From Phaeovibrio sulfidiphilus (lineage in GTDB: Bacteria; Pseudomonadota; Alphaproteobacteria; Rhodospirillales; Rhodospirillaceae), in assembly GCF_014861485.1 (NCBI RefSeq), contig NZ_JACZHT010000004.1, positions 124,001 through 188,000 on the forward strand: DNA of 64,000 nt, in the 5' to 3' direction. The position numbers and the translations under genes were made by a program. Below the pieces are notes generated by a model that had not been told where the DNA came from, made no database searches, and saw only the letters and a program-made list of their open reading frames with translations. Positions 1-64,000 of the stretch are shown here, in pieces (the stretch's first letter is position 1; every line of letters begins with the position of its first letter).

Positions 1-1265
1 ACGGATCCTACAAGACGGCTCCGGCCATGGTGGACTTTGTCGCGAACATGCGCGCAAGCGGCGGAACCGCCCACGTCATGGGCCTGGTGTCCCCGGGCGG
101 CGTCCACTCCCATCAGAAGCACATGTCCGCCATGGCCCGCTACCTGGCGGAGCAGGGCATTCCGGTGAAGGTCCACGCGTTCCTTGACGGCCGCGACACG
201 CCGCCGCGCTCGGCCCCCGGCTTCCTGAAAACCTTCATGGAGGACGCCGGCGACCAGGTTCCCGTCGTGACCGTGACCGGGCGTTTCTACGCCATGGACC
301 GGGACAACCGGTGGGACCGGGTGGAGCAGGCCTGGAAGGCCATGGTCCGGGGCGAGGGGCAGCCCGCGTCCGACGCGATTTCGGCGGTTGAGTCCTTTTA
401 CGCGACCCACGACAAGGGCGACGAGTTTGTCATTCCCGCGGTGATCGGCGACTACCGCGGCATGGCGGACGGTGACGGCATTTTCTGCGTCAACTTCCGT
501 TCGGATCGGGCGCGCGAGATCACGCGGGCGCTTCTCCAGCCCGGGTTCGCCTGCTTCCCGGTAGCCAACCCGAAGTTTGCCGCCGCCATGTCCATGACCG
601 AGTACTCCGCCGAGCACAACGCCTTCATGAGCGTGCTGTTCCCGCCCGAGTCCCTGAAGAACATCCTGGGGCAGGTTCTTGCGGACCATCATCTGACCCA
701 GCTCCGCCTGGCCGAGACCGAGAAATACGCCCACGTGACCTTCTTCTTCAACGGCGGGCAGGAGACCTGTTTCGAGGGCGAGGAGCGCATTCTTGTCCCC
801 AGCCCCAAGGTGCCCACCTATGACCTCCAGCCGGAGATGTCGGCTCCCGAGGTGGCCGGAAAGCTTGTGGAGGCCATCGAGAGCGGTCGCTTCGACGTGA
901 TTATCGTCAACTTTGCGAACGGGGACATGGTCGGGCATACGGGCATTCTCGAGGCTGCGGAAAAGGCCGCCGAGGCCGTGGATGCGGCCCTGTCCCGCGT
1001 GGTTCCGGCCCTGGAGAAGGTGGGCGGCTCCATGCTGCTGACGGCGGATCACGGCAACGCGGAACTGATGCGCGATCCCGAGACCGGACAGCCCTACACG
1101 GCCCACACCACGTTCCCGGTGGATCTGCTTTTGATCAACGCCCCCGAGGGGGTTGGCCTGAAGGACGGGGGCCGGCTGGCGGATCTTGCGCCGACCCTCC
1201 TGGACCTGATCCAGGTGAAGCAGCCCGCCGAGATGACGGGGCGCTCCCTTCTGCGCCGCGACTGA
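1..1265 (+). CDS. gpmI: 2,3-bisphosphoglycerate-independent phosphoglycerate mutase, 5' truncated by the window
   Basis: This enzyme interconverts 3- and 2-phosphoglycerate in glycolysis and gluconeogenesis, in the cytoplasm, using two Mn ions. The reading frame is open from base 3 (GSYKTAPA precedes the first in-frame ATG at 27), so the N-terminal part lies outside the window; about 420 of the usual ~510 residues are present. Family signatures visible are HxFxDGRDTPP near the start, RFYAMDRDNRWDR, FRSDRAREITR, LRLAETEKYAHVTFFFNGG, the metal-site DMVGHTG and TADHGNAE near the C-terminus. The usual NP before DMVGHTG is NG here, a minor change. It precedes the envC-ctpA operon, an arrangement common in alphaproteobacteria. 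Confidence 0.96.
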   Translation, partial: GSYKTAPAMVDFVANMRASGGTAHVMGLVSPGGVHSHQKHMSAMARYLAEQGIPVKVHAFLDGRDTPPRSAPGFLKTFMEDAGDQVPVVTVTGRFYAMDRDNRWDRVEQAWKAMVRGEGQPASDAISAVESFYATHDKGDEFVIPAVIGDYRGMADGDGIFCVNFRSDRAREITRALLQPGFACFPVANPKFAAAMSMTEYSAEHNAFMSVLFPPESLKNILGQVLADHHLTQLRLAETEKYAHVTFFFNGGQETCFEGEERILVPSPKVPTYDLQPEMSAPEVAGKLVEAIESGRFDVIIVNFANGDMVGHTGILEAAEKAAEAVDAALSRVVPALEKVGGSMLLTADHGNAELMRDPETGQPYTAHTTFPVDLLLINAPEGVGLKDGGRLADLAPTLLDLIQVKQPAEMTGRSLLRRD

Positions 1266-1318
1266 CGGCTGCTGTGACCCGCGGGCCGGGGCGTCTCCCG
1301 GCTCCGTCTGATCCGTTT

Positions 1319-1345
1319 CCCCGCCCCTGATGCCCGGGGGCGGGG
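1319..1345 (+). terminator. Terminator-like GC hairpin after gpmI
   Basis: A perfect 9-bp stem (CCCCGCCCC pairing with GGGGCGGGG) with a 9-base loop lies 54 bases after the gpmI stop codon. There is no T-tract behind it, so it may be a pause site or mRNA-stabilising hairpin rather than a true intrinsic terminator. Confidence 0.35.
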
Positions 1346-1611
1346 CTGCTGGTCCCTCCGGCTTTTGGCGCTCCCGCCGGCGGCGCCGGGGAGAGCGTGC
1401 CGGTCTGTCCGGGCCGGGCCCGGTCCGGACCCCGGGGCCGCAGCCGGGGTTAGGCGGCCCGGTTCGCACCGCCCGTTCCCGGTGCTTCGGAAAACTGGGT
1501 GGGAGTGCCGCGACACAGTGGACGGCCCGCCCTCGTGCAGGCACAATGCAGTGCGATTCGAATCAACGCAGTGCCAGGGCGCCGGTCCGCACGCTGCGGG
1601 CGCTTTGCGAC

Positions 1612-1668
1612 CCCGCCGACCCGACCTGACCTAACCTGACCAACCTGACCCTGCCGACCCGACCGACA
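1612..1668. repeat. Degenerate 9-bp tandem repeat upstream of envC
   Basis: Successive copies resembling AACCTGACC run through this segment; two copies (1633-1641 and 1642-1650) are identical and neighbouring copies drift (GACCTGACC, CTGCCGACC). It ends 3 bases before the GAGGA that serves envC. Confidence 0.6.
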
Positions 1669-1684
1669 ACGAGGAATGGTGTCC

Positions 1685-3040
1685 ATGTCCACGACCACAG
1701 CCGCCCAGTTGCGCGGTGCCCGTGTCTCCGGGGGCCGGGGTGTGCCCGGGGCTCTGGCCGGTGTGCTGTTGGGGGCGGCGGTTCTGCTGCCTGCAGATCC
1801 GGCGTGGGCGGTGGACCGGCGCGACCTCCAGAATGTCGAGCAGGAGCTGAGCCGCCAGAAGGCGGAGGGCGAGCGCCTGCGCCGCGAGGCCGCCTCTGCC
1901 CAGGAGGAGGCCCGCTCCCTGTCGTCCCAGATGGTGGATCTGGCCCGCCGGATCCAGGACCAGGAGGAGGCCCTGTCCGCCCTTGAAAAGCGGCTTTCGG
2001 CCCTGAAGCGCGAGGAGCAGTCCATCCGCGATGCCCTTGCCCGGCGCCAGGATCAGACCGTCGGGGTTCTGGTGGCGGCCCAGCGCCTTGCGCTTCGCCC
2101 GGCGGAAACGCTTCTGGCCCAGCCCACGTCGCCGTCGGACACGGTCCGGGTGGCGATCCTTCTGCGGGAGGCCATTCCCCACATTCGCCGCAATGCGGAT
2201 GCCCTGACCTCCCAGCTGGGGGCGCTGCACCACCTGGACACGGCGATTCGCGCCCAGAGAGCCCAGATCCGCTCCACCGGCGACAAGATCCGCTCCCAGC
2301 ACGTGGCGCTGCAGACCCTCACCCGGGACAAGCAGTCCCGGGTTCAGGACTTGCGCCGGCGCTCGAAGGACGTGGAGCAGCGCATGGGCAGCCTCACCCG
2401 CGAGGCCAGCGACATGCGCGACCTTCTGCGCCGCCTGGACGAGGAAAAGGAACTCCAGGCCCGGGAGGAGGCCAGTCGCCGCGCCGCGCAGCAGGCCCGG
2501 GACGAGGCCGTGCGCAAAGCCGCCGAGGCGCAGCAGGCCACCGGAACCAAACCGGACAGCGGACAGGCCACGGTCTTTGTGCCGCCGCCCCCGCCCGCCC
2601 CGGATCCGTCTTCGGCCGCCCGTCCGTTTTCGGGGGCGCGGGGGGCTCTGGTGTCCCCGGCCCGCGGCGACACGGTGGCCAGCTGGGGCCAGAAACTCGA
2701 GACCGGCGAAACGGTCAAGGGCCTGCGCATCGCAACCCGGTTCGAGGCCCAGGTTGTGGCGCTCTACGACGGGCAGGTTGTTTTCGCAGGACCGTTCAAG
2801 GGATACGGCAATCTCTTGATCGTCGATCACGGCGAGGGCTATCATAGCCTGCTTGCGGGACTGGGCCGAATCGACGTGTCTGTTGGTCAGTCTCTCACCG
2901 CAGGCGAGCCGGCAGGAATCATGCCCGCATCGACGGTTAGCTCGGCGCCGCCGGTTCTCTATGTGGAATTGAGACGAAAAGGCCAACCCATCAACCCTCT
3001 TCCCTGGCTCTCGGCCAGTAAAGGCAGCACATCCGGATGA
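1685..3040 (+). CDS. envC: EnvC-like murein hydrolase activator (M23/LytM-domain protein)
   Basis: This is a periplasmic coiled-coil plus LytM protein of the EnvC type, which activates septal amidases rather than cutting peptidoglycan itself. It has about 451 residues. An N-terminal signal segment (hydrophobic stretch ending PAWA) is followed by a long Glu/Arg/Gln-rich coiled coil, a Pro/Ala linker and a C-terminal LytM domain. The zinc-site residues are largely lost: the domain retains DHGxGYHS, but the usual final His-x-His and the upstream His-x3-Asp are absent. I chose ATG 1685 because GAGGA (1671-1675) sits 9 bases upstream; ATG 1676 would directly abut it. The stop overlaps the ctpA start (ATGA), implying coupled translation. 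Confidence 0.9.
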   Translation: MSTTTAAQLRGARVSGGRGVPGALAGVLLGAAVLLPADPAWAVDRRDLQNVEQELSRQKAEGERLRREAASAQEEARSLSSQMVDLARRIQDQEEALSALEKRLSALKREEQSIRDALARRQDQTVGVLVAAQRLALRPAETLLAQPTSPSDTVRVAILLREAIPHIRRNADALTSQLGALHHLDTAIRAQRAQIRSTGDKIRSQHVALQTLTRDKQSRVQDLRRRSKDVEQRMGSLTREASDMRDLLRRLDEEKELQAREEASRRAAQQARDEAVRKAAEAQQATGTKPDSGQATVFVPPPPPAPDPSSAARPFSGARGALVSPARGDTVASWGQKLETGETVKGLRIATRFEAQVVALYDGQVVFAGPFKGYGNLLIVDHGEGYHSLLAGLGRIDVSVGQSLTAGEPAGIMPASTVSSAPPVLYVELRRKGQPINPLPWLSASKGSTSG

Positions 3041-4407
3041 AGCTCAAGACCCTGATCACCGCAGGTGCCATCGCCGTCTTCGCGTTTACGGCGGGATACT
3101 CGGTAAATACGCAGGCGTTCGCGCAAGGCGGGCGGACCTACGAACTCATGGACCTGTTTGCGGACGTTTTTGAACGCGTCAAACGGGACTACGTTGAAGA
3201 CGTCAGCGACGAAAAGCTTATCGAGGCGGCCCTGAACGGCATGCTGACCTCCCTGGATCCTCACTCGGCGTACCTGAACGCAAAGAACTTCGAGGACATG
3301 CAGATCCAGACCAAGGGGGAATTCGGCGGCCTTGGGATCGAGGTCACGATGGAGGACGGCCTGGTCAAGGTCGTCTCGCCGATCGATGACACGCCGGCGG
3401 CGCGCGCGAAGATCCAGCCCAACGACCTGATCACCCACCTGGACGGGGTGTCTGTCATGGGCATGGGCCTGACCGACGCGGTGGAGAAAATGCGCGGCAA
3501 GCCCGGCACTGACATCCGGCTCACCATTTTCCGCAAGAGCGAGGAGCGCACGTTCGACGTCACCCTGACCCGTGCGGTGATCACCATCAAGTCTGTGCGC
3601 GCCCATCTCGAGGAAGGCGACATCGCCTATATCCGCATCACCACCTTCTCGGAGAAGACCGGTGAGCGCGTGGCGAAGGCGCTGAAGGATCTTGAGAAAG
3701 AGGCCAGGAAGCCCATTCGCGGCATCATCCTTGACCTGCGCAACAACCCGGGTGGCCTTCTTGACCAGGCCGTGTCCGTGTCCGACCTGTTCCTTCAGGG
3801 CGGGGAGATTGTCTCCACCCGCTCGCGCGATCCGAACGACACCCAGCGCTTCGACGCCCGCCCGGGCGACGTGGCCGCCGGCATCCCCATGGTGGTGCTG
3901 GTGAACGGCGGTTCGGCGTCCGCCTCGGAAATCGTGGCCGGTGCGCTCCAGGATCACAAGCGCGCCACGCTGGTGGGCATGCAGACCTTCGGAAAGGGCT
4001 CGGTGCAGACCGTCATGCCGCTTCCCGGACACGGGGCCATGCGCATCACCACCGCGCGGTACTACACGCCTTCGGGCCGGTCGATCCAGGCGGTGGGCAT
4101 CACGCCCGACATTCTCCTGGACGCGGACGGCGTGGCGCACGAGCCCGTGCCTCACGGCGAGGCGCTCCTGCCCAACGCCCTCACCCAGACCGAGAACGAG
4201 CGCGTGAAGCCTGCGGCCGCTCCCGTGGCGCCCGACGCCGGCAAGAAGGGCAAGGACGGTGCCCGCCCGGATGCCGCGTCCAAGAAGGACAAGGGCGCCG
4301 CCGGTTCCGGCAAGCCGGGGCAGGACGAGAAGAAAGAGGACTTCCAGATGAAGAAGGCCATCGAACTGATCCGCAAGGGCGAGGCCCTCGGAGGTGCGGG
4401 GCAGTAA
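3037..4407 (+). CDS. ctpA: Carboxy-terminal processing protease, S41 family
   Basis: This is a periplasmic S41 serine protease with a PDZ domain that trims or degrades envelope proteins. The 456 residues run as an N-terminal signal/anchor (1-30), a PDZ domain (about 95-180) and the S41 catalytic domain (about 190-365). The last ~75 residues form a Lys/Ala/Pro-rich charged tail. The catalytic dyad is visible as Ser295 in GGSASASE and Lys320 in FGKGSVQ, 25 residues apart as in characterised family members. The start overlaps the envC stop by 4 bases, suggesting that this LytM adaptor and the protease are made together, a pairing widely conserved in alphaproteobacteria. Confidence 0.95.
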   Translation: MKLKTLITAGAIAVFAFTAGYSVNTQAFAQGGRTYELMDLFADVFERVKRDYVEDVSDEKLIEAALNGMLTSLDPHSAYLNAKNFEDMQIQTKGEFGGLGIEVTMEDGLVKVVSPIDDTPAARAKIQPNDLITHLDGVSVMGMGLTDAVEKMRGKPGTDIRLTIFRKSEERTFDVTLTRAVITIKSVRAHLEEGDIAYIRITTFSEKTGERVAKALKDLEKEARKPIRGIILDLRNNPGGLLDQAVSVSDLFLQGGEIVSTRSRDPNDTQRFDARPGDVAAGIPMVVLVNGGSASASEIVAGALQDHKRATLVGMQTFGKGSVQTVMPLPGHGAMRITTARYYTPSGRSIQAVGITPDILLDADGVAHEPVPHGEALLPNALTQTENERVKPAAAPVAPDAGKKGKDGARPDAASKKDKGAAGSGKPGQDEKKEDFQMKKAIELIRKGEALGGAGQ

Positions 4408-4441
4408 CGCCCCGCATCCTGCGCACCCCCGGGGAGGCTGA

Positions 4442-6241
4442 ATGCACCGACGTCCTGTCACATCTCAACCCGACGACGCGTCCGGCGGTGGCCTCGGGCT
4501 GCCTCCAACCCTGAAAGGGGAGTCCCGGGAGAGAAAGGACTTCGATCCGTCGGGCCTTCCCCGGTCCATGCCGGAACTGGTTCCCGGAGCCCTCGACGAC
4601 GGGCGTCCGGGAGCCCTTCGCGACGGTGGGTTCTCACCGGCGGCGGTTCCGTCCGCCCCCGGACCCCACCGGCTGCCCTATGTGCTGCTGGCGCTGGCCC
4701 TGGTCCTGTCCATCGGGCCGGGAGCGATCTGGTTCCTGCTGCATGACGACGAGGCCGCCCGGAAGAACGTCGAGATTTCCCAGATGAATGCCTCCGCCGG
4801 GGGCATCTTCAAGCCCATCGGGAGCGCCGCCGGGCGCGGCGCCGGTTCCGCGGATGACATGGGGCTGGAGGATGACCTTGATCCCGAGGCCCTGTCCAAC
4901 CTCACCAACTACGACACCAGCGCGCACGGCGATACGGCTGCGCCCGCCGGAGGCAACGGTGCGTCTGCCGGTGATGCGGATGCGCCTGCCGCCGCACCCG
5001 GGACCGCGCCCTCACCGGATGCCGGTTCCGCGGATGCGAGCCCGGCGCCGGAGCCGGGGGCGTCTTCTCCGGAGACCGGAACTGCCCACACCGCTTCGGA
5101 CCCGCAGCCCGACACGGCCGGGGCCGCCCGAGGCCCGGAGCCCCGTGCTGATGCCCCGGCTCCCGAGGCTACCCAGGCCCCTTCGCCCGCACAGCCCCCG
5201 TCGGCGGATACCGCTGCGGGTGGGGCGGTGCACGAGACCAGCCCGGTCAGCGCCCTGGCCTCCGGCGTGCCGGTCTCGGCCCCCCTTCTGCTGGCCGCCG
5301 ACTGGATCGAGACCACGGTTCCTCCGCGGGCCCTGGAGCCGGGCGAGACCCCGGGACGCATGCCGCGCTATGCGGACCTGCCCGCGCCCCTGCGGCCCCA
5401 GTCCCTGCCGCCCGCCCCCGTGGCCGACCTTGTGGAGCAGACGGACCAGGGCGCGCTTCCGGTGATTGGTCCGGGGGGGAAGACCCCGTGGCAGACCTAT
5501 GCCCGTCCCTTTGAGAACCCCAAAGACCTGCCCCGGGTGGCGATCATCCTGACGGGTCTTGGCATCAACGCCGAGGCGACAAAGGCGGCCATCTACCGCA
5601 CGCCGTCGGAAATCACCCTTGCCTTCTCGCCGTACGGATCGTCTACGGAAGACTGGATGAAGCGGGCCCGGGCTGCGGGTCACGAGACCCTGATAGAACT
5701 CTCGGTGGACGCCGCAAGCGCGAACGGCGAGCGGGTCGATCCCGGCCCCCTGGCCCTGAGGGCCGCCGCTCCGGCCGAGCAGAACGTGGCCCGCCTGCGC
5801 TCCCAGATGGTGGTGGGCGCCGGGTATGCGGGCGTCCTTCCGGCCTATGCGGGAGCCTTCACGGACTCCCCGGCCGCGTTGCGCCCGGTGCTGGCCGAGC
5901 TGAAGGAGCGCGGCCTTCTGTACATCCAGCGGGGCAGCGTCGAGGCGGTCAACGCGAATTCGGATGTGACGCCGGCCCTGAACCAGGTCATGTCCGTCCT
6001 GGATGACCCCTCCTACCAGAAGGCGATTGCCGCCCGGCTGCGGGCCCTGGAGGAGGAGGCCCTGATCAACGGCTACGCCATTGGCGTCCTGCGGGCGACC
6101 CCCCTGACCCTGGCCTGCCTTTTTGACTGGTACGATCGGCTGAACGCGCGCGGTGTGCTTCTGGCCCCCGTGTCCAGCACCGTGTCCGGTCCGGCGGTGC
6201 CCCTGCCGGTTCCGGAACCGTCCGAGGGAGAACAAAAATAA
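4442..6241 (+). CDS. YibQ-like divergent polysaccharide deacetylase family protein
   Basis: A 599-residue protein whose C-terminal ~240 residues match the divergent polysaccharide deacetylase (YibQ) family: PRVAIILTGLGINAEATKAAI, ETLIELSVDA, and a GLLYIQRGS segment. The N-terminal part is cytoplasmic and polar, followed by one membrane span (about 78-98). A low-complexity Ala/Pro/Gly/Asp linker (about 120-290) probably spans the periplasm. Function is not established; family members sit beside envC and ctpA in many genomes, which suggests a role in peptidoglycan or septal remodelling. The stop codon overlaps the rppH ATG by one base. Confidence 0.85.
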   Translation: MHRRPVTSQPDDASGGGLGLPPTLKGESRERKDFDPSGLPRSMPELVPGALDDGRPGALRDGGFSPAAVPSAPGPHRLPYVLLALALVLSIGPGAIWFLLHDDEAARKNVEISQMNASAGGIFKPIGSAAGRGAGSADDMGLEDDLDPEALSNLTNYDTSAHGDTAAPAGGNGASAGDADAPAAAPGTAPSPDAGSADASPAPEPGASSPETGTAHTASDPQPDTAGAARGPEPRADAPAPEATQAPSPAQPPSADTAAGGAVHETSPVSALASGVPVSAPLLLAADWIETTVPPRALEPGETPGRMPRYADLPAPLRPQSLPPAPVADLVEQTDQGALPVIGPGGKTPWQTYARPFENPKDLPRVAIILTGLGINAEATKAAIYRTPSEITLAFSPYGSSTEDWMKRARAAGHETLIELSVDAASANGERVDPGPLALRAAAPAEQNVARLRSQMVVGAGYAGVLPAYAGAFTDSPAALRPVLAELKERGLLYIQRGSVEAVNANSDVTPALNQVMSVLDDPSYQKAIAARLRALEEEALINGYAIGVLRATPLTLACLFDWYDRLNARGVLLAPVSSTVSGPAVPLPVPEPSEGEQK

Positions 6242-6729
6242 TGGATGATGTGTCGTCTTCTTTTTCCCACCTTCCCTACCGGCGCGGTGTGGGGATCATG
6301 CTGGTCAACGCCGAGAACCGGGTCTTCGCCGGGGAGCGCCTCGACATCCGGGGCGCCTGGCAGATGCCCCAGGGCGGGATCGACGAGGGGGAGAACCCCG
6401 TTGATGCCGTGTACCGCGAAATGGAGGAGGAGATCGGCACCCGAAAGGCCGAGATCATTGCCGAGACCCCCGATTGGCTGACCTACGACCTCCCCCGGGA
6501 GTCTGTCGGCAAGTTCTGGAAGGGCCGCTACCGGGGCCAGGCCCAGAAGTGGTTTGCCCTGCGCTTTACCGGCTCTGACGCCGACATCAATATCCAGACC
6601 GAGCACCCGGAGTTCATCGCCTGGCGCTGGATGACGCCCGTGGAGCTGAACGCGCAGATTGTTCCTTTCAAGCGCGATCTGTACGCGGCGGTCTACCGCG
6701 AGCTCGCGCCACATGTTCCGTTCCGGTAG
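6241..6729 (+). CDS. rppH: RNA pyrophosphohydrolase (Nudix)
   Basis: RppH removes pyrophosphate from the 5' end of triphosphorylated mRNA or hydrolyses dinucleoside polyphosphates, starting 5'-dependent mRNA decay in the cytoplasm. The 162 residues match the usual family length. The Nudix box is intact: G45-x5-E51-x7-R59-E60-x-E-E-E-x-G66. The family-typical N-terminus YRRGVGIMLVN and W-x-MPQGGID are present. It starts at an ATG overlapping the yibQ stop (TAATG), so it belongs to the same operon. Confidence 0.95.
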   Translation: MDDVSSSFSHLPYRRGVGIMLVNAENRVFAGERLDIRGAWQMPQGGIDEGENPVDAVYREMEEEIGTRKAEIIAETPDWLTYDLPRESVGKFWKGRYRGQAQKWFALRFTGSDADINIQTEHPEFIAWRWMTPVELNAQIVPFKRDLYAAVYRELAPHVPFR

Positions 6730-6737
6730 GCGGGGCA

Positions 6738-7661
6738 GTGTGGGAGGATTTGCCAGGCCTGTGGATCATTCCCGCCGGAGCCTTTGCCGGTGGCGTGGTC
6801 GGCTATCTTGCATGGCGGCTGTTCGTGTCCGATCCGGGGGCCGGAGACGGGGCTTCTGATCTGACCCTGTCGGCCCCCGCGCCCCGCGGGTCCGCGCCCG
6901 CGGCCGGGGGGCTCCCCCGGGATGGGGGCACGCCTGACGCACCGTCTTCGGTCGCATCCGCGGCCACGCCGTCGTCTTCGGGCGCGTCTGCGGCAGGGCC
7001 CAAATCCGGGGCCCGTCGCTCCGCCGCCGTCGGTCCGGCTTCGTTGCAGCTTCCCGAGCCGCCGCCCCTTCCGGCCCGCGTGGATCCGGCGGACGTGGCC
7101 CGCTCGCACACGGCCCGGGCCGTCCACCACGAGGCCGAGGGGGAGATCCCCCAGGCCCGGGACCACTTCCTGAAGGCCCTGTCCCTTTACGAAAGCGCGG
7201 GGGATGTGCACGGTGTGCTGCACACCTGCGACCTTCTGGCCTCCCTCCATGTGTCCGCCCGGGATGTGGCGGGGGCGGAAACCTACTGGCGCTACGCCCT
7301 ATCCCTGGCCACGGCGCGGGGCCTGCGCACCCGGGAGATCAGCCTTCTGGGGCGTCTCGGGCTGGCGGCTGCCGGCGACGGGCGCTGGGACGACGCCCGC
7401 GAACTTCTGGGCGAGGCCCTGAAGATGGAGGAGGCCGCCTGGGGCATTCCGGTGACGGACCAGCCGGACGGGCCTCCGGGGCATCACGGGGCGTCCCGCA
7501 GCCTCCCGGACACGGCCCTGGCGTTCCTGGAGCGGGCCGCCGGTCTGGCGCCCGAGGGATCGGAGTTTGCCCGGTACTGCGCCGGGGTTCTGGAGCGGGT
7601 TCGGATCCGGGTCTCTCCGGGTCTGGCCGGATCGACGGGATCCGGCAACGGCAACGGCTAG
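6738..7661 (+). CDS. TPR-repeat protein with N-terminal membrane anchor
   Basis: A 307-residue protein starting with GTG at 6738, 8 bases after rppH. Residues about 8-30 form one membrane span (IIPAGAFAGGVVGYLAWRLFV). A Pro/Ala/Ser-rich linker follows to about residue 110. TPR-like helices then appear from about 115 to 245, including HEAEGEIPQARDHFLKALSLYESAG. No catalytic motif is visible, so it is probably a protein-interaction scaffold at the inner membrane. The family is not one I can name. Co-orientation with the envC-ctpA-yibQ-rppH run suggests an envelope link, but this is inference. The ribosome binding site is weak, consistent with translational coupling. Confidence 0.65.
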   Translation: MWEDLPGLWIIPAGAFAGGVVGYLAWRLFVSDPGAGDGASDLTLSAPAPRGSAPAAGGLPRDGGTPDAPSSVASAATPSSSGASAAGPKSGARRSAAVGPASLQLPEPPPLPARVDPADVARSHTARAVHHEAEGEIPQARDHFLKALSLYESAGDVHGVLHTCDLLASLHVSARDVAGAETYWRYALSLATARGLRTREISLLGRLGLAAAGDGRWDDARELLGEALKMEEAAWGIPVTDQPDGPPGHHGASRSLPDTALAFLERAAGLAPEGSEFARYCAGVLERVRIRVSPGLAGSTGSGNGNG

Positions 7662-7679
7662 AGGAACAGAGGGCCTTTC

Positions 7680-8963
7680 ATGGTGTCCCCCACAAATAAC
7701 GGCTCCCGCTCCGCCCTGCCTCTTCCGGGCCTGGAGAACGGAGGAACCCTCAACGGCCTGTTCGTGGCCGGTCCGGGCTTTCCGGCGGTGGCGGTTCTCA
7801 TTTCCGGAACGGTCCGGCGCCTCGAGATCCGCGATCAGGACGGCTTTCTCATGGCCACCTGGGACTGGGCCGGTGTGGTGGTGGTGCGTCCGCCCCAGCC
7901 TCCGGACATGTCGGGGCTGTGCCTTGCGGACCGGCGCTTTCCCTCCCAGCAGCTTGTGGTGACGGACCCCACGCCGCCTCCGGCGCCGCCGCGACCTGCG
8001 GCCGAAACCGCGAGCGCCCTTGGCCCCGTCCCCGATCCTGGAGCGGTGCGCCGCATCATCCGGCAAAAGGCCCGCCGTCCCGGCCCCGGCCCTCACTCCG
8101 GCGCTCGGGATGCCGGGGGCCGGGCGCCCCGGGAGCGCCGGCCCATGACGGCGGTGCAAAAAGCCGTGCTGGCCTGCGTCGTGTGTGTGCTGGCGGGAAC
8201 CCTGGCTTTGGTTCCGTTCGCCCGGGATCCGGCCCAGGTCGGGCGCCTGTCCGTGCTGGTGTCCAGTGGGATGGAGGACCGGTGGGGCACCGCCCTTGTC
8301 CAGCAGCTGGAGGGCTCGGGACTTCGGGCCTGCACCGGACAGGACGGTACGGCGGTTCTGAACCGCCTGGCCCTGCATCTCGCGGCCTTCCTGGGGCCGC
8401 AGGCGACGGCGACGGTTCTGCCCGTCCACTCGGACGTGCCCCAGTGCCTTGCGCTGCCGGGGGGGCATATCGTCGTCACCGGCGCGTTTCTGAGGGCGCT
8501 GGAGTCTCCGGACGATGTGGCCGCGGCCCTGGCCCTGGCCCTGGCCCAGGGAGCCGGGCGCAGCGAGGTTTACGCGGTCTTGCGGCGCCAGGGGGTGCGG
8601 GCCCTTGCGGCGCTGGTGACCGGCGCCCACTCCGCCGGGAGCATTCGCCTCGAGACGCTGCTGCGCACGGTGCGGGCCGATCCCGATGATCTTCTGGCTG
8701 CGGACCGCACGGCGCTGACCCTTCTGCGGGGCGCCGGGTTCCGCCAGAGGGCGCTGGGTGTCCTGCTTCTGGATGCGCGGAAAAATCCCGCCTTCAACCA
8801 GCCTCTGGACGACCCCCTCCTGCGCCCCTGGGGGTACACCCAGCCCGTGTCCTCCCAGCGCATGCGGGCCCTTCATGCCGCGCCCCGGGGGGGTGAGAGC
8901 CCCATGTCCTGGACGGACTGGCAGGCGGTTCGGAGCCTCTGCGGCCCGGGGGAGGGCAACTAG
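7680..8963 (+). CDS. M48-like protein lacking the HExxH zinc site (probable pseudo-peptidase)
   Basis: A 427-residue protein with an N-terminal beta-rich domain (about 20-95), a Pro-rich linker, one membrane span (about 159-180) and a C-terminal region with the layout of M48 peptidases. The segment ALPGGHIVVTGAFLRALESPDD corresponds to the stretch that precedes the M48 HExxH. Here that site reads L286-A-L-A-Q290, and the downstream third ligand region (DLLAADRTAL) also lacks the Glu. This points to loss of catalysis. GAGGG at 7669-7673 gives a good ribosome site for ATG 7680. It probably closes the envC operon. Assignment rests on motif layout only. Confidence 0.6.
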   Translation: MVSPTNNGSRSALPLPGLENGGTLNGLFVAGPGFPAVAVLISGTVRRLEIRDQDGFLMATWDWAGVVVVRPPQPPDMSGLCLADRRFPSQQLVVTDPTPPPAPPRPAAETASALGPVPDPGAVRRIIRQKARRPGPGPHSGARDAGGRAPRERRPMTAVQKAVLACVVCVLAGTLALVPFARDPAQVGRLSVLVSSGMEDRWGTALVQQLEGSGLRACTGQDGTAVLNRLALHLAAFLGPQATATVLPVHSDVPQCLALPGGHIVVTGAFLRALESPDDVAAALALALAQGAGRSEVYAVLRRQGVRALAALVTGAHSAGSIRLETLLRTVRADPDDLLAADRTALTLLRGAGFRQRALGVLLLDARKNPAFNQPLDDPLLRPWGYTQPVSSQRMRALHAAPRGGESPMSWTDWQAVRSLCGPGEGN

Positions 8964-9327
8964 GGCGCTCCGGTTGGCCGGGCCGGGCCCGGGTGCCCTC
9001 CGGTCCGGTCGCGCCCTGTTGGGCGCAACCCGGCGGTGAAAAAACGGTTGCCGGATTTCCCGGCGGCAGGGCGGGTTTTCTGTCGTTTGTCCCTCCGGGG
9101 TGGGGCGTCCGGGTCCGGCTGGCCGGACGCGGGTTTTACGGGTGACTCTGGTTTTATGCCCAGAAACGGTTTAAATATAAGGGTGCCCTCACCTGCCGGT
9201 CCGGGCGTGCCCGAACCGCGCAAGGCGGTTTCCAGAGCCCTGCCCGGGGCGGGATGACCGGAGCCCGGGCCCTCCGGGGCCGGCGACAGGCCGTGCACGC
9301 CGGTGTGATCAGGAAACGGATATTTTT
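8964..9327. other. Intergenic region upstream of the diguanylate cyclase gene
   Basis: No gene is supported. A GCGCCC/GGGCGC hairpin lies near 9010-9028 without a T-tract. An AT-rich island (TTTAAATATAAGG, 9170-9182) contains a possible -10 element (TATAAG, 9176-9181) for the downstream gene, but no matching -35 was seen. Confidence 0.4.
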
Positions 9328-10800
9328 ATGGAAAGCAGATCCGACAAATTCCAACTGGGCCTGAAAACGCGAATTTTCCTGGGCTTCCTGTCCTTCCTGC
9401 TCCTGCTCTTCGGAACCGTGGGGATCGGTGTCTACTACGTCGCCATGGACGAGCTGAGGAACAGCGTGAAGAGCCGCCTGAAGTTCAGCGCCGCCGTGAT
9501 CGGTCAGGCCCTGAGCGCCAGTGACCTGGAGGCCATCCGCTCCCCCGAGGCCGTGACCAACCCGCACTATCAGGCCGTCTTGCGCCAGCTGCGGGTTCTT
9601 CGGGATCTGGATCCTGATATTGCCTATCTCTACATCCTGCGGCTCGAGGCGGGCCGGGTCTTCTTCGTGGTGGACACGGATGAGGGCAAGCGCCAGGCCC
9701 TGCCGGGAACCGAGTACGTGCCCGAGGCCTCGAACCTGTATCGCGGGTTCACGGCCGTGGCGGTGGACGATGCGCCCGCCGCCGACGAGTGGGGTGTCCT
9801 GCTGTCCGGCTATGCGCCCCTCAAGGGCGGCGAGGGCCGCTACCTGGTGGGCATCGACATGCGCGGTGACACGGTCATGGAGCAGTACGCCACCTTGAAG
9901 CTGGCGGCGCTTTTGGGGCTTTTCGTGTCCATCATCGTCGCGGTTCTGTTTGCCCGGTTCCTGGCGTCCCAGGTGATGAGGCCCATCGACAGGACGGTCG
10001 AGAAGTGTGAGGCCATCGCCGCCGGGAACCTGAATGTGCGCCTGACCGACCACACGTACCGGGAACTCGGGCGCCTGTTCCGGTCGTTCAACAAGCTGGC
10101 CGAGGCCCTCGCCCGGACAAAGCGCAGCGAGGAGGCGGCCTTCGAGAAGCTCCGCACCGCCAAGGAGGATATGGAGCGCCAGATGCGCCAGTGGAACGCC
10201 GAGTTGCGGGAGCTGAACGAGCGCCTTGTCAACGAGAGCGCCGAGCGCCGCAGCGCCCAGACCGAGCTGGAAAAGGCCGTGGTGGTGGACGAACTGACCC
10301 GCCTTGTGAACCGTCGCGGCATGATCCAGAGGCTGGGGCACGAGGTTCTCCACTCCCGCCAGAGCCGCCGGCCGTTCACCCTGCTGCTGTTGGACATGGA
10401 TGACTTCAAGCAGGTGAACGACACGCTCGGTCACGACGCGGGGGACATGGTCCTGTCCGAGGTGGCCATCCGGATCAAGGGGCTTCTGCGCGGTCAGGAC
10501 GTGACCGCGCGCTGGGGCGGTGACGAGTTCGTCATCATGCTGGCGGACACCCGCTTCGAGAACGGACTGCTTGTGGCGGAGAAGATCCGCTCCCGGATCA
10601 AGGACAGCCCTTTCTTCGCGGGCGGCCAGGAGGTCCGGGTCAGCGTCAGCATCGGCGTCGCCGAGTACGAGGGCGAGTACGATGTGGACCAGGTGCTCCG
10701 GCGCGTGGACGAGGCCCTGTACCGGGCCAAGCTGGGGGGCCGCAACAAGGTCATGGGCGCTTCCAACCGGGACGAGATCCAGCCCCCCGCGTCCGAGTGA
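9328..10800 (+). CDS. Membrane-bound diguanylate cyclase (sensor-HAMP-GGDEF)
   Basis: It makes the second messenger c-di-GMP from two GTP at the inner membrane. The 490 residues show a first membrane span (about 15-38), a periplasmic sensor region (about 40-188), a second span (about 190-212), a HAMP linker (about 212-265), a coiled coil (265-318) and a GGDEF domain (about 320-480). The active site is GGDEF at 397-401. The product-inhibition site RxxD is intact at R388-D391, five residues before GGDEF, so feedback inhibition is expected. There is no EAL domain. It appears monocistronic and the sensed ligand cannot be told from sequence. Confidence 0.93.
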   Translation: MESRSDKFQLGLKTRIFLGFLSFLLLLFGTVGIGVYYVAMDELRNSVKSRLKFSAAVIGQALSASDLEAIRSPEAVTNPHYQAVLRQLRVLRDLDPDIAYLYILRLEAGRVFFVVDTDEGKRQALPGTEYVPEASNLYRGFTAVAVDDAPAADEWGVLLSGYAPLKGGEGRYLVGIDMRGDTVMEQYATLKLAALLGLFVSIIVAVLFARFLASQVMRPIDRTVEKCEAIAAGNLNVRLTDHTYRELGRLFRSFNKLAEALARTKRSEEAAFEKLRTAKEDMERQMRQWNAELRELNERLVNESAERRSAQTELEKAVVVDELTRLVNRRGMIQRLGHEVLHSRQSRRPFTLLLLDMDDFKQVNDTLGHDAGDMVLSEVAIRIKGLLRGQDVTARWGGDEFVIMLADTRFENGLLVAEKIRSRIKDSPFFAGGQEVRVSVSIGVAEYEGEYDVDQVLRRVDEALYRAKLGGRNKVMGASNRDEIQPPASE

Positions 10801-11529
10801 TCGGGGGCGGGGGCACGGCGGGGGTACGGGGTGCGTAACTGCTTTTAGGATACCCTTGCGCCGGTTGGGGCTGTTTTCCCTTTGCGGCGGGCGTGGCCGC
10901 TCCGGCGTGCCCGTGGCGGGGCCGGGGCTGCCTCCTTTTCCCGTCCACGTTCCGCATTGCCGCTCTGTGTGCCCGCGTTCAGGGTGCCCCGGTGGCGGGG
11001 CCCTGTGTAAACGGGCGGGGGGGGATAGAGCCCTGTCGCGTCTCCCGGCCGGGCCTGCGTTCCTGCCCCGGCTCCGCGCTCCTATGCGGCGGGCCTGGGT
11101 CGCCCTGTTTCCGGTTTCTGGCCGGTCCCGGACCGGGGCTGTGAGTGCACGCTGTCTCCGGCCCCTGTGGGTTTTTCCCCTGTCTACGGTGTTCTATCGT
11201 CCGACGGCGCCTCCGCTGCCTTCAGCTTTCGCGTGCACTCCGTGGGTCTGGAGTAGTCCCCCAAAGCCGCGTTGGCTGCCACACCGGTGTTGGCTCCGGT
11301 TTCTGGCCCGTCCTCGCGTGGGCCCCGGGGTGGGGGCGGTTGCGTCGGGATGCTCCCGAGGCGAACCCGCGTGCGTGCGGTCGGGCACGGCGCACAAAAA
11401 AACGCGCCCGTGGGGCGCGTTTTCGGAGGTCTGTCACCCCGGAGGTGCCAGGGGATCACCCGGGCGGGAACCGGCCCCTTACCGGTGTCGGTTCCTTACC
11501 AGGGCCAGTCCCTTACCAGTGCCAGTCCC
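10801..11529. other. Long GC-rich intergenic region between convergent genes
   Basis: About 730 bases with no gene I can support. Open frames exist on both strands only because GC-rich DNA has few stop codons; their translations are Arg/Pro/Gly-rich without domain-like features. The right end carries an intrinsic terminator (11399-11423) and a 4 x 17-bp tandem repeat (11472-11539). Confidence 0.5.
11394..11423 (-). terminator. Intrinsic terminator downstream of nat
   Basis: The stem AAAACGCGCCC (11399-11409) pairs with GGGCGCGTTTT (11413-11423) around a GTG loop. Read on the minus strand it ends in a run of seven T, placing it as the terminator for the acetyltransferase gene ending at 11530. 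It could also work weakly in the other direction. Confidence 0.75.
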
Positions 11530-11539
11530 CTACCAGTGA
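11472..11539. repeat. Four tandem 17-bp repeats overlapping the nat stop codon
   Basis: Four adjacent 17-base units share the core CCTTACC: 11472-11488, 11489-11505, 11506-11522 and 11523-11539. Units 3 and 4 differ at two positions; unit 1 is most diverged. The stop codon of the acetyltransferase gene (11530-11532) lies inside the last unit. Confidence 0.8.
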
Positions 11540-12375
11540 TTGTCGGGATCGCCCCAGCCTTCGGCGCCGAAGGGGGAACTGCGCGGTCCCTCGGGAACCA
11601 GGCAGAACTCCTGCTTCAGGCAGGCCAGGAACTCGGCCTCGTCCTTGAACAGGGTTTCGGTGATCACGCCGTTCTTGTTGCGCCGCAGGGCTCTCGGGGT
11701 CGCGCTGATGCGTCCATCCCGGAGCGCCAGGGATGCCAGAGGCTTCTTGACGAACATGGACTTGGGCGACGTCTGCTGGAAGCGGCAGGGCTCCTTGAAG
11801 AACAGCAGGGGCCGGGGCTGCGTCCCGAAGACATAGCGGGCCTCGCAGTCATTCGACGACTCGCCACAGACCTTGAACAGGGCCAGCCAGTCGTCCTGCG
11901 GGTTCTGCTCGTGCTTGTAGGGGCCGATGCGGAAACGCTCGCCCTCGGGGATGCGGTCCTCCAGGGCCCCGCGCTCGCACAGCGGGTGACGGAAGGACTG
12001 GCCGTTGCCCACGTCCACGGCGAAGTTCCGGCCTCCGAGAGGAACGCGCAGGAACATGTGGAGGTCATCCAGGTAGTCGTGCATGAGCGACGGCAGCATC
12101 TGGGCCGACATGTAGTCCACCGCGAATCCGATTTCCCGGAGCGCCCAGGCCATCAGGATCGAGTTCTCATAGCAGAACCCGCCCCGGTTCCGCTCGACAA
12201 TCTTCTCGTAGGCCGCATCCAGATCGAGAGTGATCGTGTTGGCGCCGTAGTGGATATCGAGGTTTTCAAACGGGACGGACAGCAGGAAACGCTCTTGAAG
12301 GGTGGACAGGGTTTCCATGTCCGGGCGGGCTTTTCCGGTGTAACCGATGCGTTCGAAAAAACGTTTCAGGTTCAT
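11530..12375 (-). CDS. nat: Arylamine N-acetyltransferase family protein
   Basis: This cytoplasmic enzyme transfers acetyl from acetyl-CoA to arylamine or hydrazine groups through a cysteine intermediate. The 281 residues are the usual family length. The Cys-His-Asp triad is visible: C68 in RGGFCYE, H106 in HMFLRV and D121 in VDVGNG. I chose ATG 12375 because GGAGG (12382-12386) lies 6 bases upstream; the ATG two codons earlier would touch it. An AT-rich stretch upstream (12385-12415) may hold a promoter, though no clear -35 is seen. It lies after pheA on the same strand. Its substrate is unknown. Confidence 0.9.
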   Translation of the reverse strand: MNLKRFFERIGYTGKARPDMETLSTLQERFLLSVPFENLDIHYGANTITLDLDAAYEKIVERNRGGFCYENSILMAWALREIGFAVDYMSAQMLPSLMHDYLDDLHMFLRVPLGGRNFAVDVGNGQSFRHPLCERGALEDRIPEGERFRIGPYKHEQNPQDDWLALFKVCGESSNDCEARYVFGTQPRPLLFFKEPCRFQQTSPKSMFVKKPLASLALRDGRISATPRALRRNKNGVITETLFKDEAEFLACLKQEFCLVPEGPRSSPFGAEGWGDPDNHW

Positions 12376-12581
12376 AGACATCCTCCAAATGGAAATATAA
12401 AAAATATAACATGAATGATGCCGTGGTCCTACCAAAAAGGCGGCGCCGGAGCGGGCGCGAACCCGCGGCTGCCCCCTCCTGACCCCCCCTCGCCCCCGGG
12501 AGCCGCGAGGGCTCCGTTTCCGGGGACACCGGTGGGAAAGGCTGTGTCCGCGCCCGATGGTCCCTGGAGCCGGAGCCGTCC

Positions 12582-13478
12582 TCAGGCGGTCTCCCCGTCC
12601 GGGCTGGCCAGACGTTCCTTGATCCGGGCCTCGAACCGGTAGGGGTGCGCCGGATAGACGCCCAGGATGTGCAGCTCGTGGGTGAAGTGGCGCAGTTCCT
12701 CGAAGGCGTGACACATCTGGGGATCGCTGGGGCGGCCCTCCACGTCCGCGTAGAAGCGGGTGGCCACGAAGCTTCCGTCCACCTGGTAGCTTTCCAGCTT
12801 GGTGATGTTGATGCCGTTGGTGGCAAAGCCTCCCAGCGCCTTGTAGAGCGCCGCCGGAACGTTGCGCACACGGAACACGAAGGACGTGACCGCGGCCAGG
12901 TCGCTGCGGGGCTCCACCGGCTCGCGGGCCATGATGAGGAAGCGGGTGGTGTTGTGGGTCTCGTCCTCGATGTTGCCCTGAAGGCTCTCCAGGCCGTAGA
13001 TGTCGGCGGCCAGGGCGCTGGCGATGGCGGCCTCGTTGGTGCGCTTGTTCTCGGCGAGCTCGCATGCGGCTCCGGCGGTGTCGGCGTGGACGACCGCGTT
13101 CAGGCCCCGGGCCTTGATGAACTTGCGGCACTGGCCAAGCGCGTGGATGTGCGAGCGCACAATGCGCACGTCCTCAAGCCGGGTGCCCGGATTGACCAGC
13201 AGGTGGTGGGAGACCTTCAGGAAGTACTCCTGGACGATGTGCAGGCCGGTGCCCGGCATCAGGTGGTGCACGTCGGCGACCCGCCCGGCCACCGAGTTCT
13301 CGATGGGCATCATGGCATAGCGGGCCCGCCCCTCGCGGACGGCGGCAAAGACGTCCTCAAACGCCGGGCAGGGCAGCACCGCCATGTTGGGAAACAGCTG
13401 CGTGCAGGCCATGTGCGAGTACGCGCCCGGAAGCCCCTGGAAGGCCACGGTCTGGAGAGGATCGTTTTTCGTCGTCAT
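12582..13478 (-). CDS. pheA: Prephenate dehydratase
   Basis: It converts prephenate to phenylpyruvate in phenylalanine synthesis. The 298 residues contain the catalytic domain (about 8-190: FQGLPGAYSHMA, PIENSVAGRV, HALGQC, NTTRFLI) and a C-terminal ACT domain (about 200-285) that normally binds phenylalanine for feedback control. The ACT signature usually written GINxTKIESRP reads GINITKLESYQ here, so regulation might differ. There is no chorismate mutase domain. It shares a strand with aroG, which catalyses the first step of the aromatic pathway, and is separated from kdsB by 60 bases. Confidence 0.94.
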   Translation of the reverse strand: MTTKNDPLQTVAFQGLPGAYSHMACTQLFPNMAVLPCPAFEDVFAAVREGRARYAMMPIENSVAGRVADVHHLMPGTGLHIVQEYFLKVSHHLLVNPGTRLEDVRIVRSHIHALGQCRKFIKARGLNAVVHADTAGAACELAENKRTNEAAIASALAADIYGLESLQGNIEDETHNTTRFLIMAREPVEPRSDLAAVTSFVFRVRNVPAALYKALGGFATNGINITKLESYQVDGSFVATRFYADVEGRPSDPQMCHAFEELRHFTHELHILGVYPAHPYRFEARIKERLASPDGETA

Positions 13479-13538
13479 GGGTCACCCGAGAGCAGGGAGG
13501 GGACAGGGGGGCGCGGAGCCCGCACCCCCTTTCGGAGT

Positions 13539-14285
13539 TCAGGATTCCATCATCTGGCGCGCGCGGGCAAGGTCGTCGGCCGTGTCCACGCCCAGGGGCG
13601 CGGTGTTCACGAGGACGGCCTGGATGCGCAGCCCGTGTTCCATGGCCCGGAGCTGCTCCAGGTTTTCCCGGCGCTCGAGCACGCTGGTGGGCCAGCGCAC
13701 GAAGGACTCCAGGGCCTCGCGCTTCCAGACATAGACCCCGATGTGGTGGTAGTGCGGACCCTCGCCCGAGGGCACCGGGGTGCGCGAGAAGTAGAGCGCC
13801 GGCGCGCTGGTCTCGCCCGGTCGGAAGCCGACGGCAGCCTTCACCACGTTGGGGTTGGTTTCTTCCGAGGGATCGGTGATGGCGCAGACCGGGGTCGAGA
13901 TGTCCATGTGGGGCGCGTCAAGAAGGCCCTGGTAGGTCCGGCTCAGGATGGCCGGATCCAGCGTGGGCACGTCGCCCTGCACGTTCATGACCACGTCAAA
14001 GCGGCTGTGGCCGGGGTCGATCTTTCCCAGAGCCTGCCAGACGCGGTCCGATCCCGAGGGAAGGTCCGGGTCCGTGAGAACCGCGTTGCCTCCGGCCTTC
14101 TCGATGGCGGTCACGATCTCCTGATCTCCGGCGGCGACGAACACGGGGCCCACGTTGGCCTCCATGGCGCGGCGCCAGACCTGCACGATCATGGGCTCCC
14201 CTGCAATCAGGGCCAGGGGCTTGTTGGGAAGACGGGTGGCCTTGAGCCGGGCCGGGATAATCACAACGGGAGAGGGCGAACTCAT
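13539..14285 (-). CDS. kdsB: 3-deoxy-manno-octulosonate cytidylyltransferase
   Basis: KdsB activates Kdo with CTP to CMP-Kdo for the lipopolysaccharide inner core. The 248-residue product matches family length and shows IIPARLKATRLPNKPLALIAGEPMI at the N-terminus, DGDVP-type VQGDVPTLDP in the middle, and HHIGVYVWKREALE near residue 180. It begins 14 bases after the upstream phosphoribosyltransferase-like gene and probably shares its transcript. Confidence 0.95.
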   Translation of the reverse strand: MSSPSPVVIIPARLKATRLPNKPLALIAGEPMIVQVWRRAMEANVGPVFVAAGDQEIVTAIEKAGGNAVLTDPDLPSGSDRVWQALGKIDPGHSRFDVVMNVQGDVPTLDPAILSRTYQGLLDAPHMDISTPVCAITDPSEETNPNVVKAAVGFRPGETSAPALYFSRTPVPSGEGPHYHHIGVYVWKREALESFVRWPTSVLERRENLEQLRAMEHGLRIQAVLVNTAPLGVDTADDLARARQMMES

Positions 14286-14299
14286 GACTTGCAGATCCT

Positions 14300-15472
14300 T
14301 TAGCGCCCGGAGCGGGGGGTGAGAAGAAATTCGCGACCGATTTTCACCCGGCTTTCTCCGTTGTACCGGATGACATCGGCGGTGGCGTAGGTTTCGTTCC
14401 AGTTTTCCGGCAGATAGGAGCCGGTGCCGATCACGTCAATGGGGGCCCGGGCGTAGCCCATGGCCCGGCACTTGGCGGCGGAGAAGCCCGACGAGGCCAC
14501 GATCTTCACGTTGGGGAAGCCGGCCTCGTTCAGGCTTTCGCGCACGTGCCACAGGGCGGCGGCCGAGACGCCGGTGCCGATCAGATAGCGCAGCTCGGTT
14601 TCCGTGCGGTAGGCGCGGATGGCGCCCGGTGCATTCCGGTCCAGCACCTCGTAGGACCGCTGGGGGCCCAGGCCCTCCACATAGCGTCCGCCGTGGGTGT
14701 CCAGGCGCAGGCTCAGGCGTCCCTGGGCCGCAAGCTCGGGGAAATGGGCGCAGACCGCAAGGCCGTCGGTGATTTCCTGGCCGAAGTAGTCCACCAGCAC
14801 CACCAGGTTCACGTCCGGGTGGGTCTCGTGGAACATCTGGGCGGCCCGCAGGGTCGAGCCCGCATAGCCGATCAGGGCGTGGGGCATGGTCCCGAAGCCC
14901 TCGGCCTGGTCGAAGAACCGGGCGGTGGCGTCGGTGGCGTTCCCGACAAAGCCCTTTGCGCCCCGGGTGGTCTGGGCGGCCCGGCTGCCGACCGAGGCGG
15001 CGTAGGCCATCAGCTCGGCCATCTCGGTGCCCGCGCAGTGGCGGGCGTCCATGGCCAGGAAGGCGACCTCGGGAAGCTCGACGCACATGCTGAAGGCGTT
15101 GTAGGCGGCCACGCACGCGGCCCCCAGCTTGCCCAGCAGCAGGGTTTCCAGCTCGGCGAGGGCGGCGAAGGATCCGGTGATGTACAGAAGCGGCTCACCC
15201 GCTCCGACCCAGTCCCCCTCCTTGTAGAGGCACTCGATCGCCACGTCCGCGTTCTTTTCCCGGGCGAGGGTCTCGAGCCACAGCAGGGCAAGCCGGGGCG
15301 CGAAGACCACCGGGCGGCGCATGAACACCGCGTAGGTGACCTCCGCGTCCCCGTAGCGTTCGATGACGGCCCGGGTCCGGCTGAAATACTTGTCCGTCCA
15401 GCGCGGCACCTGGTCGAGGGTCGGCCAGACTTCGGCCAGGTGCGTTTCGTCCGGGGACCGTCCCTGCGTCAT
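14300..15472 (-). CDS. Nicotinate phosphoribosyltransferase-like protein
   Basis: A 390-residue protein of the nicotinate/quinolinate phosphoribosyltransferase superfamily, expected to join a pyridine carboxylate to PRPP in NAD synthesis or salvage. Features seen are [16 protein letters not shown] near the start, [16 protein letters not shown] (the N-terminal beta domain typical of the family), ALLETLLLG-like [20 protein letters not shown] and [13 protein letters not shown] near the C-terminus. The family match is good, but the substrate is not certain. The ATG at 15472 overlaps the aroG stop (ATGA), which fixes the start and implies coupled translation. Confidence 0.82.
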
Positions 15473-16881
15473 CGGGGGCAGGATCCGGTGAGAGCCCGGG
15501 TGGCCTCGGCGATGGAGCGTTCCCGGGACCGGGTGCGCTCGTCCTTCAGGGCCTCGGCGATCAGGAAGGCCAGCTCCAGGGACTGGCTCGCGTTCATGCG
15601 CGGGTCGCAGTGGGTGTGGTAGCGGTCCGCCAGACGCGCCTCGGTGATCTCCTGGACGCCGCCGGTGCACTCGGTCACGTCGGCGCCGGTCATCTCGAAG
15701 TGGACGCCGCCCGGGTGGGTTCCCTCCTCGCGGTGGATGCGGAAGAACTCGCGCACCTCCTGGAGGATGGCCCCGAAGTTCCGGGTCTTGTAGCCGTTGG
15801 AGGCCTTGATGGTGTTCCCGTGCATGGGGTCGGAGCTCCAGACCACCGAGCGTCCCTCCCGCTCGACCGCGCGGATCAGTCCGGGCAGGGCGTCGGCAAT
15901 TTTCGTCGCGCCCATGCGGATGATCAGGGTCAGGCGGCCCGGGTCGTTTTCCGGGTTCAGGGCGTCACACAGGCGGATCACCTCGTCGGGCGAGGCGTCG
16001 GGGCCGATCTTCACGCCCACCGGGTTGCGGATGCCCCGGAGGTACTCGATGTGGGCGCCGTCCAGGTTCCGGGTCCGGTCGCCGATCCACAGGAAGTGGG
16101 CCGAGCAGGCGTACCAGTCGCCGGTCAGGGAGTCGACGCGCGACAGCACCTCCTCGTAGTTCAGGAGCAGGGCCTCGTGGGACGTGTAGAACGACGTCTC
16201 GTGGATCTGGGGCACGGACTCCGGCGTCAGGCCGCAGGCGCGCATGAAGTCCAGCGCCTCGGCGATGCGGCCGGCGAATTCGGCGTAGCGCTCGGCGGCG
16301 GGGTTGCCCTTGACGAAGTCCAGGGTCCAGCGGCCGACCTGGTTCAGGTCCGCAAGGCCGCCCTTCGAGAAGGCGCGCAGCAGGTTCAGGGTCGCCGACG
16401 ACTGGTTGTAGACCTTCAGCAGGCGCTCCGGGTCCGGCCTGCGGGCGTCCGGCTCGAACTCCATAGCGTTGACCATGTCGCCGCGGTAGCTGGGCAGGGC
16501 GAGGCCGTCCCGGCTCTCGGTCGGCTCCGAGCGGGGCTTGGCGAACTGGCCCGCCATGCGCCCGACCTTGATGACCGGCAGGGCCGCGCCAAAGGTCAGG
16601 ATCACCGCCATCTGGAGCAGGACGCGGAACGTGTCCCGGATGGTGTTGGCCGAGAACTCGGCAAAGCTCTCCGCGCAGTCGCCGCCCTGGAGGAGGAACG
16701 CCTTTCCAGCCGCCACCCGGGCGAGTTCGGCATGGAGGGAGCGCGCCTCGCCCGCAAACACAAGCGGAGGATACTTGGACAGCATCTGCTCAACGCTTTT
16801 GATGTGTTCCGGATCGGGGTATTCGGGCATTTGCCGGGCGGGCTTCGAGCGCCAGCTCTCCGGCGTCCACTGCGTGGCCAT
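15469..16881 (-). CDS. aroG: 3-deoxy-7-phosphoheptulonate synthase, class II
   Basis: It condenses phosphoenolpyruvate and erythrose 4-phosphate, the entry step of the shikimate pathway. The 470 residues are of the plant-like class II type, shown by [50 protein letters not shown] and [11 protein letters not shown]. No N-terminal ACT or chorismate mutase domain is present. It heads a minus-strand run with the phosphoribosyltransferase-like gene, kdsB and pheA. The 161-base gap before it separates it from chvG. Confidence 0.95.
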
Positions 16882-17042
16882 GTTCGGGAGTCCTTTATTT
16901 TTTCCTGTCGCGGTTGAAATCTGGTTCCGAAGTGATAGCCCAATGAGGGCTCCGGTGACCAGAGAAAAAGCGGGTTCCGGGCCGGGCTTCCGGGGGGCGG
17001 AAGGCGGCCCGTGGGCAGGAGTACGGTGGGGTGGGGAGTCGC

Positions 17043-18842
17043 TCAGCCCTCCGGTTCGGGAGGGTTGGCCGCGGGCAGGTCCACGGTAAATCGGGCGCCC
17101 AGGGTCTCGCCCGCCGGATCCTTGCGGTTTGCCGCGCAGATCCGCCCGTCGTAGGTCTCGACGATCTGGCGGGAGATCGCAAGGCCAAGGCCCGAGTGGT
17201 TGCCAAACGCCTCGGCGGCGGGGCGTTCGGAGTAGAAGCGGGTGAAGATCCGCTCGAATGCACCCGGCGGAATGCCCGGGCCCTGGTCGTCCACGGTCAC
17301 AATGACCCGGTCCACGATCTGCGCGGCCTCGATCCGGATGGTGCTGCCCCGGGGCGAGAACGAGAGGGCGTTGGCAATCAGGTTCCGGAAGACCTGGGCC
17401 AGGCGGCCCTCGGTGGCGTGGACCTCGAGGATGTTGTCCGGCTCGGCGAGCTCCAGCCGGAGTTTCACACCGTGCCGCTCGGCCTCGCTTTCATAAAGCT
17501 GGACCAGGGCCTTTAGCAGGGGGCGCAGGGCCAGGGTTTCGCCGCCGCCCCGGGACAGCTCGGCGTCCAGCCGCGAGGCGTCGCTGATGTCGGTGATCAG
17601 GCGGTCCAGGCGCTGGACGTCGTGCAGCACCACGTCCATCAGGCGCTTCTGCTTCTCGGGATCCTTCATGCGCGCGGCCGTCTCCACCGCGCTTTTCAGC
17701 GAGGTGAGGGGGTTCTTCAGCTCGTGGGACACGTCGGCGGCAAAGCCCTCGATGGCGTCCATCCGGGCCCAGAGCGCCTCTGTCATGCCCCGCAGGGCGC
17801 CGGACAGGTCGCCCAGCTCGTTGTTCTGGCTGGAGTAGTCGGGGATCTCGTGGGAGCGGCCGCTCCGGGAGTTGCGGACCCGGTCCGCCGCCCAGGCCAG
17901 GCGCACCAGCGGCCGGGCAATGGTTCCCGCAAGGTACAGGGACAGGGCGATGGTGATCATCAGGGTGACGGTGAAGATCTCCAGGACCATGACCCGCATC
18001 TCAAACAGGTTGCGGACGATGTCCTCGCCGTTGCTGGAGATGAGCACCGTTCCCAGCAGCGGCGGCTGGGCGCCGGGCGCTGCCACAGGGGACGCGGGCG
18101 GGGATCCGGCCGCGGAGCGGGGAGGGGCGTCCGGCAGCACGGAGAGCGCGGGAATGGGCACGGCCACCGACAGGATCAGGGCCTGCTCGGCGGTGATCCG
18201 CAGGGCGTTGGCGGGCCCTGCGCCGGACAGGGCCTTCACGGCCTCCGGGTAGTCGGCGGCGGAGGGGTGCGGAATGTCCGGCTCCAGGGGCAGGCCCCGG
18301 GCGTCGGGCTTCAGGGGGATCATGGACTGGTACAGGCGCTTGGCCATGATCAGGCCCAGGCTCTCCCCCTCACTGCCCTGGTCCGCGTCCTCGGCCCCGA
18401 CCGAGACACCGGGGTGGCTGTCGGCCACCAGGGTTCCGTCGGCGGCGAAGATCCGGGCCCGGATCCGGGCCAACTCCGCCATGGAGAGGAGCGTGGCGCG
18501 GGCCTCCGCCGGGTTGGGGAACGGGTGGGGGGCCGCTGTGTCATCCGGGGCGTGGGCGGCGGTCCCGGTGCCCGGGGGGCAGACCGTCCGCGAGATGGCC
18601 GCGGCAATCAGGGAGGCCTCGGTCTCCAGGGTGGAGAAGGCGGTCTCGTAGAGGGTCCGCTTGTAGAGATTGAGATAGAGAAGCCCCGCCGCCAGGAACA
18701 GGGGCGCGATCAGGTTGATCAGCAGGATGCGGCGCGTCAGGGACGAGCGGAACAGGCCACGACCGCGCCCGCGCGACCAGGTCGCCTTCTTTGCGGCGTT
18801 GGGACCGCCGCCGGAGGAGGGCTCGGGGCGGACCGGCTCCAT
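17043..18842 (-). CDS. chvG: Sensor histidine kinase ChvG
   Basis: This is an inner-membrane histidine kinase that phosphorylates ChvI in response to envelope or acid stress in alphaproteobacteria. The 599 residues have a first membrane span (about 36-58), a periplasmic domain with a Pro/Ala-rich insert (about 60-283), a second span (about 284-307), HAMP, and a HisKA domain with H373 in [12 protein letters not shown]. The HATPase domain follows with N-box [18 protein letters not shown] and [12 protein letters not shown]. It begins 3 bases after the chvI stop, so the pair is one operon. No hprK follows, unlike many relatives; aroG is next instead. Confidence 0.92.
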
Positions 18843-18845
18843 GGG

Positions 18846-19592
18846 TCAGTAGTCCGTCCCGTCGATGCCGTCGTCCCGGTCGCGGATCGCCGCCGGATCC
18901 TTGTAGCGGTAGCCCACGCCATAGAGGGTCTCGATTTCCGAGAACGACCGGTCCGCATCCCGGAACTTCCGCCGCAGCCGCTTGATGTGGCTGTCAATGG
19001 TGCGGTCGTCCACGTAGATGTTCTCGCCGTAGGCGGCGTCGATCAACTGGTCGCGGCTTTTGACGTGGCCGGGCCGGGTGGCGAGCGCGTGCAGGATCAG
19101 GAATTCGGTCACGGTCAGGTCCACCGGGTGACCCTTCCAGGTGCACAGGTGGCGGTCCGGATCCAGAACCAGATCCCCGCGGGCCATGGCGCTTTTCGAG
19201 GGCTCGGTCTCGGCGACCTCGCCGCGCAGGTCCGCCCGCCGCAGAAGGGAGCGGATCCGCTCGATCAGCAGCCTCTGGGAGAACGGCTTCTTGATGTAGT
19301 CGTCCGCGCCCAGGCGCAGCCCCATGAGCTCGTCCACCTCGTCGTCCTTCGAGGTCAGGAGGACGATGGGCATGCGGGTGCGCTCCCGGAGTTTCTGGAG
19401 AAGCTCCATGCCATCCATGCGGGGCATCTTGACGTCCAGCACCGCAAGGTCGGCGGGCCGGCGCAAAAGACCCTTCAGGGCTTCCGCTCCATCGTTGTAG
19501 GTCGTGACGTGAAAGCCCTCCTCCTCGAGCATCAATGAGATCGAGGTCAGGATGTTGCGGTCATCATCAACGAGAACGATATGTCGCTCCAC
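18846..19592 (-). CDS. chvI: Response regulator ChvI, OmpR family
   Basis: This cytoplasmic transcription regulator is the partner of ChvG. Its 248 residues hold a receiver domain (3-118) with acidic D10/D11, phospho-acceptor D53 in [11 protein letters not shown] and Lys in LLTSKDDE, then an OmpR-type winged helix (about 140-240, [25 protein letters not shown] and [16 protein letters not shown]). The start is GTG 19592, with AGGAG 8 bases upstream. A strong promoter lies at 19622-19650. ChvI commonly controls exopolysaccharide and envelope genes in relatives; its targets here are unknown. Confidence 0.94.
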
Positions 19593-20034
19593 GGCATTTT
19601 CTCCTGGCAGGCTGAGAAAAAGATATAGTTTGAGCGGCGTCGCGCGTCAATGTTTCCCCCTGTGCTCCGGTTCGGACGTGTTCGACTTGAGCGGGCGGGG
19701 TGTCGCGGTCGGGCGAGCCGGGGCGCTCATGCCCTGAAGGGGCAGGCTTCTCGCGCTCCCCCAGCCGGTTTCCGGCTCTCCACAGGCTCCCCGCTGTCCC
19801 CCGTGCACAGGCCCATCCCGGGATAGGGGGCTTGCCCACGGGGCGTCTCCGGCCTCCCGCAGTTTTGTGCGGCCCCGGCCGGGAGGGAGCGGCAGGGACC
19901 GGCCGGACCGGCCCGCCGGATGCTGCTGAATGTCTTGCTCGTAATGTAATGCCTGGGTTCTTGCCTGCCTGCGGGGTCCGGTTTCATACTGCGCCCGATT
20001 TCCCCTGTCTTCTCCTCCGGAGCGTTGAATTGGT
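19593..20034. other. Divergent intergenic region between chvI and the glycosyltransferase-like gene
   Basis: These 442 bases hold the chvI promoter near the left end and no supported gene. The rest is GC-rich with no clear regulatory signal; the plus-strand gene at 20035 has CGGAG about 12 bases before its ATG. Confidence 0.5.
19622..19650 (-). promoter_or_regulatory. Sigma-70-type promoter of chvI-chvG
   Basis: On the minus strand TTGACG (19650-19645) and TATATC (19627-19622) are separated by 17 bases. The expected start of transcription is about 20-25 bases upstream of the chvI GTG. Confidence 0.65.
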
Positions 20035-22167
20035 ATGAAGGTTTTGAGTCTGGCCTCCCTGTCGAACACGTGGGGGTTTCACGGCTATCAGGAGGCCACC
20101 CTGCTCAGGGCGCTCGCGCTTCGTGGGGCGACTGTCGACTACTATGGCTGTGATGCGCTGTCCGGAATCTGCGCCGTTACCCCGGTGGAGCGTTCCCGCA
20201 AGGAGCAGGAGGCGTTTTGTCGGCGATGTTTCCGCCGGGGCTCTGCCCGGGCCGCAGAGGCCGGGCTGTCCCTGCGCTCGCTTTGCACGCAGGTTTCCGC
20301 CGGGGATCGGGACTGTGCCCGCACCTGGGCAGCGTCCCTGACGCCGGAGATGTTCTCCCGTGCGGTCTACGGGCTCTGGGCCCTGGGTGACTGGGTGGTG
20401 GGAACTGTCCTGTCCCAATTTCGGCTGGCAAGCTATGAGCCCGGCAACCCGGATGTGGACGCAGCCTTCCGCCGCTATCTGGAGGGCGGCCTTCTTTGGG
20501 CTCTGACGCTGGAGAGGCTTCTGGACCGTGAGGCCTATGACCGGATCGTGCTGTTCAACGGGCGCCATTCAAATGAACGGATTTCCCGCGAGATTGCCGG
20601 GATGCGCGGAATCCCCTTCTACACCCACGAGGCCGGGTGGGTTCCGGAAACCATTATCATGGCCCGCAATACCGCGACGGGGGCCACGTCCCGCCTGTCG
20701 GAACTGGTCCGGGACTGGGAAGACGTCCCCCTGACCCGCGATGAGATCGAGGAGATCGTGCTTTACCAGTTCCAGCGGGAGTGGGGCAGCCAGACCTCGG
20801 TGGGGGGGACGGCCTTTGCCAGCCTGAACTTCGATTCGGATGCGGATCTGTATCGCAAGCTCGGGATCGCGCCGGAAACCTCTGTCTGGGCGGTGTTCCC
20901 GTCCTCCACCGATGAGTTGAGTGCCGATCCGGAGTTTGCCAAAGTTCACCCCCCTGGCGAGCAGAACGCCTGGATTCTGAGGGTGCTGGATGAGGCTGCC
21001 CGCTATCCGCATGTCCATGTGGTCTTGCGTGTGCATCCGAACATGGCGAGGGGCGGCCTCTATACCCGTGAGGCCCGGGAGGACATCGCCTTCTACCAGT
21101 CCCTCAAGGAGAGCGGCCGGGAGCGCCTGACTGTCATTGATGCAGAGGATCCCTTCTCCACCTATGGCCTGATGAAAATCGCGGATGTGGGGCTTTCCTA
21201 TGCCTCCACGTGTTCTCTGGAGATGGGGCTGCACGGCAAGCAGAACTGCTACGGCTCGCGCCTGTTCCTCAGTGAGTTCCGGGGGACGGAGGTTCTGACC
21301 ACCCGCGAGAGCATCGCCGAGGCGTTTGCCCGTTACGCTCTGATTCCCAAGGGGTTCCGAAGTGCGGCTTTCCAGCGTCCGGCGTTCCGGCTCCTTTATA
21401 CCCTCCGCAATCTCTGGGGTTTTCCGTTCCCCTTTGTGGCCATGCCCAACGCCCGTTCCGCACGTCTTGCCTGGCGTGAGCCGGGGGAGCTTGCCCCGAA
21501 CCGTGATCCGGTCCTGGACTTCCTGTGCGAGGCGGTTCTGACGAACGCGCCGCCACGCCGTCTTCCCGGTCCTGCCGAGCAGGCGCGAACCCGGGAGGAC
21601 GAGGACCGGATCTGGAGCCAGCCTCTGGACATCGAGCGCGAGGGGCTCAGGCTCGTGCTGGAGAGGGGGACATACGCCCTGCCTCCGGACGGGGTGATCC
21701 GCCTTACCTCCCGTGGCGGCAACGGGCAGACCTATGTGCTGGGGGGCTGGCGAAAGCCCCGGGCGGGGTACCGCGCCCTCCAGAGATCCACGGCCCGACT
21801 GGCGTTCCAGGCGGGGGACGGGAAGCCGGTTTCAGGGATCACCGTTGATTGTTTCGCCCGGGCCGGAGTGGAGGTGGAGGTGACCCTCAACGGACACTCG
21901 CTCACCCGGTTTCCCGGCACGGGCGGGATCGTGAGGGTCTGTCTGCCGGTCTCGGACGGGATTCTGGCCGGACTGAATGTTCTGGCATTCGAGGCGCGGC
22001 CGAACGCAGGATCGGTTAAGGATATGGGGCCGCGGGGGCTGTCTCTCGGGGTTCTCCGGCTGGCGTTCTCACAGCCGGGTCGCGAGGCGGTTTTGCCCTC
22101 CATGGCTTCGACTCGTTTGCGTTTCGCGCCGCTTCTGGCCGCGCTGAAGCTGGCCCGCAGGCTCTAG
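20035..22167 (+). CDS. Glycosyltransferase-like protein, capsule-synthesis type, with C-terminal beta domain
   Basis: A 710-residue protein with no signal peptide. The middle region has GT-B features shared with capsule polysaccharide (KpsC/KpsS-like) transferases: YTHEAGW (196-202), VVLRVHPN (329-336) and STCSLEMG (391-398, the usual S/T-x-x-x-E nucleotide-site motif). The N-terminal ~100 residues are Cys-rich (C39, C46, C62, C65, C84, C94), including CRRC, suggesting a metal site. From about 545 to 690 a beta-rich module contains GGWRKPRAGYRAL and VTLNGHSL, resembling accessory domains of other glycosyltransferases. It lies just upstream of the pseudaminic acid genes, so it may transfer that sugar; this is inference. 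I cannot name an exact family. Confidence 0.6.
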   Translation: MKVLSLASLSNTWGFHGYQEATLLRALALRGATVDYYGCDALSGICAVTPVERSRKEQEAFCRRCFRRGSARAAEAGLSLRSLCTQVSAGDRDCARTWAASLTPEMFSRAVYGLWALGDWVVGTVLSQFRLASYEPGNPDVDAAFRRYLEGGLLWALTLERLLDREAYDRIVLFNGRHSNERISREIAGMRGIPFYTHEAGWVPETIIMARNTATGATSRLSELVRDWEDVPLTRDEIEEIVLYQFQREWGSQTSVGGTAFASLNFDSDADLYRKLGIAPETSVWAVFPSSTDELSADPEFAKVHPPGEQNAWILRVLDEAARYPHVHVVLRVHPNMARGGLYTREAREDIAFYQSLKESGRERLTVIDAEDPFSTYGLMKIADVGLSYASTCSLEMGLHGKQNCYGSRLFLSEFRGTEVLTTRESIAEAFARYALIPKGFRSAAFQRPAFRLLYTLRNLWGFPFPFVAMPNARSARLAWREPGELAPNRDPVLDFLCEAVLTNAPPRRLPGPAEQARTREDEDRIWSQPLDIEREGLRLVLERGTYALPPDGVIRLTSRGGNGQTYVLGGWRKPRAGYRALQRSTARLAFQAGDGKPVSGITVDCFARAGVEVEVTLNGHSLTRFPGTGGIVRVCLPVSDGILAGLNVLAFEARPNAGSVKDMGPRGLSLGVLRLAFSQPGREAVLPSMASTRLRFAPLLAALKLARRL

Positions 22168-22190
22168 GGCGCAGGGCTTCCAAGCGGATG

Positions 22191-22219
22191 TTGACAAAGC
22201 CCCGGCCCGGTTCTAGAGC
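22191..22219 (+). promoter_or_regulatory. Candidate promoter of the pse operon
   Basis: A perfect TTGACA (22191-22196) is followed after 17 bases by TAGAGC (22214-22219), a weak -10. It lies in the 203-base gap before pseB, giving a leader of about 145 bases. Confidence 0.35.
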
Positions 22220-22370
22220 AGGAGCAGACTGGGGAGCCGGCGTCCGGCCGGTATCAAAACCTCCCTTGTGTCGGTCCGGTTTGGCAAAAATGCTCCCTGC
22301 GCGCCTCCACGCGCCTTCCTCCGGGGCGGAGTCCCGGCGGACATGATCTCTCCGTGACAAGGCTGTTCTC

Positions 22371-23369
22371 ATGATTTTCGACGACAAGGCCGTTCTGGTT
22401 ACCGGCGGCACCGGATCCTTCGGCAGAAAATTCGTTTCGCATCTGCTGGAGCACGCGCGGCCGCGCAAGGTCGTCGTCTTCTCCCGTGACGAGCTCAAGC
22501 AGTACGAGATGGCCAACCTGCCGGAGTTCAATCCGGCCAACCGGCCCGAAATCCAGTATTTCATTGGTGACGTCCGGGACATCGAGCGCCTGCGCACGGC
22601 CTTCCGGGGTATCGATTTTATCGTTCACGCGGCGGCCCTGAAGCAGGTGCCCGCGTGCGAGTACAACCCCTTCGAGGCCATCAAGACCAACGTTCTTGGG
22701 GCGCAGAACATCATCACCGCCGCCATCGAGTGCAACGTCCAGCGGGTTGTGGCCCTGTCCACGGACAAGGCGGCGGCTCCGGTCAACCTGTACGGGGCGA
22801 CCAAGCTGTGCTCGGACAAGCTGTTCGTTGCGGGCAACATCATGTCCGGCACCGCGCCGACCCGGTTTGCGGTTGTGCGCTATGGCAACGTGGTGGGCTC
22901 CCGGGGGTCGGTGTTCCCGTTCTTCCTGAAGCAGGCGAGGGAGAAGGGCCGTCTGTCGGTGACGGACCCGCGCATGACCCGCTTTTCCATCACCCTGGGC
23001 GAGGGGGTCCGGTTCGTTATGGACAGCTTCCGCCGCATGCGGGGCGGGGAGGTCTTTGTTCCCAAGATCCCGAGCTACCGGATTTTGGACGTGGCCGAGG
23101 CCATCGGCCCGGGGCTTCCGGTGGACATTGTGGGCATCCGCCCCGGTGAGAAGCTGCACGAGGCCATGATCACGGCGGATGACGCGCGCAACACGGTGGA
23201 GCTTGCGGACCGCTACGTGATCCAGCCCGAGTTCAACTGGTGGGACGCCTCCTTTGTGTCGGAGGGCACGCCCTGCCCGGATGATTTCTCGTATGTCTCC
23301 GGGACAAACGACCGCTGGCTGACGGTCGAGGAACTCCGGACCCTGTGCCAGCAGGAATGCGCCCTCTGA
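22371..23369 (+). CDS. pseB: UDP-N-acetylglucosamine 4,6-dehydratase (inverting)
   Basis: PseB converts UDP-GlcNAc to the 4-keto-6-deoxy-L-arabino sugar, the first step to pseudaminic acid. The 332 residues form an extended SDR. The NADP site is TGGTGSFG (11-18), with LSTDKAA (129-135) and the catalytic YGATK pair Y141/K145. The C-terminal part contains RMTRFSITLGEGV and the FVPKIPSY segment typical of PseB rather than of membrane-type dehydratases such as FlaA1/WbpM. It is the first gene of a co-oriented run ending with pseI at 30175. Confidence 0.94.
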   Translation: MIFDDKAVLVTGGTGSFGRKFVSHLLEHARPRKVVVFSRDELKQYEMANLPEFNPANRPEIQYFIGDVRDIERLRTAFRGIDFIVHAAALKQVPACEYNPFEAIKTNVLGAQNIITAAIECNVQRVVALSTDKAAAPVNLYGATKLCSDKLFVAGNIMSGTAPTRFAVVRYGNVVGSRGSVFPFFLKQAREKGRLSVTDPRMTRFSITLGEGVRFVMDSFRRMRGGEVFVPKIPSYRILDVAEAIGPGLPVDIVGIRPGEKLHEAMITADDARNTVELADRYVIQPEFNWWDASFVSEGTPCPDDFSYVSGTNDRWLTVEELRTLCQQECAL

Positions 23370-23418
23370 GCCGCGGTGCGGTTCGTCATTGTGTGTCCGC
23401 CCCGGATGGAGAAAAGCT

Positions 23419-24531
23419 GTGAGCGAACGTTTTCTTCCCTATGGACGCCAGAGCATCGATGACAGCGATATCAAGGCGGTTGTCGAGGTTCTGAAATCCG
23501 ACTGGCTGACCACGGGGCCCGCGGTCGCCCACTTCGAGGAGACGGTGTGCGCCTTCACCGGTGCCGCTCATGCGGTGGCGGTGTCCAGCGGGACGGCGGC
23601 TCTTCACGTGACCATGATGGCCCTGGACATCGGCCCCGGTGACGAGGTCATCGTGCCGCCGGTGACCTTCGCGGCCACCTCCAATGCGGTGCTGTACTGC
23701 GGGGCCAGGCCCGTGTTCGCGGACGTGGACCCCCGGACCCTGCTTCTGGATCCGGAGGCGGTGGCGGCGGCCATCACGCCGCGCACCCGGGCCATTGTGG
23801 GGGTGGACTATGCGGGCCAGCCGTGCGACTGGGACGCCCTCAGGGCTCTGGCCCGCCGTCATGGGCTGGCTCTGGTGGCCGACGCCTGCCACGCGCTGGG
23901 CGGCGAATACCGGGGGCGCCGGGTGGGCACCCTGGCGGACGTGACGGTGTTCAGCTTTCATCCCGTCAAGCCCGTGACCACGGGCGAAGGGGGCATGGCC
24001 CTGACCGACGACCCGGGCCTTGCCGAGCGGATGCGTCATCTGCGGGGACACGGCATCACCAGCACCGCGGCCCAGAGAGAGGCCGCCGGGGGCTGGTTCT
24101 ATGAAATGACCAGTCTGGGCTACAACTACCGCATCTGCGATATCCAGTGCGCCCTGGGGACGAGCCAGATGGCCCGCCTGCCGGGCTGGGTGGAGCGGCG
24201 CAATGCTCTCGCACGCCGCTATGATGCGGCCCTTGCGGGGACGGCGGTCCGTCCCCTGGAGACCCTTCCGGATATCCGGCACGCCCGTCACCTGTACGTG
24301 GTGCGCACGCCGGATCGGGACAGCCGGTTCCGGGCGCTGCGGGCCGCGGGCATCGGTGTGAACGTGCATTACATTCCGGTGTACCTGCATCCCTACTACC
24401 GTTCCCTCGGGTACGAGCCGGGCCTGTGTCCGGTGTCCGAGGCGGCCTTTGCCGAGATCCTCACGCTGCCCCTTTGGCCGGGGATGGAGGACGGGGAGGT
24501 GGACCGGGTTGTCCGGGAGCTTCTGTCGTGA
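23419..24531 (+). CDS. pseC: UDP-4-amino-4,6-dideoxy-N-acetyl-beta-L-altrosamine transaminase
   Basis: PseC transfers an amino group from glutamate to C4 of the PseB product. The protein has 370 residues of the DegT/DnrJ/EryC1 aminotransferase fold. PLP-site features are SSGTAALH (56-63), D155 in VADACHALGG and the Schiff-base Lys184 in FHPVKPVTTGEGG. RRNALARRYD and the C-terminal NVHYIPVYLHPYYR are typical of PseC. I chose GTG 23419, with GGAG 7 bases upstream, over the in-frame ATG at 23389. The stop overlaps the next gene's GTG by 3 bases. Confidence 0.93.
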   Translation: MSERFLPYGRQSIDDSDIKAVVEVLKSDWLTTGPAVAHFEETVCAFTGAAHAVAVSSGTAALHVTMMALDIGPGDEVIVPPVTFAATSNAVLYCGARPVFADVDPRTLLLDPEAVAAAITPRTRAIVGVDYAGQPCDWDALRALARRHGLALVADACHALGGEYRGRRVGTLADVTVFSFHPVKPVTTGEGGMALTDDPGLAERMRHLRGHGITSTAAQREAAGGWFYEMTSLGYNYRICDIQCALGTSQMARLPGWVERRNALARRYDAALAGTAVRPLETLPDIRHARHLYVVRTPDRDSRFRALRAAGIGVNVHYIPVYLHPYYRSLGYEPGLCPVSEAAFAEILTLPLWPGMEDGEVDRVVRELLS

Positions 24532-25427
24532 GCGCCTCGCGTCTTGTCCTGGGGACGGCCCAGCTCGGCCAGCCCTACGGGGTTGCCAACCGGACCGGCC
24601 AGCCGGACGCGGATCAGGCGACCGCCGTGGTCCGGGCAGCGCTGGAGTGCGGCGTCACGGGCTTTGACACGGCGCGGGCCTATGGCACCAGCGAGCAGGT
24701 TCTGGGGCATGCCCTCGGGGCTTTGGATGCGCAGGCGCAGGCGCGCATCGTGACCAAGCTCCCGCCCGAGCTGACCCTGGCCGACGCCGAAAACATGGAC
24801 ACCATGGTGGAGATCTCCCTGTGCCGCCTGGGCGTGGAGCGCCTGGACTGCCTGATGTTCCACCGCGAGGAGCACCTTGCGTACCTGGAAGAGCCGGGTT
24901 TTGTGGTCTATTTCATGGCTCTGATGGAGTCTGGCCTGACCCGGTCCCTGGGCTGCTCGGTCTACACGCCGGAGCGGGCCCTTGAGGCTCTGGACAACCC
25001 TTTCCTTCATGCCATCCAGATCCCGGCGAGTGTCTTTGACCGCCGCTTCGAGGACGCCGGCGTCTTCGAGCGCGCCGAGGAGGCGGGAAAGACCGTCCAC
25101 ATCCGCAGCGCCCTGCTTCAGGGTGTTCTCTGCCTCGCTCCCGGGGATCTTCCGCCCTACCTTGCCCCCCTTTCGGACTCGGTGCGGGCGCTTCATGCCC
25201 TGTGCCGGAGCCTCGAGGTTCCGGTTGCCGTTCTGGCGGTCCGGTGGCTTCTTGCGCGCTATCCGTCCGCGCGGGTTCTTTTTGGCGCCGAGACGCCGGA
25301 GCAGGTCCGCGAGACCGCCCGCGCCGCCCGGGGCCTGCACCTGTCCGGGGACACCCTGTCCGCCCTGGACCGGCTGGTTCCTCCCCAGGAGAACCGGTTG
25401 CTCAACCCCTCGCTCTGGAGACACTGA
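24528..25427 (+). CDS. Aldo/keto reductase in the pseudaminic acid cluster
   Basis: A 299-residue aldo/keto reductase, expected to use NAD(P)H on a carbonyl or alcohol. The catalytic tetrad is complete: D47 and Y52 in FDTARAYG, K77 in IVTKLP and H112 in LMFHREE. The C-terminal cofactor loop (about 255-285) is recognisable as VLFGAETPEQVRE. The GTG start overlaps the pseC stop (GTGA), so the gene is translationally locked into the pathway. No aldo/keto reductase is needed in the textbook PseB-C-H-G-I-F route. It may act on a variant sugar or on the GT-linked branch. The exact substrate cannot be told. Confidence 0.8.
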   Translation: MSASRLVLGTAQLGQPYGVANRTGQPDADQATAVVRAALECGVTGFDTARAYGTSEQVLGHALGALDAQAQARIVTKLPPELTLADAENMDTMVEISLCRLGVERLDCLMFHREEHLAYLEEPGFVVYFMALMESGLTRSLGCSVYTPERALEALDNPFLHAIQIPASVFDRRFEDAGVFERAEEAGKTVHIRSALLQGVLCLAPGDLPPYLAPLSDSVRALHALCRSLEVPVAVLAVRWLLARYPSARVLFGAETPEQVRETARAARGLHLSGDTLSALDRLVPPQENRLLNPSLWRH

Positions 25428-25428
25428 C

Positions 25429-26745
25429 ATGTCCCGCTCCCGCCAGCTTCAGGACCGGGCCCGCGCCCGCATTCCCGGCATGACCCAGCTTCTGTCGAAG
25501 CGCCCGGACATGTTCAGCTATGGCGTCTGGCCCGGCTACTACGAGAGCGCGAAGGGCGCCCGGATCCGGGACGTGGACGGCCGCGAGTACCTGGACATGT
25601 CCATCGCGGGCATTGGGGCCTGCGTGCTGGGCTACGCGGACGACGAGGTGGACGATGCGGTCCGCGCGGCCATCTCCAAGGGGGTGGCGAGCTCCCTGAA
25701 CTGTCCGGAGGAGGTCGAGCTTGCGGAGCTTCTGTGCTCGCTTCACCCCTGGGCCACGATGGTGCGCTACACCCGCTCGGGGGGCGAGGCCATGGCCATG
25801 GCGGTACGCCTGGCCCGGGCCCACACCCGGCGCGACGTGGTGGCCTTCTGCGGCTATCACGGCTGGATGGACTGGTATCTTGCGGCCAACCTGGCCGGGG
25901 ACTCCGCCCTGGACGGGCACCTGATTCCCGGCCTGGATCCGGCCGGCGTTCCCCGGGGTCTTGCGGGCACGGCGTTCCCGTTCCGCTACAACCACCCGGA
26001 GGAACTGGAGCAGATCGCCGCCGACAACCCGGACCGTCTGGCCTGCATCGTGATGGAGCCCATTCGCTCCTGTCCGCCGGCTCCCGGATTTGTGGAGGCC
26101 GTGCGCGCCCTGGCGGACCGGACCGGCGCCGTGCTCATCATGGACGAGATTTCCGCCGGGCTGCGCTACACCACCGGAGGCGCCCACCTGGTGCTCCACA
26201 ACGGGGTGACGCCGGACATGGCCGTCTTCTCCAAGGCCCTGGGCAACGGTTACGCCATGTCGGCGGTCGTGGGGCGCTCCGACGTGATGCAGGCGGCACA
26301 GGACACCTTTATTTCCTCCACCAACTGGACCGAGCGCATCGGCCCGGTGGCGGCCCTTGCCACGCTGCGCAAGCATCAGCGCCTGGCCGTGCACGAGCAG
26401 TTTGCCCGCCATGGCCGGGCCATCAAGCAGGGCTGGCTGGACGCGGGCGCGCGCCACGGGCTTCCGGTTCAGGTGGACGGCATGGAGGCCATGGCCCACT
26501 TCAGCATCGACGGGCCGGACTTTGCCGCCAGCAAGGCGTACTTCGTCCAGCTGATGAAGGAGCAGGGCATTCTGGCCTCCAACCTCTGCTACCTGATGGC
26601 CGCCCATACGGATGCGGACGTGGAGCAGTACCTCGGGGCCGTGGACCGCTCGTTCAAAACCCTGGCGGAGGCCCGGGAGTCGGGCACGGTCCGGGACCGG
26701 CTGGAGGGCGAGCCCTCGGCGGCCGGCTTCCGGCGCCTGGCCTAG
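25429..26745 (+). CDS. Class III aminotransferase (glutamate-1-semialdehyde aminomutase-like) in the pseudaminic acid cluster
   Basis: A 438-residue PLP enzyme of the class III aminotransferase / GSA aminomutase-like group. Evidence is the N-terminal MFSYGVWPGYYESAKGARI-type substrate segment, DVDGREYLDMS, YTRSGGEAMAMA (114-125), YHGWMDW (143-149), D239 in IMDEISAGLR and the Schiff-base Lys269 in FSKALGNGY. The ATG at 25429 has GGAG 8 bases upstream and follows the aldo/keto reductase stop by 1 base. It is unlikely to be the tetrapyrrole enzyme HemL given this context. With the reductase it could add or move an amino group on the nonulosonic acid or a precursor. That role is inference. Confidence 0.8.
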   Translation: MSRSRQLQDRARARIPGMTQLLSKRPDMFSYGVWPGYYESAKGARIRDVDGREYLDMSIAGIGACVLGYADDEVDDAVRAAISKGVASSLNCPEEVELAELLCSLHPWATMVRYTRSGGEAMAMAVRLARAHTRRDVVAFCGYHGWMDWYLAANLAGDSALDGHLIPGLDPAGVPRGLAGTAFPFRYNHPEELEQIAADNPDRLACIVMEPIRSCPPAPGFVEAVRALADRTGAVLIMDEISAGLRYTTGGAHLVLHNGVTPDMAVFSKALGNGYAMSAVVGRSDVMQAAQDTFISSTNWTERIGPVAALATLRKHQRLAVHEQFARHGRAIKQGWLDAGARHGLPVQVDGMEAMAHFSIDGPDFAASKAYFVQLMKEQGILASNLCYLMAAHTDADVEQYLGAVDRSFKTLAEARESGTVRDRLEGEPSAAGFRRLA

Positions 26746-26933
26746 GGCTTCGTCTCCGGCAGCGTCGGAAAACTGCGGGGCACCGGGAAAGCCCGGGGGC
26801 AGGGGGGCGCCGTCCGTCTCCCCGGTGGTCCTGCAACAACCGGGCGGGGTTTATCCGGGTGGTGTTCGCCTGTATCCTTTGCCCGGCTCCGGGGTCATGC
26901 GGGGCGGCTGTTGTCTTTCGGGAGAACCGGGGC

Positions 26934-27632
26934 ATGAGTGCCATTGCCATCATCACCGCGCGGGGCGGATCGAAACGGATCCCGCGCAAGAACATCCGGC
27001 CGTTTCTGGGGCGCCCCATGATCGCGTGGCCTATCGGGGCGGCGCTGGAGTCCGGGGTGTTCGACCGGGTTGTGGTCTCCACCGACGATCCGGACATCGC
27101 CGCGGTCGCCCGGGCGGCCGGGGCCGAGGTGCCCGCGCTGCGGCCCTCGGATCTTGCGGACGACTACGCCCCCGCCCACAAGGCGGCCCGCCACATGCTG
27201 GAGCTGCTGCGGGAGACCGATCCCGCCATCCGCCATTTCTGCCACATCTATCCGACGGCTCCCCTGCTTTCGGCCGATCTCCTGAGGCAGGGAATGGAGC
27301 GCCTGCGCGGGGGCGGCTTCCGGAGCCTCTGGGCCGTGGTGCCCGTTCCCTACCCGGTGTTCCAGCTGATGGGGGCCAGCGGGTCCGGCAGTCTCTACCG
27401 TCTGTTTCCTGACGACAAGGCGGCCATGCGCTCCCAGGACATGCCGCAGTCCTACGTGGATGTGGGGCAGGCCTATTTCTTCGAGGTGGACCATTTCCTG
27501 GAGCACGAGCTGGCCCTTGGCGAGCATACGGGCCTGATCGAGGTTCCCCCGGACAGCGCGGTGGACATCGACACCGAGGAGGACTGGATCCGCGCCGAGC
27601 GGATCGCCACCCGTCTGGCGGCGGAGGGCTGA
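26934..27632 (+). CDS. pseF: Pseudaminic acid cytidylyltransferase
   Basis: PseF activates pseudaminic acid with CTP to CMP-Pse, the donor for glycosyltransferases. The 232 residues match the family. The nucleotide-binding motif IITARGGSKRIPRKNI is at residues 6-21, followed by VVVSTDDPDIA and a C-terminal DIDTEEDW metal-site segment. The ATG has GGAGA 8 bases upstream. A 188-base gap separates it from the aminotransferase gene, the largest gap inside the cluster, with a weak possible promoter (TTTATC-N17-TATCCT, 26850-26878). Confidence 0.93.
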   Translation: MSAIAIITARGGSKRIPRKNIRPFLGRPMIAWPIGAALESGVFDRVVVSTDDPDIAAVARAAGAEVPALRPSDLADDYAPAHKAARHMLELLRETDPAIRHFCHIYPTAPLLSADLLRQGMERLRGGGFRSLWAVVPVPYPVFQLMGASGSGSLYRLFPDDKAAMRSQDMPQSYVDVGQAYFFEVDHFLEHELALGEHTGLIEVPPDSAVDIDTEEDWIRAERIATRLAAEG

Positions 27633-27635
27633 GAC

Positions 27636-29126
27636 GTGAGCCCCCGTGCCCGCAGCGGCGTCCTGATTTGCGCTGATACCTCGCCCCGCATGGGGACGGG
27701 GCACGTGATGCGCTCCCTCGCCCTGATCCAGTCCTGCCGGGCGGCGGGCATCCCGGTTCACCTTGCGAGCCGGATGGATGTCTCCTGGGTGCGCGAGAGG
27801 CTGGCCACCGAGGGAGTCCCCTTTTCCCCGTTGTCCGACGCCATTCCCCGCCAGGAAAGCCCGGACGTGCTGCTGGCGCACATCCGGCAGACGGGGCTGG
27901 ACCCGGCCTGGGTCGTCCTGGACGGATACCACTTCGGCCCCGACTGCCAGAGCGCCCTGCGCGAGGCGGGCTACCGGGTCCTGGTGGTGGACGATTACGC
28001 CCACCAGCCCGTGTATCACTGCGATGCGCTTTTGAACCAGAACCTGGGGGCCGAGCATCTCTCCTATCACGGCGACATCGGCCTGCGCCTGTTCGGCCCG
28101 CGTCATGCGCTCTTGCGCCGGGAGTTCCGGGAGGCCCAGCGCTCCGTCACGCCCCACTGCGGGAAGACGCCGGTGCGCAGCCTTCTGCTGACCTTTGGCG
28201 GGGGCAGCTTTGCGGACGTCCTGCCGTCCCTGGCTCCGGCGCTGGCCCAGCCGGGCCTGGCGGGCTGCACCCTGCGGGTGATCGGCGGCTCCATGAGGGA
28301 GCGCCAGGTCCGGGAGGCCCTGGAGGACTGCCCGGCCCGGGTGGAGGTTCTCTACCAGGTGCGCGACATGCCCGCCCTGATGGAGCAGACCGACCTGTGC
28401 ATCACCGCCGGCGGGTCCACCTGCTGGGAGCTGTGCGCCCTCGGGGTGCCGTTCCTGACCGTCGAGATCGCCGAGAACCAGCGGGCCGCCATCCGGGAGC
28501 TGGAGCGCTGTGACCTGGCCTGGCCCTTCAGCGCGGACCGGCTGGCGGGGTTCCTTGCCTCCCCGTCCCTGACCGCCCGGGTTTCGGAGCGGCTGCTGGC
28601 CATGGGTGTGGGCGCGGGCGAGGCCGAGCTCATGCGCCTGTTTTCCTCTCCTGCCCTCGCGCTTCGGGACGTGGGGCCGGGGGACTGTGACCCTCTGCTG
28701 GACCTGGCCAACGACCCGGCAGTTCGGGGCAACTCCCTGACGACGGACGCCATCGCCCGCCCGGAGCACGAGGCCTGGTTTGCCCGCATGCTGGCCTCCG
28801 GGCAGCCGTTTTACATCCTGGAGGCCGACGGCCGCTTTGCCGGGTATGTGCGCTTCAGCGTCAGCGGGCGCCGGGCCACCGTGAGCATCGCCCTGTCCGC
28901 TTCCGTCCGGGGGAAGGGGATTGGTGCGCGCGCCCTCTCCCTCGCCCTCGCCCGGCTGTTCGCCTCCGGGGCCGCCGACCGGGTCGAGGCGGTCGTTGTC
29001 GCATCGAACGCCGCGTCGGAGCGCCTGTTCCGCCAGGCGGGGTTCACCCTCCAGCGGGAGTGGGGTGAGGGCGGCCGCACCCTGTTGCTGTTCACGATGG
29101 ATGCCGCCACGTTCGGGAAAGAGTGA
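27636..29126 (+). CDS. pseG: PseG-type UDP-sugar hydrolase fused to a GNAT acetyltransferase (PseG-PseH)
   Basis: A 496-residue fusion. Residues about 8-330 are a GT-B-fold PseG, which removes UDP from the diacetamido-trideoxy-altrose sugar; the active-site loop G20-T-G-H23-V-M-R is intact, and GGSTCWELCALG marks the UDP site. Residues about 340-490 are a GNAT acetyltransferase with the acetyl-CoA loop VRGKGIGARAL and NAASERLFRQAGF. The second domain most likely does the PseH step, N-acetylation at C4, since no separate pseH is present. Thus two consecutive pathway steps share one polypeptide. GTG start 27636 lies 3 bases after pseF; the stop overlaps the pseI start. Confidence 0.92.
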   Translation: MSPRARSGVLICADTSPRMGTGHVMRSLALIQSCRAAGIPVHLASRMDVSWVRERLATEGVPFSPLSDAIPRQESPDVLLAHIRQTGLDPAWVVLDGYHFGPDCQSALREAGYRVLVVDDYAHQPVYHCDALLNQNLGAEHLSYHGDIGLRLFGPRHALLRREFREAQRSVTPHCGKTPVRSLLLTFGGGSFADVLPSLAPALAQPGLAGCTLRVIGGSMRERQVREALEDCPARVEVLYQVRDMPALMEQTDLCITAGGSTCWELCALGVPFLTVEIAENQRAAIRELERCDLAWPFSADRLAGFLASPSLTARVSERLLAMGVGAGEAELMRLFSSPALALRDVGPGDCDPLLDLANDPAVRGNSLTTDAIARPEHEAWFARMLASGQPFYILEADGRFAGYVRFSVSGRRATVSIALSASVRGKGIGARALSLALARLFASGAADRVEAVVVASNAASERLFRQAGFTLQREWGEGGRTLLLFTMDAATFGKE

Positions 29127-30175
29127 TGATGAACGCCACCCGCTTTGACCAGTGCCTGAAAGGCCCGTCGCCCCGGGCCTACCTGATTGCCGAGGTCTCG
29201 GCCAACCACAACGGCAGCATCGAGCGGGCCGAGGCCATTATCCGTGCCGCCGCCGAGTCCGGGGCCGATGCGGTCAAGCTCCAGACCTACACCGCCGACA
29301 CCCTGACCCTGGCCTGCGACAACCCGTTCTTCCGGATCCAGGGCACCCTGTGGGAGGGGCGCACTCTCCACGATCTTTATCAGGAGGCGTTCCTTCCCTG
29401 GGAGTGGCATCCGCGCCTGATGGCGCTGGCCGCCGACCTGGGGCTGGACTGCTTCTCCACGCCGTTCGATCCGACGGCGGTGGCGTTTCTCGAGGATCTG
29501 GGGGTTCCGCTCCACAAGGTGGCCTCCTTCGAGGTGGTGGACATCCCCCTTCTGAAGACCATCGCCCGGACGGGAAAGCCCGTTATCCTGTCCACGGGCA
29601 TGGCCACCCTTGCGGAAATCGACGAGGCCGTGCGCACCTTGCGCGACAACGGGACGCCGGAGCTGGTCCTGCTGAAATGCACCAGCTCCTACCCCGCTCC
29701 GGTGGAGGAGGCAAACCTGCGCACCATTCCCCACCTGTCGGCAGCGTTCGGCTGCCCGGCGGGGCTGTCTGACCACACCCTGGGCAGCACCGTGGCGCTG
29801 GCGGCGGTATGCGTGGGGGCCCGGGTGGTGGAAAAGCACTTCACCCTGTCGCGGGCCGACGGGGGGCCTGACTCCGCCTTTTCCATGGAGCCGCACGAGT
29901 TCCGCAGCATGGTGGACGCCATTCGCACCGCGGAAGCGGCGCTGGGGACCGTGTCCTACGACCGCACCAAAGCCGAGCAGGGATCGGTGGTGTTCCGCCG
30001 GTCGCTGTTTGTGGTGGCGGATGTGCGGGCGGGGGAGCCGTTCACGGCCCAAAATGTGCGGTCCATCCGGCCCGGGCATGGCCTGCACACCCGTCATTAT
30101 GACGAGGTTCTTGGGCGCCGGGCCCGGTGCGACATTGCCCGGGGCACGCCCCTGTCGCGGGATCTGATCGACTGA
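29126..30175 (+). CDS. pseI: Pseudaminic acid synthase
   Basis: PseI condenses the diacetamido-trideoxy-altrose with phosphoenolpyruvate to give pseudaminic acid. The ~349 residues hold a NeuB-type TIM barrel (AEVSANHNGSIERA, KLQTYTADTLTL, STPFDPTAVAFLE, STGMATLAEID, VEKHFTLSRADGGPDSAFS) and a C-terminal SAF/antifreeze-like domain (about 290-349, RSLFVVADVRAGE). The start is ambiguous: GTG 29123 and ATG 29126 overlap the pseG stop and ATG 29129 follows. I give 29126. It is the last gene of the cluster and meets a convergent nitroreductase gene. Confidence 0.94.
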   Translation: MMNATRFDQCLKGPSPRAYLIAEVSANHNGSIERAEAIIRAAAESGADAVKLQTYTADTLTLACDNPFFRIQGTLWEGRTLHDLYQEAFLPWEWHPRLMALAADLGLDCFSTPFDPTAVAFLEDLGVPLHKVASFEVVDIPLLKTIARTGKPVILSTGMATLAEIDEAVRTLRDNGTPELVLLKCTSSYPAPVEEANLRTIPHLSAAFGCPAGLSDHTLGSTVALAAVCVGARVVEKHFTLSRADGGPDSAFSMEPHEFRSMVDAIRTAEAALGTVSYDRTKAEQGSVVFRRSLFVVADVRAGEPFTAQNVRSIRPGHGLHTRHYDEVLGRRARCDIARGTPLSRDLID

Positions 30176-30245
30176 CACGGGAGCGCCCGGCCCGGCGCGG
30201 CAGGGCTCCTGTGTGGGCCAGTGGTCGCGGGTGTGGTCACAGGCG

Positions 30246-30920
30246 TCAGGCGATCACTTTCACCACCTGCTCCACCGGGCGGCGGGTCTTGGGCCGGGCG
30301 GGGCCCTCGGCCTGGTAGCCGAACACGACCATCGCGGCAATCCCGAAGGTTTCCCGGTCCAGGTGGCCCTCGGCGGCCATCAGGGCTTCGAGCTTGTCCT
30401 TGTTGAAGCCCTCGATCGGGCAGGAATCGATCCCCATCAGGGCCGAGATCATCAGCATGTTCTGCATGGCCAGGTAGCACTGGCGGCAGGCCCACTCGAA
30501 AAAGGCCCGGTCATTGCCGGTCAGCTCGAAATCGTTGGTGACGAAGTCCCGGTACTTTTCCAGCCGCAGGGCCAGAGGCTCCCCCGAGAGATGCTGGGTG
30601 TCCGCCATGATGGTTTTGCCCACATAGGGGCTGTCCGGCATCAGGGAGGCTCCCTTGCGGGCCAGGATCATGACCACCCGGCTGGCCCCGGGCATCTGGC
30701 GCTGAACGCCCCAGGCGACCTCGGCGATCTTGCTGCGGAGGCCGCGGTCCTCGATGACCAGGAACTGCCAGGGCTCGAGCCCCAGGGAGGAGGGGGCCAT
30801 GCAGCCCGCTTCCAGGATGGCGGCAAAGTCGGCGTCGGACACGGCCCGCTCGGGATCAAAGACCTTGCAGGCAAAGCGCGAACCGAGGGCGTTCTTGAAG
30901 GCTTCGGCGGCCGGTGTCAT
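30246..30920 (-). CDS. Nitroreductase family protein
   Basis: A 224-residue FMN-dependent NAD(P)H nitroreductase-fold enzyme. Visible features are SRFACKVFDPERAVSDAD at the N-terminus, APSSLGLEPWQFLVI for FMN binding, YLAMQNMLMISALMGIDSCPIEGF in the middle and VVFGYQAEG near the C-terminus, all typical of NfsB/YdgI-like oxidoreductases. The cytoplasmic substrate could be a nitroaromatic, quinone or flavin and cannot be chosen from sequence. It is followed at 65 bases by the helicase gene on the same strand. Confidence 0.88.
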   Translation of the reverse strand: MTPAAEAFKNALGSRFACKVFDPERAVSDADFAAILEAGCMAPSSLGLEPWQFLVIEDRGLRSKIAEVAWGVQRQMPGASRVVMILARKGASLMPDSPYVGKTIMADTQHLSGEPLALRLEKYRDFVTNDFELTGNDRAFFEWACRQCYLAMQNMLMISALMGIDSCPIEGFNKDKLEALMAAEGHLDRETFGIAAMVVFGYQAEGPARPKTRRPVEQVVKVIA

Positions 30921-30984
30921 GGCGGGAGAATCCTTGTGCTGCAAAAATGGGTACGACTGAGAATTGCGGGCCGGGCCGGTTCGG

Positions 30985-33276
30985 TCAAGAGCCTTCCTTG
31001 CGGACGAAACTGGCCATGACCTTGCGCCGCCCCGCGTGGCGGAAATCGATTTCCAGGCGCTCGCCCGAGACATCGACCACGGTGCCCGGGCCAAACTTGT
31101 CGTGGTGGACCCGGTCCCCCCGGGCATAGGTCCCGGTGCTTTTGCGCGGGGCCTCCGCCCAGGGCGTGCCGTCGGACTCGAACACCCGTCCGCGCGACAG
31201 GCTCTGGTGGGCGGGCTGCTGCCAGCCGCCGACCTGTCCCCAGCCCCCGGGGGCGGGGCGGTAGCCCTGCGCTCCGGAGCCGTAGACGCCGGTCTCGCTC
31301 TGGCGCTCCAGAAGATGCTCCGGGAGCTCGCCCAGGAAGCGCGACGGCATGCACACCCGCCAGTCATTGAACAGGCGCCGGCTTCCGGCGTGGGTGATGT
31401 ACAGGCGCCGCTTGGCCCGGGTGATGCCCACGTAGGCCAGGCGCCGCTCCTCCTCCAGGCCGTCGGCGCCGCCTTCCTCCAGGGCCCGCTTGTGGGGGAA
31501 GGTCTCCTCCTCCCAGCCGGGCAGGAAGACGGTCTCGAACTCCAGCCCCTTGGCGCCGTGGAGAGTCATCAGGGTGATGGCGTCCTCTTCGGCCCGGGCC
31601 TCGTTCTCCATGACCAGGGAGACGTGTTCCAGGAACTCGCCCAGGGTCTCGAACTCCCGCAGGGCGCCCACCAGCTCCTTGAGGTTTTCCAGGCGGCCCT
31701 CGGCGTTCGGAGCCTTGTCCTTGCGCCACATGTCCGTGATGCCGCTCTCGTCCAGGACCAGGGCGCACAGGTCCGAGGGGCTGCGGTCCATGGCCATCAG
31801 GCTCCAGCGCGACACGTCCTCGAGGAAGCGGCCGAGAGCGTTGCGGGCGGCGGGGCGCAGCTCGTCGGTCTCGAGGATGCGGCGCGAGGCCTCCACCAGT
31901 CCGATGCGCTCAAAACGGGCCAGGCGGTTCAGGGTCTGGACCGTGGCGTCCCCGATCCCCCGGCGGGGCAGGTTCACGATGCGCTCGAACGCCAGCGAGT
32001 CGGCGGGCTGGTGGATCAGGCGCAGGTAGGCAAGAGCGTCGCGGATTTCCTGGCGCTCATAGAAGCGCGGGCCGCCGATCACCCGGTAGGGAACTCCGGT
32101 GCGGATCAGGTGTTCCTCGAACTCGCGGGTCTGGGCGCCGGTGCGCACCAGGATGGCCATGTCGTTGAGGGCGTGCCCCCGGCGCTGGAGGGTCTCCACC
32201 TCCTCGACGATGCGCCGGGCCTCCTCGCCGCCGTCCCAGACGCTGAGCACCTGCACGGGCTCGCCTGCGGGGGCGCTGTCGTCGGCGGCGCGCAGGTCTT
32301 TGCCCAGGCGGCCCCGGTTGCCCCGGATCAGGGCGCTGGCCACCTCCAGGATGGTGGGGGTGGAGCGGTAGTTGCGCTCCAGCCGGATGACGCTGGCTCC
32401 GGGGAAGTCGTGCTCGAAGCGCAGGATGTTCTCCACCACCGCGCCGCGCCAGGAGTAGATCGACTGGTCATCGTCCCCCACGCAGCAGATGTTCCCCGAG
32501 CCCTGCGCCAGAAGGCGGAGCCACAGGTACTGGGCCACGTTCGTGTCCTGGTACTCGTCCACCAGAATGTAGCGGAACTGCCGGTTGTAGTGGGCCAGCA
32601 CATCCGGGTGGCCGGTAAAGATGGTCAGGCAGTGCAGGAGGATGTCGCCGAAGTCCACGGCGTTCAGGATGCTCAGACGGTCCTGGTAGGCGGTGTAGAG
32701 CGCGGCCAGCTTCCCGCCGGCAAACGCGTTGCCCTTTTCCGAGGGGGGCAGGGTGTCGGGCCGGTAGCCCCGGTCCTTCCAGCGCTGGATGAGCCCGCCC
32801 GCCATCTGGGGCGTCCACTTCTTGATGTCGATGTCGTCGGCTTCCATGATCTGCTTCAGAAGCCGGACCTGGTCGTCCGTGTCCAGGATGGTGAAGCCGG
32901 GCTTCAGGTTCACCAGCTCCGGGTGGCGGCGCAAGATGCGCAGCGCCAGGGAGTGGAACGTGCCCAGCCAGACCGACTCGGCGGCCGGACCGATCAGGCT
33001 CGCGGCGCGCTCGTGCATCTCGCGGGCGGCCTTGTTGGTGAAGGTCACGCACAGCACGTTCCAGGGCTTCACCGCGCAGGTGGCCAGAATGTAGGCAAGC
33101 CGGGTGGTCAGGACGCGGGTCTTGCCCGTGCCCGCTCCCGAAAGCACAAGGACGGGCCCCTCGGTTGTGGTGACGGCCTGACGCTGCTCGGGGTTCAGGG
33201 ACTCAACCCAGGGAGGGGTCACCGTGGCCGGCGGGGCCGGGACGAGGTCATCGTCCAGCGAAAAGGGATCGTTCAT
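30985..33276 (-). CDS. uvrD: UvrD/PcrA-like ATP-dependent DNA helicase
   Basis: A superfamily 1A 3'-5' helicase, used in nucleotide excision and mismatch repair or for clearing proteins from DNA. The 763 residues contain LNPEQRQAV (Q motif), Walker A GAGTGKTR, TFTNKAAREM, DEYQDTN, GDDDQSIYSWRGA, RNYRST, LMTLHGAKGLEFE and YVGITRAKRRL. A C-terminal Tudor-like module (VHHDKFGPGTVVDV) is typical of UvrD/PcrA. I chose ATG 33276 (MNDPFSLDDD); upstream in-frame sequence overlaps the divergent higA promoter and lacks family similarity. Confidence 0.93.
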   Translation of the reverse strand: MNDPFSLDDDLVPAPPATVTPPWVESLNPEQRQAVTTTEGPVLVLSGAGTGKTRVLTTRLAYILATCAVKPWNVLCVTFTNKAAREMHERAASLIGPAAESVWLGTFHSLALRILRRHPELVNLKPGFTILDTDDQVRLLKQIMEADDIDIKKWTPQMAGGLIQRWKDRGYRPDTLPPSEKGNAFAGGKLAALYTAYQDRLSILNAVDFGDILLHCLTIFTGHPDVLAHYNRQFRYILVDEYQDTNVAQYLWLRLLAQGSGNICCVGDDDQSIYSWRGAVVENILRFEHDFPGASVIRLERNYRSTPTILEVASALIRGNRGRLGKDLRAADDSAPAGEPVQVLSVWDGGEEARRIVEEVETLQRRGHALNDMAILVRTGAQTREFEEHLIRTGVPYRVIGGPRFYERQEIRDALAYLRLIHQPADSLAFERIVNLPRRGIGDATVQTLNRLARFERIGLVEASRRILETDELRPAARNALGRFLEDVSRWSLMAMDRSPSDLCALVLDESGITDMWRKDKAPNAEGRLENLKELVGALREFETLGEFLEHVSLVMENEARAEEDAITLMTLHGAKGLEFETVFLPGWEEETFPHKRALEEGGADGLEEERRLAYVGITRAKRRLYITHAGSRRLFNDWRVCMPSRFLGELPEHLLERQSETGVYGSGAQGYRPAPGGWGQVGGWQQPAHQSLSRGRVFESDGTPWAEAPRKSTGTYARGDRVHHDKFGPGTVVDVSGERLEIDFRHAGRRKVMASFVRKEGS

Positions 33277-33355
33277 TCGACTCTCGTGAGAAAAACCTGG
33301 ACCGTGAACGTCCGCGGATGTGCGTCGCCCGGTGAATATGGGGGCCGGAATGCCG

Positions 33356-33383
33356 TTGCACGAGGGGACGTTTGGGTTATCGT
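33356..33383 (+). promoter_or_regulatory. Candidate promoter of the higA-like gene
   Basis: TTGCAC (33356-33361) and TATCGT (33378-33383) are separated by 16 bases, about 40 bases before the GTG start. An imperfect inverted repeat, GGTTATCGTTACC, overlaps the -10 and could be an autoregulatory operator. Confidence 0.4.
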
Positions 33384-33421
33384 TACCATGCTCCGGCTCA
33401 AAAGGGGGAGGAATCGACGCC

Positions 33422-33802
33422 GTGGAACGAAAAAACAGGGTGCCGCATCCGGGAGAAGTCCTGCAACGCACGTTCATTGATCCCAACGGGCTGGGGATCA
33501 ACCAGCTTGCGCGCTATCTGGGGGTGCCCGCGGGGCGCGTCAGTACCATTGTCAACGGGCAGCGGGCGGTCAGCGCGGACACGGCGGTCCGTCTCGCCCG
33601 CTTTTTCGGCACGACGGCGCTGTACTGGATGAACCTCCAGGCCCGCTATGACCTGGCGCAGGCGGAGGAGAGCCTCGAGAGGCAGGCGGCGGCGCCCATT
33701 CCGACCATGGCCGAGGTGCTGGCCCAGCCGGCCCCGGTTGCGGCTCCGGAAAAGAAGGAGGGGCGCTCGTTCTTGGGCTTCCCCTTTCGCAAGGGCGGCT
33801 GA
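33422..33802 (+). CDS. HigA-family antitoxin-like transcriptional regulator, orphan
   Basis: A 126-residue protein with a helix-turn-helix of the HigA/VapI addiction-module family: PHPGEVLQRTFIDPNGLGINQLARYLGV, followed by RVSTIVNGQRAVSADTAVRLARFFGT and WMNLQARYDLAQAE. HigA antitoxins neutralise an RNase toxin and repress their own operon. No HigB-like gene is next to it: the helicase lies upstream on the other strand and about 530 bases without a gene follow. The last ~40 residues (Pro/Ala/Glu then RSFLGFPFRKGG) extend past the usual family end. GTG 33422 is supported by GGAGGA 9 bases upstream. Confidence 0.85.
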   Translation: MERKNRVPHPGEVLQRTFIDPNGLGINQLARYLGVPAGRVSTIVNGQRAVSADTAVRLARFFGTTALYWMNLQARYDLAQAEESLERQAAAPIPTMAEVLAQPAPVAAPEKKEGRSFLGFPFRKGG

Positions 33803-34331
33803 GGGTCGGGGCGGTTCAGGGCGCGGCTGGGGCTGAGGTCCAGTTCATCGCGGGCCGGGGGCGCCGTGCCGCTTGCGCGCCAGGTGGAGTGCGGAGGCAC
33901 AGGCGTTCCCGCCGTGGGACCGGCGCTCCGGGTGGGGGCTCCGGGGTCTGTTTGAGCCGGGAGCGGGGCGTGCGCCCACACAAGTTCCTGCTGAGGGCGC
34001 GGGTGCCCCCGGGGCGTGGCGTCCCGGTTGGTGGTGTTCCCGTCCCTCTCTCAGAGCTCGCCCCTCATTGTGCCCCGCATGGAGTCGCGCCGTTGGGACG
34101 CCGGGGTGGCCCCGGCCGCCGATGTCCTTTCGGACTCGGGGTGGCCCGGCCGCCAATCTTCTGTCGGGTTTGTGGTCCGATAACCCGCGAGGGCGTGTCC
34201 CGCCCCCGATCCCCTGTCGAGCTCCCCGTCCGTTTGCCCCATAAAAAAAACCGCCCGGCGCGTTCGCTACCGAGCGGTTTTTTTCATTCAGGCGGTGTTA
34301 CAAGAACACCATCCCTACCCGAACCTGGGGA
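33803..34331. other. Intergenic region between higA-like gene and antenna genes
   Basis: About 530 GC-rich bases with no supported gene. The only clear element is the intrinsic terminator at 34243-34284 at its right end. Confidence 0.5.
34243..34284 (-). terminator. Intrinsic terminator of the antenna operon
   Basis: A7CCGC (34244-34254) pairs with GCGGT7 (34274-34284), with extra pairing inside the loop. Read on the minus strand it ends in a run of eight T, 48 bases after the alpha-subunit stop. It is symmetrical enough to stop transcription from the left too. Confidence 0.8.
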
Positions 34332-34514
34332 TTAGTGACCCCGGGCGGTCCAGCCCTCGACGAGCGGCTTCAGGAGGGTTTCGCTGAACGGGCTGTTGAA
34401 GACGTGCAGGTGCACGACGATGGCGACGAGGGTCGCGACAGCCGAGGAAAAGAACAGCGCGTGAGCCGGGTTAACGATGAGCCAAACTCTCCACATGCCT
34501 TTATCTCCGAACAT
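34332..34514 (-). CDS. Light-harvesting antenna complex alpha subunit
   Basis: A 60-residue single-span antenna polypeptide that binds bacteriochlorophyll in the photosynthetic membrane. It opens MFGDKGMWRVWLIVNP, continues with a hydrophobic span (about 18-40) and has the ligand H35 in AIVVHLHV. The MWRxW start recalls LH1 alpha, while WLIVNP recalls LH2 alpha, so I do not choose puf or puc. The C-terminal aromatic residues that usually follow the ligand (FNW in LH1 and some LH2; W, Y, W at +9, +13, +14 in the acidophila-type LH2) are missing: the segment reads NSPFSETLLKP. ATG 34514 has GGAGA 8 bases upstream; the ATG at residue 7 is an alternative. Confidence 0.85.
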   Translation of the reverse strand: MFGDKGMWRVWLIVNPAHALFFSSAVATLVAIVVHLHVFNSPFSETLLKPLVEGWTARGH

Positions 34515-34562
34515 GGGTCTTTTCTCCGAAAAAAAGAAGGTTGCCGTGGTGTATTCTGCAGA

Positions 34563-34577
34563 TCCGGTCAGACCGGA
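34563..34577 (-). promoter_or_regulatory. Intercistronic hairpin between antenna beta and alpha genes
   Basis: TCCGGT and ACCGGA form a perfect 6-bp stem around a 3-base loop, 10 bases after the beta stop. Intercistronic hairpins in puf/puc mRNAs are known to affect segment stability; here this is inference. Confidence 0.45.
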
Positions 34578-34586
34578 GCGCAAAAC

Positions 34587-34736
34587 TTAGAACCAGGGAA
34601 CGTAGCTGAAAACGACGACGTGGAAGCAGACAGCGCCCAGCAGGAAGCCGGCGAAGCCGCGCATGTACCACTCACCGAATTCCATCGCTTCTTTTTCAGT
34701 GAGGCCCGACGGGTAAACTTTGGTATTGTCAGCCAT
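34587..34736 (-). CDS. Light-harvesting antenna complex beta subunit
   Basis: A 49-residue antenna beta polypeptide. It has a polar N-terminus (MADNTKVYPSGLTEKEAMEF), one membrane span and the ligand H39, and ends in the family signature PWF. SGLTEKEA matches the usual SGLTExEA. The second conserved His, normally 18 residues before the ligand (ELH or EFH), is replaced by Gly21 in EFGEWYM. GGAGG lies 9 bases before the ATG. Order beta then alpha is normal for puf and puc operons. No pucC, reaction-centre or carotenoid gene is nearby, so this is a stand-alone antenna operon. Confidence 0.88.
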   Translation of the reverse strand: MADNTKVYPSGLTEKEAMEFGEWYMRGFAGFLLGAVCFHVVVFSYVPWF

Positions 34737-34753
34737 TGGATTTTCCCTCCAAA

Positions 34754-34764
34754 GTGCAGTGCAC
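34754..34764. promoter_or_regulatory. Perfect palindrome in the antenna mRNA leader
   Basis: GTGCAGTGCAC is an odd-length perfect palindrome ending a few bases from the GGAGG of the beta gene. It could be a protein site or part of an mRNA structure near the start codon. Confidence 0.35.
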
Positions 34765-34921
34765 ATTAGCCCTTAGAGTAACGCCAGGTAACGTAATTGC
34801 TCCCTGACACTCGACAGACGATCAGGATGTCATTCCCGGTTTCGACAAGCGAATGGAACCTTCTTCCTGACCCTCACCAGGCGGCCCTGAATATTGAACT
34901 GCTCCGGTGCCTGTGAGACGG

Positions 34922-34949
34922 ACAATAGCAGGATTGTGGCAGGTGTCAA
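34922..34949 (-). promoter_or_regulatory. Promoter of the antenna operon
   Basis: On the minus strand a perfect TTGACA (34949-34944) and TATTGT (34927-34922) are 16 bases apart. The implied leader to the beta ATG is about 178 bases. Confidence 0.6.
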
Positions 34950-35314
34950 CCTGATTTCCGAAAAAAGACATGACATCGCCACATTTGGGCGGTTGGGATG
35001 TTTCCTTGTTTTTCAAGGTGTTACGGGCGATTTTCCCGGCGCCCCGGATTTTTTCCAGCGTTAATCTTTTTAAAGGCGCTCTTAAATCCGGCGGGTTCGG
35101 GGGGCGGAAATGCGTCAAACGGGGCCCGGATCGCCCCGCTCACCCCCCGGGAGTCCGCCCGGAATCGCCTGAAACCGGGTTCGTGGTGGCTCCGCAGTCC
35201 TGGTGCAGCCCTGATTGGGACGTCCCGGCGCCGCAGGTCCGGCATTTCCAGGGTGGGCCGCGCCGGATTTTTTGCGCCGGACCCTCAATTCGGGGTCGTC
35301 CGCCGAAATCGTGG

Positions 35315-35323
35315 TGGTATGAT
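35315..35323 (+). promoter_or_regulatory. Candidate extended -10 promoter of the SDR-like gene
   Basis: TGGTATGAT fits the extended -10 form TGn-TATGAT. No matching -35 is present. The leader to ATG 35454 would be about 120 bases. Confidence 0.3.
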
Positions 35324-35453
35324 GGCGCGCCGGAGGCCGAATCGCACGCGGGCCGGGGCGGGGCGTCCTGTTCCCTGTGCCACGTGCCGCCCGTCCGCCG
35401 GTCCGAATATCGATCTGGTTGGGTTGTTAATCTGCGGAAGGCTTGAAACCACT

Positions 35454-37190
35454 ATGAAGACGATACTCGTTCTCGGAGCCGGCGGCTTCCTGGGATCCCG
35501 AATCGCCCGTTTTCTGGCGGCACAGGACGGCATGACCGTGCGAGTCGGCCACCGGGGCAACACGGTTGACCTGCCCGCGGGCCCCGCGTTCCAGCCTGTC
35601 ATGGCCGATCTCCTTGACGTGTCATCCCTGGAAAAGGCCTTCGATGGCGTGGATGTGGTCGTCAACGCGACCCGCGGAGACCGGCTGGTTTCGGTCAACG
35701 GTGTCCAGGCCATTCTTGATGCGGCCCGCACGAAGGGCGTCCGAAGGGTGGTTCACCTCAGCTCGGCGACGGTCTACGGCCGGGCGACCGGAAGCGTGAC
35801 CGAGGACGCGCCGCTCGATCCGATCCAGGACAGCGATGACGAGGAGACCCTCTGGAAGGTCGAGGCCGAATCCCTGTGTGCCCGGTGTGCGGGTCCGGAC
35901 CTGTCGGTCGTGGTCCTGCGTCTGCCGGTGGTCTTCGGGGCGGGCGCCACCCACTGGGCGGGCACCATGGCCCGTCGGCTTGCGGAGCGGCGCTGGGGCA
36001 CCATCGGCGAGTTCGGCGAGGGCCTGTTCAACGCCATCGACCCGCAGGACGTGGGGTCGGCCGTTGCGGCGGCGGCCACCGCGCCCGAGACCGTGGGGGG
36101 CGTCTACAACGTGCGCGGTCCGACCGTGACGTCCTGGAACGACTACTTCCGGTCCTATAATGCGGCGCTGGGCTTCGGGGAGCTTGCGCCCCTGTCCATG
36201 GGCCGGTTCGGCTACGGCTACCTGTTCGGGGGCCTGACCCGCAAGATGGTCGGCGCCCTGCCGGTGAGCGGGACGGTTCGCGACGCGCTCTCGCCGGACG
36301 TCCCCACCACGGCGGAGCTGGACCGCTTCCGCTTCGATGTGATTTACGCAACCGACAAGGCCGCCCGGGACCTGGGCTGGACCCCGCAGGTGCCTCTGGA
36401 GCAGTCCATGCAGGAGGCCGCCCGCTGGGCCATGGAGACGGGCCGCGCTGACACCGCCGGGGCAGCCCGCCCCATTGTGACACGGTCGGGGGCATCCGGC
36501 TCGGACAACACCAGCGGCGGGCCGGACGCCGCGCAGGAGGGCGCAAAAGCCCTGGGAGAGGAAGTCATGGCTCTTGGCGAGCATCTCAGGAAAGGCGTGG
36601 GGGTCTTTGCGAAGACCCTGAAGGACGTGGGCGGGACTCTGGGCGACAAGATCCGCGACGTGAGCGAGGATCTCGGCGACAAGCTGAAGGACGCGGCTGA
36701 GAAGACCGGTGGTGACTCGGCCGGTTCCTCTGACGGCACGAAAAAGGCCGGGGGGCTGGGAGAGATCTTCCGGGCCGCCGCCGAGCGCCGCATGCAGCTG
36801 CGCGAGGAGATCCAGGCCGAACCCGGGACCGGGGGCGATGCCGGGGAATCGGAGAAGCGCCCCCTGGGCCAGCGCCTGTTCCCCAGCCACATCATCTTCA
36901 AGAAGATGCCCGAGGGCGGGCCGGACGTCTCCCTGGGCGAGGCCCTTCTGGAGCTCCGGGGCAAGAAGGTGGACCTGGACGCCATGACCCCCGAGGAGCG
37001 GGACGCCTACAAGGCCCACCTCGAGGCCAAGGCCCGGCTCTTTTCCAAGGTGTTCCCGAACCTGATCGCTACCGGCGACGCCAAGGACGAGAAAAAGCCC
37101 GGCGCGGCGGGCAGCTCGAACGCGGCGGCCGGGTCGGACACCAAGCCCGGCAGCACGGGCAGCGGCTCCGGGACCGGCGCAGCGTCCTGA
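35454..37190 (+). CDS. NAD(P)-binding SDR/epimerase-like protein with long charged C-terminal extension
   Basis: A 578-residue protein. Residues 1-330 are an extended-SDR fold with the cofactor loop GAGGFLG (8-14), SSATVYG (103-109), VFGAGATHW and the C-terminal DLGWTPQVPLEQSM. In the catalytic YxxxK the Tyr is replaced by Glu131 (ETLWK), while Lys135 remains, so epimerase chemistry is doubtful. Residues about 335-578 form an extension rich in Lys, Asp, Gly and Ser, with amphipathic repeats (LKDVGGTLGDKIRDVSEDLGD, 389-409), a compact segment around 470-545 and a low-complexity Gly/Ser tail. I know no named family with this layout. ATG 35454 is chosen from the SDR start; its ribosome site is modest. 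Confidence 0.7.
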   Translation: MKTILVLGAGGFLGSRIARFLAAQDGMTVRVGHRGNTVDLPAGPAFQPVMADLLDVSSLEKAFDGVDVVVNATRGDRLVSVNGVQAILDAARTKGVRRVVHLSSATVYGRATGSVTEDAPLDPIQDSDDEETLWKVEAESLCARCAGPDLSVVVLRLPVVFGAGATHWAGTMARRLAERRWGTIGEFGEGLFNAIDPQDVGSAVAAAATAPETVGGVYNVRGPTVTSWNDYFRSYNAALGFGELAPLSMGRFGYGYLFGGLTRKMVGALPVSGTVRDALSPDVPTTAELDRFRFDVIYATDKAARDLGWTPQVPLEQSMQEAARWAMETGRADTAGAARPIVTRSGASGSDNTSGGPDAAQEGAKALGEEVMALGEHLRKGVGVFAKTLKDVGGTLGDKIRDVSEDLGDKLKDAAEKTGGDSAGSSDGTKKAGGLGEIFRAAAERRMQLREEIQAEPGTGGDAGESEKRPLGQRLFPSHIIFKKMPEGGPDVSLGEALLELRGKKVDLDAMTPEERDAYKAHLEAKARLFSKVFPNLIATGDAKDEKKPGAAGSSNAAAGSDTKPGSTGSGSGTGAAS

Positions 37191-37302
37191 CACTTCGGGC
37201 GCCTCTCCGGTCCGGTCCGGGGAGGTGCCTGTTCGCATGACAGCGGGCCCGGGGCTCCCGAGGCTCGAAGGCGCAGGCCCCGACGGCCCGCCGGGTGGGT
37301 AC

Positions 37303-37337
37303 AGGCCCGGCCCGGGCCTTTCGGGGCCTTTCTTTTT
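37303..37337 (+). terminator. Probable intrinsic terminator of the SDR-like gene
   Basis: AGGCCCG (37303-37309) pairs with CGGGCCT (37313-37319) around a 3-base loop. It is followed by an interrupted T-rich segment ending TTTCTTTTT. Confidence 0.5.
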
Positions 37338-37648
37338 CTCCGATGTTTCGCGTTGCCCGAGTCCCCGCCCGGTTTTGCCCCCGCTCCGTCCGGGGGAATC
37401 GCCCCGCGTGCCAGCCCCGGGCCTGCCGCCCGGTGTCAGGGCGCCCGTCCGACCATCCGTCCGATTCTCCCGTCCCGGGTGGCCGGCCAGCCCTCACCGG
37501 GGCCCGTGTCCTCGTCTTCCGGCGTCGGGGCCGCACCCAGCGTCCGTTCGCAGCATTCTGCCGATTCGCACTGTGATTTTTACGTTCATTTCGGGGCTGC
37601 GACACGTTCTCTGCGCGAGCCCCCTTTTCTTTTCCGGAAAAATAACCA

Positions 37649-37654
37649 TATAAT
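37649..37654 (+). promoter_or_regulatory. Perfect TATAAT -10 element in the mdtJ leader region
   Basis: A consensus TATAAT stands in a locally AT-rich island; the -35 position reads TTTCTT, which is weak. If used, transcription would cross the small open frame at 37698 and about 300 leader bases before mdtJ. Confidence 0.35.
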
Positions 37655-37697
37655 CCGGGGTCGAACTCACTTTCGACCTCTTAAAAACGGAAGTAAT

Positions 37698-37733
37698 ATG
37701 ATTTTCAAAACGAGGACGAAACGAAAACCGTAA
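37698..37733 (+). other. Possible 11-residue leader peptide upstream of mdtJ
   Basis: A short frame MIFKTRTKRKP follows GGAAG at a 4-base spacing and lies downstream of the TATAAT. It is strongly basic. Such frames occur by chance, so it is listed only as a possible upstream leader for the polyamine-exporter-like genes. Confidence 0.25.
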
Positions 37734-37906
37734 GGCCGGGGCACCCCTGTTGCCCCCCTGGCAGCGTCCGGCCCTGTTTCGGGCGCTCCCTGACCGGCGG
37801 AACCAGTCCGGTCCCCTTCCGGTGTTTCCGTCCGCTCAGCACGTTTTGATCAGCGTCGGGTCTTCTATCCTGTGCCGGACGCCTGAGAACCCTAGGCGCG
37901 CACGCC

Positions 37907-37936
37907 TTGACTGTGCGTGGCCGCCCAGTCTTGAAT
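37907..37936 (+). promoter_or_regulatory. Candidate proximal promoter of mdtJ-mdtI
   Basis: TTGACT (37907-37912) and TTGAAT (37931-37936) are 18 bases apart, 35 bases before the mdtJ ATG. A GCGC/GCGC mini-hairpin lies between this and the start. Confidence 0.35.
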
Positions 37937-37970
37937 GACGCGCACTTCTTGCGCAACCCCGAGATTAATC

Positions 37971-38417
37971 ATGGCTTTTCTTTTCAGAAACCGGAGCTGG
38001 TTCTACCTGGCGATGGCTATTGTTCTGGAAGTCAGCGGAACCGTTACCATGAAAGTTGCCCATATGCAGGGCAGCGGACTTTCGCCGGCCTCAGCTCTGA
38101 TGCTGATGTATGTCCTGATCGGCTTTTCTTACGCTTTTCTTGCTCTTGCTGTGACCCGCATGCCCATTGGCGTCGCCTATGCCTTCTGGGAGGGGATCGG
38201 CCTGAGCGTGATTACTCTGGTTGGCATCTTCGCCCTGGGCGAGGTGTTCACCTGGCAGCGCTTCCTGGCCCTTGCGGCCATCGTGGCCGGTGCGATCCTG
38301 ATCCATAACGGCACCGCCATGACTCCGAAGAAGAAAAAGGGCCGCGTGGCCCGCAGGTCCTCGACGGCCACCGAGCCCCTGACGGCCGGTGCCACCAGCG
38401 GGAGGACTGTCGGATGA
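37971..38417 (+). CDS. mdtJ: Small multidrug resistance transporter subunit, MdtJ-like
   Basis: This inner-membrane SMR protein pairs with MdtI; in E. coli the pair exports spermidine. The 148 residues have four membrane spans, the conserved membrane Glu20 in LEVSGTVTMK, and VAYAFWEGIGLSVITLVG, which matches MdtJ (GVAYALWEGIG). About 35 extra residues follow the last span, beginning with TPKKKKGRVARR and then Thr/Ser/Ala-rich; E. coli MdtJ has no such tail. The stop overlaps mdtI by 4 bases, fitting a heterodimer made in equal amounts. The true substrate is not shown by sequence. Confidence 0.85.
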   Translation: MAFLFRNRSWFYLAMAIVLEVSGTVTMKVAHMQGSGLSPASALMLMYVLIGFSYAFLALAVTRMPIGVAYAFWEGIGLSVITLVGIFALGEVFTWQRFLALAAIVAGAILIHNGTAMTPKKKKGRVARRSSTATEPLTAGATSGRTVG

Positions 38418-38752
38418 CCGAGATGGGCGCTCTTTTCTCCCTGGCCCTTGTGGCGGTGGTTGCCGCCGCGGGCTTGGACATCGTGGCCAACGCCGCTCTG
38501 GTGAAGGCCCAGGGCTTCCGCAAGCCCTTCTACACCCTGGCCGCCGTGGCCCTGATCTGTACGGCCTTCACGGGCCTGGCCTACGCGGTTCGGACCATGG
38601 ATCTCTCGGTGGCCTACGCCCTGTGGGGCGGCTTCGGGATCCTGGGCACCTCCCTGATGGGAGCCGCCTTCTTCGGGCAGAGACTGCGCCCGAGTGCGGT
38701 TCTGGGGATGGGGCTTCTGATTGGCGGGATGACCACGCTTCACCTCTCGTAA
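38414..38752 (+). CDS. mdtI: Small multidrug resistance transporter subunit, MdtI-like
   Basis: The partner of the upstream MdtJ-like protein, with 112 residues and four membrane spans. The segment DLSVAYALWGGFGI is the same as in E. coli MdtI. The conserved first-span carboxylate, normally Glu in LEIVAN, is Asp in GLDIVAN. It starts at an ATG overlapping the mdtJ stop (ATGA). A strong bidirectional terminator lies about 70 bases downstream. Confidence 0.86.
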   Translation: MTEMGALFSLALVAVVAAAGLDIVANAALVKAQGFRKPFYTLAAVALICTAFTGLAYAVRTMDLSVAYALWGGFGILGTSLMGAAFFGQRLRPSAVLGMGLLIGGMTTLHLS

Positions 38753-38823
38753 GTCGGGCCCCTGCGGCAGCGGCCGTTCCCTCCGGGGAGCGGACCGCTT
38801 GCCGCCCCGGACCCCGGGCATGA

Positions 38824-38855
38824 AAAAACCCCTCCGGAAAACCGGAGGGGTTTTT
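38824..38855. terminator. Bidirectional intrinsic terminator between mdtI and rpmE
   Basis: A perfect 14-bp stem, A5CCCCTCCGG pairing with CCGGAGGGGT5, closes a 4-base A loop. It has T-tracts in both directions and lies between convergent genes, so it can end both transcripts. Confidence 0.88.
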
Positions 38856-38878
38856 GTTGTCTTGGCGGTGACGGTCGA

Positions 38879-39097
38879 TCAGACCTTCAGACCGAACCCG
38901 GCAAAGCGCTTGTTGAACTTCGCCAGCTGGCCTCCGCTGTCGATCAGGCGCTGGACGCCGGTCCAAGCCGGGTGGGACTTGGAGTCGATGTCGAGCCGAA
39001 GCGTGTCAGCCTTCAGGGTGGAGCGGGTTTTGAACTCGCTGCCGTCGGTCATTGTCACCGTAATTTCGTGATAATCCGGGTGGATATCTTTTTTCAT
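38879..39097 (-). CDS. rpmE: 50S ribosomal protein L31 (type A, zinc-free)
   Basis: A 72-residue large-subunit ribosomal protein. [26 protein letters not shown] and the C-terminal [20 protein letters not shown] match L31. The cysteines that bind zinc in the C+ form are absent (MTDG in place of CxCG), so this is the C- form, usual in alphaproteobacteria. A good promoter is present 31-59 bases upstream and the terminator at 38824-38855 lies downstream, so it is monocistronic. Confidence 0.95.
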
Positions 39098-39127
39098 GGT
39101 ACCGCTCTCCCGCACAAAAGAGGTCGC

Positions 39128-39156
39128 CTTATAGCGAAAGACGCACCCGCGTGCAA
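39128..39156 (-). promoter_or_regulatory. Sigma-70-type promoter of rpmE
   Basis: On the minus strand TTGCAC (39156-39151) and TATAAG (39133-39128) have the ideal 17-base spacing. The predicted leader is about 25 bases. Confidence 0.7.
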
Positions 39157-39266
39157 GACAAATGAGCCCGAAAGGCGAAAAACCGGGCGTTGTGCACACG
39201 GGGGTGTCGCCTCCGGGGTGCCGCAGGGCGGCAGGATCCCGGAGGGTGGGTCCGACTCCCGGACGG

Positions 39267-40718
39267 TCAGGGCCGGGGCGGGTTCTGGTAGAAAAAGCGC
39301 CAGCGGCGACGGCGGTACCGGTGGGCCGGGTCGTCAAAGTACTGTCGCGTCATGCGGAACACCACCGGCGACAGCAAAAGCAGGGCCACCAGGTTGGGCA
39401 GCGCCATCAGCCCGTTGAACAGGTCGGCGGTGTCCCAGATGAAGTTCAGCTCCAGCATGGCGCCAAGGGGCACCACCAGGGTGAACAGGATCCGGAACGG
39501 CAGGGAGATGCGCTCCCCGAACAGGAACATGGCACAGCGCTCGCCGTAGACGCTCCAGCCCAGGATGGTGGAGAAGGCGAACAGCACGATGGCCAGGGTC
39601 ACCATGTAGCGTCCGGCCTCGAAGCCCGCGATCGAGGGCAGGGCCGCGCCGAAGGCGGTCATGGTCAGGGTGGAGCCGGATCCCGCGCCCGGCACATAGA
39701 CCCCCGAGAGCAGGATGACCACGGCGGTCATGGTGCAGATGACGATCGTGTCCAGGAACGGGTCGAGCATGCCCAGGAAGCCCTGCCGGACCGGGCTGTT
39801 GGTGATGGCGGTGGCGTGGGCGATGGGCGCCGAGCCCATGCCCGCCTCGTTCGAGAACATGCCGCGCGCCATGCCGTACTGCATCGCCACCAGGATGGCC
39901 GATCCGGTAAGTCCGCCCACCACCGAGTCCGGCGAGAAGGCGTGGGTGAAGATCATCTGGAAGACCGTGGGGATCATCTCGTAATGGATGATCATGATGG
40001 TCAGGCCAAAAATGATATAGAACAGCGCCATGAAGGGGACCAGCACCCCCGCCACCTGGCCGATGCGCTTCAGGCCGCCCACCAGAACGGCGCCCACCAG
40101 GAAGAAGACCACGGCTCCGGTGGCCCAGGGGGGCACGTCCAGAAGGGTCTCGAGGTTGGTGGAGATGGCGTTGACCTGGGTCATGTTGCCGATCCCGAAG
40201 CTCGCCACCGCGCCGAAGAAGGCGAACAGCAGCGCAAGCCAGGTCCACTTTTTGCCCAGCCCCAGGCGGATATAGTACATCGGCCCGCCCACGTACCGGC
40301 CCCGGTGGGTCACCACCCGGAAGCGCACGGCCAGGAAGGCCTCGCAGTACTTGGTCGCCATGCCCACGATGGCGGTGCACCACATCCAGAAGATGGCCCC
40401 GGGGCCGCCCAGGATCAGGGCGGTGGCAACGCCCACGATGTTGCCCACCCCGACCGTGGCGGCCATGGAGGTCATCAGGGCGTTGAACGGGGAGAGCTCA
40501 CCCTTGTGGCTGGCCTCGTGCTTGCGCCCGGTCCACAGGTAGCGGAACGCCGGGAACAGGTAGAGCAGCGGCATGAAGCGCAGGCCGATCATCAGGTAGA
40601 GACCGGCACCCAGCAGCAGCGGAATGAGAAGCCAGGGGCCCCAGACGAAGGCGTCCGCCAGCTTGATGTAGTGGTGGAGCGTGGAGATGAAGTCCGAATC
40701 GGCGGGCAGGGTGGTCAT
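39267..40718 (-). CDS. Sodium:amino acid (alanine/glycine) symporter, AGCS family
   Basis: An inner-membrane transporter of 483 residues that takes up alanine or glycine with Na+. About ten or eleven hydrophobic spans are seen. Family signatures include [33 protein letters not shown], the YVGGPMYYI loop and [18 protein letters not shown]. The start ATG 40718 has GAGGGG about 6 bases upstream. An AT-rich TATATT about 65 bases upstream may be its -10 element. It appears to be a single-gene unit. Confidence 0.92.
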
Positions 40719-41121
40719 GAGAACCCCTCTTTTTGCACGGGAGCCAGGGGGATTGGGGGCGATCCCGGTAAGGTTGGCGCTGGAATATAAAACCCGGAGC
40801 CGAGTGAAACATACGGATTCGCGGTATTCAAGCCAAAGATCGCGGAGCGCGCGCGGAGTCGGGGACTCGGGGGGCCGGGGAGGGGAACGGTGCCCCGACT
40901 CGGGAGGGGAATGGCGCTGGTCGGATGGGGAGAGGTGCCGGTCGGAAGGAAGGGGAGAAGGGAGAGCCCTCAGGCACCGGGGCGGACGCCGTTGCAAGGT
41001 ATCCGGGATGGCCGCTGCTGCATGGGGCCCCGGGGGGCGGCGGAGGTGCCGGAGCCGTGCGCTCTCGCCGGGCAGATAGTGTTGTGCCGCCGCCAGCCTT
41101 CCGGGTGCGCGCTGCCCGGTC
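40719..41121. other. Intergenic region between the symporter and rimI
   Basis: These 403 bases contain the upstream region of the symporter, with a minus-strand TATATT near 40784, and a purine-rich GGGGAG/GGAAGG stretch around 40915-40965. No gene is supported. Confidence 0.4.
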
Positions 41122-41616
41122 CTATGCGGGTGAGGCGGGCGCCAGGGGCAGGGTGTAGACCAGGGCGTCCATCCGGGTGCCGTCCTGGCGCCGGTAGTAG
41201 CCGGGGCGGCATCCCGAGTGCTGGAAACCGCGCCCCGTATACAGGGCGATGGCGGCTTCGTTGTCCCGGGCCACTTCCAGGTGCAGGGCCTCGGTTCCCC
41301 GGGCCTCCAGCACGTGGGCGATCTCGTCCAGGAGCAGGCGTCCGATGCCCAGGCGCTGGCAGCGTGGGTCCACGCAGATCACGGCGATTTCCGCCTCGCC
41401 GCCGGCGTCCAGGATCATGGCCATGCCAACGGGGCCGCTGTCATCGGAGGCGAGAAAGGCGGTCATGCCGGGCAGCTGGGTCAGGGCGGTGATCTCGTCC
41501 GCGGTCCAGGGGCGCTCGCCCCGGGGAGAGAACGCGGCCCCGTGCAGGGCGGACAGGGTGGGGGCGTCGGCGGCCCCGGCGATGCGGATCGTTACGGAGG
41601 CAGGGGTCAGCTCCAA
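41122..41616 (-). CDS. rimI: Ribosomal-protein-alanine N-acetyltransferase-like GNAT
   Basis: A ~164-residue GNAT acetyltransferase. Signatures are WTADEI, AEIAVICVDPRCQRLGIGRLLLDE (acetyl-CoA loop RxxGxG) and LEVARDNEAAIALYTGRGF, as in RimI, which acetylates the N-terminus of ribosomal protein S18. No ATG or GTG lies at the right place. I chose TTG 41616, which overlaps the end of tsaB by 10 bases. The tsaB-rimI pairing is very common and supports both calls. Confidence 0.88.
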   Translation of the reverse strand: MELTPASVTIRIAGAADAPTLSALHGAAFSPRGERPWTADEITALTQLPGMTAFLASDDSGPVGMAMILDAGGEAEIAVICVDPRCQRLGIGRLLLDEIAHVLEARGTEALHLEVARDNEAAIALYTGRGFQHSGCRPGYYRRQDGTRMDALVYTLPLAPASPA

Positions 41617-42257
41617 AGCCGGCCCCCGTTGGGCGCGGGGGTTGCGTCCGCGCTTCGCAGGTAGAGGGGTGTGGTGGGCGCGGGGCGCTGCTCGCTGCGG
41701 GCCAGGCGTGCCAGGCGGCGGGGATCGGGATACAGGATGGCGTCCGACTCCAGGGGTTCGCCGTCCACCAGAAGGACGGCCTCCCGCTCCAGGGTGCGGG
41801 GCACAACCGCGCCTTCCCCAAGGGCGGCGGGAAGACCTGTGGGGGTCCGTCCCTGGAACGCCTGGCAATAGGCGTCGCCGCGTTTGGTGTCGATCAGAAC
41901 CTCCACCCGGGCGTCGGGCCGGGCGTCCAGGGCGGCGTCGGCCAGAACCTCGAAGGTGGTCAGGCCCAGGACCGGGCAGCCCATGGCAAGGGCCAGCCCC
42001 CGGGCGGTGGACAGTCCCACCCGCAGGCCCGTGAACGAGCCGGGGCCTACGGTTACGGCCACGGCCTCCACGCTGCGGGGGTCGACGCCGGTCCGGTCCA
42101 GAAGCTCGCCAACCAGGGGGACCAGGGCCTCGGCCTGCCCGCGCAGCATGGGCCGCACGAGACTGAGGCTCCGCTCCGGTGCCGAGGGATCGTCGAGAGC
42201 TACGGAACAGGCGCCCATGGAGGTGTCCAGGGCGAGAATGAGTCCGGGGCGGGTCAT
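41607..42257 (-). CDS. tsaB: tRNA threonylcarbamoyladenosine biosynthesis protein TsaB
   Basis: TsaB supports TsaD and TsaE in adding the t6A modification to ANN-decoding tRNAs. The 216 residues show ILALDTSMGACSVAL, AVTVGPGSFTGLRVGLSTARGLALA and a C-terminal PLYLRSADA, all family typical. The protein is an ASKHA-fold paralogue of TsaD without its metal site. It starts 4 bases after ddpX and its end overlaps rimI, so the three genes form one operon. Confidence 0.95.
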   Translation of the reverse strand: MTRPGLILALDTSMGACSVALDDPSAPERSLSLVRPMLRGQAEALVPLVGELLDRTGVDPRSVEAVAVTVGPGSFTGLRVGLSTARGLALAMGCPVLGLTTFEVLADAALDARPDARVEVLIDTKRGDAYCQAFQGRTPTGLPAALGEGAVVPRTLEREAVLLVDGEPLESDAILYPDPRRLARLARSEQRPAPTTPLYLRSADATPAPNGGRLWS

Positions 42258-42261
42258 GGGC

Positions 42262-42888
42262 TCAGATCCCGCCGGAGGGGAGGCTGCCGGGCGCCGCGTC
42301 GGTGACCACGTCCGGAGCCCGTGGCGTGCCGGGGGGCATCAGGGCCGGGCAGGCCTCGCCATCGCGCAGGACCGGGTAGCGGCCCCGGGGCCGGAACAGC
42401 TGATAGTGCCACCATTCCTTGCTGTAGAAGTCCCATCCGGCGGTGCTCATGATCCCGAGCAGCAGGAAGCGGTTGCGCTGGGCTTCGGTGGAGATGGCGG
42501 TGCTGCCGTGGTGCGAGGCCTCGCACATGTCATCGAAGCCGGTGCCCATGTCCAGGATTTCTCCGGTGCGGGCGTCCTCGAGGGTCAGGTCGATGGCGGC
42601 GCCCATGGAGTGGGGCGAGCCCCGGCGCGGATCCGCCAGGAACTCGGCGTCGGGGGTGTGCCCCCACAGCGCCCACTGGGCCTCGGAGGGGCGGAAGCCG
42701 TCAAAGAGCCGCAGGCGGAAGCCCTGGAGGGCGGCCAGGTCGATGGCGTGTTGCAGAAGGGGAACCGCGTCCGCGTGAAGGTAGCAGGCAGCCCGACCGT
42801 AGACCGGCTGTCCGGTGAAGTTGTCGGCGCTGGCGTAGCGGAGGTCCAGGCGGACGTCAAAGGCCTCGGGGGTGATTTCGACAAGCAT
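42262..42888 (-). CDS. ddpX: D-alanyl-D-alanine dipeptidase (VanX/DdpX family, M15D)
   Basis: A 208-residue zinc peptidase that cleaves D-Ala-D-Ala, either recycling peptidoglycan dipeptide or serving as nutrient uptake. The zinc and catalytic residues are intact: H93 and D100 in SPHSMGAAID, E158 and H161 in KEWWHY; R66 in DGFRPSEAQ is also conserved. No signal peptide is visible, so it should act in the cytoplasm. No vanH/vanA-like gene is present, so a resistance role is not supported. It heads the ddpX-tsaB-rimI operon. Confidence 0.9.
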   Translation of the reverse strand: MLVEITPEAFDVRLDLRYASADNFTGQPVYGRAACYLHADAVPLLQHAIDLAALQGFRLRLFDGFRPSEAQWALWGHTPDAEFLADPRRGSPHSMGAAIDLTLEDARTGEILDMGTGFDDMCEASHHGSTAISTEAQRNRFLLLGIMSTAGWDFYSKEWWHYQLFRPRGRYPVLRDGEACPALMPPGTPRAPDVVTDAAPGSLPSGGI

Positions 42889-42919
42889 GGGGCTCGGGGC
42901 TCGGAACGTGAGAAGGGCG

Positions 42920-42967
42920 GTGTCTGGTCGGAGACCTGCGTGGGTGTCAGGTCGCAGACCTGCGTGG
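42920..42967. repeat. Two tandem 24-bp repeats upstream of ddpX
   Basis: Units 42920-42943 and 42944-42967 differ at two positions and share GAGACCTGCGTGG-like ends; a third, truncated unit may begin at 42968. They lie about 30 bases before the ddpX start on its upstream side. Confidence 0.75.
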
Positions 42968-43133
42968 ATATCAGGCCGGTGCCCGGGGCGGCATCGGGGG
43001 CCGGGTCAGAGGCCCGTTGGGACCGGGGCAGGCCGCGACACCGGGACGGGCTCCGGATCGGGCCGGACGCCCGGAAACGGGCAGGGGCCGCAGCCCCGGA
43101 AGTCGGGCCACCGGGCGCTCAGGCCCCGGGTGG

Positions 43134-43553
43134 TCAGGAAAAGATGCTGGTGCGCTCGATTTCCACGCCCACGCTGGCGGCGTCCGCGAAGACATCCAGC
43201 TTCTCCACCCGGACCCGGACCGAGGCCACCCGGCGGTCCTGCAGGCAGATGGCGGCGATCCGCTCGGCCATGGTTTCCACCAGGTTCACATGCCCGTCGT
43301 GCGCGATGGACCGGACCTTGACGATGATCTGCTCGTAGCAGAGCACGTTGTCGAGGCAGTCATCCAGCGGGCCGGTGGCCTCCCGGACGGACAGGTCCAG
43401 GTTGATGCGCACGCGCTGGGGGTTGGCCCGCTCGTGGTCGTAGACGCCAACCCGTGCGGAGACGACCAGGTCCCGGACAAAGACATGGCGGATCGCGGGG
43501 GACAGCTCGGTGTGATGGAGCGGCTTGATGACCGGGGCGTTGCGTGTGGACAC
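43134..43553 (-). CDS. folB: Dihydroneopterin aldolase
   Basis: FolB splits dihydroneopterin to 6-hydroxymethyl-dihydropterin and glycolaldehyde in folate synthesis. The ~139 residues show VFVRDLVVSARVGVYDHERANPQRVRINL and LVETMAERIA with the C-terminal VEKLDVFADAASVGVEIER. I chose GTG 43553, which has GGAG about 10 bases upstream; an in-frame TTG at 43571 is an alternative. It follows a pteridine-reductase-like SDR by 46 bases, consistent with a small folate unit. Confidence 0.92.
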   Translation of the reverse strand: MSTRNAPVIKPLHHTELSPAIRHVFVRDLVVSARVGVYDHERANPQRVRINLDLSVREATGPLDDCLDNVLCYEQIIVKVRSIAHDGHVNLVETMAERIAAICLQDRRVASVRVRVEKLDVFADAASVGVEIERTSIFS

Positions 43554-43599
43554 GACAGGGAGACTCCACAAAAGGGAACGGAGCGGCGCGGGGCGCGGA

Positions 43600-44412
43600 T
43601 CACTCCATGAACTGGGGAGGCGACGTGGGCTGCGCCCAGCCCAGGTGCTGTCCGCCGTCCAGAGCGATCATTTGCCCCGTTACGGAGGGTGCTTCAAGTA
43701 GAAAGCGCAGGGCCCGTCCGATTTCCTCGGGCGAGGTTCCGTGGCCAAGGGGGACCGAGGCGGCCTGGCGGGCAAAGGCCTCGTCTGTCTGGCGCGGGCT
43801 CGGCAGGGCCGGTCCGGGGCCAATTCCGTTGACCCGGATGCGCGGCGCCAGGGCCAGGGCCAGGGTCTGTGTCAGTGTCCAAAGTCCCGCCTTGGACAAC
43901 GTATAGCTGGTGAAGTAGGGCGTCAGATTCCAGACCCTCTGGTCCAGAAGGTTGACAATCAGGCCGGTCCGGTCGGCGGGCAGGGACCGGGCGAAGACCT
44001 GGGACAGAAGGAACGGCGCGCGGAGATTGGTCTCCATGTGCAGATCCCAGGAGCCCCGGTCGGCGGTGTCCCACAGGTCCAGCTCGAAGACCGAGGCGTT
44101 GTTGACCAGAACGCCCAGTGGCCCGAACACGGAGCCCGCGGCCTCGGCCAAAGCGCTCACCTCGTCTTCCTTCGAGAGGTCGGCCTGAAGGATCTCGGCG
44201 CGCTGCCCGAGGGCGCGGACCGCCTGGGCGGTATCCTCGGCCTCATCGCGGGAGGCCCGGTGATGGAGCACCACGTCAAAGCCGAGGGTTGCCAGCTCCA
44301 GGGCGCAGGCGCGGCCCAGACGTCGGGCGGCGCCGGTCACAAGAGCGGCGCGCGGGAGCGTCCGGGGATCGGGAGGGGCGGGCGCGGGGGTGGGGGAGCG
44401 GTCTGGGGTCAC
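43600..44412 (-). CDS. SDR family oxidoreductase, pteridine reductase-like
   Basis: A short-chain dehydrogenase of about 270 residues. The cofactor loop is TGAARRLG (27-34), the TGxxxRxG form seen in pteridine and dihydromonapterin reductases (PTR1, FolM), followed by HHRAS, NNAS and the catalytic YTLSK. The C-terminal GQMIALDGGQHLGW is also typical of that group. Adjacent folB supports a role in reducing dihydropterin or dihydrofolate. The start is uncertain; GTG 44412 is chosen because upstream in-frame sequence is Arg/Pro-rich and overlaps tandem repeats. Confidence 0.82.
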   Translation of the reverse strand: MTPDRSPTPAPAPPDPRTLPRAALVTGAARRLGRACALELATLGFDVVLHHRASRDEAEDTAQAVRALGQRAEILQADLSKEDEVSALAEAAGSVFGPLGVLVNNASVFELDLWDTADRGSWDLHMETNLRAPFLLSQVFARSLPADRTGLIVNLLDQRVWNLTPYFTSYTLSKAGLWTLTQTLALALAPRIRVNGIGPGPALPSPRQTDEAFARQAASVPLGHGTSPEEIGRALRFLLEAPSVTGQMIALDGGQHLGWAQPTSPPQFME

Positions 44413-44430
44413 GTGTTTTGGTATCCGGGC

Positions 44431-44448
44431 CGGACGTCCGGGACGTCC
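44431..44448. repeat. Direct repeat of an 8-bp palindrome upstream of the SDR gene
   Basis: GGACGTCC occurs twice (about 44432-44439 and 44441-44448), 9 bases apart, and each copy is itself palindromic. The pair is directly followed by the 3 x 16-bp repeat. Confidence 0.6.
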
Positions 44449-44496
44449 GAAAACAAACTGGGGCGAAAACAAACTGCGGCGGGAACAAACAGGGGC
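44449..44496. repeat. Three tandem 16-bp repeats upstream of the SDR gene
   Basis: Units 44449-44464, 44465-44480 and 44481-44496 share AACAAAC-x-G-x-GGC. Units 1 and 2 differ at one base; unit 3 has three further changes. They are notable for A-rich runs in very GC-rich surroundings and lie in the leader or promoter region of the folate genes. Confidence 0.8.
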
Positions 44497-44615
44497 GGAG
44501 GCCGTCGGCGCGGCGGGGTCCGGACGAGCGGGCCCCGGCCGTGCGCGGCGCGGGGGTGGTCGGGCGGCCTCTCGCGGATGCGATCGTGCCTGCGTCGCCA
44601 CCCCGGGCGGCCGGG

Positions 44616-44822
44616 CTAGAGATCGATGTCGAGGATCACCATGTTGAAGTCGTAGGAGACCTCGCCCTCGTCCTCGTCACGGGCGATGGTTCCAACGAAC
44701 TCGCCGTTCACAAGAACCTCGCAGGAGCCCTCTTTCCGGGGGGGAGGATTGACGTCGATGTCCTCGTTTCCGAAGAGCTTTCGGAGGTAGGACTGGATTT
44801 TCCGGATTTCGGCAGGGTTCAT
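44616..44822 (-). CDS. DUF3126 family protein
   Basis: A 68-residue cytoplasmic protein, MNPAEIRKIQSYLRKLFGN followed by VLVNGEFVGTIARDEDEGEVSYDFNMVILDIDL. This matches the small alphaproteobacterial DUF3126 family, whose function is unknown. It is acidic, compact and complete. It lies between the folate-type genes and the divergent rarA. Confidence 0.88.
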   Translation of the reverse strand: MNPAEIRKIQSYLRKLFGNEDIDVNPPPRKEGSCEVLVNGEFVGTIARDEDEGEVSYDFNMVILDIDL

Positions 44823-44923
44823 CGGGGCCTCGTTTTCGTGCTCGGTGGAAGGGCAAGTCTAGCCCATCATCCCCTCACCGACTAGGTTTTTGATCCCGGT
44901 CCGGCCCGGGCCTCCGGGAGGCT

Positions 44924-44952
44924 TTGTCCGGGGCGGGGGCTTGGGCTATTCT
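44924..44952 (+). promoter_or_regulatory. Candidate promoter of rarA
   Basis: TTGTCC (44924-44929) and TATTCT (44947-44952) are separated by 17 bases, about 40 bases before the GTG start. Both hexamers match consensus at four of six positions. Confidence 0.4.
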
Positions 44953-44991
44953 GGCGCCTGTCTGTTTGTCACTCATCCGGGAGATCTGCGC

Positions 44992-46323
44992 GTGAACGCA
45001 AAAGCCCGTTCCTCGGGGGAGCCCTCCCTCTTTTCTGCGGGCGCGCCCCGGCCCCTTGCGGATCGCCTGCGCCCCGCGACCCTCGCCGAGGTGGTGGGGC
45101 AGGGGCATCTGCTGGACGAGGGCAACCCGCTGGCCCGGATGATCGCCGGCGGGCGCCTGTCGTCCATTATCCTGTGGGGGCCTCCGGGGTGTGGCAAGAC
45201 CACCATCGCCCGGCTTCTTGCGGACTCCTCGGATCTTTATTTCGAGCCCCTGTCGGCGGTGTTCTCCGGCGTTGCGGACCTGCGCCGCGTCTTTGCCGAC
45301 GCCAAAAAGCGCCGGGAGACGGGGACCGGCACCCTCCTGTTTGTGGACGAGATCCACCGCTTCAACCGGGCCCAGCAGGACGGGTTCCTGCCCTATGTGG
45401 AGGACGGGACCGTCATCCTGGTGGGCGCGACCACGGAAAACCCGTCCTTCGAGCTGAACAGCGCCCTTCTGTCCCGCTCCCAGGTGATGGTGCTGAATCC
45501 CCTGTCCGATGATGCCCTCGAAACGCTGATCGGGCGGGCGGAGGCGGAGATCGGCCACCGGCTGCCCCTGGACGAGGCCGCCCGGGCCTCACTGAAAGCC
45601 ATGGCGGACGGGGACGGGCGGTTTCTTGTCAACCTGGTGGAGGTGCTGTCCGACCTGCCCGAGACCCCGGAGCTGGGGACAGACGAGCTCGCCCGCCTGG
45701 TCCAGAAGCGCGCCCCGCGCTACGACAAGGACGGGGACAGCCACTTCAACCTGATCAGCGCGGTTCACAAGTCGCTGCGGGCGTCGGACACGGATGCGGC
45801 CCTGTACTGGACCGCCCGGATGCTGGATGCGGGCGAGGATCCGGCCTATCTCCTGCGCCGCCTCACCCGTTTCGCGGTGGAGGACGTGGGCCTTGCGGAT
45901 CCGGACGCCCTGCGCCACGCCATCGCGGCCTGGGAGGCGTATGACCGGCTCGGCTCTCCGGAAGGGGAGCTGGCCATCACCAACCTCGTGATCTACCTGG
46001 GAACCGCACCCAAGTCGAATGCGGCCTACGCGGCCCACAAGGCGGCCCGGGCGGCGGCGGGAAAAACCGGGTCGCTGGTGCCTCCGAAGGCCTTCTTGAA
46101 CGCGCCGACCAAGTTCATGAGGGATCTGGGCTACGGGCAGGGCTACGTCTACGACCACGACCACCCGGACGGGTTCAGCGGCCAGAACTGCTTTCCCGAT
46201 GCCATGGCCCGGGTCCGGTTCTATGACCCGCCCGAGCGGGGCTTCGAGCGCGACATCCGCAAGCGCCTGGCCTGGTGGGACCGGATCCGGGACGAGCGCT
46301 CCCGGGGATCGTCGGAGGACTGA
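44992..46323 (+). CDS. rarA: Replication-associated recombination protein A (AAA+ ATPase)
   Basis: RarA (MgsA) is a clamp-loader-like AAA+ ATPase that acts at stalled replication forks. The 443 residues show [21 protein letters not shown], Walker [10 protein letters not shown] (63-71), Walker [12 protein letters not shown], the sensor [18 protein letters not shown] and the C-terminal tetramerisation region with [22 protein letters not shown] and [15 protein letters not shown] 44992 is chosen because GGGAG lies 8 bases upstream. A strong terminator follows at 46377. Confidence 0.95.
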
Positions 46324-46376
46324 GGCGCGCACGCCCTCCCGTGCCCGCCGGGGCCATACGGGGCTCTCCCGCAGAC

Positions 46377-46414
46377 AAAACGCCGGCTCCTGCAAGGGAA
46401 CCGGCGTTTTTTTT
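46377..46414 (+). terminator. Intrinsic terminator of rarA
   Basis: A4CGCCGG (46377-46386) pairs with CCGGCGT4 (46401-46410) and is followed by a run of eight T. It ends 40 bases before the convergent uppP stop and may also help end that transcript. Confidence 0.85.
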
Positions 46415-46453
46415 CATCGGGGATTGCGGGCGGGAATGCGGGCAGCCCCGTTC

Positions 46454-47293
46454 CTACCAGTCGAGCAGCGGCTCCAGGATCGGGCCCACGGTGGACCAGT
46501 AGGCAAAGATCAGAAGCCCGATGCCCAGGAAGATCCGGTAGATCACAAACGGCGTGAACGTGGCCCGGCGGATCCAGGACATGAACAGGGTCAGGGTCAC
46601 CAGAGCCGTGACGAACGAGATGCCCGCCATCAGCGCCGCCTGGGAGTTGACCTCCACATTGTCCGCCTTCATGAGGCTTCCCAGCATCAGGGTTCCGGCC
46701 CCGGCGGTGGCCGGAATGGACAGCAGCATGGAAAACCGCGTCGCCTCCGAGCGCTCGAAGCCCAGGAAGCGTCCGGCGGTGGCCGTGATACCCGAGCGCG
46801 ATGTGCCGGGAACCAGGGACAGGCACTGCATCAGCCCCACAATCAGCGCATCAAGGGCCGTCATGTGGTCGACGCGGCGCAGGGTCACCGAGAACCGGTC
46901 CGCCACATAGAGCAGGATACCGAAGATCAGGGTCGTCCAGCCGATGACGGCGGCGCTGCGGCCCCATTCGGTCAGGCCGTAGCGGCTCCACAGGAAGCCC
47001 GCGATGACCACCGGGATCGTCGCGATCAGGACCATGAAGGTCAGGCGCGCCGCCGGGGTCCGGCGTCCGCCCAGAATGTGCAACGTACCCTGGGCCATGG
47101 CCAGAACGTCCCGCCAGAAGTACAGCACCACGGCGGCAAGGGTGCCCACGTGGACCGCCATGTCCATGAGGATCCCCTGGTCCGGCCAGTTCGTGAGTTC
47201 GGGGACCAGGATCAGGTGCCCCGAGGAGCTGATGGGCAGAAACTCGGTCACGCCCTGGAGAACCGCCAGGACAATTATATTGAGATTTGTCAC
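46454..47293 (-). CDS. uppP: Undecaprenyl-diphosphatase
   Basis: UppP (BacA) dephosphorylates undecaprenyl pyrophosphate so the lipid carrier can be reused for peptidoglycan and polysaccharides. The 279-residue integral membrane protein contains the conserved LQGVTEFLPISSSGHLIL near the N-terminus and the second site PGTSRSGIT in the middle, with about eight spans. It follows rodA by ~100 bases on the same strand and fits functionally with the rod-shape cluster. Confidence 0.95.
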   Translation of the reverse strand: MTNLNIIVLAVLQGVTEFLPISSSGHLILVPELTNWPDQGILMDMAVHVGTLAAVVLYFWRDVLAMAQGTLHILGGRRTPAARLTFMVLIATIPVVIAGFLWSRYGLTEWGRSAAVIGWTTLIFGILLYVADRFSVTLRRVDHMTALDALIVGLMQCLSLVPGTSRSGITATAGRFLGFERSEATRFSMLLSIPATAGAGTLMLGSLMKADNVEVNSQAALMAGISFVTALVTLTLFMSWIRRATFTPFVIYRIFLGIGLLIFAYWSTVGPILEPLLDW

Positions 47294-47390
47294 GGTGTTT
47301 GCTCTTCAAGGAAGGAAAAAAGAAAAGGGCGGCCCACCTGCGTGCGTGTGCGTGCGGGCGTCGGGAACGGGGAAGGCGAAGGCGGAGGGC

Positions 47391-48554
47391 TTACATGTCG
47401 AAGGCCCCCCGTTTCGGGAGGCTCACATCGCGGTTGACGTAGACGCACTGGAGAAGCCCGAAGCCCAGAAGCAGGTTCAAAAGCGCCGTCCCGCCATAGC
47501 TGATCAGCGGAAGCGGCACGCCCACCACGGGAATCAGGCCCATCACCATGGCCACGTTGATGAACACATAAAGGAAGAAGGTGCTTGTAATCCCCATGGC
47601 CACCAGACGGCTGAAGGCGGTCCGGCAGCGGAAGGCGATCACAAACCCGTACAGGATCAAGATGACGTAGAGCGTGAGCAGGATGAGGGCTCCCATCATT
47701 CCCAGCTCTTCGGCCATCATGGGGAAGATAAAGTCTGTCTGTCGCTCGGGCAGGAAGTTCAGGGACGACTGGGTGCCGTTCATGTACCCCTTTCCAAACA
47801 TGCCCCCCGAGCCCAGGGCGATCTTGGACTGGGTGATGTGATACCCCGCGCCCAGAGGATCGTTGTCCGGGTTGAACAGGGTCAGGATGCGCCGTTTCTG
47901 GTAGTCGTGCATCATGGACCAGCCGAACACGGCGGTCGGGGGGACGCACAGGGCTCCCAGCAGGAAGACCCACAGGCGCACTCCTGCCAGCCACATGATG
48001 ATCACACCCCCGGCCAGCAGCATCAGGGCGGTGCCCAGGTCCGGCTGTTTCATCACGAGCGCCGCCGGGGCGGCAATGAGCACAAGGGGCGGAACAAGGT
48101 AGATCAGGCGTCCGATCTCCTCCTGGGTCAGGCCGTGGTAGTAGCGCGCCAGAGCCAGGATCGAGGCCACCTTCATCACCTCGGAGGGCTGGAACTGGAG
48201 AACCCCGAGGTCAATCCACCGCTGGGCCCCCATGCCGTAGGAGCCCTTGATCTCCACCACAATCAGCAGAACGAACGTGATGGCGTACAGGGCGTAGGCG
48301 GTGCGCAGCCAGAACCGGATGTCGGTGGCGGCAATCAGCAGCATCAGCACCAGCCCGACCCCCAGGCGGATGGCCTGCTTGTCGGCCCAGGGCTCCCAGG
48401 AGCCTCCGGCGGCGGAGTACAGCACAATCGGGCCGATGGCCGAGGTCAGGGCCACCAGAAGCACCAGGGACCAACTGATCTGCCAGAACCGCTCCCGGTA
48501 GGACAGGTCTCCGCGCCTCTGGCGGGTGTGGGCGAACGTGGGTGCGTAGGACAT
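47391..48554 (-). CDS. rodA: Rod-shape peptidoglycan glycosyltransferase RodA (SEDS)
   Basis: RodA polymerises lipid II glycan strands in the elongasome together with PBP2. The 387 residues form about ten spans. SEDS features are FQPSEVMKVASILALARYYH, KQPDLGTALMLLAGG, GMFGKGYMNGTQSSLNFLPERQTDFIFPMMAEELG and LPLISYGGTALLNLLLGFGLL. The ATG overlaps the mrdA stop by one base (TGATG). Confidence 0.96.
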   Translation of the reverse strand: MSYAPTFAHTRQRRGDLSYRERFWQISWSLVLLVALTSAIGPIVLYSAAGGSWEPWADKQAIRLGVGLVLMLLIAATDIRFWLRTAYALYAITFVLLIVVEIKGSYGMGAQRWIDLGVLQFQPSEVMKVASILALARYYHGLTQEEIGRLIYLVPPLVLIAAPAALVMKQPDLGTALMLLAGGVIIMWLAGVRLWVFLLGALCVPPTAVFGWSMMHDYQKRRILTLFNPDNDPLGAGYHITQSKIALGSGGMFGKGYMNGTQSSLNFLPERQTDFIFPMMAEELGMMGALILLTLYVILILYGFVIAFRCRTAFSRLVAMGITSTFFLYVFINVAMVMGLIPVVGVPLPLISYGGTALLNLLLGFGLLQCVYVNRDVSLPKRGAFDM

Positions 48555-50623
48555 CAGCCGGATACTCCCCCCTGCGGGCCACCGGCCGGAGGCTGGGCAG
48601 CCCCGTCGGACGGCGCGGTCCCGTTGGCGCCCCCCGCGTCCGGCGTGAAGGACTCGTAGGCCGCAAGAAGAAGCTCGCGGGCTCTTGGCGGCAGGTCGTC
48701 GATGGCCAGTTCCTGCCCCGGAGCCTTCACCGAGGGATCTAGGCGCAGGGCCTCCATCATGATATCCCGGGCAATGGGGGCCGCCACCGAGGATCCGCCT
48801 CCCCCGTGCTCCACAATGACCGAGCAGGCGTAGCGGGGGGCGTCGTAGGGCGCATAGCAGACAAAAAGGGCGTGGTCCCGGTGCTCCCAGGGCAGCTGGT
48901 GCGCCTTGCGCACGCCGGCGGCCCGTTCGGCGGCCGTGATGCGCCGCACCTGGGTGGTGCCGGTCTTGCCCGCCAGCTCCCAGCCCGGGACGGGGATCGC
49001 CGAGCGGCGGGCCGTTCCGCCGCCGCCGTTGATGACGCTCCACATGCCGAACCGGACCAGGTCCAGGTGGGCTTTCGGAATGTTCAGGGACTCAGGCGCG
49101 GCCGCCGCCAGGGTCCGGTCCGCGGGGACGCCGGCCAGAAGCTCGTCCGGGGTCTGGCGGCACAGGGTCGGCATGACCTTGAGTCCGCCGTTGGCGATCC
49201 GGGCCGTCATGAGCGCAAGCTGGAGGGGGGTGGTCAGGACATAGCCCTGGCCGATCCCCACGTTCAGGGTCTCGCCCGGGTGCCAGTTCTCGCCCCGGGT
49301 GGCCAGCTTCCAGGCGCGGGTGGGCATCAGTCCGGGACGCTCGCCGTTCACGCCGATGTCCAGAAGCTCGCCCATGCCCAGCTTCCGGGCCATGGCCGCA
49401 ATCCGGTCCACGCCGCAGCGCCGGGCGATCTCGTAGAAATAGACGTCGCAGGAACCGGCAAGGGCGGCCACCAGGTTCACGGCGCCGTGCCCGCCCCGCT
49501 TCCAGCAGTGGAACCGGTGGGAGCCCAGCTGGGTGTGGCCGGGGCAGTAGATGTACTCGTTGGGGCTCATGACGCCCGCTTCCAGCCCGGCCAGGGCCAC
49601 CACCATCTTGAAGGTCGAGCCCGGGGAGTACTGGCCGCCCACGGCCTTGTTGATCATGGGGGCGCGGGGGTTCTTGCTCAGCGCGCTCCACTCGTCCGGG
49701 GTCAGGCCGCGGGAAAAGGCGTTGGGCTCGTAGCCCGGGGTCGAGACCAGGGCCAGGATCTCGCCGGTGTGCACATCCATGACCACGGCCCCGGCGCTTT
49801 CCTCGCCCAGGCGGCGGGCGGCGAACTCCTGCAGGCGCATGTCGATGGTGAGGGCGACCTTCTGCCCGCGGGTGGCCTCCCGGGTCACCTGCTGGGCCAT
49901 CACCCGGCCATAGGCGTTGACCTCCATGCGCCGCGCCCCCGCCGTACCCCGCAGGGGGCGGTCATAGCTCCGCTCAATGCCCTGCTTGCCGATGCGAAAG
50001 CCCGGCAGGTGCAACAGCGGGTCGTCGTCGTCCATCAGGTCTTCCTCGGCGACGGACGACACATAGCCCAGAAGGTGCGAGGACAGCTCGGCCTGGGGAT
50101 AGAAGCGGGTCAGCCCCTCCTCGATCAGGATACCGGGCAGGGAGGGCTTGTTGACCTGGATGCGGGCCATCTCGTCCCAGGTCAGGTTCTCGCGGATGGG
50201 GATCGGCACAAAGGCGCGGTGCTTGCGGACCTCGGTCAGAACCCGCTCGATATCGAACTCGGGGAGGGTGACGACCCGGCCCAGGTGCCGCAGGACGCCG
50301 TTCACGGCGGTGATCCGCTCGTCGATGGTGCGGGCCCGGCGGATGATGTCCTCGGAAATGACGCTGACCTGGTAGTTCCGGCGGTTCAGGGCCATGGGGA
50401 CGCCAAAGCGGTCCGTGATCTCGCCCCGGGGCGGCGGGATCAGGCGGATCGTGAAGCGGTTGCGGTCCGCGGCTCGGCGGAAGGTGTCGGACTCGATGAT
50501 CTGGAGGTAGTAGAGCCGCCCCACAAGCACCGCCATGAGCGCGGCCTGTCCGCCCCCGAGCAGCAGGGCCCGACGGGTGAAAATCCGGGTGGGATCGGTA
50601 TCGCGCGGAGTGCGGGGAATCAT
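48554..50623 (-). CDS. mrdA: Penicillin-binding protein 2
   Basis: A class B transpeptidase that crosslinks peptidoglycan during elongation, partnered with RodA. The 689 residues have one N-terminal span (about 18-40), a non-catalytic pedestal with PPPRGEITDRFG, and a transpeptidase domain. Catalytic motifs are S336-x-x-K339 (GSTFK), S391-x-D393 (SCD) and KTGT in ELAGKTGTTQ. ATG 50623 overlaps the mreD stop (ATGA); longer in-frame sequence upstream is the mreD coding region in another frame. The C-terminal ~45 residues are a Gly/Pro/Ala-rich tail. Confidence 0.96.
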   Translation of the reverse strand: MIPRTPRDTDPTRIFTRRALLLGGGQAALMAVLVGRLYYLQIIESDTFRRAADRNRFTIRLIPPPRGEITDRFGVPMALNRRNYQVSVISEDIIRRARTIDERITAVNGVLRHLGRVVTLPEFDIERVLTEVRKHRAFVPIPIRENLTWDEMARIQVNKPSLPGILIEEGLTRFYPQAELSSHLLGYVSSVAEEDLMDDDDPLLHLPGFRIGKQGIERSYDRPLRGTAGARRMEVNAYGRVMAQQVTREATRGQKVALTIDMRLQEFAARRLGEESAGAVVMDVHTGEILALVSTPGYEPNAFSRGLTPDEWSALSKNPRAPMINKAVGGQYSPGSTFKMVVALAGLEAGVMSPNEYIYCPGHTQLGSHRFHCWKRGGHGAVNLVAALAGSCDVYFYEIARRCGVDRIAAMARKLGMGELLDIGVNGERPGLMPTRAWKLATRGENWHPGETLNVGIGQGYVLTTPLQLALMTARIANGGLKVMPTLCRQTPDELLAGVPADRTLAAAAPESLNIPKAHLDLVRFGMWSVINGGGGTARRSAIPVPGWELAGKTGTTQVRRITAAERAAGVRKAHQLPWEHRDHALFVCYAPYDAPRYACSVIVEHGGGGSSVAAPIARDIMMEALRLDPSVKAPGQELAIDDLPPRARELLLAAYESFTPDAGGANGTAPSDGAAQPPAGGPQGGVSG

Positions 50624-51174
50624 TCCGGGCTCCGGTAGATCAGAACGTTGACCCAGCCCAGGGCCCAGGCAAAGAGCGGGTAGATGGCGATGGTGATCAG
50701 GCTGCAAAAGGCAATGGCCCGCAGGTCCATGACGTGCATGTTGTGCAGGGACACCAGCCCCCACTTCATCACGGCCGCCGTCACGGCCACCACGGAGAAC
50801 ACCCACCAGGTGGGGAAGAAGGTCCGCGCCATGAAGAACCGGGCCTGCGAGTTCACCAGCATGAGCATGAGAAGAAACACCAGCGAGGTGCTGCCCAGGG
50901 GGGCGCCGGTCAGGGCGTCCTCGGCGGCTCCCAGAAGGAAGGCGGTCCCGTAGCCGATGGAGCCGGGGCGGGTCACCGCCCAGAAAAACACGCTGATCAG
51001 GGACAGCATGGGCGCCACATGGACGAAAAACGGCAGCCGCGACGGCGTCAGGCTGATGAGAATGAGCACCAGAGTGATGCCGGCCGGGGCGAGGGCGCGC
51101 AGAAAGTCGTCCAGCCGGACCCAGAGGCCCGGCCGATCCGATCCGAAAGAACTGCGTGTCCCCTTCTGGGCCAT
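50620..51174 (-). CDS. mreD: Rod shape-determining protein MreD
   Basis: A 184-residue inner-membrane protein of the elongasome with five or six spans. It contains LPFFVHVAPMLSLISVFFWAV and the GAAEDALTGAPLGSTSLVFLL segment typical of MreD. The position between mreC and mrdA supports the call. It overlaps mrdA by 4 bases. Confidence 0.93.
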   Translation of the reverse strand: MAQKGTRSSFGSDRPGLWVRLDDFLRALAPAGITLVLILISLTPSRLPFFVHVAPMLSLISVFFWAVTRPGSIGYGTAFLLGAAEDALTGAPLGSTSLVFLLMLMLVNSQARFFMARTFFPTWWVFSVVAVTAAVMKWGLVSLHNMHVMDLRAIAFCSLITIAIYPLFAWALGWVNVLIYRSPE

Positions 51175-51263
51175 GGTGCACTCACATGAAGGGGCCTGCC
51201 GGGGCAGGCCGGTTTGGGTCCGTCGTGGCGGTCTGTGTGGCCGGTGTGGCCGTCCTGGTGGTG

Positions 51264-52154
51264 TCAGTCGTGGTCTTCATCCGGAAGGATTCCGGTCTGC
51301 CCGAAATCAACGATACGGACAATATCGATGCGTCCCTGCTCGACGTAAAGGTCCACCCGGATTCCGGTCTGCTCGTTGACCGAGGCGACCACGCCGACGG
51401 GGATGCCTTGCTCGAAGACCCGGGCGTCTCCCGAGGTGACCAGGCGGTCTCCCGGGCGGATGGTCACGGGCTCGTGCAGGAAAATCAGCTGGGGCATGTT
51501 GGAGTTGTCGCCGCTGAGAATGGCCTTGACGCGGCTGGTCTCCGGCAGCACGGGGCTGTTGGGATTGATCTCGACCAGAACCGGGATGTTGCTGTTGATG
51601 TCTGTGAGCAAGATCACCCGGGAGGCCCGCTCCCCCACGTCCACCACGGTGCCCACCAGGCCTTCCGAGGCCACCACGGACTGGCCCTTGCGGACCCCGT
51701 CCTTTTTCCCCGCGAGCACGATCAGGGACCGGGCGAACGAGCCCCCCGTGTCGGCGATGACCTTGGCGGAGATGAACCGGGCCTCGGGGGGCGGCACAAA
51801 GTGAAGCAGGCCCTTGAGGCGCTGGTTTTCCACCTCCAGGTCGAGGGCGGCGGCTCTCCAGCGCATGAGCCGGGTGTTTTCCGCCACAAGGCGGTCGTTT
51901 TTCTCGCGCAGCTCGGCCAGGTCCCGGACGTTCTCGAACACCCCCGCCACGTTCTTGGCCGGGGGCGCGATGAACTCCAGCACGGGCGCGGTGGCGTCCA
52001 CCATCAGGGCCCGCAGCTTGGGCAGGAAAATCGTGTCGGTTTTGCCGAGGAGGATCAGGCCAAAGGCGAGAAGCAGCAAAAGAGCCAGAGACAGCTTCTG
52101 CAGGACAAGCCGCAAAATCGAGACGTTTGTCGATTGGGGCGACTGTGGTTTCAC
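51264..52154 (-). CDS. mreC: Cell shape-determining protein MreC
   Basis: A bitopic periplasmic protein that links MreB to PBP2. The 296 residues show one membrane span (about 18-35), a coiled coil (about 60-110, DLAELREKNDRLVAENTRL) and the two-barrel MreC domain with GTVVDVGERASRVILLTDINSNIPVLV and GDRLVTSGDARVFEQGIPVGVV. It lies 91 bases after mreB in the same direction. Confidence 0.95.
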   Translation of the reverse strand: MKPQSPQSTNVSILRLVLQKLSLALLLLLAFGLILLGKTDTIFLPKLRALMVDATAPVLEFIAPPAKNVAGVFENVRDLAELREKNDRLVAENTRLMRWRAAALDLEVENQRLKGLLHFVPPPEARFISAKVIADTGGSFARSLIVLAGKKDGVRKGQSVVASEGLVGTVVDVGERASRVILLTDINSNIPVLVEINPNSPVLPETSRVKAILSGDNSNMPQLIFLHEPVTIRPGDRLVTSGDARVFEQGIPVGVVASVNEQTGIRVDLYVEQGRIDIVRIVDFGQTGILPDEDHD

Positions 52155-52245
52155 AGATTTCCTCTCTGGCGGCTTGTATGGCTCTCCCGGTCGCGTTCAG
52201 GCGGGGCCGGGCCCGGAGGCCCGGGCCAGGCCGTTCGCGGGATGA

Positions 52246-53379
<1,134 letters not shown>

Positions 53380-53482
53380 TCAACTAATCCAATCCGTCCC
53401 GGGCCGGTGCGTGACGCACGGTCCGGTCAGCTCTTCCGGCAAGCGCCCGGCGGACCGCGGGAAACGGCCCGTCTTTAAACGC

Positions 53483-53528
53483 AAAAACTGTGCGGAAGCG
53501 CAAACAGGGTGTTTTACGTTCCGCACAG
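53483..53528 (-). terminator. Intrinsic terminator of the ilv operon
   Basis: CTGTGCGGAA (53488-53497) and TTCCGCACAG (53519-53528) pair perfectly around a 21-base spacer. On the minus strand the stem is followed by five T. It lies 40 bases after the ilvC stop. Confidence 0.7.
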
Positions 53529-53568
53529 TGAATCGCCGATTCGCTCGTGTGTCAACGGCGAATTACAA

Positions 53569-55223
<1,655 letters not shown>

Positions 55224-55258
55224 GGAGGTCTTTCCTTCTTGATATCTGTTCGCGAGAC

Positions 55259-57028
55259 CTAGACCAGGATGGCTCCGGCGTCCTTGTCGATGGGCATGGC
55301 GTCCGTGTCGTTCTCACCCATCAACATCTGGTTGTGGGGGTTGCCGGCGGGAACCATCGGGAAAACGTTCTCCGAGGGGTCAATGCGGCAGTCAACGATC
55401 ACCGGTCCATCCGTCTCGAACATGGTGCGAATCGTGGCATCAAGCTCCGAGGGCTTGTCAACCCGAAGCCCCTTCATGCCATAGGCGTCCGCGAGCTTCA
55501 CCAGGTCGGGCATCATCTCCATGTGGCTTTCCGAGTAGCGGGCCCCGTGCAGCAGCTCCTGCCACTGGCGGACCATGCCCATGTAGTTGTTGTTCATGAC
55601 GAACATCTTCACGGGCAGGCGGTGCTGCATGATGGTGCCCAGTTCCTGCATGTTCATCTGGAACGAGGACTCGCCGGCGATGGCGATCACCAGGGCGTCG
55701 GGGTGGGCGACCTGCGCGCCGATGGCGGCGGGCAGTCCGAAGCCCATGGTCCCCAGCCCGCCCGAGGTCAGGAAGTGCTTGGGTTTTTCCATGGACAGGT
55801 GCTGGGCGGCGAACATCTGGTGCTGGCCGACCTCGGTGCTGTAGTACACCTCGCGGCCCGTATCCCGGGCGAGGGCGCCCAGGCGCTCGATGGCGTACTG
55901 CGGCTTGATGATGCTGTCCGAGTTCTCGTAGCTCAGGGACTTGCGGGCGCGCCAGCGGTCGATCTGCTTCCACCAGCTTTCCATGGCCTCCGGATCCAGG
56001 CGGGCCTGACGGGCGCGCCAGACGTTGCAGAGATCCTCGAGGACATGGCCCACGTCGCCGACGATGCCCACATCCACGATCACGTTCTTGTTGATGGAGG
56101 ACGGGTCGATATCGATCTGGATCTTGGTCGAGTTGGGCGAGAACGCATCCAGGCGCGAGGTCACACGGTCGTCGAAGCGCACGCCGATGCCGATCATGAC
56201 GTCACAGTCGTGCATGGCCAGGTTGGCCTCGTAGGTGCCGTGCATGCCGCACATGCCCAGGAACTGGGGATCCGAGGCCGGGTAGCAGCCCAGGCCCATC
56301 AGGGTCAGGGTCACGGGGGCGCCGGTGGTGCGGATGAACTGGGACAGCAGCTGGGAGGCATGGCTGCCCGAGTTGATCACGCCGCCGCCGCAGTAGAACA
56401 GCGGGCGCTTCGCGCGGGCGATCAGGTCCACGGCGCGCTCGATCTGGCGCACGTCGCCCTTGACCTGCGGGTGGTAGCTCTTGTGACGCACCCGGGACGG
56501 GCCCACGTAGGGGGCCTCGGCCATGGTGATGTCCTTGGGGATGTCCACAAGGACCGGGCCGGGGCGGCCGGTGGAGGCCACCTGGAACGCCTCGTGCAGA
56601 ACCCGGGCAAGATCCTCGGGGCGCTTGACCAGATAGTTGTGCTTGGTGCACGGGCGGGTGATGCCGGTGATGTCCGCCTCCTGGAAGGCGTCATTGCCGA
56701 TCAGGGTCGTGGCCACCTGGCCCGTCAGACACACCAGGGGAATCGAGTCCATGTTGGCGTTGGCCAGACCGGTCACCGTGTTTGTCGCTCCGGGCCCGGA
56801 GGTCACAAGCACAACGCCGACCTTGCCGGTGGAGCGCGCATAGCCCTCGGCCGCATGGACCGCGCCCTGCTCGTGGCGTACGAGAACATGGCGGATGTGG
56901 TTCTGCTTGAAAAGCTCGTCGTACAGGGGAAGGACAGCGCCTCCCGGGTAGCCGAAGACGACTTCCACACCCTGATCGACAAGAGCCTTGAGGACGACTT
57001 CTGCGCCGGTCTTCTTATGGTCAGCCAT
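55259..57028 (-). CDS. ilvB: Acetolactate synthase large (catalytic) subunit
   Basis: A thiamine-pyrophosphate enzyme making acetolactate from pyruvate. The 589 residues include GVEVVFGYPGGAVLPLYDEL, RHEQGAVHAAEGYAR with the catalytic Glu, GPGATNTVTGLANA, GLGTMGFGLPAAIGAQ and the TPP motif ending in MNNNYMGMVRQW. The start of that motif, usually GDGS or GDAS, reads GESS here, so the metal-ligand position carries Glu in place of Asp. ATG 57028 (MADHKKTGAEVV) fits the family start; upstream in-frame residues are not family-like. Confidence 0.95.
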   Translation of the reverse strand: MADHKKTGAEVVLKALVDQGVEVVFGYPGGAVLPLYDELFKQNHIRHVLVRHEQGAVHAAEGYARSTGKVGVVLVTSGPGATNTVTGLANANMDSIPLVCLTGQVATTLIGNDAFQEADITGITRPCTKHNYLVKRPEDLARVLHEAFQVASTGRPGPVLVDIPKDITMAEAPYVGPSRVRHKSYHPQVKGDVRQIERAVDLIARAKRPLFYCGGGVINSGSHASQLLSQFIRTTGAPVTLTLMGLGCYPASDPQFLGMCGMHGTYEANLAMHDCDVMIGIGVRFDDRVTSRLDAFSPNSTKIQIDIDPSSINKNVIVDVGIVGDVGHVLEDLCNVWRARQARLDPEAMESWWKQIDRWRARKSLSYENSDSIIKPQYAIERLGALARDTGREVYYSTEVGQHQMFAAQHLSMEKPKHFLTSGGLGTMGFGLPAAIGAQVAHPDALVIAIAGESSFQMNMQELGTIMQHRLPVKMFVMNNNYMGMVRQWQELLHGARYSESHMEMMPDLVKLADAYGMKGLRVDKPSELDATIRTMFETDGPVIVDCRIDPSENVFPMVPAGNPHNQMLMGENDTDAMPIDKDAGAILV

Positions 57029-57080
57029 GGACGTTACCTGAATGTCTGGAGATAAATTCGGGGAAGCGCAGACTAGTCCC

Positions 57081-58055
57081 TCAAACGCCATCGGTCAACA
57101 GAAAGAGACGAATAAAATTAGCCATATCCGGAGGCAAACTTTCCGGATGTTGCGCCTCGGGTGCGGGCAGCCAGCGAAGCGGCAAACAGACGTCCGCGCG
57201 CAACTGGTGACGCAGCCAGGTGGCCTGCCGTTTGGCGTACTGGCGGGTGGCCGCTTTCGCCAGGTCCAGGGCCTCGGACAGGGGGCATTCGCCCGTTGCG
57301 GCCCGGGCCAGTTCGGGGACTCCCACGGCCCGCATGACCGGAAGCGACGGATCCAGGCCCCGCTTCAGGAGGGCCGCGACCTCGTCCAGGGCACCGTCCT
57401 GGATCATGGCCTCAAGGCGGGCGTCGCAGGCCTGGCGCCGGTCCTCCCTCGGCGGGTCCAGGACCAGAACGCCGCCCCGTCCCGGCAGGCCGGGGACCGC
57501 CGGCGGGTCCGCCCACCACTCCCGGAGGGAGCGCCCGGTGGCCTCCAGCATCTCCCAGGCGCGGACGATTCTCTGGGTGTCTCCCGGACGCAGGAGGGCG
57601 GCCATGGCCGGATCCCGGTCCTGAAGGCGGGCGTGCAGCGCCGCGGGGCCCAGGTCGCGGGCCAGGCGGCGGGTGCTCTCGCGGATGGGGTCGGGGATGG
57701 GGGGCAGGGCGCTCAGGCCCTCGAGGGCGGCCCGGATATAGAGCCCGGTTCCGCCGCACAGCACCGGCAGGCGCCCCGCGGCCCGGGTCTCGGCCACCGC
57801 CTCCCGGGCCATCTCCAGCCAGCGGGCCACGGACCCGGTTTCCGATCCGTCCAGAACCCCGTAAAGCCGGTGGGGTACGCGGGCCAGGTCCCGGTTGTCC
57901 GGGCGGGCGGAGAGGATGCGCAGGTCCGCATAGACCTGCATGCTGTCGGCGTTGATGATGGTGCCGTTCAGGCGCTCGGCCAGGGTCAGCGCGAGGGCCG
58001 ACTTCCCGGAGGCAGTCGGCCCGGCGATAACAAGGAAGGGAGCCTCCGCCGTCAT
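57081..58055 (-). CDS. miaA: tRNA dimethylallyltransferase
   Basis: MiaA adds an isopentenyl group to A37 of tRNAs that read UNN codons. The 324 residues show the P-loop IAGPTASGKSALAL, NADSMQVYADLRILSARP, PHRLYG, GGTGLYIRAAL and RQYAKRQATWLRHQL. The ATG overlaps the ccmI stop by 4 bases (ATGA), so it is translated as the last gene of the ccm operon. Confidence 0.96.
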   Translation of the reverse strand: MTAEAPFLVIAGPTASGKSALALTLAERLNGTIINADSMQVYADLRILSARPDNRDLARVPHRLYGVLDGSETGSVARWLEMAREAVAETRAAGRLPVLCGGTGLYIRAALEGLSALPPIPDPIRESTRRLARDLGPAALHARLQDRDPAMAALLRPGDTQRIVRAWEMLEATGRSLREWWADPPAVPGLPGRGGVLVLDPPREDRRQACDARLEAMIQDGALDEVAALLKRGLDPSLPVMRAVGVPELARAATGECPLSEALDLAKAATRQYAKRQATWLRHQLRADVCLPLRWLPAPEAQHPESLPPDMANFIRLFLLTDGV

Positions 58056-59617
58056 TCGGCGGGCAGGGCGTTCAACTGCTGCAGGGCTCCGGCCCGAAGG
58101 GGGGAGCCCGCCTGGGTCAGCACCAGCACCTGGGACAGGAGCGTGCGGGCGTCTCCGGTCCGGCCGTTGAGGGCGGCGTCCACGCCCAGGTAGTACAGCA
58201 TTTCCGCATCCTGGGGGTTTTCGGCGATGATGCCGCGCATCAGGTCCAGGGCCTCTTTCGGCAGGGGCGCCGGGGAGCCGGATTCGGCTGCCTTTTCGGT
58301 GAGGCACAGGGCCGCGCCCCGGCGGGCCTCCATATCCCTCGGGTGGATGTCGAGGCCCCCGCGATAGGCCTTCAGGGCGCCGTCATAGTCCCCCAGAACC
58401 CGAAGGGAGCGTCCGACCTGCATCCAGGCGGCAAAGTCCCGGGGGGACTCCTGCACCTTGATCCGCCCGGCCTCGGCCATGGCTTCCATCATGGCCTGCT
58501 CCATGGGGGTCAGGTGGCGGTTCAGGGTGGGGCCACCGGCCGCCTTCGGCGCGGACAGCGCTGCGGGTCTGTCGGCTCCGGCCTCCGGCCCGCCTGCGGT
58601 GTCGGTGCCGCCCGCGGTGTTGGTGTCGCCCGCTCCGTCGGTGTCGGCGCCTGTGTCCGCCGGTCCCGCCGGGAGCGGCAGGGCGGCCCAGCTCGCCGCC
58701 GGGTAGTCCAGCGGATGACGGGCCACGATCGCGGCCGCTGACAGATCGCCGCGGGTGGCCACATCCCGGATGCGCTGGTCCAGGTTGATGGACAGTTCGT
58801 TGTTATCGGGAAGCTCGGCGCGCAGATCCTTCCAGATGGCGATGGCATCGGAGAACTCGCCGGCCTGCTCGCGGGCCAGGCCCAGGAACAGGCGGGGCAC
58901 CATCAGGGACCGATCCACGCCCAGGGCCGAGAGGGCCATCTCGCAGGTCTCCCGTGAGACCGTGTCCTCATCCAGAAGGACGGACAGGAACACGCGGTCG
59001 GACAGGATTTCCGGATCCTCCGGCGCAAGGCGGACGGCCTCGGCGGCCTGGTAGCGCGCCTCCTTGGGCTTGCCGGCCTCTTTCAGCAGGAACGCGAGGC
59101 TCATGCGCAGGCCCGCGTTGAAGGTGTCGGTCTCCACGGCCTTGCGGGCGGCGGCCAGCTTTTTCTGCAGGGTCTCGTTCCCGGCCTTCTCCCGCGCCTG
59201 GGCGAGGCGGTTGCTCCAGGGGGCGTCGGGCATGGACGGCTGCCCCAGGAGCCCCACGTACAGCCCGAAGGCCCCAAGGCAGATGAAGGCGATGCTGCCC
59301 AGCGCAAAGAGCGGCCCGAGGGTATCCGGTCCGCGCCCTGTGTCCGGGGAGGCCGCCTTCGGGGAGGGCGAGGGCTCGGAGGCCGTCAGCAGGCGCCGCG
59401 AAATCTCGATGCGGGCAGCCTCGGCCTCGGCCTCGGAGATCCGTCCGCTGGCCCGGTCGGCGTAGATCTCGCCCAGCTGGTCCTTGTAGACCTCCCGGTC
59501 CCAGGCCTGCCGGTCTTCCGCGGCGGCGGGCCGGCGCGCGCGCACGAGCGGCGCCACAACAAGCAGGGACACGCCGATGGACACCACCGTCAGGAGGGCA
59601 AGCATAAGGAGGCTCAT
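58052..59617 (-). CDS. ccmI: Cytochrome c maturation protein CcmI
   Basis: CcmI presents apocytochrome c to the heme ligation complex. The 521 residues begin with a membrane span (about 5-25), then the loop DREVYKDQLGEIYADRASGRISEAEAEAARIEISRRLL, a second span (about 105-125) and a long TPR-containing periplasmic part, interrupted by a Thr/Asp/Gly-rich insert (about 325-345). The ATG overlaps the ccmH stop by 1 base (TAATG). Confidence 0.93.
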   Translation of the reverse strand: MSLLMLALLTVVSIGVSLLVVAPLVRARRPAAAEDRQAWDREVYKDQLGEIYADRASGRISEAEAEAARIEISRRLLTASEPSPSPKAASPDTGRGPDTLGPLFALGSIAFICLGAFGLYVGLLGQPSMPDAPWSNRLAQAREKAGNETLQKKLAAARKAVETDTFNAGLRMSLAFLLKEAGKPKEARYQAAEAVRLAPEDPEILSDRVFLSVLLDEDTVSRETCEMALSALGVDRSLMVPRLFLGLAREQAGEFSDAIAIWKDLRAELPDNNELSINLDQRIRDVATRGDLSAAAIVARHPLDYPAASWAALPLPAGPADTGADTDGAGDTNTAGGTDTAGGPEAGADRPAALSAPKAAGGPTLNRHLTPMEQAMMEAMAEAGRIKVQESPRDFAAWMQVGRSLRVLGDYDGALKAYRGGLDIHPRDMEARRGAALCLTEKAAESGSPAPLPKEALDLMRGIIAENPQDAEMLYYLGVDAALNGRTGDARTLLSQVLVLTQAGSPLRAGALQQLNALPAE

Positions 59618-60123
59618 TACCGGTTCTCCTGCGGTGTTTCATCCAGAAGGGCGCGCAGGCGTTCCTGTTCCTCGGGGGACAGGGGCGCGGGGGCGGTGGG
59701 ATCGCTGCCGGGAGCGGCGCTGGCGCTCCGGGCCCGGAGTGTGCGCACCAGAGCCCATATCCCCACGACCAGCAGCACCCCGGGGGCAGCCCACAGGGCG
59801 TAGGTCGAGGGCTTGACCGGAGGCTCCATCAGGACAAAGTCCCCGTAGCGCTGGACCATGAAGCTGCGGATGTCCGCGTCGCTTTTGCCGTCCTTGAGCA
59901 ACTCGCGGATGCGCAGGCGCATGTCCCGCGCCAGGTCCACGTTTGATTCGTCGATGTTCTCGCTCTGGCAGACGACGCAGCGCAGCCCCTTGGACAGGGC
60001 CCGGGCGCGGCTTTCCAGAGCCGGATCGTCCATGACCTCGTCCGGTCCGATTGCATGGGCGCTCGCGGTGGCCCCCAGCACCAGAGCCAGGCCCAGAAGG
60101 CTGGCCCGAAGGGTTTTTCTCAT
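59617..60123 (-). CDS. ccmH: Cytochrome c-type biogenesis protein CcmH
   Basis: A membrane-anchored thiol-disulfide protein that keeps apocytochrome cysteines reduced. The 168 residues have a signal peptide (about 1-24, ASAHA), the redox motif C49-V-V-C52 in LRCVVCQSENIDESN, VQRYGDFVLMEPP and one C-terminal span (about 105-125). It is the short CcmH/CcmL form, with CcmI encoded separately. ATG 60123 overlaps the ccmG stop (ATGA). Confidence 0.95.
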   Translation of the reverse strand: MRKTLRASLLGLALVLGATASAHAIGPDEVMDDPALESRARALSKGLRCVVCQSENIDESNVDLARDMRLRIRELLKDGKSDADIRSFMVQRYGDFVLMEPPVKPSTYALWAAPGVLLVVGIWALVRTLRARSASAAPGSDPTAPAPLSPEEQERLRALLDETPQENR

Positions 60124-60710
60124 GGCACGTCTTCCTGTGCGGGCACCCGTGCGGTGCACGGGGCGTCTTTCAGTGTCTTGACGGCGGGCGCCAGGATGTC
60201 GTCCCAGACCTCTTTCGTCAGGGGGCCCGAGTGCTTGTAGCGGACGACCCCGCACGGATCGATCAGGTAGGTCTCGGGGGCTCCGGTCACGCCCAGGTCA
60301 ATGGCGAGGCGGGAGTCCGGATCCTGACCCGCCAGAACGTACGGGTCGCCGTTGCGTCTCAGCCAGTCGGCGCCGTCCCGGGGATCCTTCTCATTCCAGT
60401 CCACGCCGTGGATGGCAATGCCCTCCTCGGAGCGCAGGCGCACAAGCTCCTCATGCTCGGCTCGGCACGACACGCACCAGGACCCGAACACGTTCAGCAG
60501 GCTCACCTCGCCCAGAAGCGCGTCCCGGGTCAGGGCGTTCCCCCGGTCCGGAATGGGCTCGAGGGCGAAGTCCGGCAGGGGGACGTCAATCAGCGTCGAG
60601 GGCAGGTTCCGGGGATCCCGGTCCAGGCCGATGTAGAACAGCCCCAGAAGAAGGCCCAGGGCCACAAGGGGAAGCACGCGGAACAGAAGGGTGCGGGTCG
60701 ATGTGCTCAT
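60120..60710 (-). CDS. ccmG: Thiol:disulfide interchange protein CcmG/DsbE
   Basis: A thioredoxin-fold periplasmic reductant for cytochrome c maturation. The 196 residues have one N-terminal span (about 10-28) and a thioredoxin domain with C79-V-S-C82 in FGSWCVSC, GVDWNEK and the GAPETYLID segment with cis-Pro. The overlap with ccmF (ATGA) and ccmH supports a coupled operon. Confidence 0.95.
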   Translation of the reverse strand: MSTSTRTLLFRVLPLVALGLLLGLFYIGLDRDPRNLPSTLIDVPLPDFALEPIPDRGNALTRDALLGEVSLLNVFGSWCVSCRAEHEELVRLRSEEGIAIHGVDWNEKDPRDGADWLRRNGDPYVLAGQDPDSRLAIDLGVTGAPETYLIDPCGVVRYKHSGPLTKEVWDDILAPAVKTLKDAPCTARVPAQEDVP

Positions 60711-62662
60711 GACGGGGTCTTCCGGGACCGGGTGGCGGTGTTGCGTTTCGGAGCGCCCACGCGGTAGCGGCCGTCGGTGAGCGAGATCAGGCCGCCCAGG
60801 GCCATCAGGCCGGCGCCGTACCACAACAGGGGCACACCCGGGTGATAGAAAAAGCGGGCGGCAAAGGTGCCGTCGCCCGAGGACTCGCCGATCACCGCGT
60901 GATAGTCCACCAGCCCGTTCGAGGCGATGGCCGACTCGGTCGTCGGCATGGTCGAGGTGGCGTAGTCCCGGCGCTCCGGGTGGAGAACCGCAACCTCGCG
61001 GCCCTTCTCATCGAGCCGGACGGTTGCGCGCAGGGCCGTGTAGTTCGGGCCCTGGACCTCATCGGCCTCCAGCAAGGTGAAGTCCCGGCCTGCCAGGTGC
61101 CGGGTCTCGCCCGGGCGCATGGCCTGGACCGTCTCGGTCCGCCAGGAGTAGTCGCAGACAATGCCGATCACCATGGCCGCCATGCCCAGGTGCCCCAGGA
61201 CCAGGCCCCAGGTCGCCCGGGGCGGCATGCGCCCGCCGCGCAGGCGCAAGGCGAGCTCGGTCAGGGTTCCGGTCGCGAGCCACACCCCAAGGGCCAGGCC
61301 GATGGCGGTCCAGTAGCGGTCGGCTCCGGCCAGAACGATCACGGCAATCAGGGTCAGGACAAACGCCGCGTCCGCCACCGTGAGCTTGCGCAGGGCTCCG
61401 CGCAGGTCGCCCCGCTTCCAGGGCAGCAGCGGGCCAATGGCCATCAGCACAATGGTGGGGATCATGAGCCACTTGAAGACCAGCTCGTAGAACGGCGGGC
61501 CGACCGTGAGCTTGCCCATGTTCAGCACGTCCGCCACCAGCGGATAGAGAACACCGATCAGGACCGTGGCCGCTGCCGTGGTCATCAGCAGGTTGTTGAC
61601 CAGAAGCGAGCCCTCTTTCGAGTCGGGAGCAAAGAGGGAGCCGCCCTCAAGCTGGGGCGCGCGCCAGGCAAACAGGATCAGGGAGGCGCCGATGGTCAGG
61701 CCCAGCAGCACCAGGATGAACACGCCCCGGGTCGGATCCGAGGCAAAGGCGTGGATCGAGGTGATCACCCCGGAGCGCACAATGAAGGTTCCCACAAGGG
61801 AGAGGGAGAACGTCAGCACCGCAAGGAACACGGTCCAGACCTTCAGGGCGTTGCGCTTCTCCACCACGATGGCCGAGTGCAGCAGCGCGGTTCCGGCAAG
61901 CCAGGGGATGAACGACGCGTTCTCCACCGGATCCCAGGACCACCAGCCGCCCCAGCCCAGCTCGTAGTAGGCCCACCAGGCTCCCAGCGCGATGCCCAGG
62001 GTCAGGAAGACCCAGGCGGCCAGGGTCCAGGGGCGGACCCAGCGGGCCCAGGCGGCGTCGACCCGGCCCTCGATCAGGGCGGCGACCGCCAGCGAGAAGG
62101 CCATGGAGAAGCCCACGTAGCCCGCGTACAGCAGGGGCGGGTGGAAGGCCAGCGCCGGATCCTGGAGCAGGGGGTTGAGCCCCTGGCCGTTCAGGGGGAT
62201 GGCCTCCGGCGGAATGCGCCAGAACGGGTTCGAGGTGAACAGGATGAACAGCAGGAAGCCGGCTGTGACCAGGCCCTGGACCGCAATGGCCCGGGAGCGC
62301 AAGGTGGGGGGCAGGTTGCGGCCCAGCAGGCTGATGGCGAGCGAGAAGGCCGTGAGGATCAGAACCCACAGCAGCAGGGAGCCCTCGTGGTTGGCCCACA
62401 CGCCCGAGATCTTGTAAAGGAGCGGCTTGTCCGTGTGGGAGTTCAGCGCCACCACCAGCACCGAGAAGTCCGAGACCACAAACGCCCAGGTCAGGGCCGC
62501 AAACGAGGCGCCCACCAGGGCGAACAGGGCCAGGGACGATCCCGTCGCCGTGGCCATGAAGTCCGCCCGCTGGCGTGCGGCTCCGGTCAGCAGAACGACC
62601 GCCTGCACCAGGGCCACGAACAGGGCCAGCACCAGGCAGTAGTGTCCAAGCTCGACGATCAT
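60707..62662 (-). CDS. ccmF: Heme lyase CcmF
   Basis: The integral membrane subunit of the heme ligation complex that joins heme to apocytochrome c. The 651 residues contain about 14-15 spans and the Trp-rich WWD motif ELGWGGWWSWDPVENASFIPWL, with NPFWRIPPEAIPLNGQGLNPLLQDPALAFHPPLLY before it. ATG 62662 overlaps the ccmE stop by 4 bases. Confidence 0.96.
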   Translation of the reverse strand: MIVELGHYCLVLALFVALVQAVVLLTGAARQRADFMATATGSSLALFALVGASFAALTWAFVVSDFSVLVVALNSHTDKPLLYKISGVWANHEGSLLLWVLILTAFSLAISLLGRNLPPTLRSRAIAVQGLVTAGFLLFILFTSNPFWRIPPEAIPLNGQGLNPLLQDPALAFHPPLLYAGYVGFSMAFSLAVAALIEGRVDAAWARWVRPWTLAAWVFLTLGIALGAWWAYYELGWGGWWSWDPVENASFIPWLAGTALLHSAIVVEKRNALKVWTVFLAVLTFSLSLVGTFIVRSGVITSIHAFASDPTRGVFILVLLGLTIGASLILFAWRAPQLEGGSLFAPDSKEGSLLVNNLLMTTAAATVLIGVLYPLVADVLNMGKLTVGPPFYELVFKWLMIPTIVLMAIGPLLPWKRGDLRGALRKLTVADAAFVLTLIAVIVLAGADRYWTAIGLALGVWLATGTLTELALRLRGGRMPPRATWGLVLGHLGMAAMVIGIVCDYSWRTETVQAMRPGETRHLAGRDFTLLEADEVQGPNYTALRATVRLDEKGREVAVLHPERRDYATSTMPTTESAIASNGLVDYHAVIGESSGDGTFAARFFYHPGVPLLWYGAGLMALGGLISLTDGRYRVGAPKRNTATRSRKTPS

Positions 62663-63159
62663 GGGCGGGCCTCGTCCGGGGTTTCATGGTCTTTCAGGAA
62701 CTTGGGCAGTCCGGTGTCGTCCGGGGTGGCGTGCTGCCACTGGCCGGTCTCCTTCAGGCTGTCGGCGACCTCGGGAGGCATGTAGTTCTCGTCATGGCGG
62801 GCCAGAACGTTGTCCGCCCGGAAGACCTTGCCGTCCTCGTCCAGCCGGCCCTCGGCGATGACGCCCTGGCCTTCGCGGAACAGGTCCGGGACAAGGCCGG
62901 TGTAGACCACCCGCATCTCGTTCAGGCCGTCCGTGATGGTGAAGGCAAGGCTGGTGCCCTCGCGCTCCACCGAGCCCTCCTCGACCAGTCCGCCGACCCG
63001 GAAGCGCTTTCCGGACTCGATGCCCTTTTCCGCCAGGTCCGTCGGACTGTAGAAGAAGACGATGTTCCCCTCCATCCCGGCGCGCAGCAGGACGCCGGCC
63101 AGAAGAAGGGTGATCACCCCGAGGGCGATGAAGTAAAGCCGACGTTTCCTGCGGTTCAC
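62659..63159 (-). CDS. ccmE: Cytochrome c maturation heme chaperone CcmE
   Basis: CcmE binds heme covalently in the periplasm and carries it to CcmF. The 166 residues have one N-terminal span (about 8-26), an OB-fold domain with VGGLVEEGSVER, and the heme site H122 and Y126 in ARHDENYMPPEV. A flexible C-terminal tail follows. It overlaps ccmD by 4 bases. Confidence 0.95.
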   Translation of the reverse strand: MNRRKRRLYFIALGVITLLLAGVLLRAGMEGNIVFFYSPTDLAEKGIESGKRFRVGGLVEEGSVEREGTSLAFTITDGLNEMRVVYTGLVPDLFREGQGVIAEGRLDEDGKVFRADNVLARHDENYMPPEVADSLKETGQWQHATPDDTGLPKFLKDHETPDEARP

Positions 63160-63332
63160 CGGTTTTCTCCTTCGGTGTCGAGCTGGTTCAGAAGGCGCCG
63201 CGCCCTCGCCCGCGAGGACAGGCTCTCAGCGGTCAGGGCGGCCACAATCAGGAACACAACGGCGTAGGCGCTCCAGATGAAGGCGCCGTAGCCGCCCATG
63301 GCGAAAAAGGATGTGAGGTCGGTGGGGGTCAT
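63156..63332 (-). CDS. ccmD: Heme exporter protein CcmD
   Basis: A 58-residue small membrane protein of the CcmABCD complex that helps release holo-CcmE. It shows FFAMGGYGAFIWSAYAVVFLIVAALTAES, the usual single span with the Gly-Tyr-Gly start, and a basic C-terminal RARARRLLNQL. It lies between ccmC and ccmE as expected. Confidence 0.9.
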   Translation of the reverse strand: MTPTDLTSFFAMGGYGAFIWSAYAVVFLIVAALTAESLSSRARARRLLNQLDTEGENR

Positions 63333-63352
63333 GGCAGGCGCTCCTTCGGGTT

Positions 63353-64000
63353 TCAGTCCGTTCCCAGGGCGCCCAGGGACCGCAGGCGCGCGTTTGTGGC
63401 TTCCGTCTCGGTCCGGACCAGGACCAGAAGGGCAAACAGAAGGTGAAAGGCCAGGGCCATCAGCAGCAGGGCGGTCAGCTGCTCGGGAGCCATGGAGGGG
63501 CCCTGTTTCTTGAACACGGTCGTGGTCTGGTGAAGCGTGTTCCACCACTCGACCGAGAACTTGATCACCGGGATGTTGATCACGCCCACGACGCACAGCA
63601 AAGCCGCAGCCCGGGTGCCCCGCGTGAAGTCGTCAAACGCGTTGGACAGGGCCATGTAGCCCAGGTACAGGAACAAAAGCACCAGCATCGAGGTCATGCG
63701 GGCGTCCCACTCCCACCAAGTGCCCCACATGGGGCGGCCCCAGAGCGAGCCGGTCACCAGGCACAGCAGGGTGAATACGGCGCCAATCGGGGCAATCGCC
63801 CGGGCCAGGTAGTCCGCCAGGGGTTTCTTCCAGATCAGGGACACCAGGGCGCAGGCCGCCATCAGCACGTAGGCCATAAGGCCGATCCAGGCCGAGGGCA
63901 CGTGGACGTACATGATCCGGATGGTGTCTTTTTGCTGGTAGTCCGGGGGCGAGAGCCAGAGCGCCCAGGGCAGGGCGACGGCCAGGGCCACAACGGTCAG
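63353..64000 (-). CDS. ccmC: Heme exporter protein CcmC, 5' truncated by the window
   Basis: CcmC hands heme to CcmE in the membrane. About 215 residues are visible, with the frame open to the window edge (LTVVALAVALP before the first GTG), so the true N-terminus lies outside. The Trp-rich motif GRPMWGTWWEWDARMTS, the HVPSAW segment and six spans are typical. It is the most upstream visible gene of the operon; ccmA and ccmB may lie beyond. Confidence 0.95.
   Translation of the reverse strand: MTVVALAVALPWALWLSPPDYQQKDTIRIMYVHVPSAWIGLMAYVLMAACALVSLIWKKPLADYLARAIAPIGAVFTLLCLVTGSLWGRPMWGTWWEWDARMTSMLVLLFLYLGYMALSNAFDDFTRGTRAAALLCVVGVINIPVIKFSVEWWNTLHQTTTVFKKQGPSMAPEQLTALLLMALAFHLLFALLVLVRTETEATNARLRSLGALGTD

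Follow-up and report, generated by a model that had tools for sequence, protein, structure and literature searches.

A peripheral antenna gene pair of Phaeovibrio sulfidiphilus with glycine in place of histidine at the B800-site position of its beta chain

A light-harvesting gene pair on a contig of Phaeovibrio sulfidiphilus encodes an LH2 antenna of the known Pararhodospirillum LH2 lineage, with one unusual derived change at the B800-site position of the beta chain. The pair is located at 34332-34736 on the (-) strand of the window, that is, the whole stretch of 64,000 nucleotides analysed here (contig NZ_JACZHT010000004.1, positions 124,001 to 188,000), and both the coordinates and the sequence given for it in an earlier note check out. 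Judged from the sequence, the pair may encode a functional, fast-evolving LH2 in which B800 is lost or weakened and the B8xx ring absorbs at roughly 820-850 nm, a reading to which we give an even chance. That it is a naturally B800-free LH2 with only coupled B8xx pigments, the sole peripheral antenna of this bacterium, by way of the loss of beta His(-18), is a somewhat more tentative proposal (residue positions in brackets are counted from the ligand His of each chain).

The pucB-like beta gene (34587..34736, (-) strand; 49 aa, MADNTKVYPSGLTEKEAMEFGEWYMRGFAGFLLGAVCFHVVVFSYVPWF) was assigned by profile match and alignment. Its product retains the ligand His39, the Ala at -4, Trp48 (+9) and the C-terminus PWF, while Gly21 replaces His(-18) and Phe38 stands at -1, where 158/160 surveyed cores have Ala. 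The pucA-like alpha gene (34332..34496, (-) strand, from the second ATG; 54 aa, MWRVWLIVNPAHALFFSSAVATLVAIVVHLHVFNSPFSETLLKPLVEGWTARGH) was assigned by homology; its stop codon TAA is at 34332-34334, the ligand His29 at 34410-34412, Thr(+11) at 34377-34379 and a second His(+2) at 34404-34406. Each chain has one His in a hydrophobic stretch that, by alignment, should ligate bacteriochlorophyll. The motif HLH at 34404-34412, with the extra His(+2) beyond the ligand, occurs in only one of 165 distinct alpha cores, that of the window. Beta Phe(-1) and alpha His(+2) are both private to the window and adjoin the B8xx ligands.

There are two in-frame ATGs for alpha, six codons apart (34494-34514), each with GGAG 8-9 bases upstream. 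Counted from the upstream one (34512-34514), the ligand is His35, as the earlier note had it, and the chain would carry a possible six-residue N-terminal extension, MFGDKG (34497..34514, (-) strand). The second ATG (34494-34496; MWRVW..., ligand His29) is the more likely start on sequence grounds, because the open frames of the nine relatives all lack an ATG further upstream than that Met. The choice matters, since an alternative start would alter the N terminus, which ligates B800 in some LH2s.

In the PF00556 search of the own genome, beta scored 23.6 bits, over the cut-off of 23, and alpha 17.1 bits, under it. A separate scoring (gathering score 23 bits) gave 24.3 bits for beta and 17.9 bits for alpha, again over and under, the latter for a stretch with an extra Gly and without the last His; the same alpha stretch, with one residue before Met and the final His missing, was used in the alpha alignment and the PDB search. 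The alphas of the nine relatives scored 21.8-27.5 bits. The genes are adjacent in the usual order, beta before alpha, and homologous pairs align along the length, namely eight of the nine relatives in each of the beta and alpha alignments and all nine in the tree alignment. Since PF00556 matches lie adjacent in the usual order, full-length homologous pairs exist and the tree places the pair with a support of 99/97, these are not chance open reading frames.

Several putative signals flank the pair. The Shine-Dalgarno sequence GGAGGG of beta (34745..34750, (-) strand) belongs to a TGGAGGG block found ahead of each of the ten distinct beta genes compared (10/10). About 190 bases upstream of beta there is a candidate promoter, TTGACA-16-TATTGT with TG before the -10 (34922..34949, (-) strand), which is a consensus match only (10/12; one found against 0.3 expected in shuffles). 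A GC-rich hairpin followed by eight T after alpha (34243..34284, (-) strand) is, by its fold, a likely rho-independent terminator; the fold of 34225-34337 amounts to -49.5 kcal/mol, a value without shuffle control, and the consensus scan found terminator-like sites after alpha on the + strand only, two against 1.7 expected. The codon usage of the pair resembles that of pufLM (+0.25 bits per codon); the antisense ORF control is nearly as high (+0.18), so this measure is not discriminating and was dropped as evidence of expression. Beyond the alpha gene lies an ORF (33320-33802, (+) strand) that, by eye, we take to be a HigA-like antitoxin, beside a UvrD-like gene (30985-33501, (-) strand).

The genome of P. 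sulfidiphilus comprises 2,585,463 bases in 31 contigs and is 97.6% complete. The strain DSM 23193 is described as a strictly anaerobic brackish-water purple bacterium with lamellar and vesicular membranes (excerpt of PMC7714858). At E <= 1 the genome has four PF00556 matches, one LH1 pair and the LH2 pair of the window; therefore, in the comparison with all puf and puc genes of the same genome that the earlier note proposed, the window pair is the only LH2-type pair found besides LH1. The LH1 pair, on the same contig at a distance of about 69 kb, is preceded by bchC and bchZ and followed by pufL, pufM and pufC. These five genes and puhA, which is on another contig, are all over the NCBIfam cut-offs; two ORFs lying between bchC and bchZ were outside that scan. 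At E <= 1e-20 there are two PUCC-family genes, the same number as in all ten genomes searched, which rules out a missing pucC as an oddity of this genome. One of them adjoins puhA. It presumably lies between puhA and a bchM-like gene, and the other between bchG- and bchP-like genes.

Of 73 genomes of the family, the own one included, 13 show a PF00556 match with an E value of 0.03 or better. Closest to the window pair are five LH2 pairs in genome G030 (one contig of 3,876,289 bases), which we take to be probably Pararhodospirillum photometricum DSM 122, and four in Pararhodospirillum oryzae NBRC 107573. In the tree, the window pair joins these nine LH2 pairs and not the LH1 of those genomes, with a support of 99/97, to be read with the size of the alignment (80 columns, 19 rows), a bootstrap that had not settled, loose inner forks and a long window branch. 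A search of genome contigs with the beta alignment gave 15 loci, three of them LH2 of P. oryzae and twelve others whose betas have His(-18). No relative of the pair was found among the viral contigs searched.

The window and Pararhodospirillum LH2 share the gene order, a beta start like MAD(NT)KVYPSGLTE, an alpha start MWR/KVWLxVNPA, alpha Ser(+9) and Lys(+14), and the beta end PWF. They differ in beta His(-18), Ala(-1) and Trp(-8), which are Gly, Phe and Phe in the window, and in alpha Tyr/His(+11) and Phe(+2), which are Thr and His. The window pair shares 41-49% identity with the nine pairs across 80 core columns, compared with 82-90% between the LH2 pairs of the two Pararhodospirillum genomes and 84-89% for LH1 across the three genomes. 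Therefore, LH2 has diverged far more than LH1 between both lineages, and the branch of the window has a length of 1.21 changes per column for LH2 but 0.055 for LH1. In 24 columns the window has a residue found in none of the nine relatives; some of these agree with LH1 (Ala at alpha -4 and beta -4, Phe at beta -8), so that some of the divergence may have arisen in Pararhodospirillum.

The truly derived change is beta Gly21, and its literature counterpart concerns B800 and not B850. It had been noted before that the beta chain keeps His39 and reads Gly21 instead of the conserved His 18 residues earlier, and this is indeed the case. The codon is GGT (34674..34676, (-) strand) where the relatives have CAC or CAT for His; the context is GAA-TTC-GGT-GAG-TGG in the window and GAA/G-TTC-CAC/CAT-GGC/TCC/TGC-TGG in the relatives. 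In the beta survey (196 records, 184 rows, six skipped as non-beta, the rest giving 160 distinct cores), position -18 is His in 157/160 cores and Gly in the window only; the loci were the best PF00556 scorers plus hand-picked stretches, a biased choice that may count too few odd betas. His also stands in all nine relatives, in 55/56 LH2-like cores, where the window is the one exception, and in 98/100 LH1 cores. Here, LH2-like means that the paired alpha lacks Trp(+11), which takes in a few Chromatiales-order alphas resembling LH1 with a one-residue gap, and the core groups add to 161 because one core was counted in two groups. The other two exceptions at -18 are Asn (L086) and Gln (L113), both in LH1-type betas. 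The six skipped loci (L067, L126, L146, L149, L153 and L155) are puf-region proteins that reached 15-26 bits against a home-made beta profile, with Arg at the position of the ligand His; they look to us like PufQ.

In LH2 of Rba. sphaeroides, beta-His22 bonds the alpha carboxy-Met1 and a water on B800, and its replacement by Ser removes almost all B800 absorption (excerpt of PMC8775250); for the same residue, numbered His21, an excerpt of PMC6358721 gives B800 binding as abolished by Ser. On the 7PBW chain, His22 falls at -18 from the ligand His40. Since the tested loss of His(-18) removed B800 in that system, loss or weakening of B800 is the most direct prediction for the window pair. The proposed mechanism would run as follows. 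The pair would encode the only peripheral LH2 found in P. sulfidiphilus, and alpha and beta would form the usual ring with one coupled B8xx dimer per pair. The lost His(-18) corresponds to the residue that, in Rba. sphaeroides LH2, holds the alpha N-terminal carboxylate ligating B800. Gly(-18) has no side chain, and B800 would probably be missing or only loosely held, so that the LH2 would show a single band, as LH1 does. With beta Trp(+9) retained and Thr in the place of Tyr/His at alpha +11, one or two C3-acetyl hydrogen bonds are predicted, and the band would fall in the range of about 820-850 nm. The sequence basis for a working antenna consists of both B850-type His ligands, beta Trp(+9), the gene order, a ribosome site in common with the relatives, and the presence of genes for the reaction centre and for bacteriochlorophyll at other places in the genome.

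However, several points weigh against the loss of B800. The mutagenesis was done in a system with a carboxy-Met1-type B800 site, whereas the window lineage has an LH1-like alpha N terminus; beta Arg(-10) is absent in the lineage (Ala29 in the window; A, F or G in the relatives); and another residue, such as beta Glu22 or Asp4 of an extended alpha, might serve instead. In addition, LH1 has no B800 and LH1 betas keep His(-18), so this His has other roles. Pararhodospirillum LH2, for its part, presumably binds B800 and shows a B800 band.

One alternative is an ordinary B800-B850-type LH2, with a B800 site independent of beta His(-18), a near-normal spectrum, and alpha Thr(+11), Ser(+9 or +6) and Asn(+5) replacing the aromatic donors. 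We regard this as possible and rather unlikely. It gains from the alpha residues at +9 and +14 and the kind of residue at +13, which are common to the nine relatives, from the retained beta Trp(+9), from the solved structure 9lt4, whose beta, named B-800-850, has Asn(-18), so that a residue other than His need not mean the absence of B800, and from beta Arg(-10), which contacts B800 in Rba. sphaeroides and is already missing in all ten pairs. On the other hand, Gly offers no side chain at a position that is otherwise His throughout the LH2-like cores, and the one tested replacement that we found, Ser, removed B800 (excerpts of PMC8775250 and PMC6358721).

The earlier note had read the pair as a blue-shifted or otherwise atypical antenna, perhaps made under special light. 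Such an LH3- or LH4-like antenna would have B850 moved to 800-830 nm by lost C3-acetyl hydrogen bonds, perhaps as a low-light form. We find this doubtful, about as much so as an ordinary LH2. The alignment behind it is correct: against the acidophila LH2 (1kzu/1nkz: His31; Trp40, Tyr44 and Trp45 at +9, +13 and +14), the window has Ser, Leu and Lys. The premise that LH alphas carry aromatic residues there holds for most of them and fails for 15/164 distinct cores, which have no Trp, Tyr or Phe at +9, +11, +13 or +14 (alpha survey of 180 rows, two skipped). Among these 15 are nine short LH2-like alphas and four with a one-residue gap from Thiorhodococcus- and Imhoffiella-related genomes; the window and a relative with His(+11) make up the other two. 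Moreover, all nine Pararhodospirillum LH2 alphas carry the same Ser(+9) and Lys(+14), with Phe or Leu at +13; these residues are therefore lineage traits, and a special loss of alpha aromatics in the window is ruled out. Thus, the close relatives share the alpha residues, and their B850 spectrum is presumably normal, a combination that the earlier note had named as speaking against its reading.

The template subtype matters as well. The best PDB match of the window alpha is the molischianum LH2 (1lgh_A, E 0.0034), which is therefore a better template than acidophila. There, the C3-acetyl groups have alpha Trp45 (+11) and beta Trp44 as donors, the latter numbered 45 in the table of the paper (excerpt of PMC9618040). 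Window beta residues 10-49 align to molischianum 6-45, and the ends of this alignment imply that it has no gap, in which case Trp48 falls on Trp 44 and one of the two donors is kept. Alpha +11 is Thr in the window and Tyr or His in the nine relatives, so that only the window among the ten pairs lacks an aromatic or His there. By the rule that two C3-acetyl hydrogen bonds give about 850 nm, one about 825 and none about 800 (excerpt of PMC9618040), the B8xx band would be expected at 820-850 nm, and a moderate blue shift is possible. Several facts lean towards the LH3/LH4-like reading, namely Thr at alpha +11 against Trp in LH1 and molischianum, the association of fewer hydrogen bonds with bluer bands, and LH2 of Marichromatium purpuratum, which has no alpha C3-acetyl donor and absorbs at about 830 nm (same excerpt), its beta Trp30 (-8) being Phe31 in the window. 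Nevertheless, the retained beta Trp(+9) makes a complete loss of hydrogen bonds unlikely, the acidophila-type donors are missing in the whole lineage, and no second, standard LH2 operon was found in the genome to which this one could be the alternative. Nor is there a sign of light regulation: in the 420 bases ahead of each of the ten distinct operons scanned, no PpsR-like TGTN12ACA site was found. There is no FNR site in these stretches either. What stands of the earlier note, then, is an atypical antenna, by virtue of beta Gly21; the blue shift argued from alpha is weakened by lineage traits and by a template of the wrong subtype.

That the antenna is decaying, a weakly used LH2 on its way out under relaxed selection in a small genome, is improbable: the low LH2 identity (41-49% against 84-89% for LH1), the long branch (1.21 against 0.055), the single LH2 operon, where the relatives have five and four, and the genome of 2.59 Mb would fit, but both frames are intact, the ligand His, the PW, the Shine-Dalgarno block and the beta N terminus are retained, and the columns matching LH1 may put part of the change on the Pararhodospirillum side.

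The B800-free LH2 complexes that we found in the literature were engineered or chemically stripped (an excerpt of PMC6358721 among it), and in the open-licence PMC literature no paper was found on a natural B800-free LH2 or on 9lt4. A natural one, if true, would show that an LH2 can do without the third pigment in nature, and would provide both a clean system for B850 energetics and a bridge between LH2 and LH1.

Among known systems, the B800-B846 LH2 of Phaeospirillum molischianum (1lgh) has the same beta Trp(+9) donor, corresponding to Trp48 of the window, and differs in its alpha Trp45 (+11) donor, which is Thr in the window. We also take its beta chain position 17 to be His, where the window has Gly, and the position of its alpha Asp6, the B800 ligand, to be that of Met1 in the window. 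The B800-B828 LH2 of Mch. purpuratum (6zxa) aligns at 6-48 with window beta 7-49 (E 2.6e-5, ungapped by its ends) and has Trp47 at +9; unlike the window, with Gly and Phe, its beta has His(-18) and Trp30 (-8), the latter also present in the nine relatives. The best PDB match of the window beta is 9lt4 (E 3.7e-7), which likewise lacks His(-18); it differs in having Asn(-18) and Arg(-10), and its alpha, named B-800/814, was matched with an acidophila-type query. The chains concerned are i and A. The beta-His22 to Ser mutant of Rba. sphaeroides shares the loss of the -18 His, with B800 absorption almost gone (excerpt of PMC8775250), but it is engineered, has Ser and not Gly, and has a carboxy-Met1-type B800 site with Arg(-10). 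Finally, LH3 (B800-820) and the PucD-LH2 of Rps. palustris (B800-803) resemble the window in an alpha without the Tyr44/Trp45-type donor pair (excerpt of PMC9618040). However, the PucD beta (7ze3_B) keeps His(-18), Rps. palustris has several puc pairs against the one found here, and, in contrast to both of these complexes, beta Trp(+9) of the window may serve as a donor.
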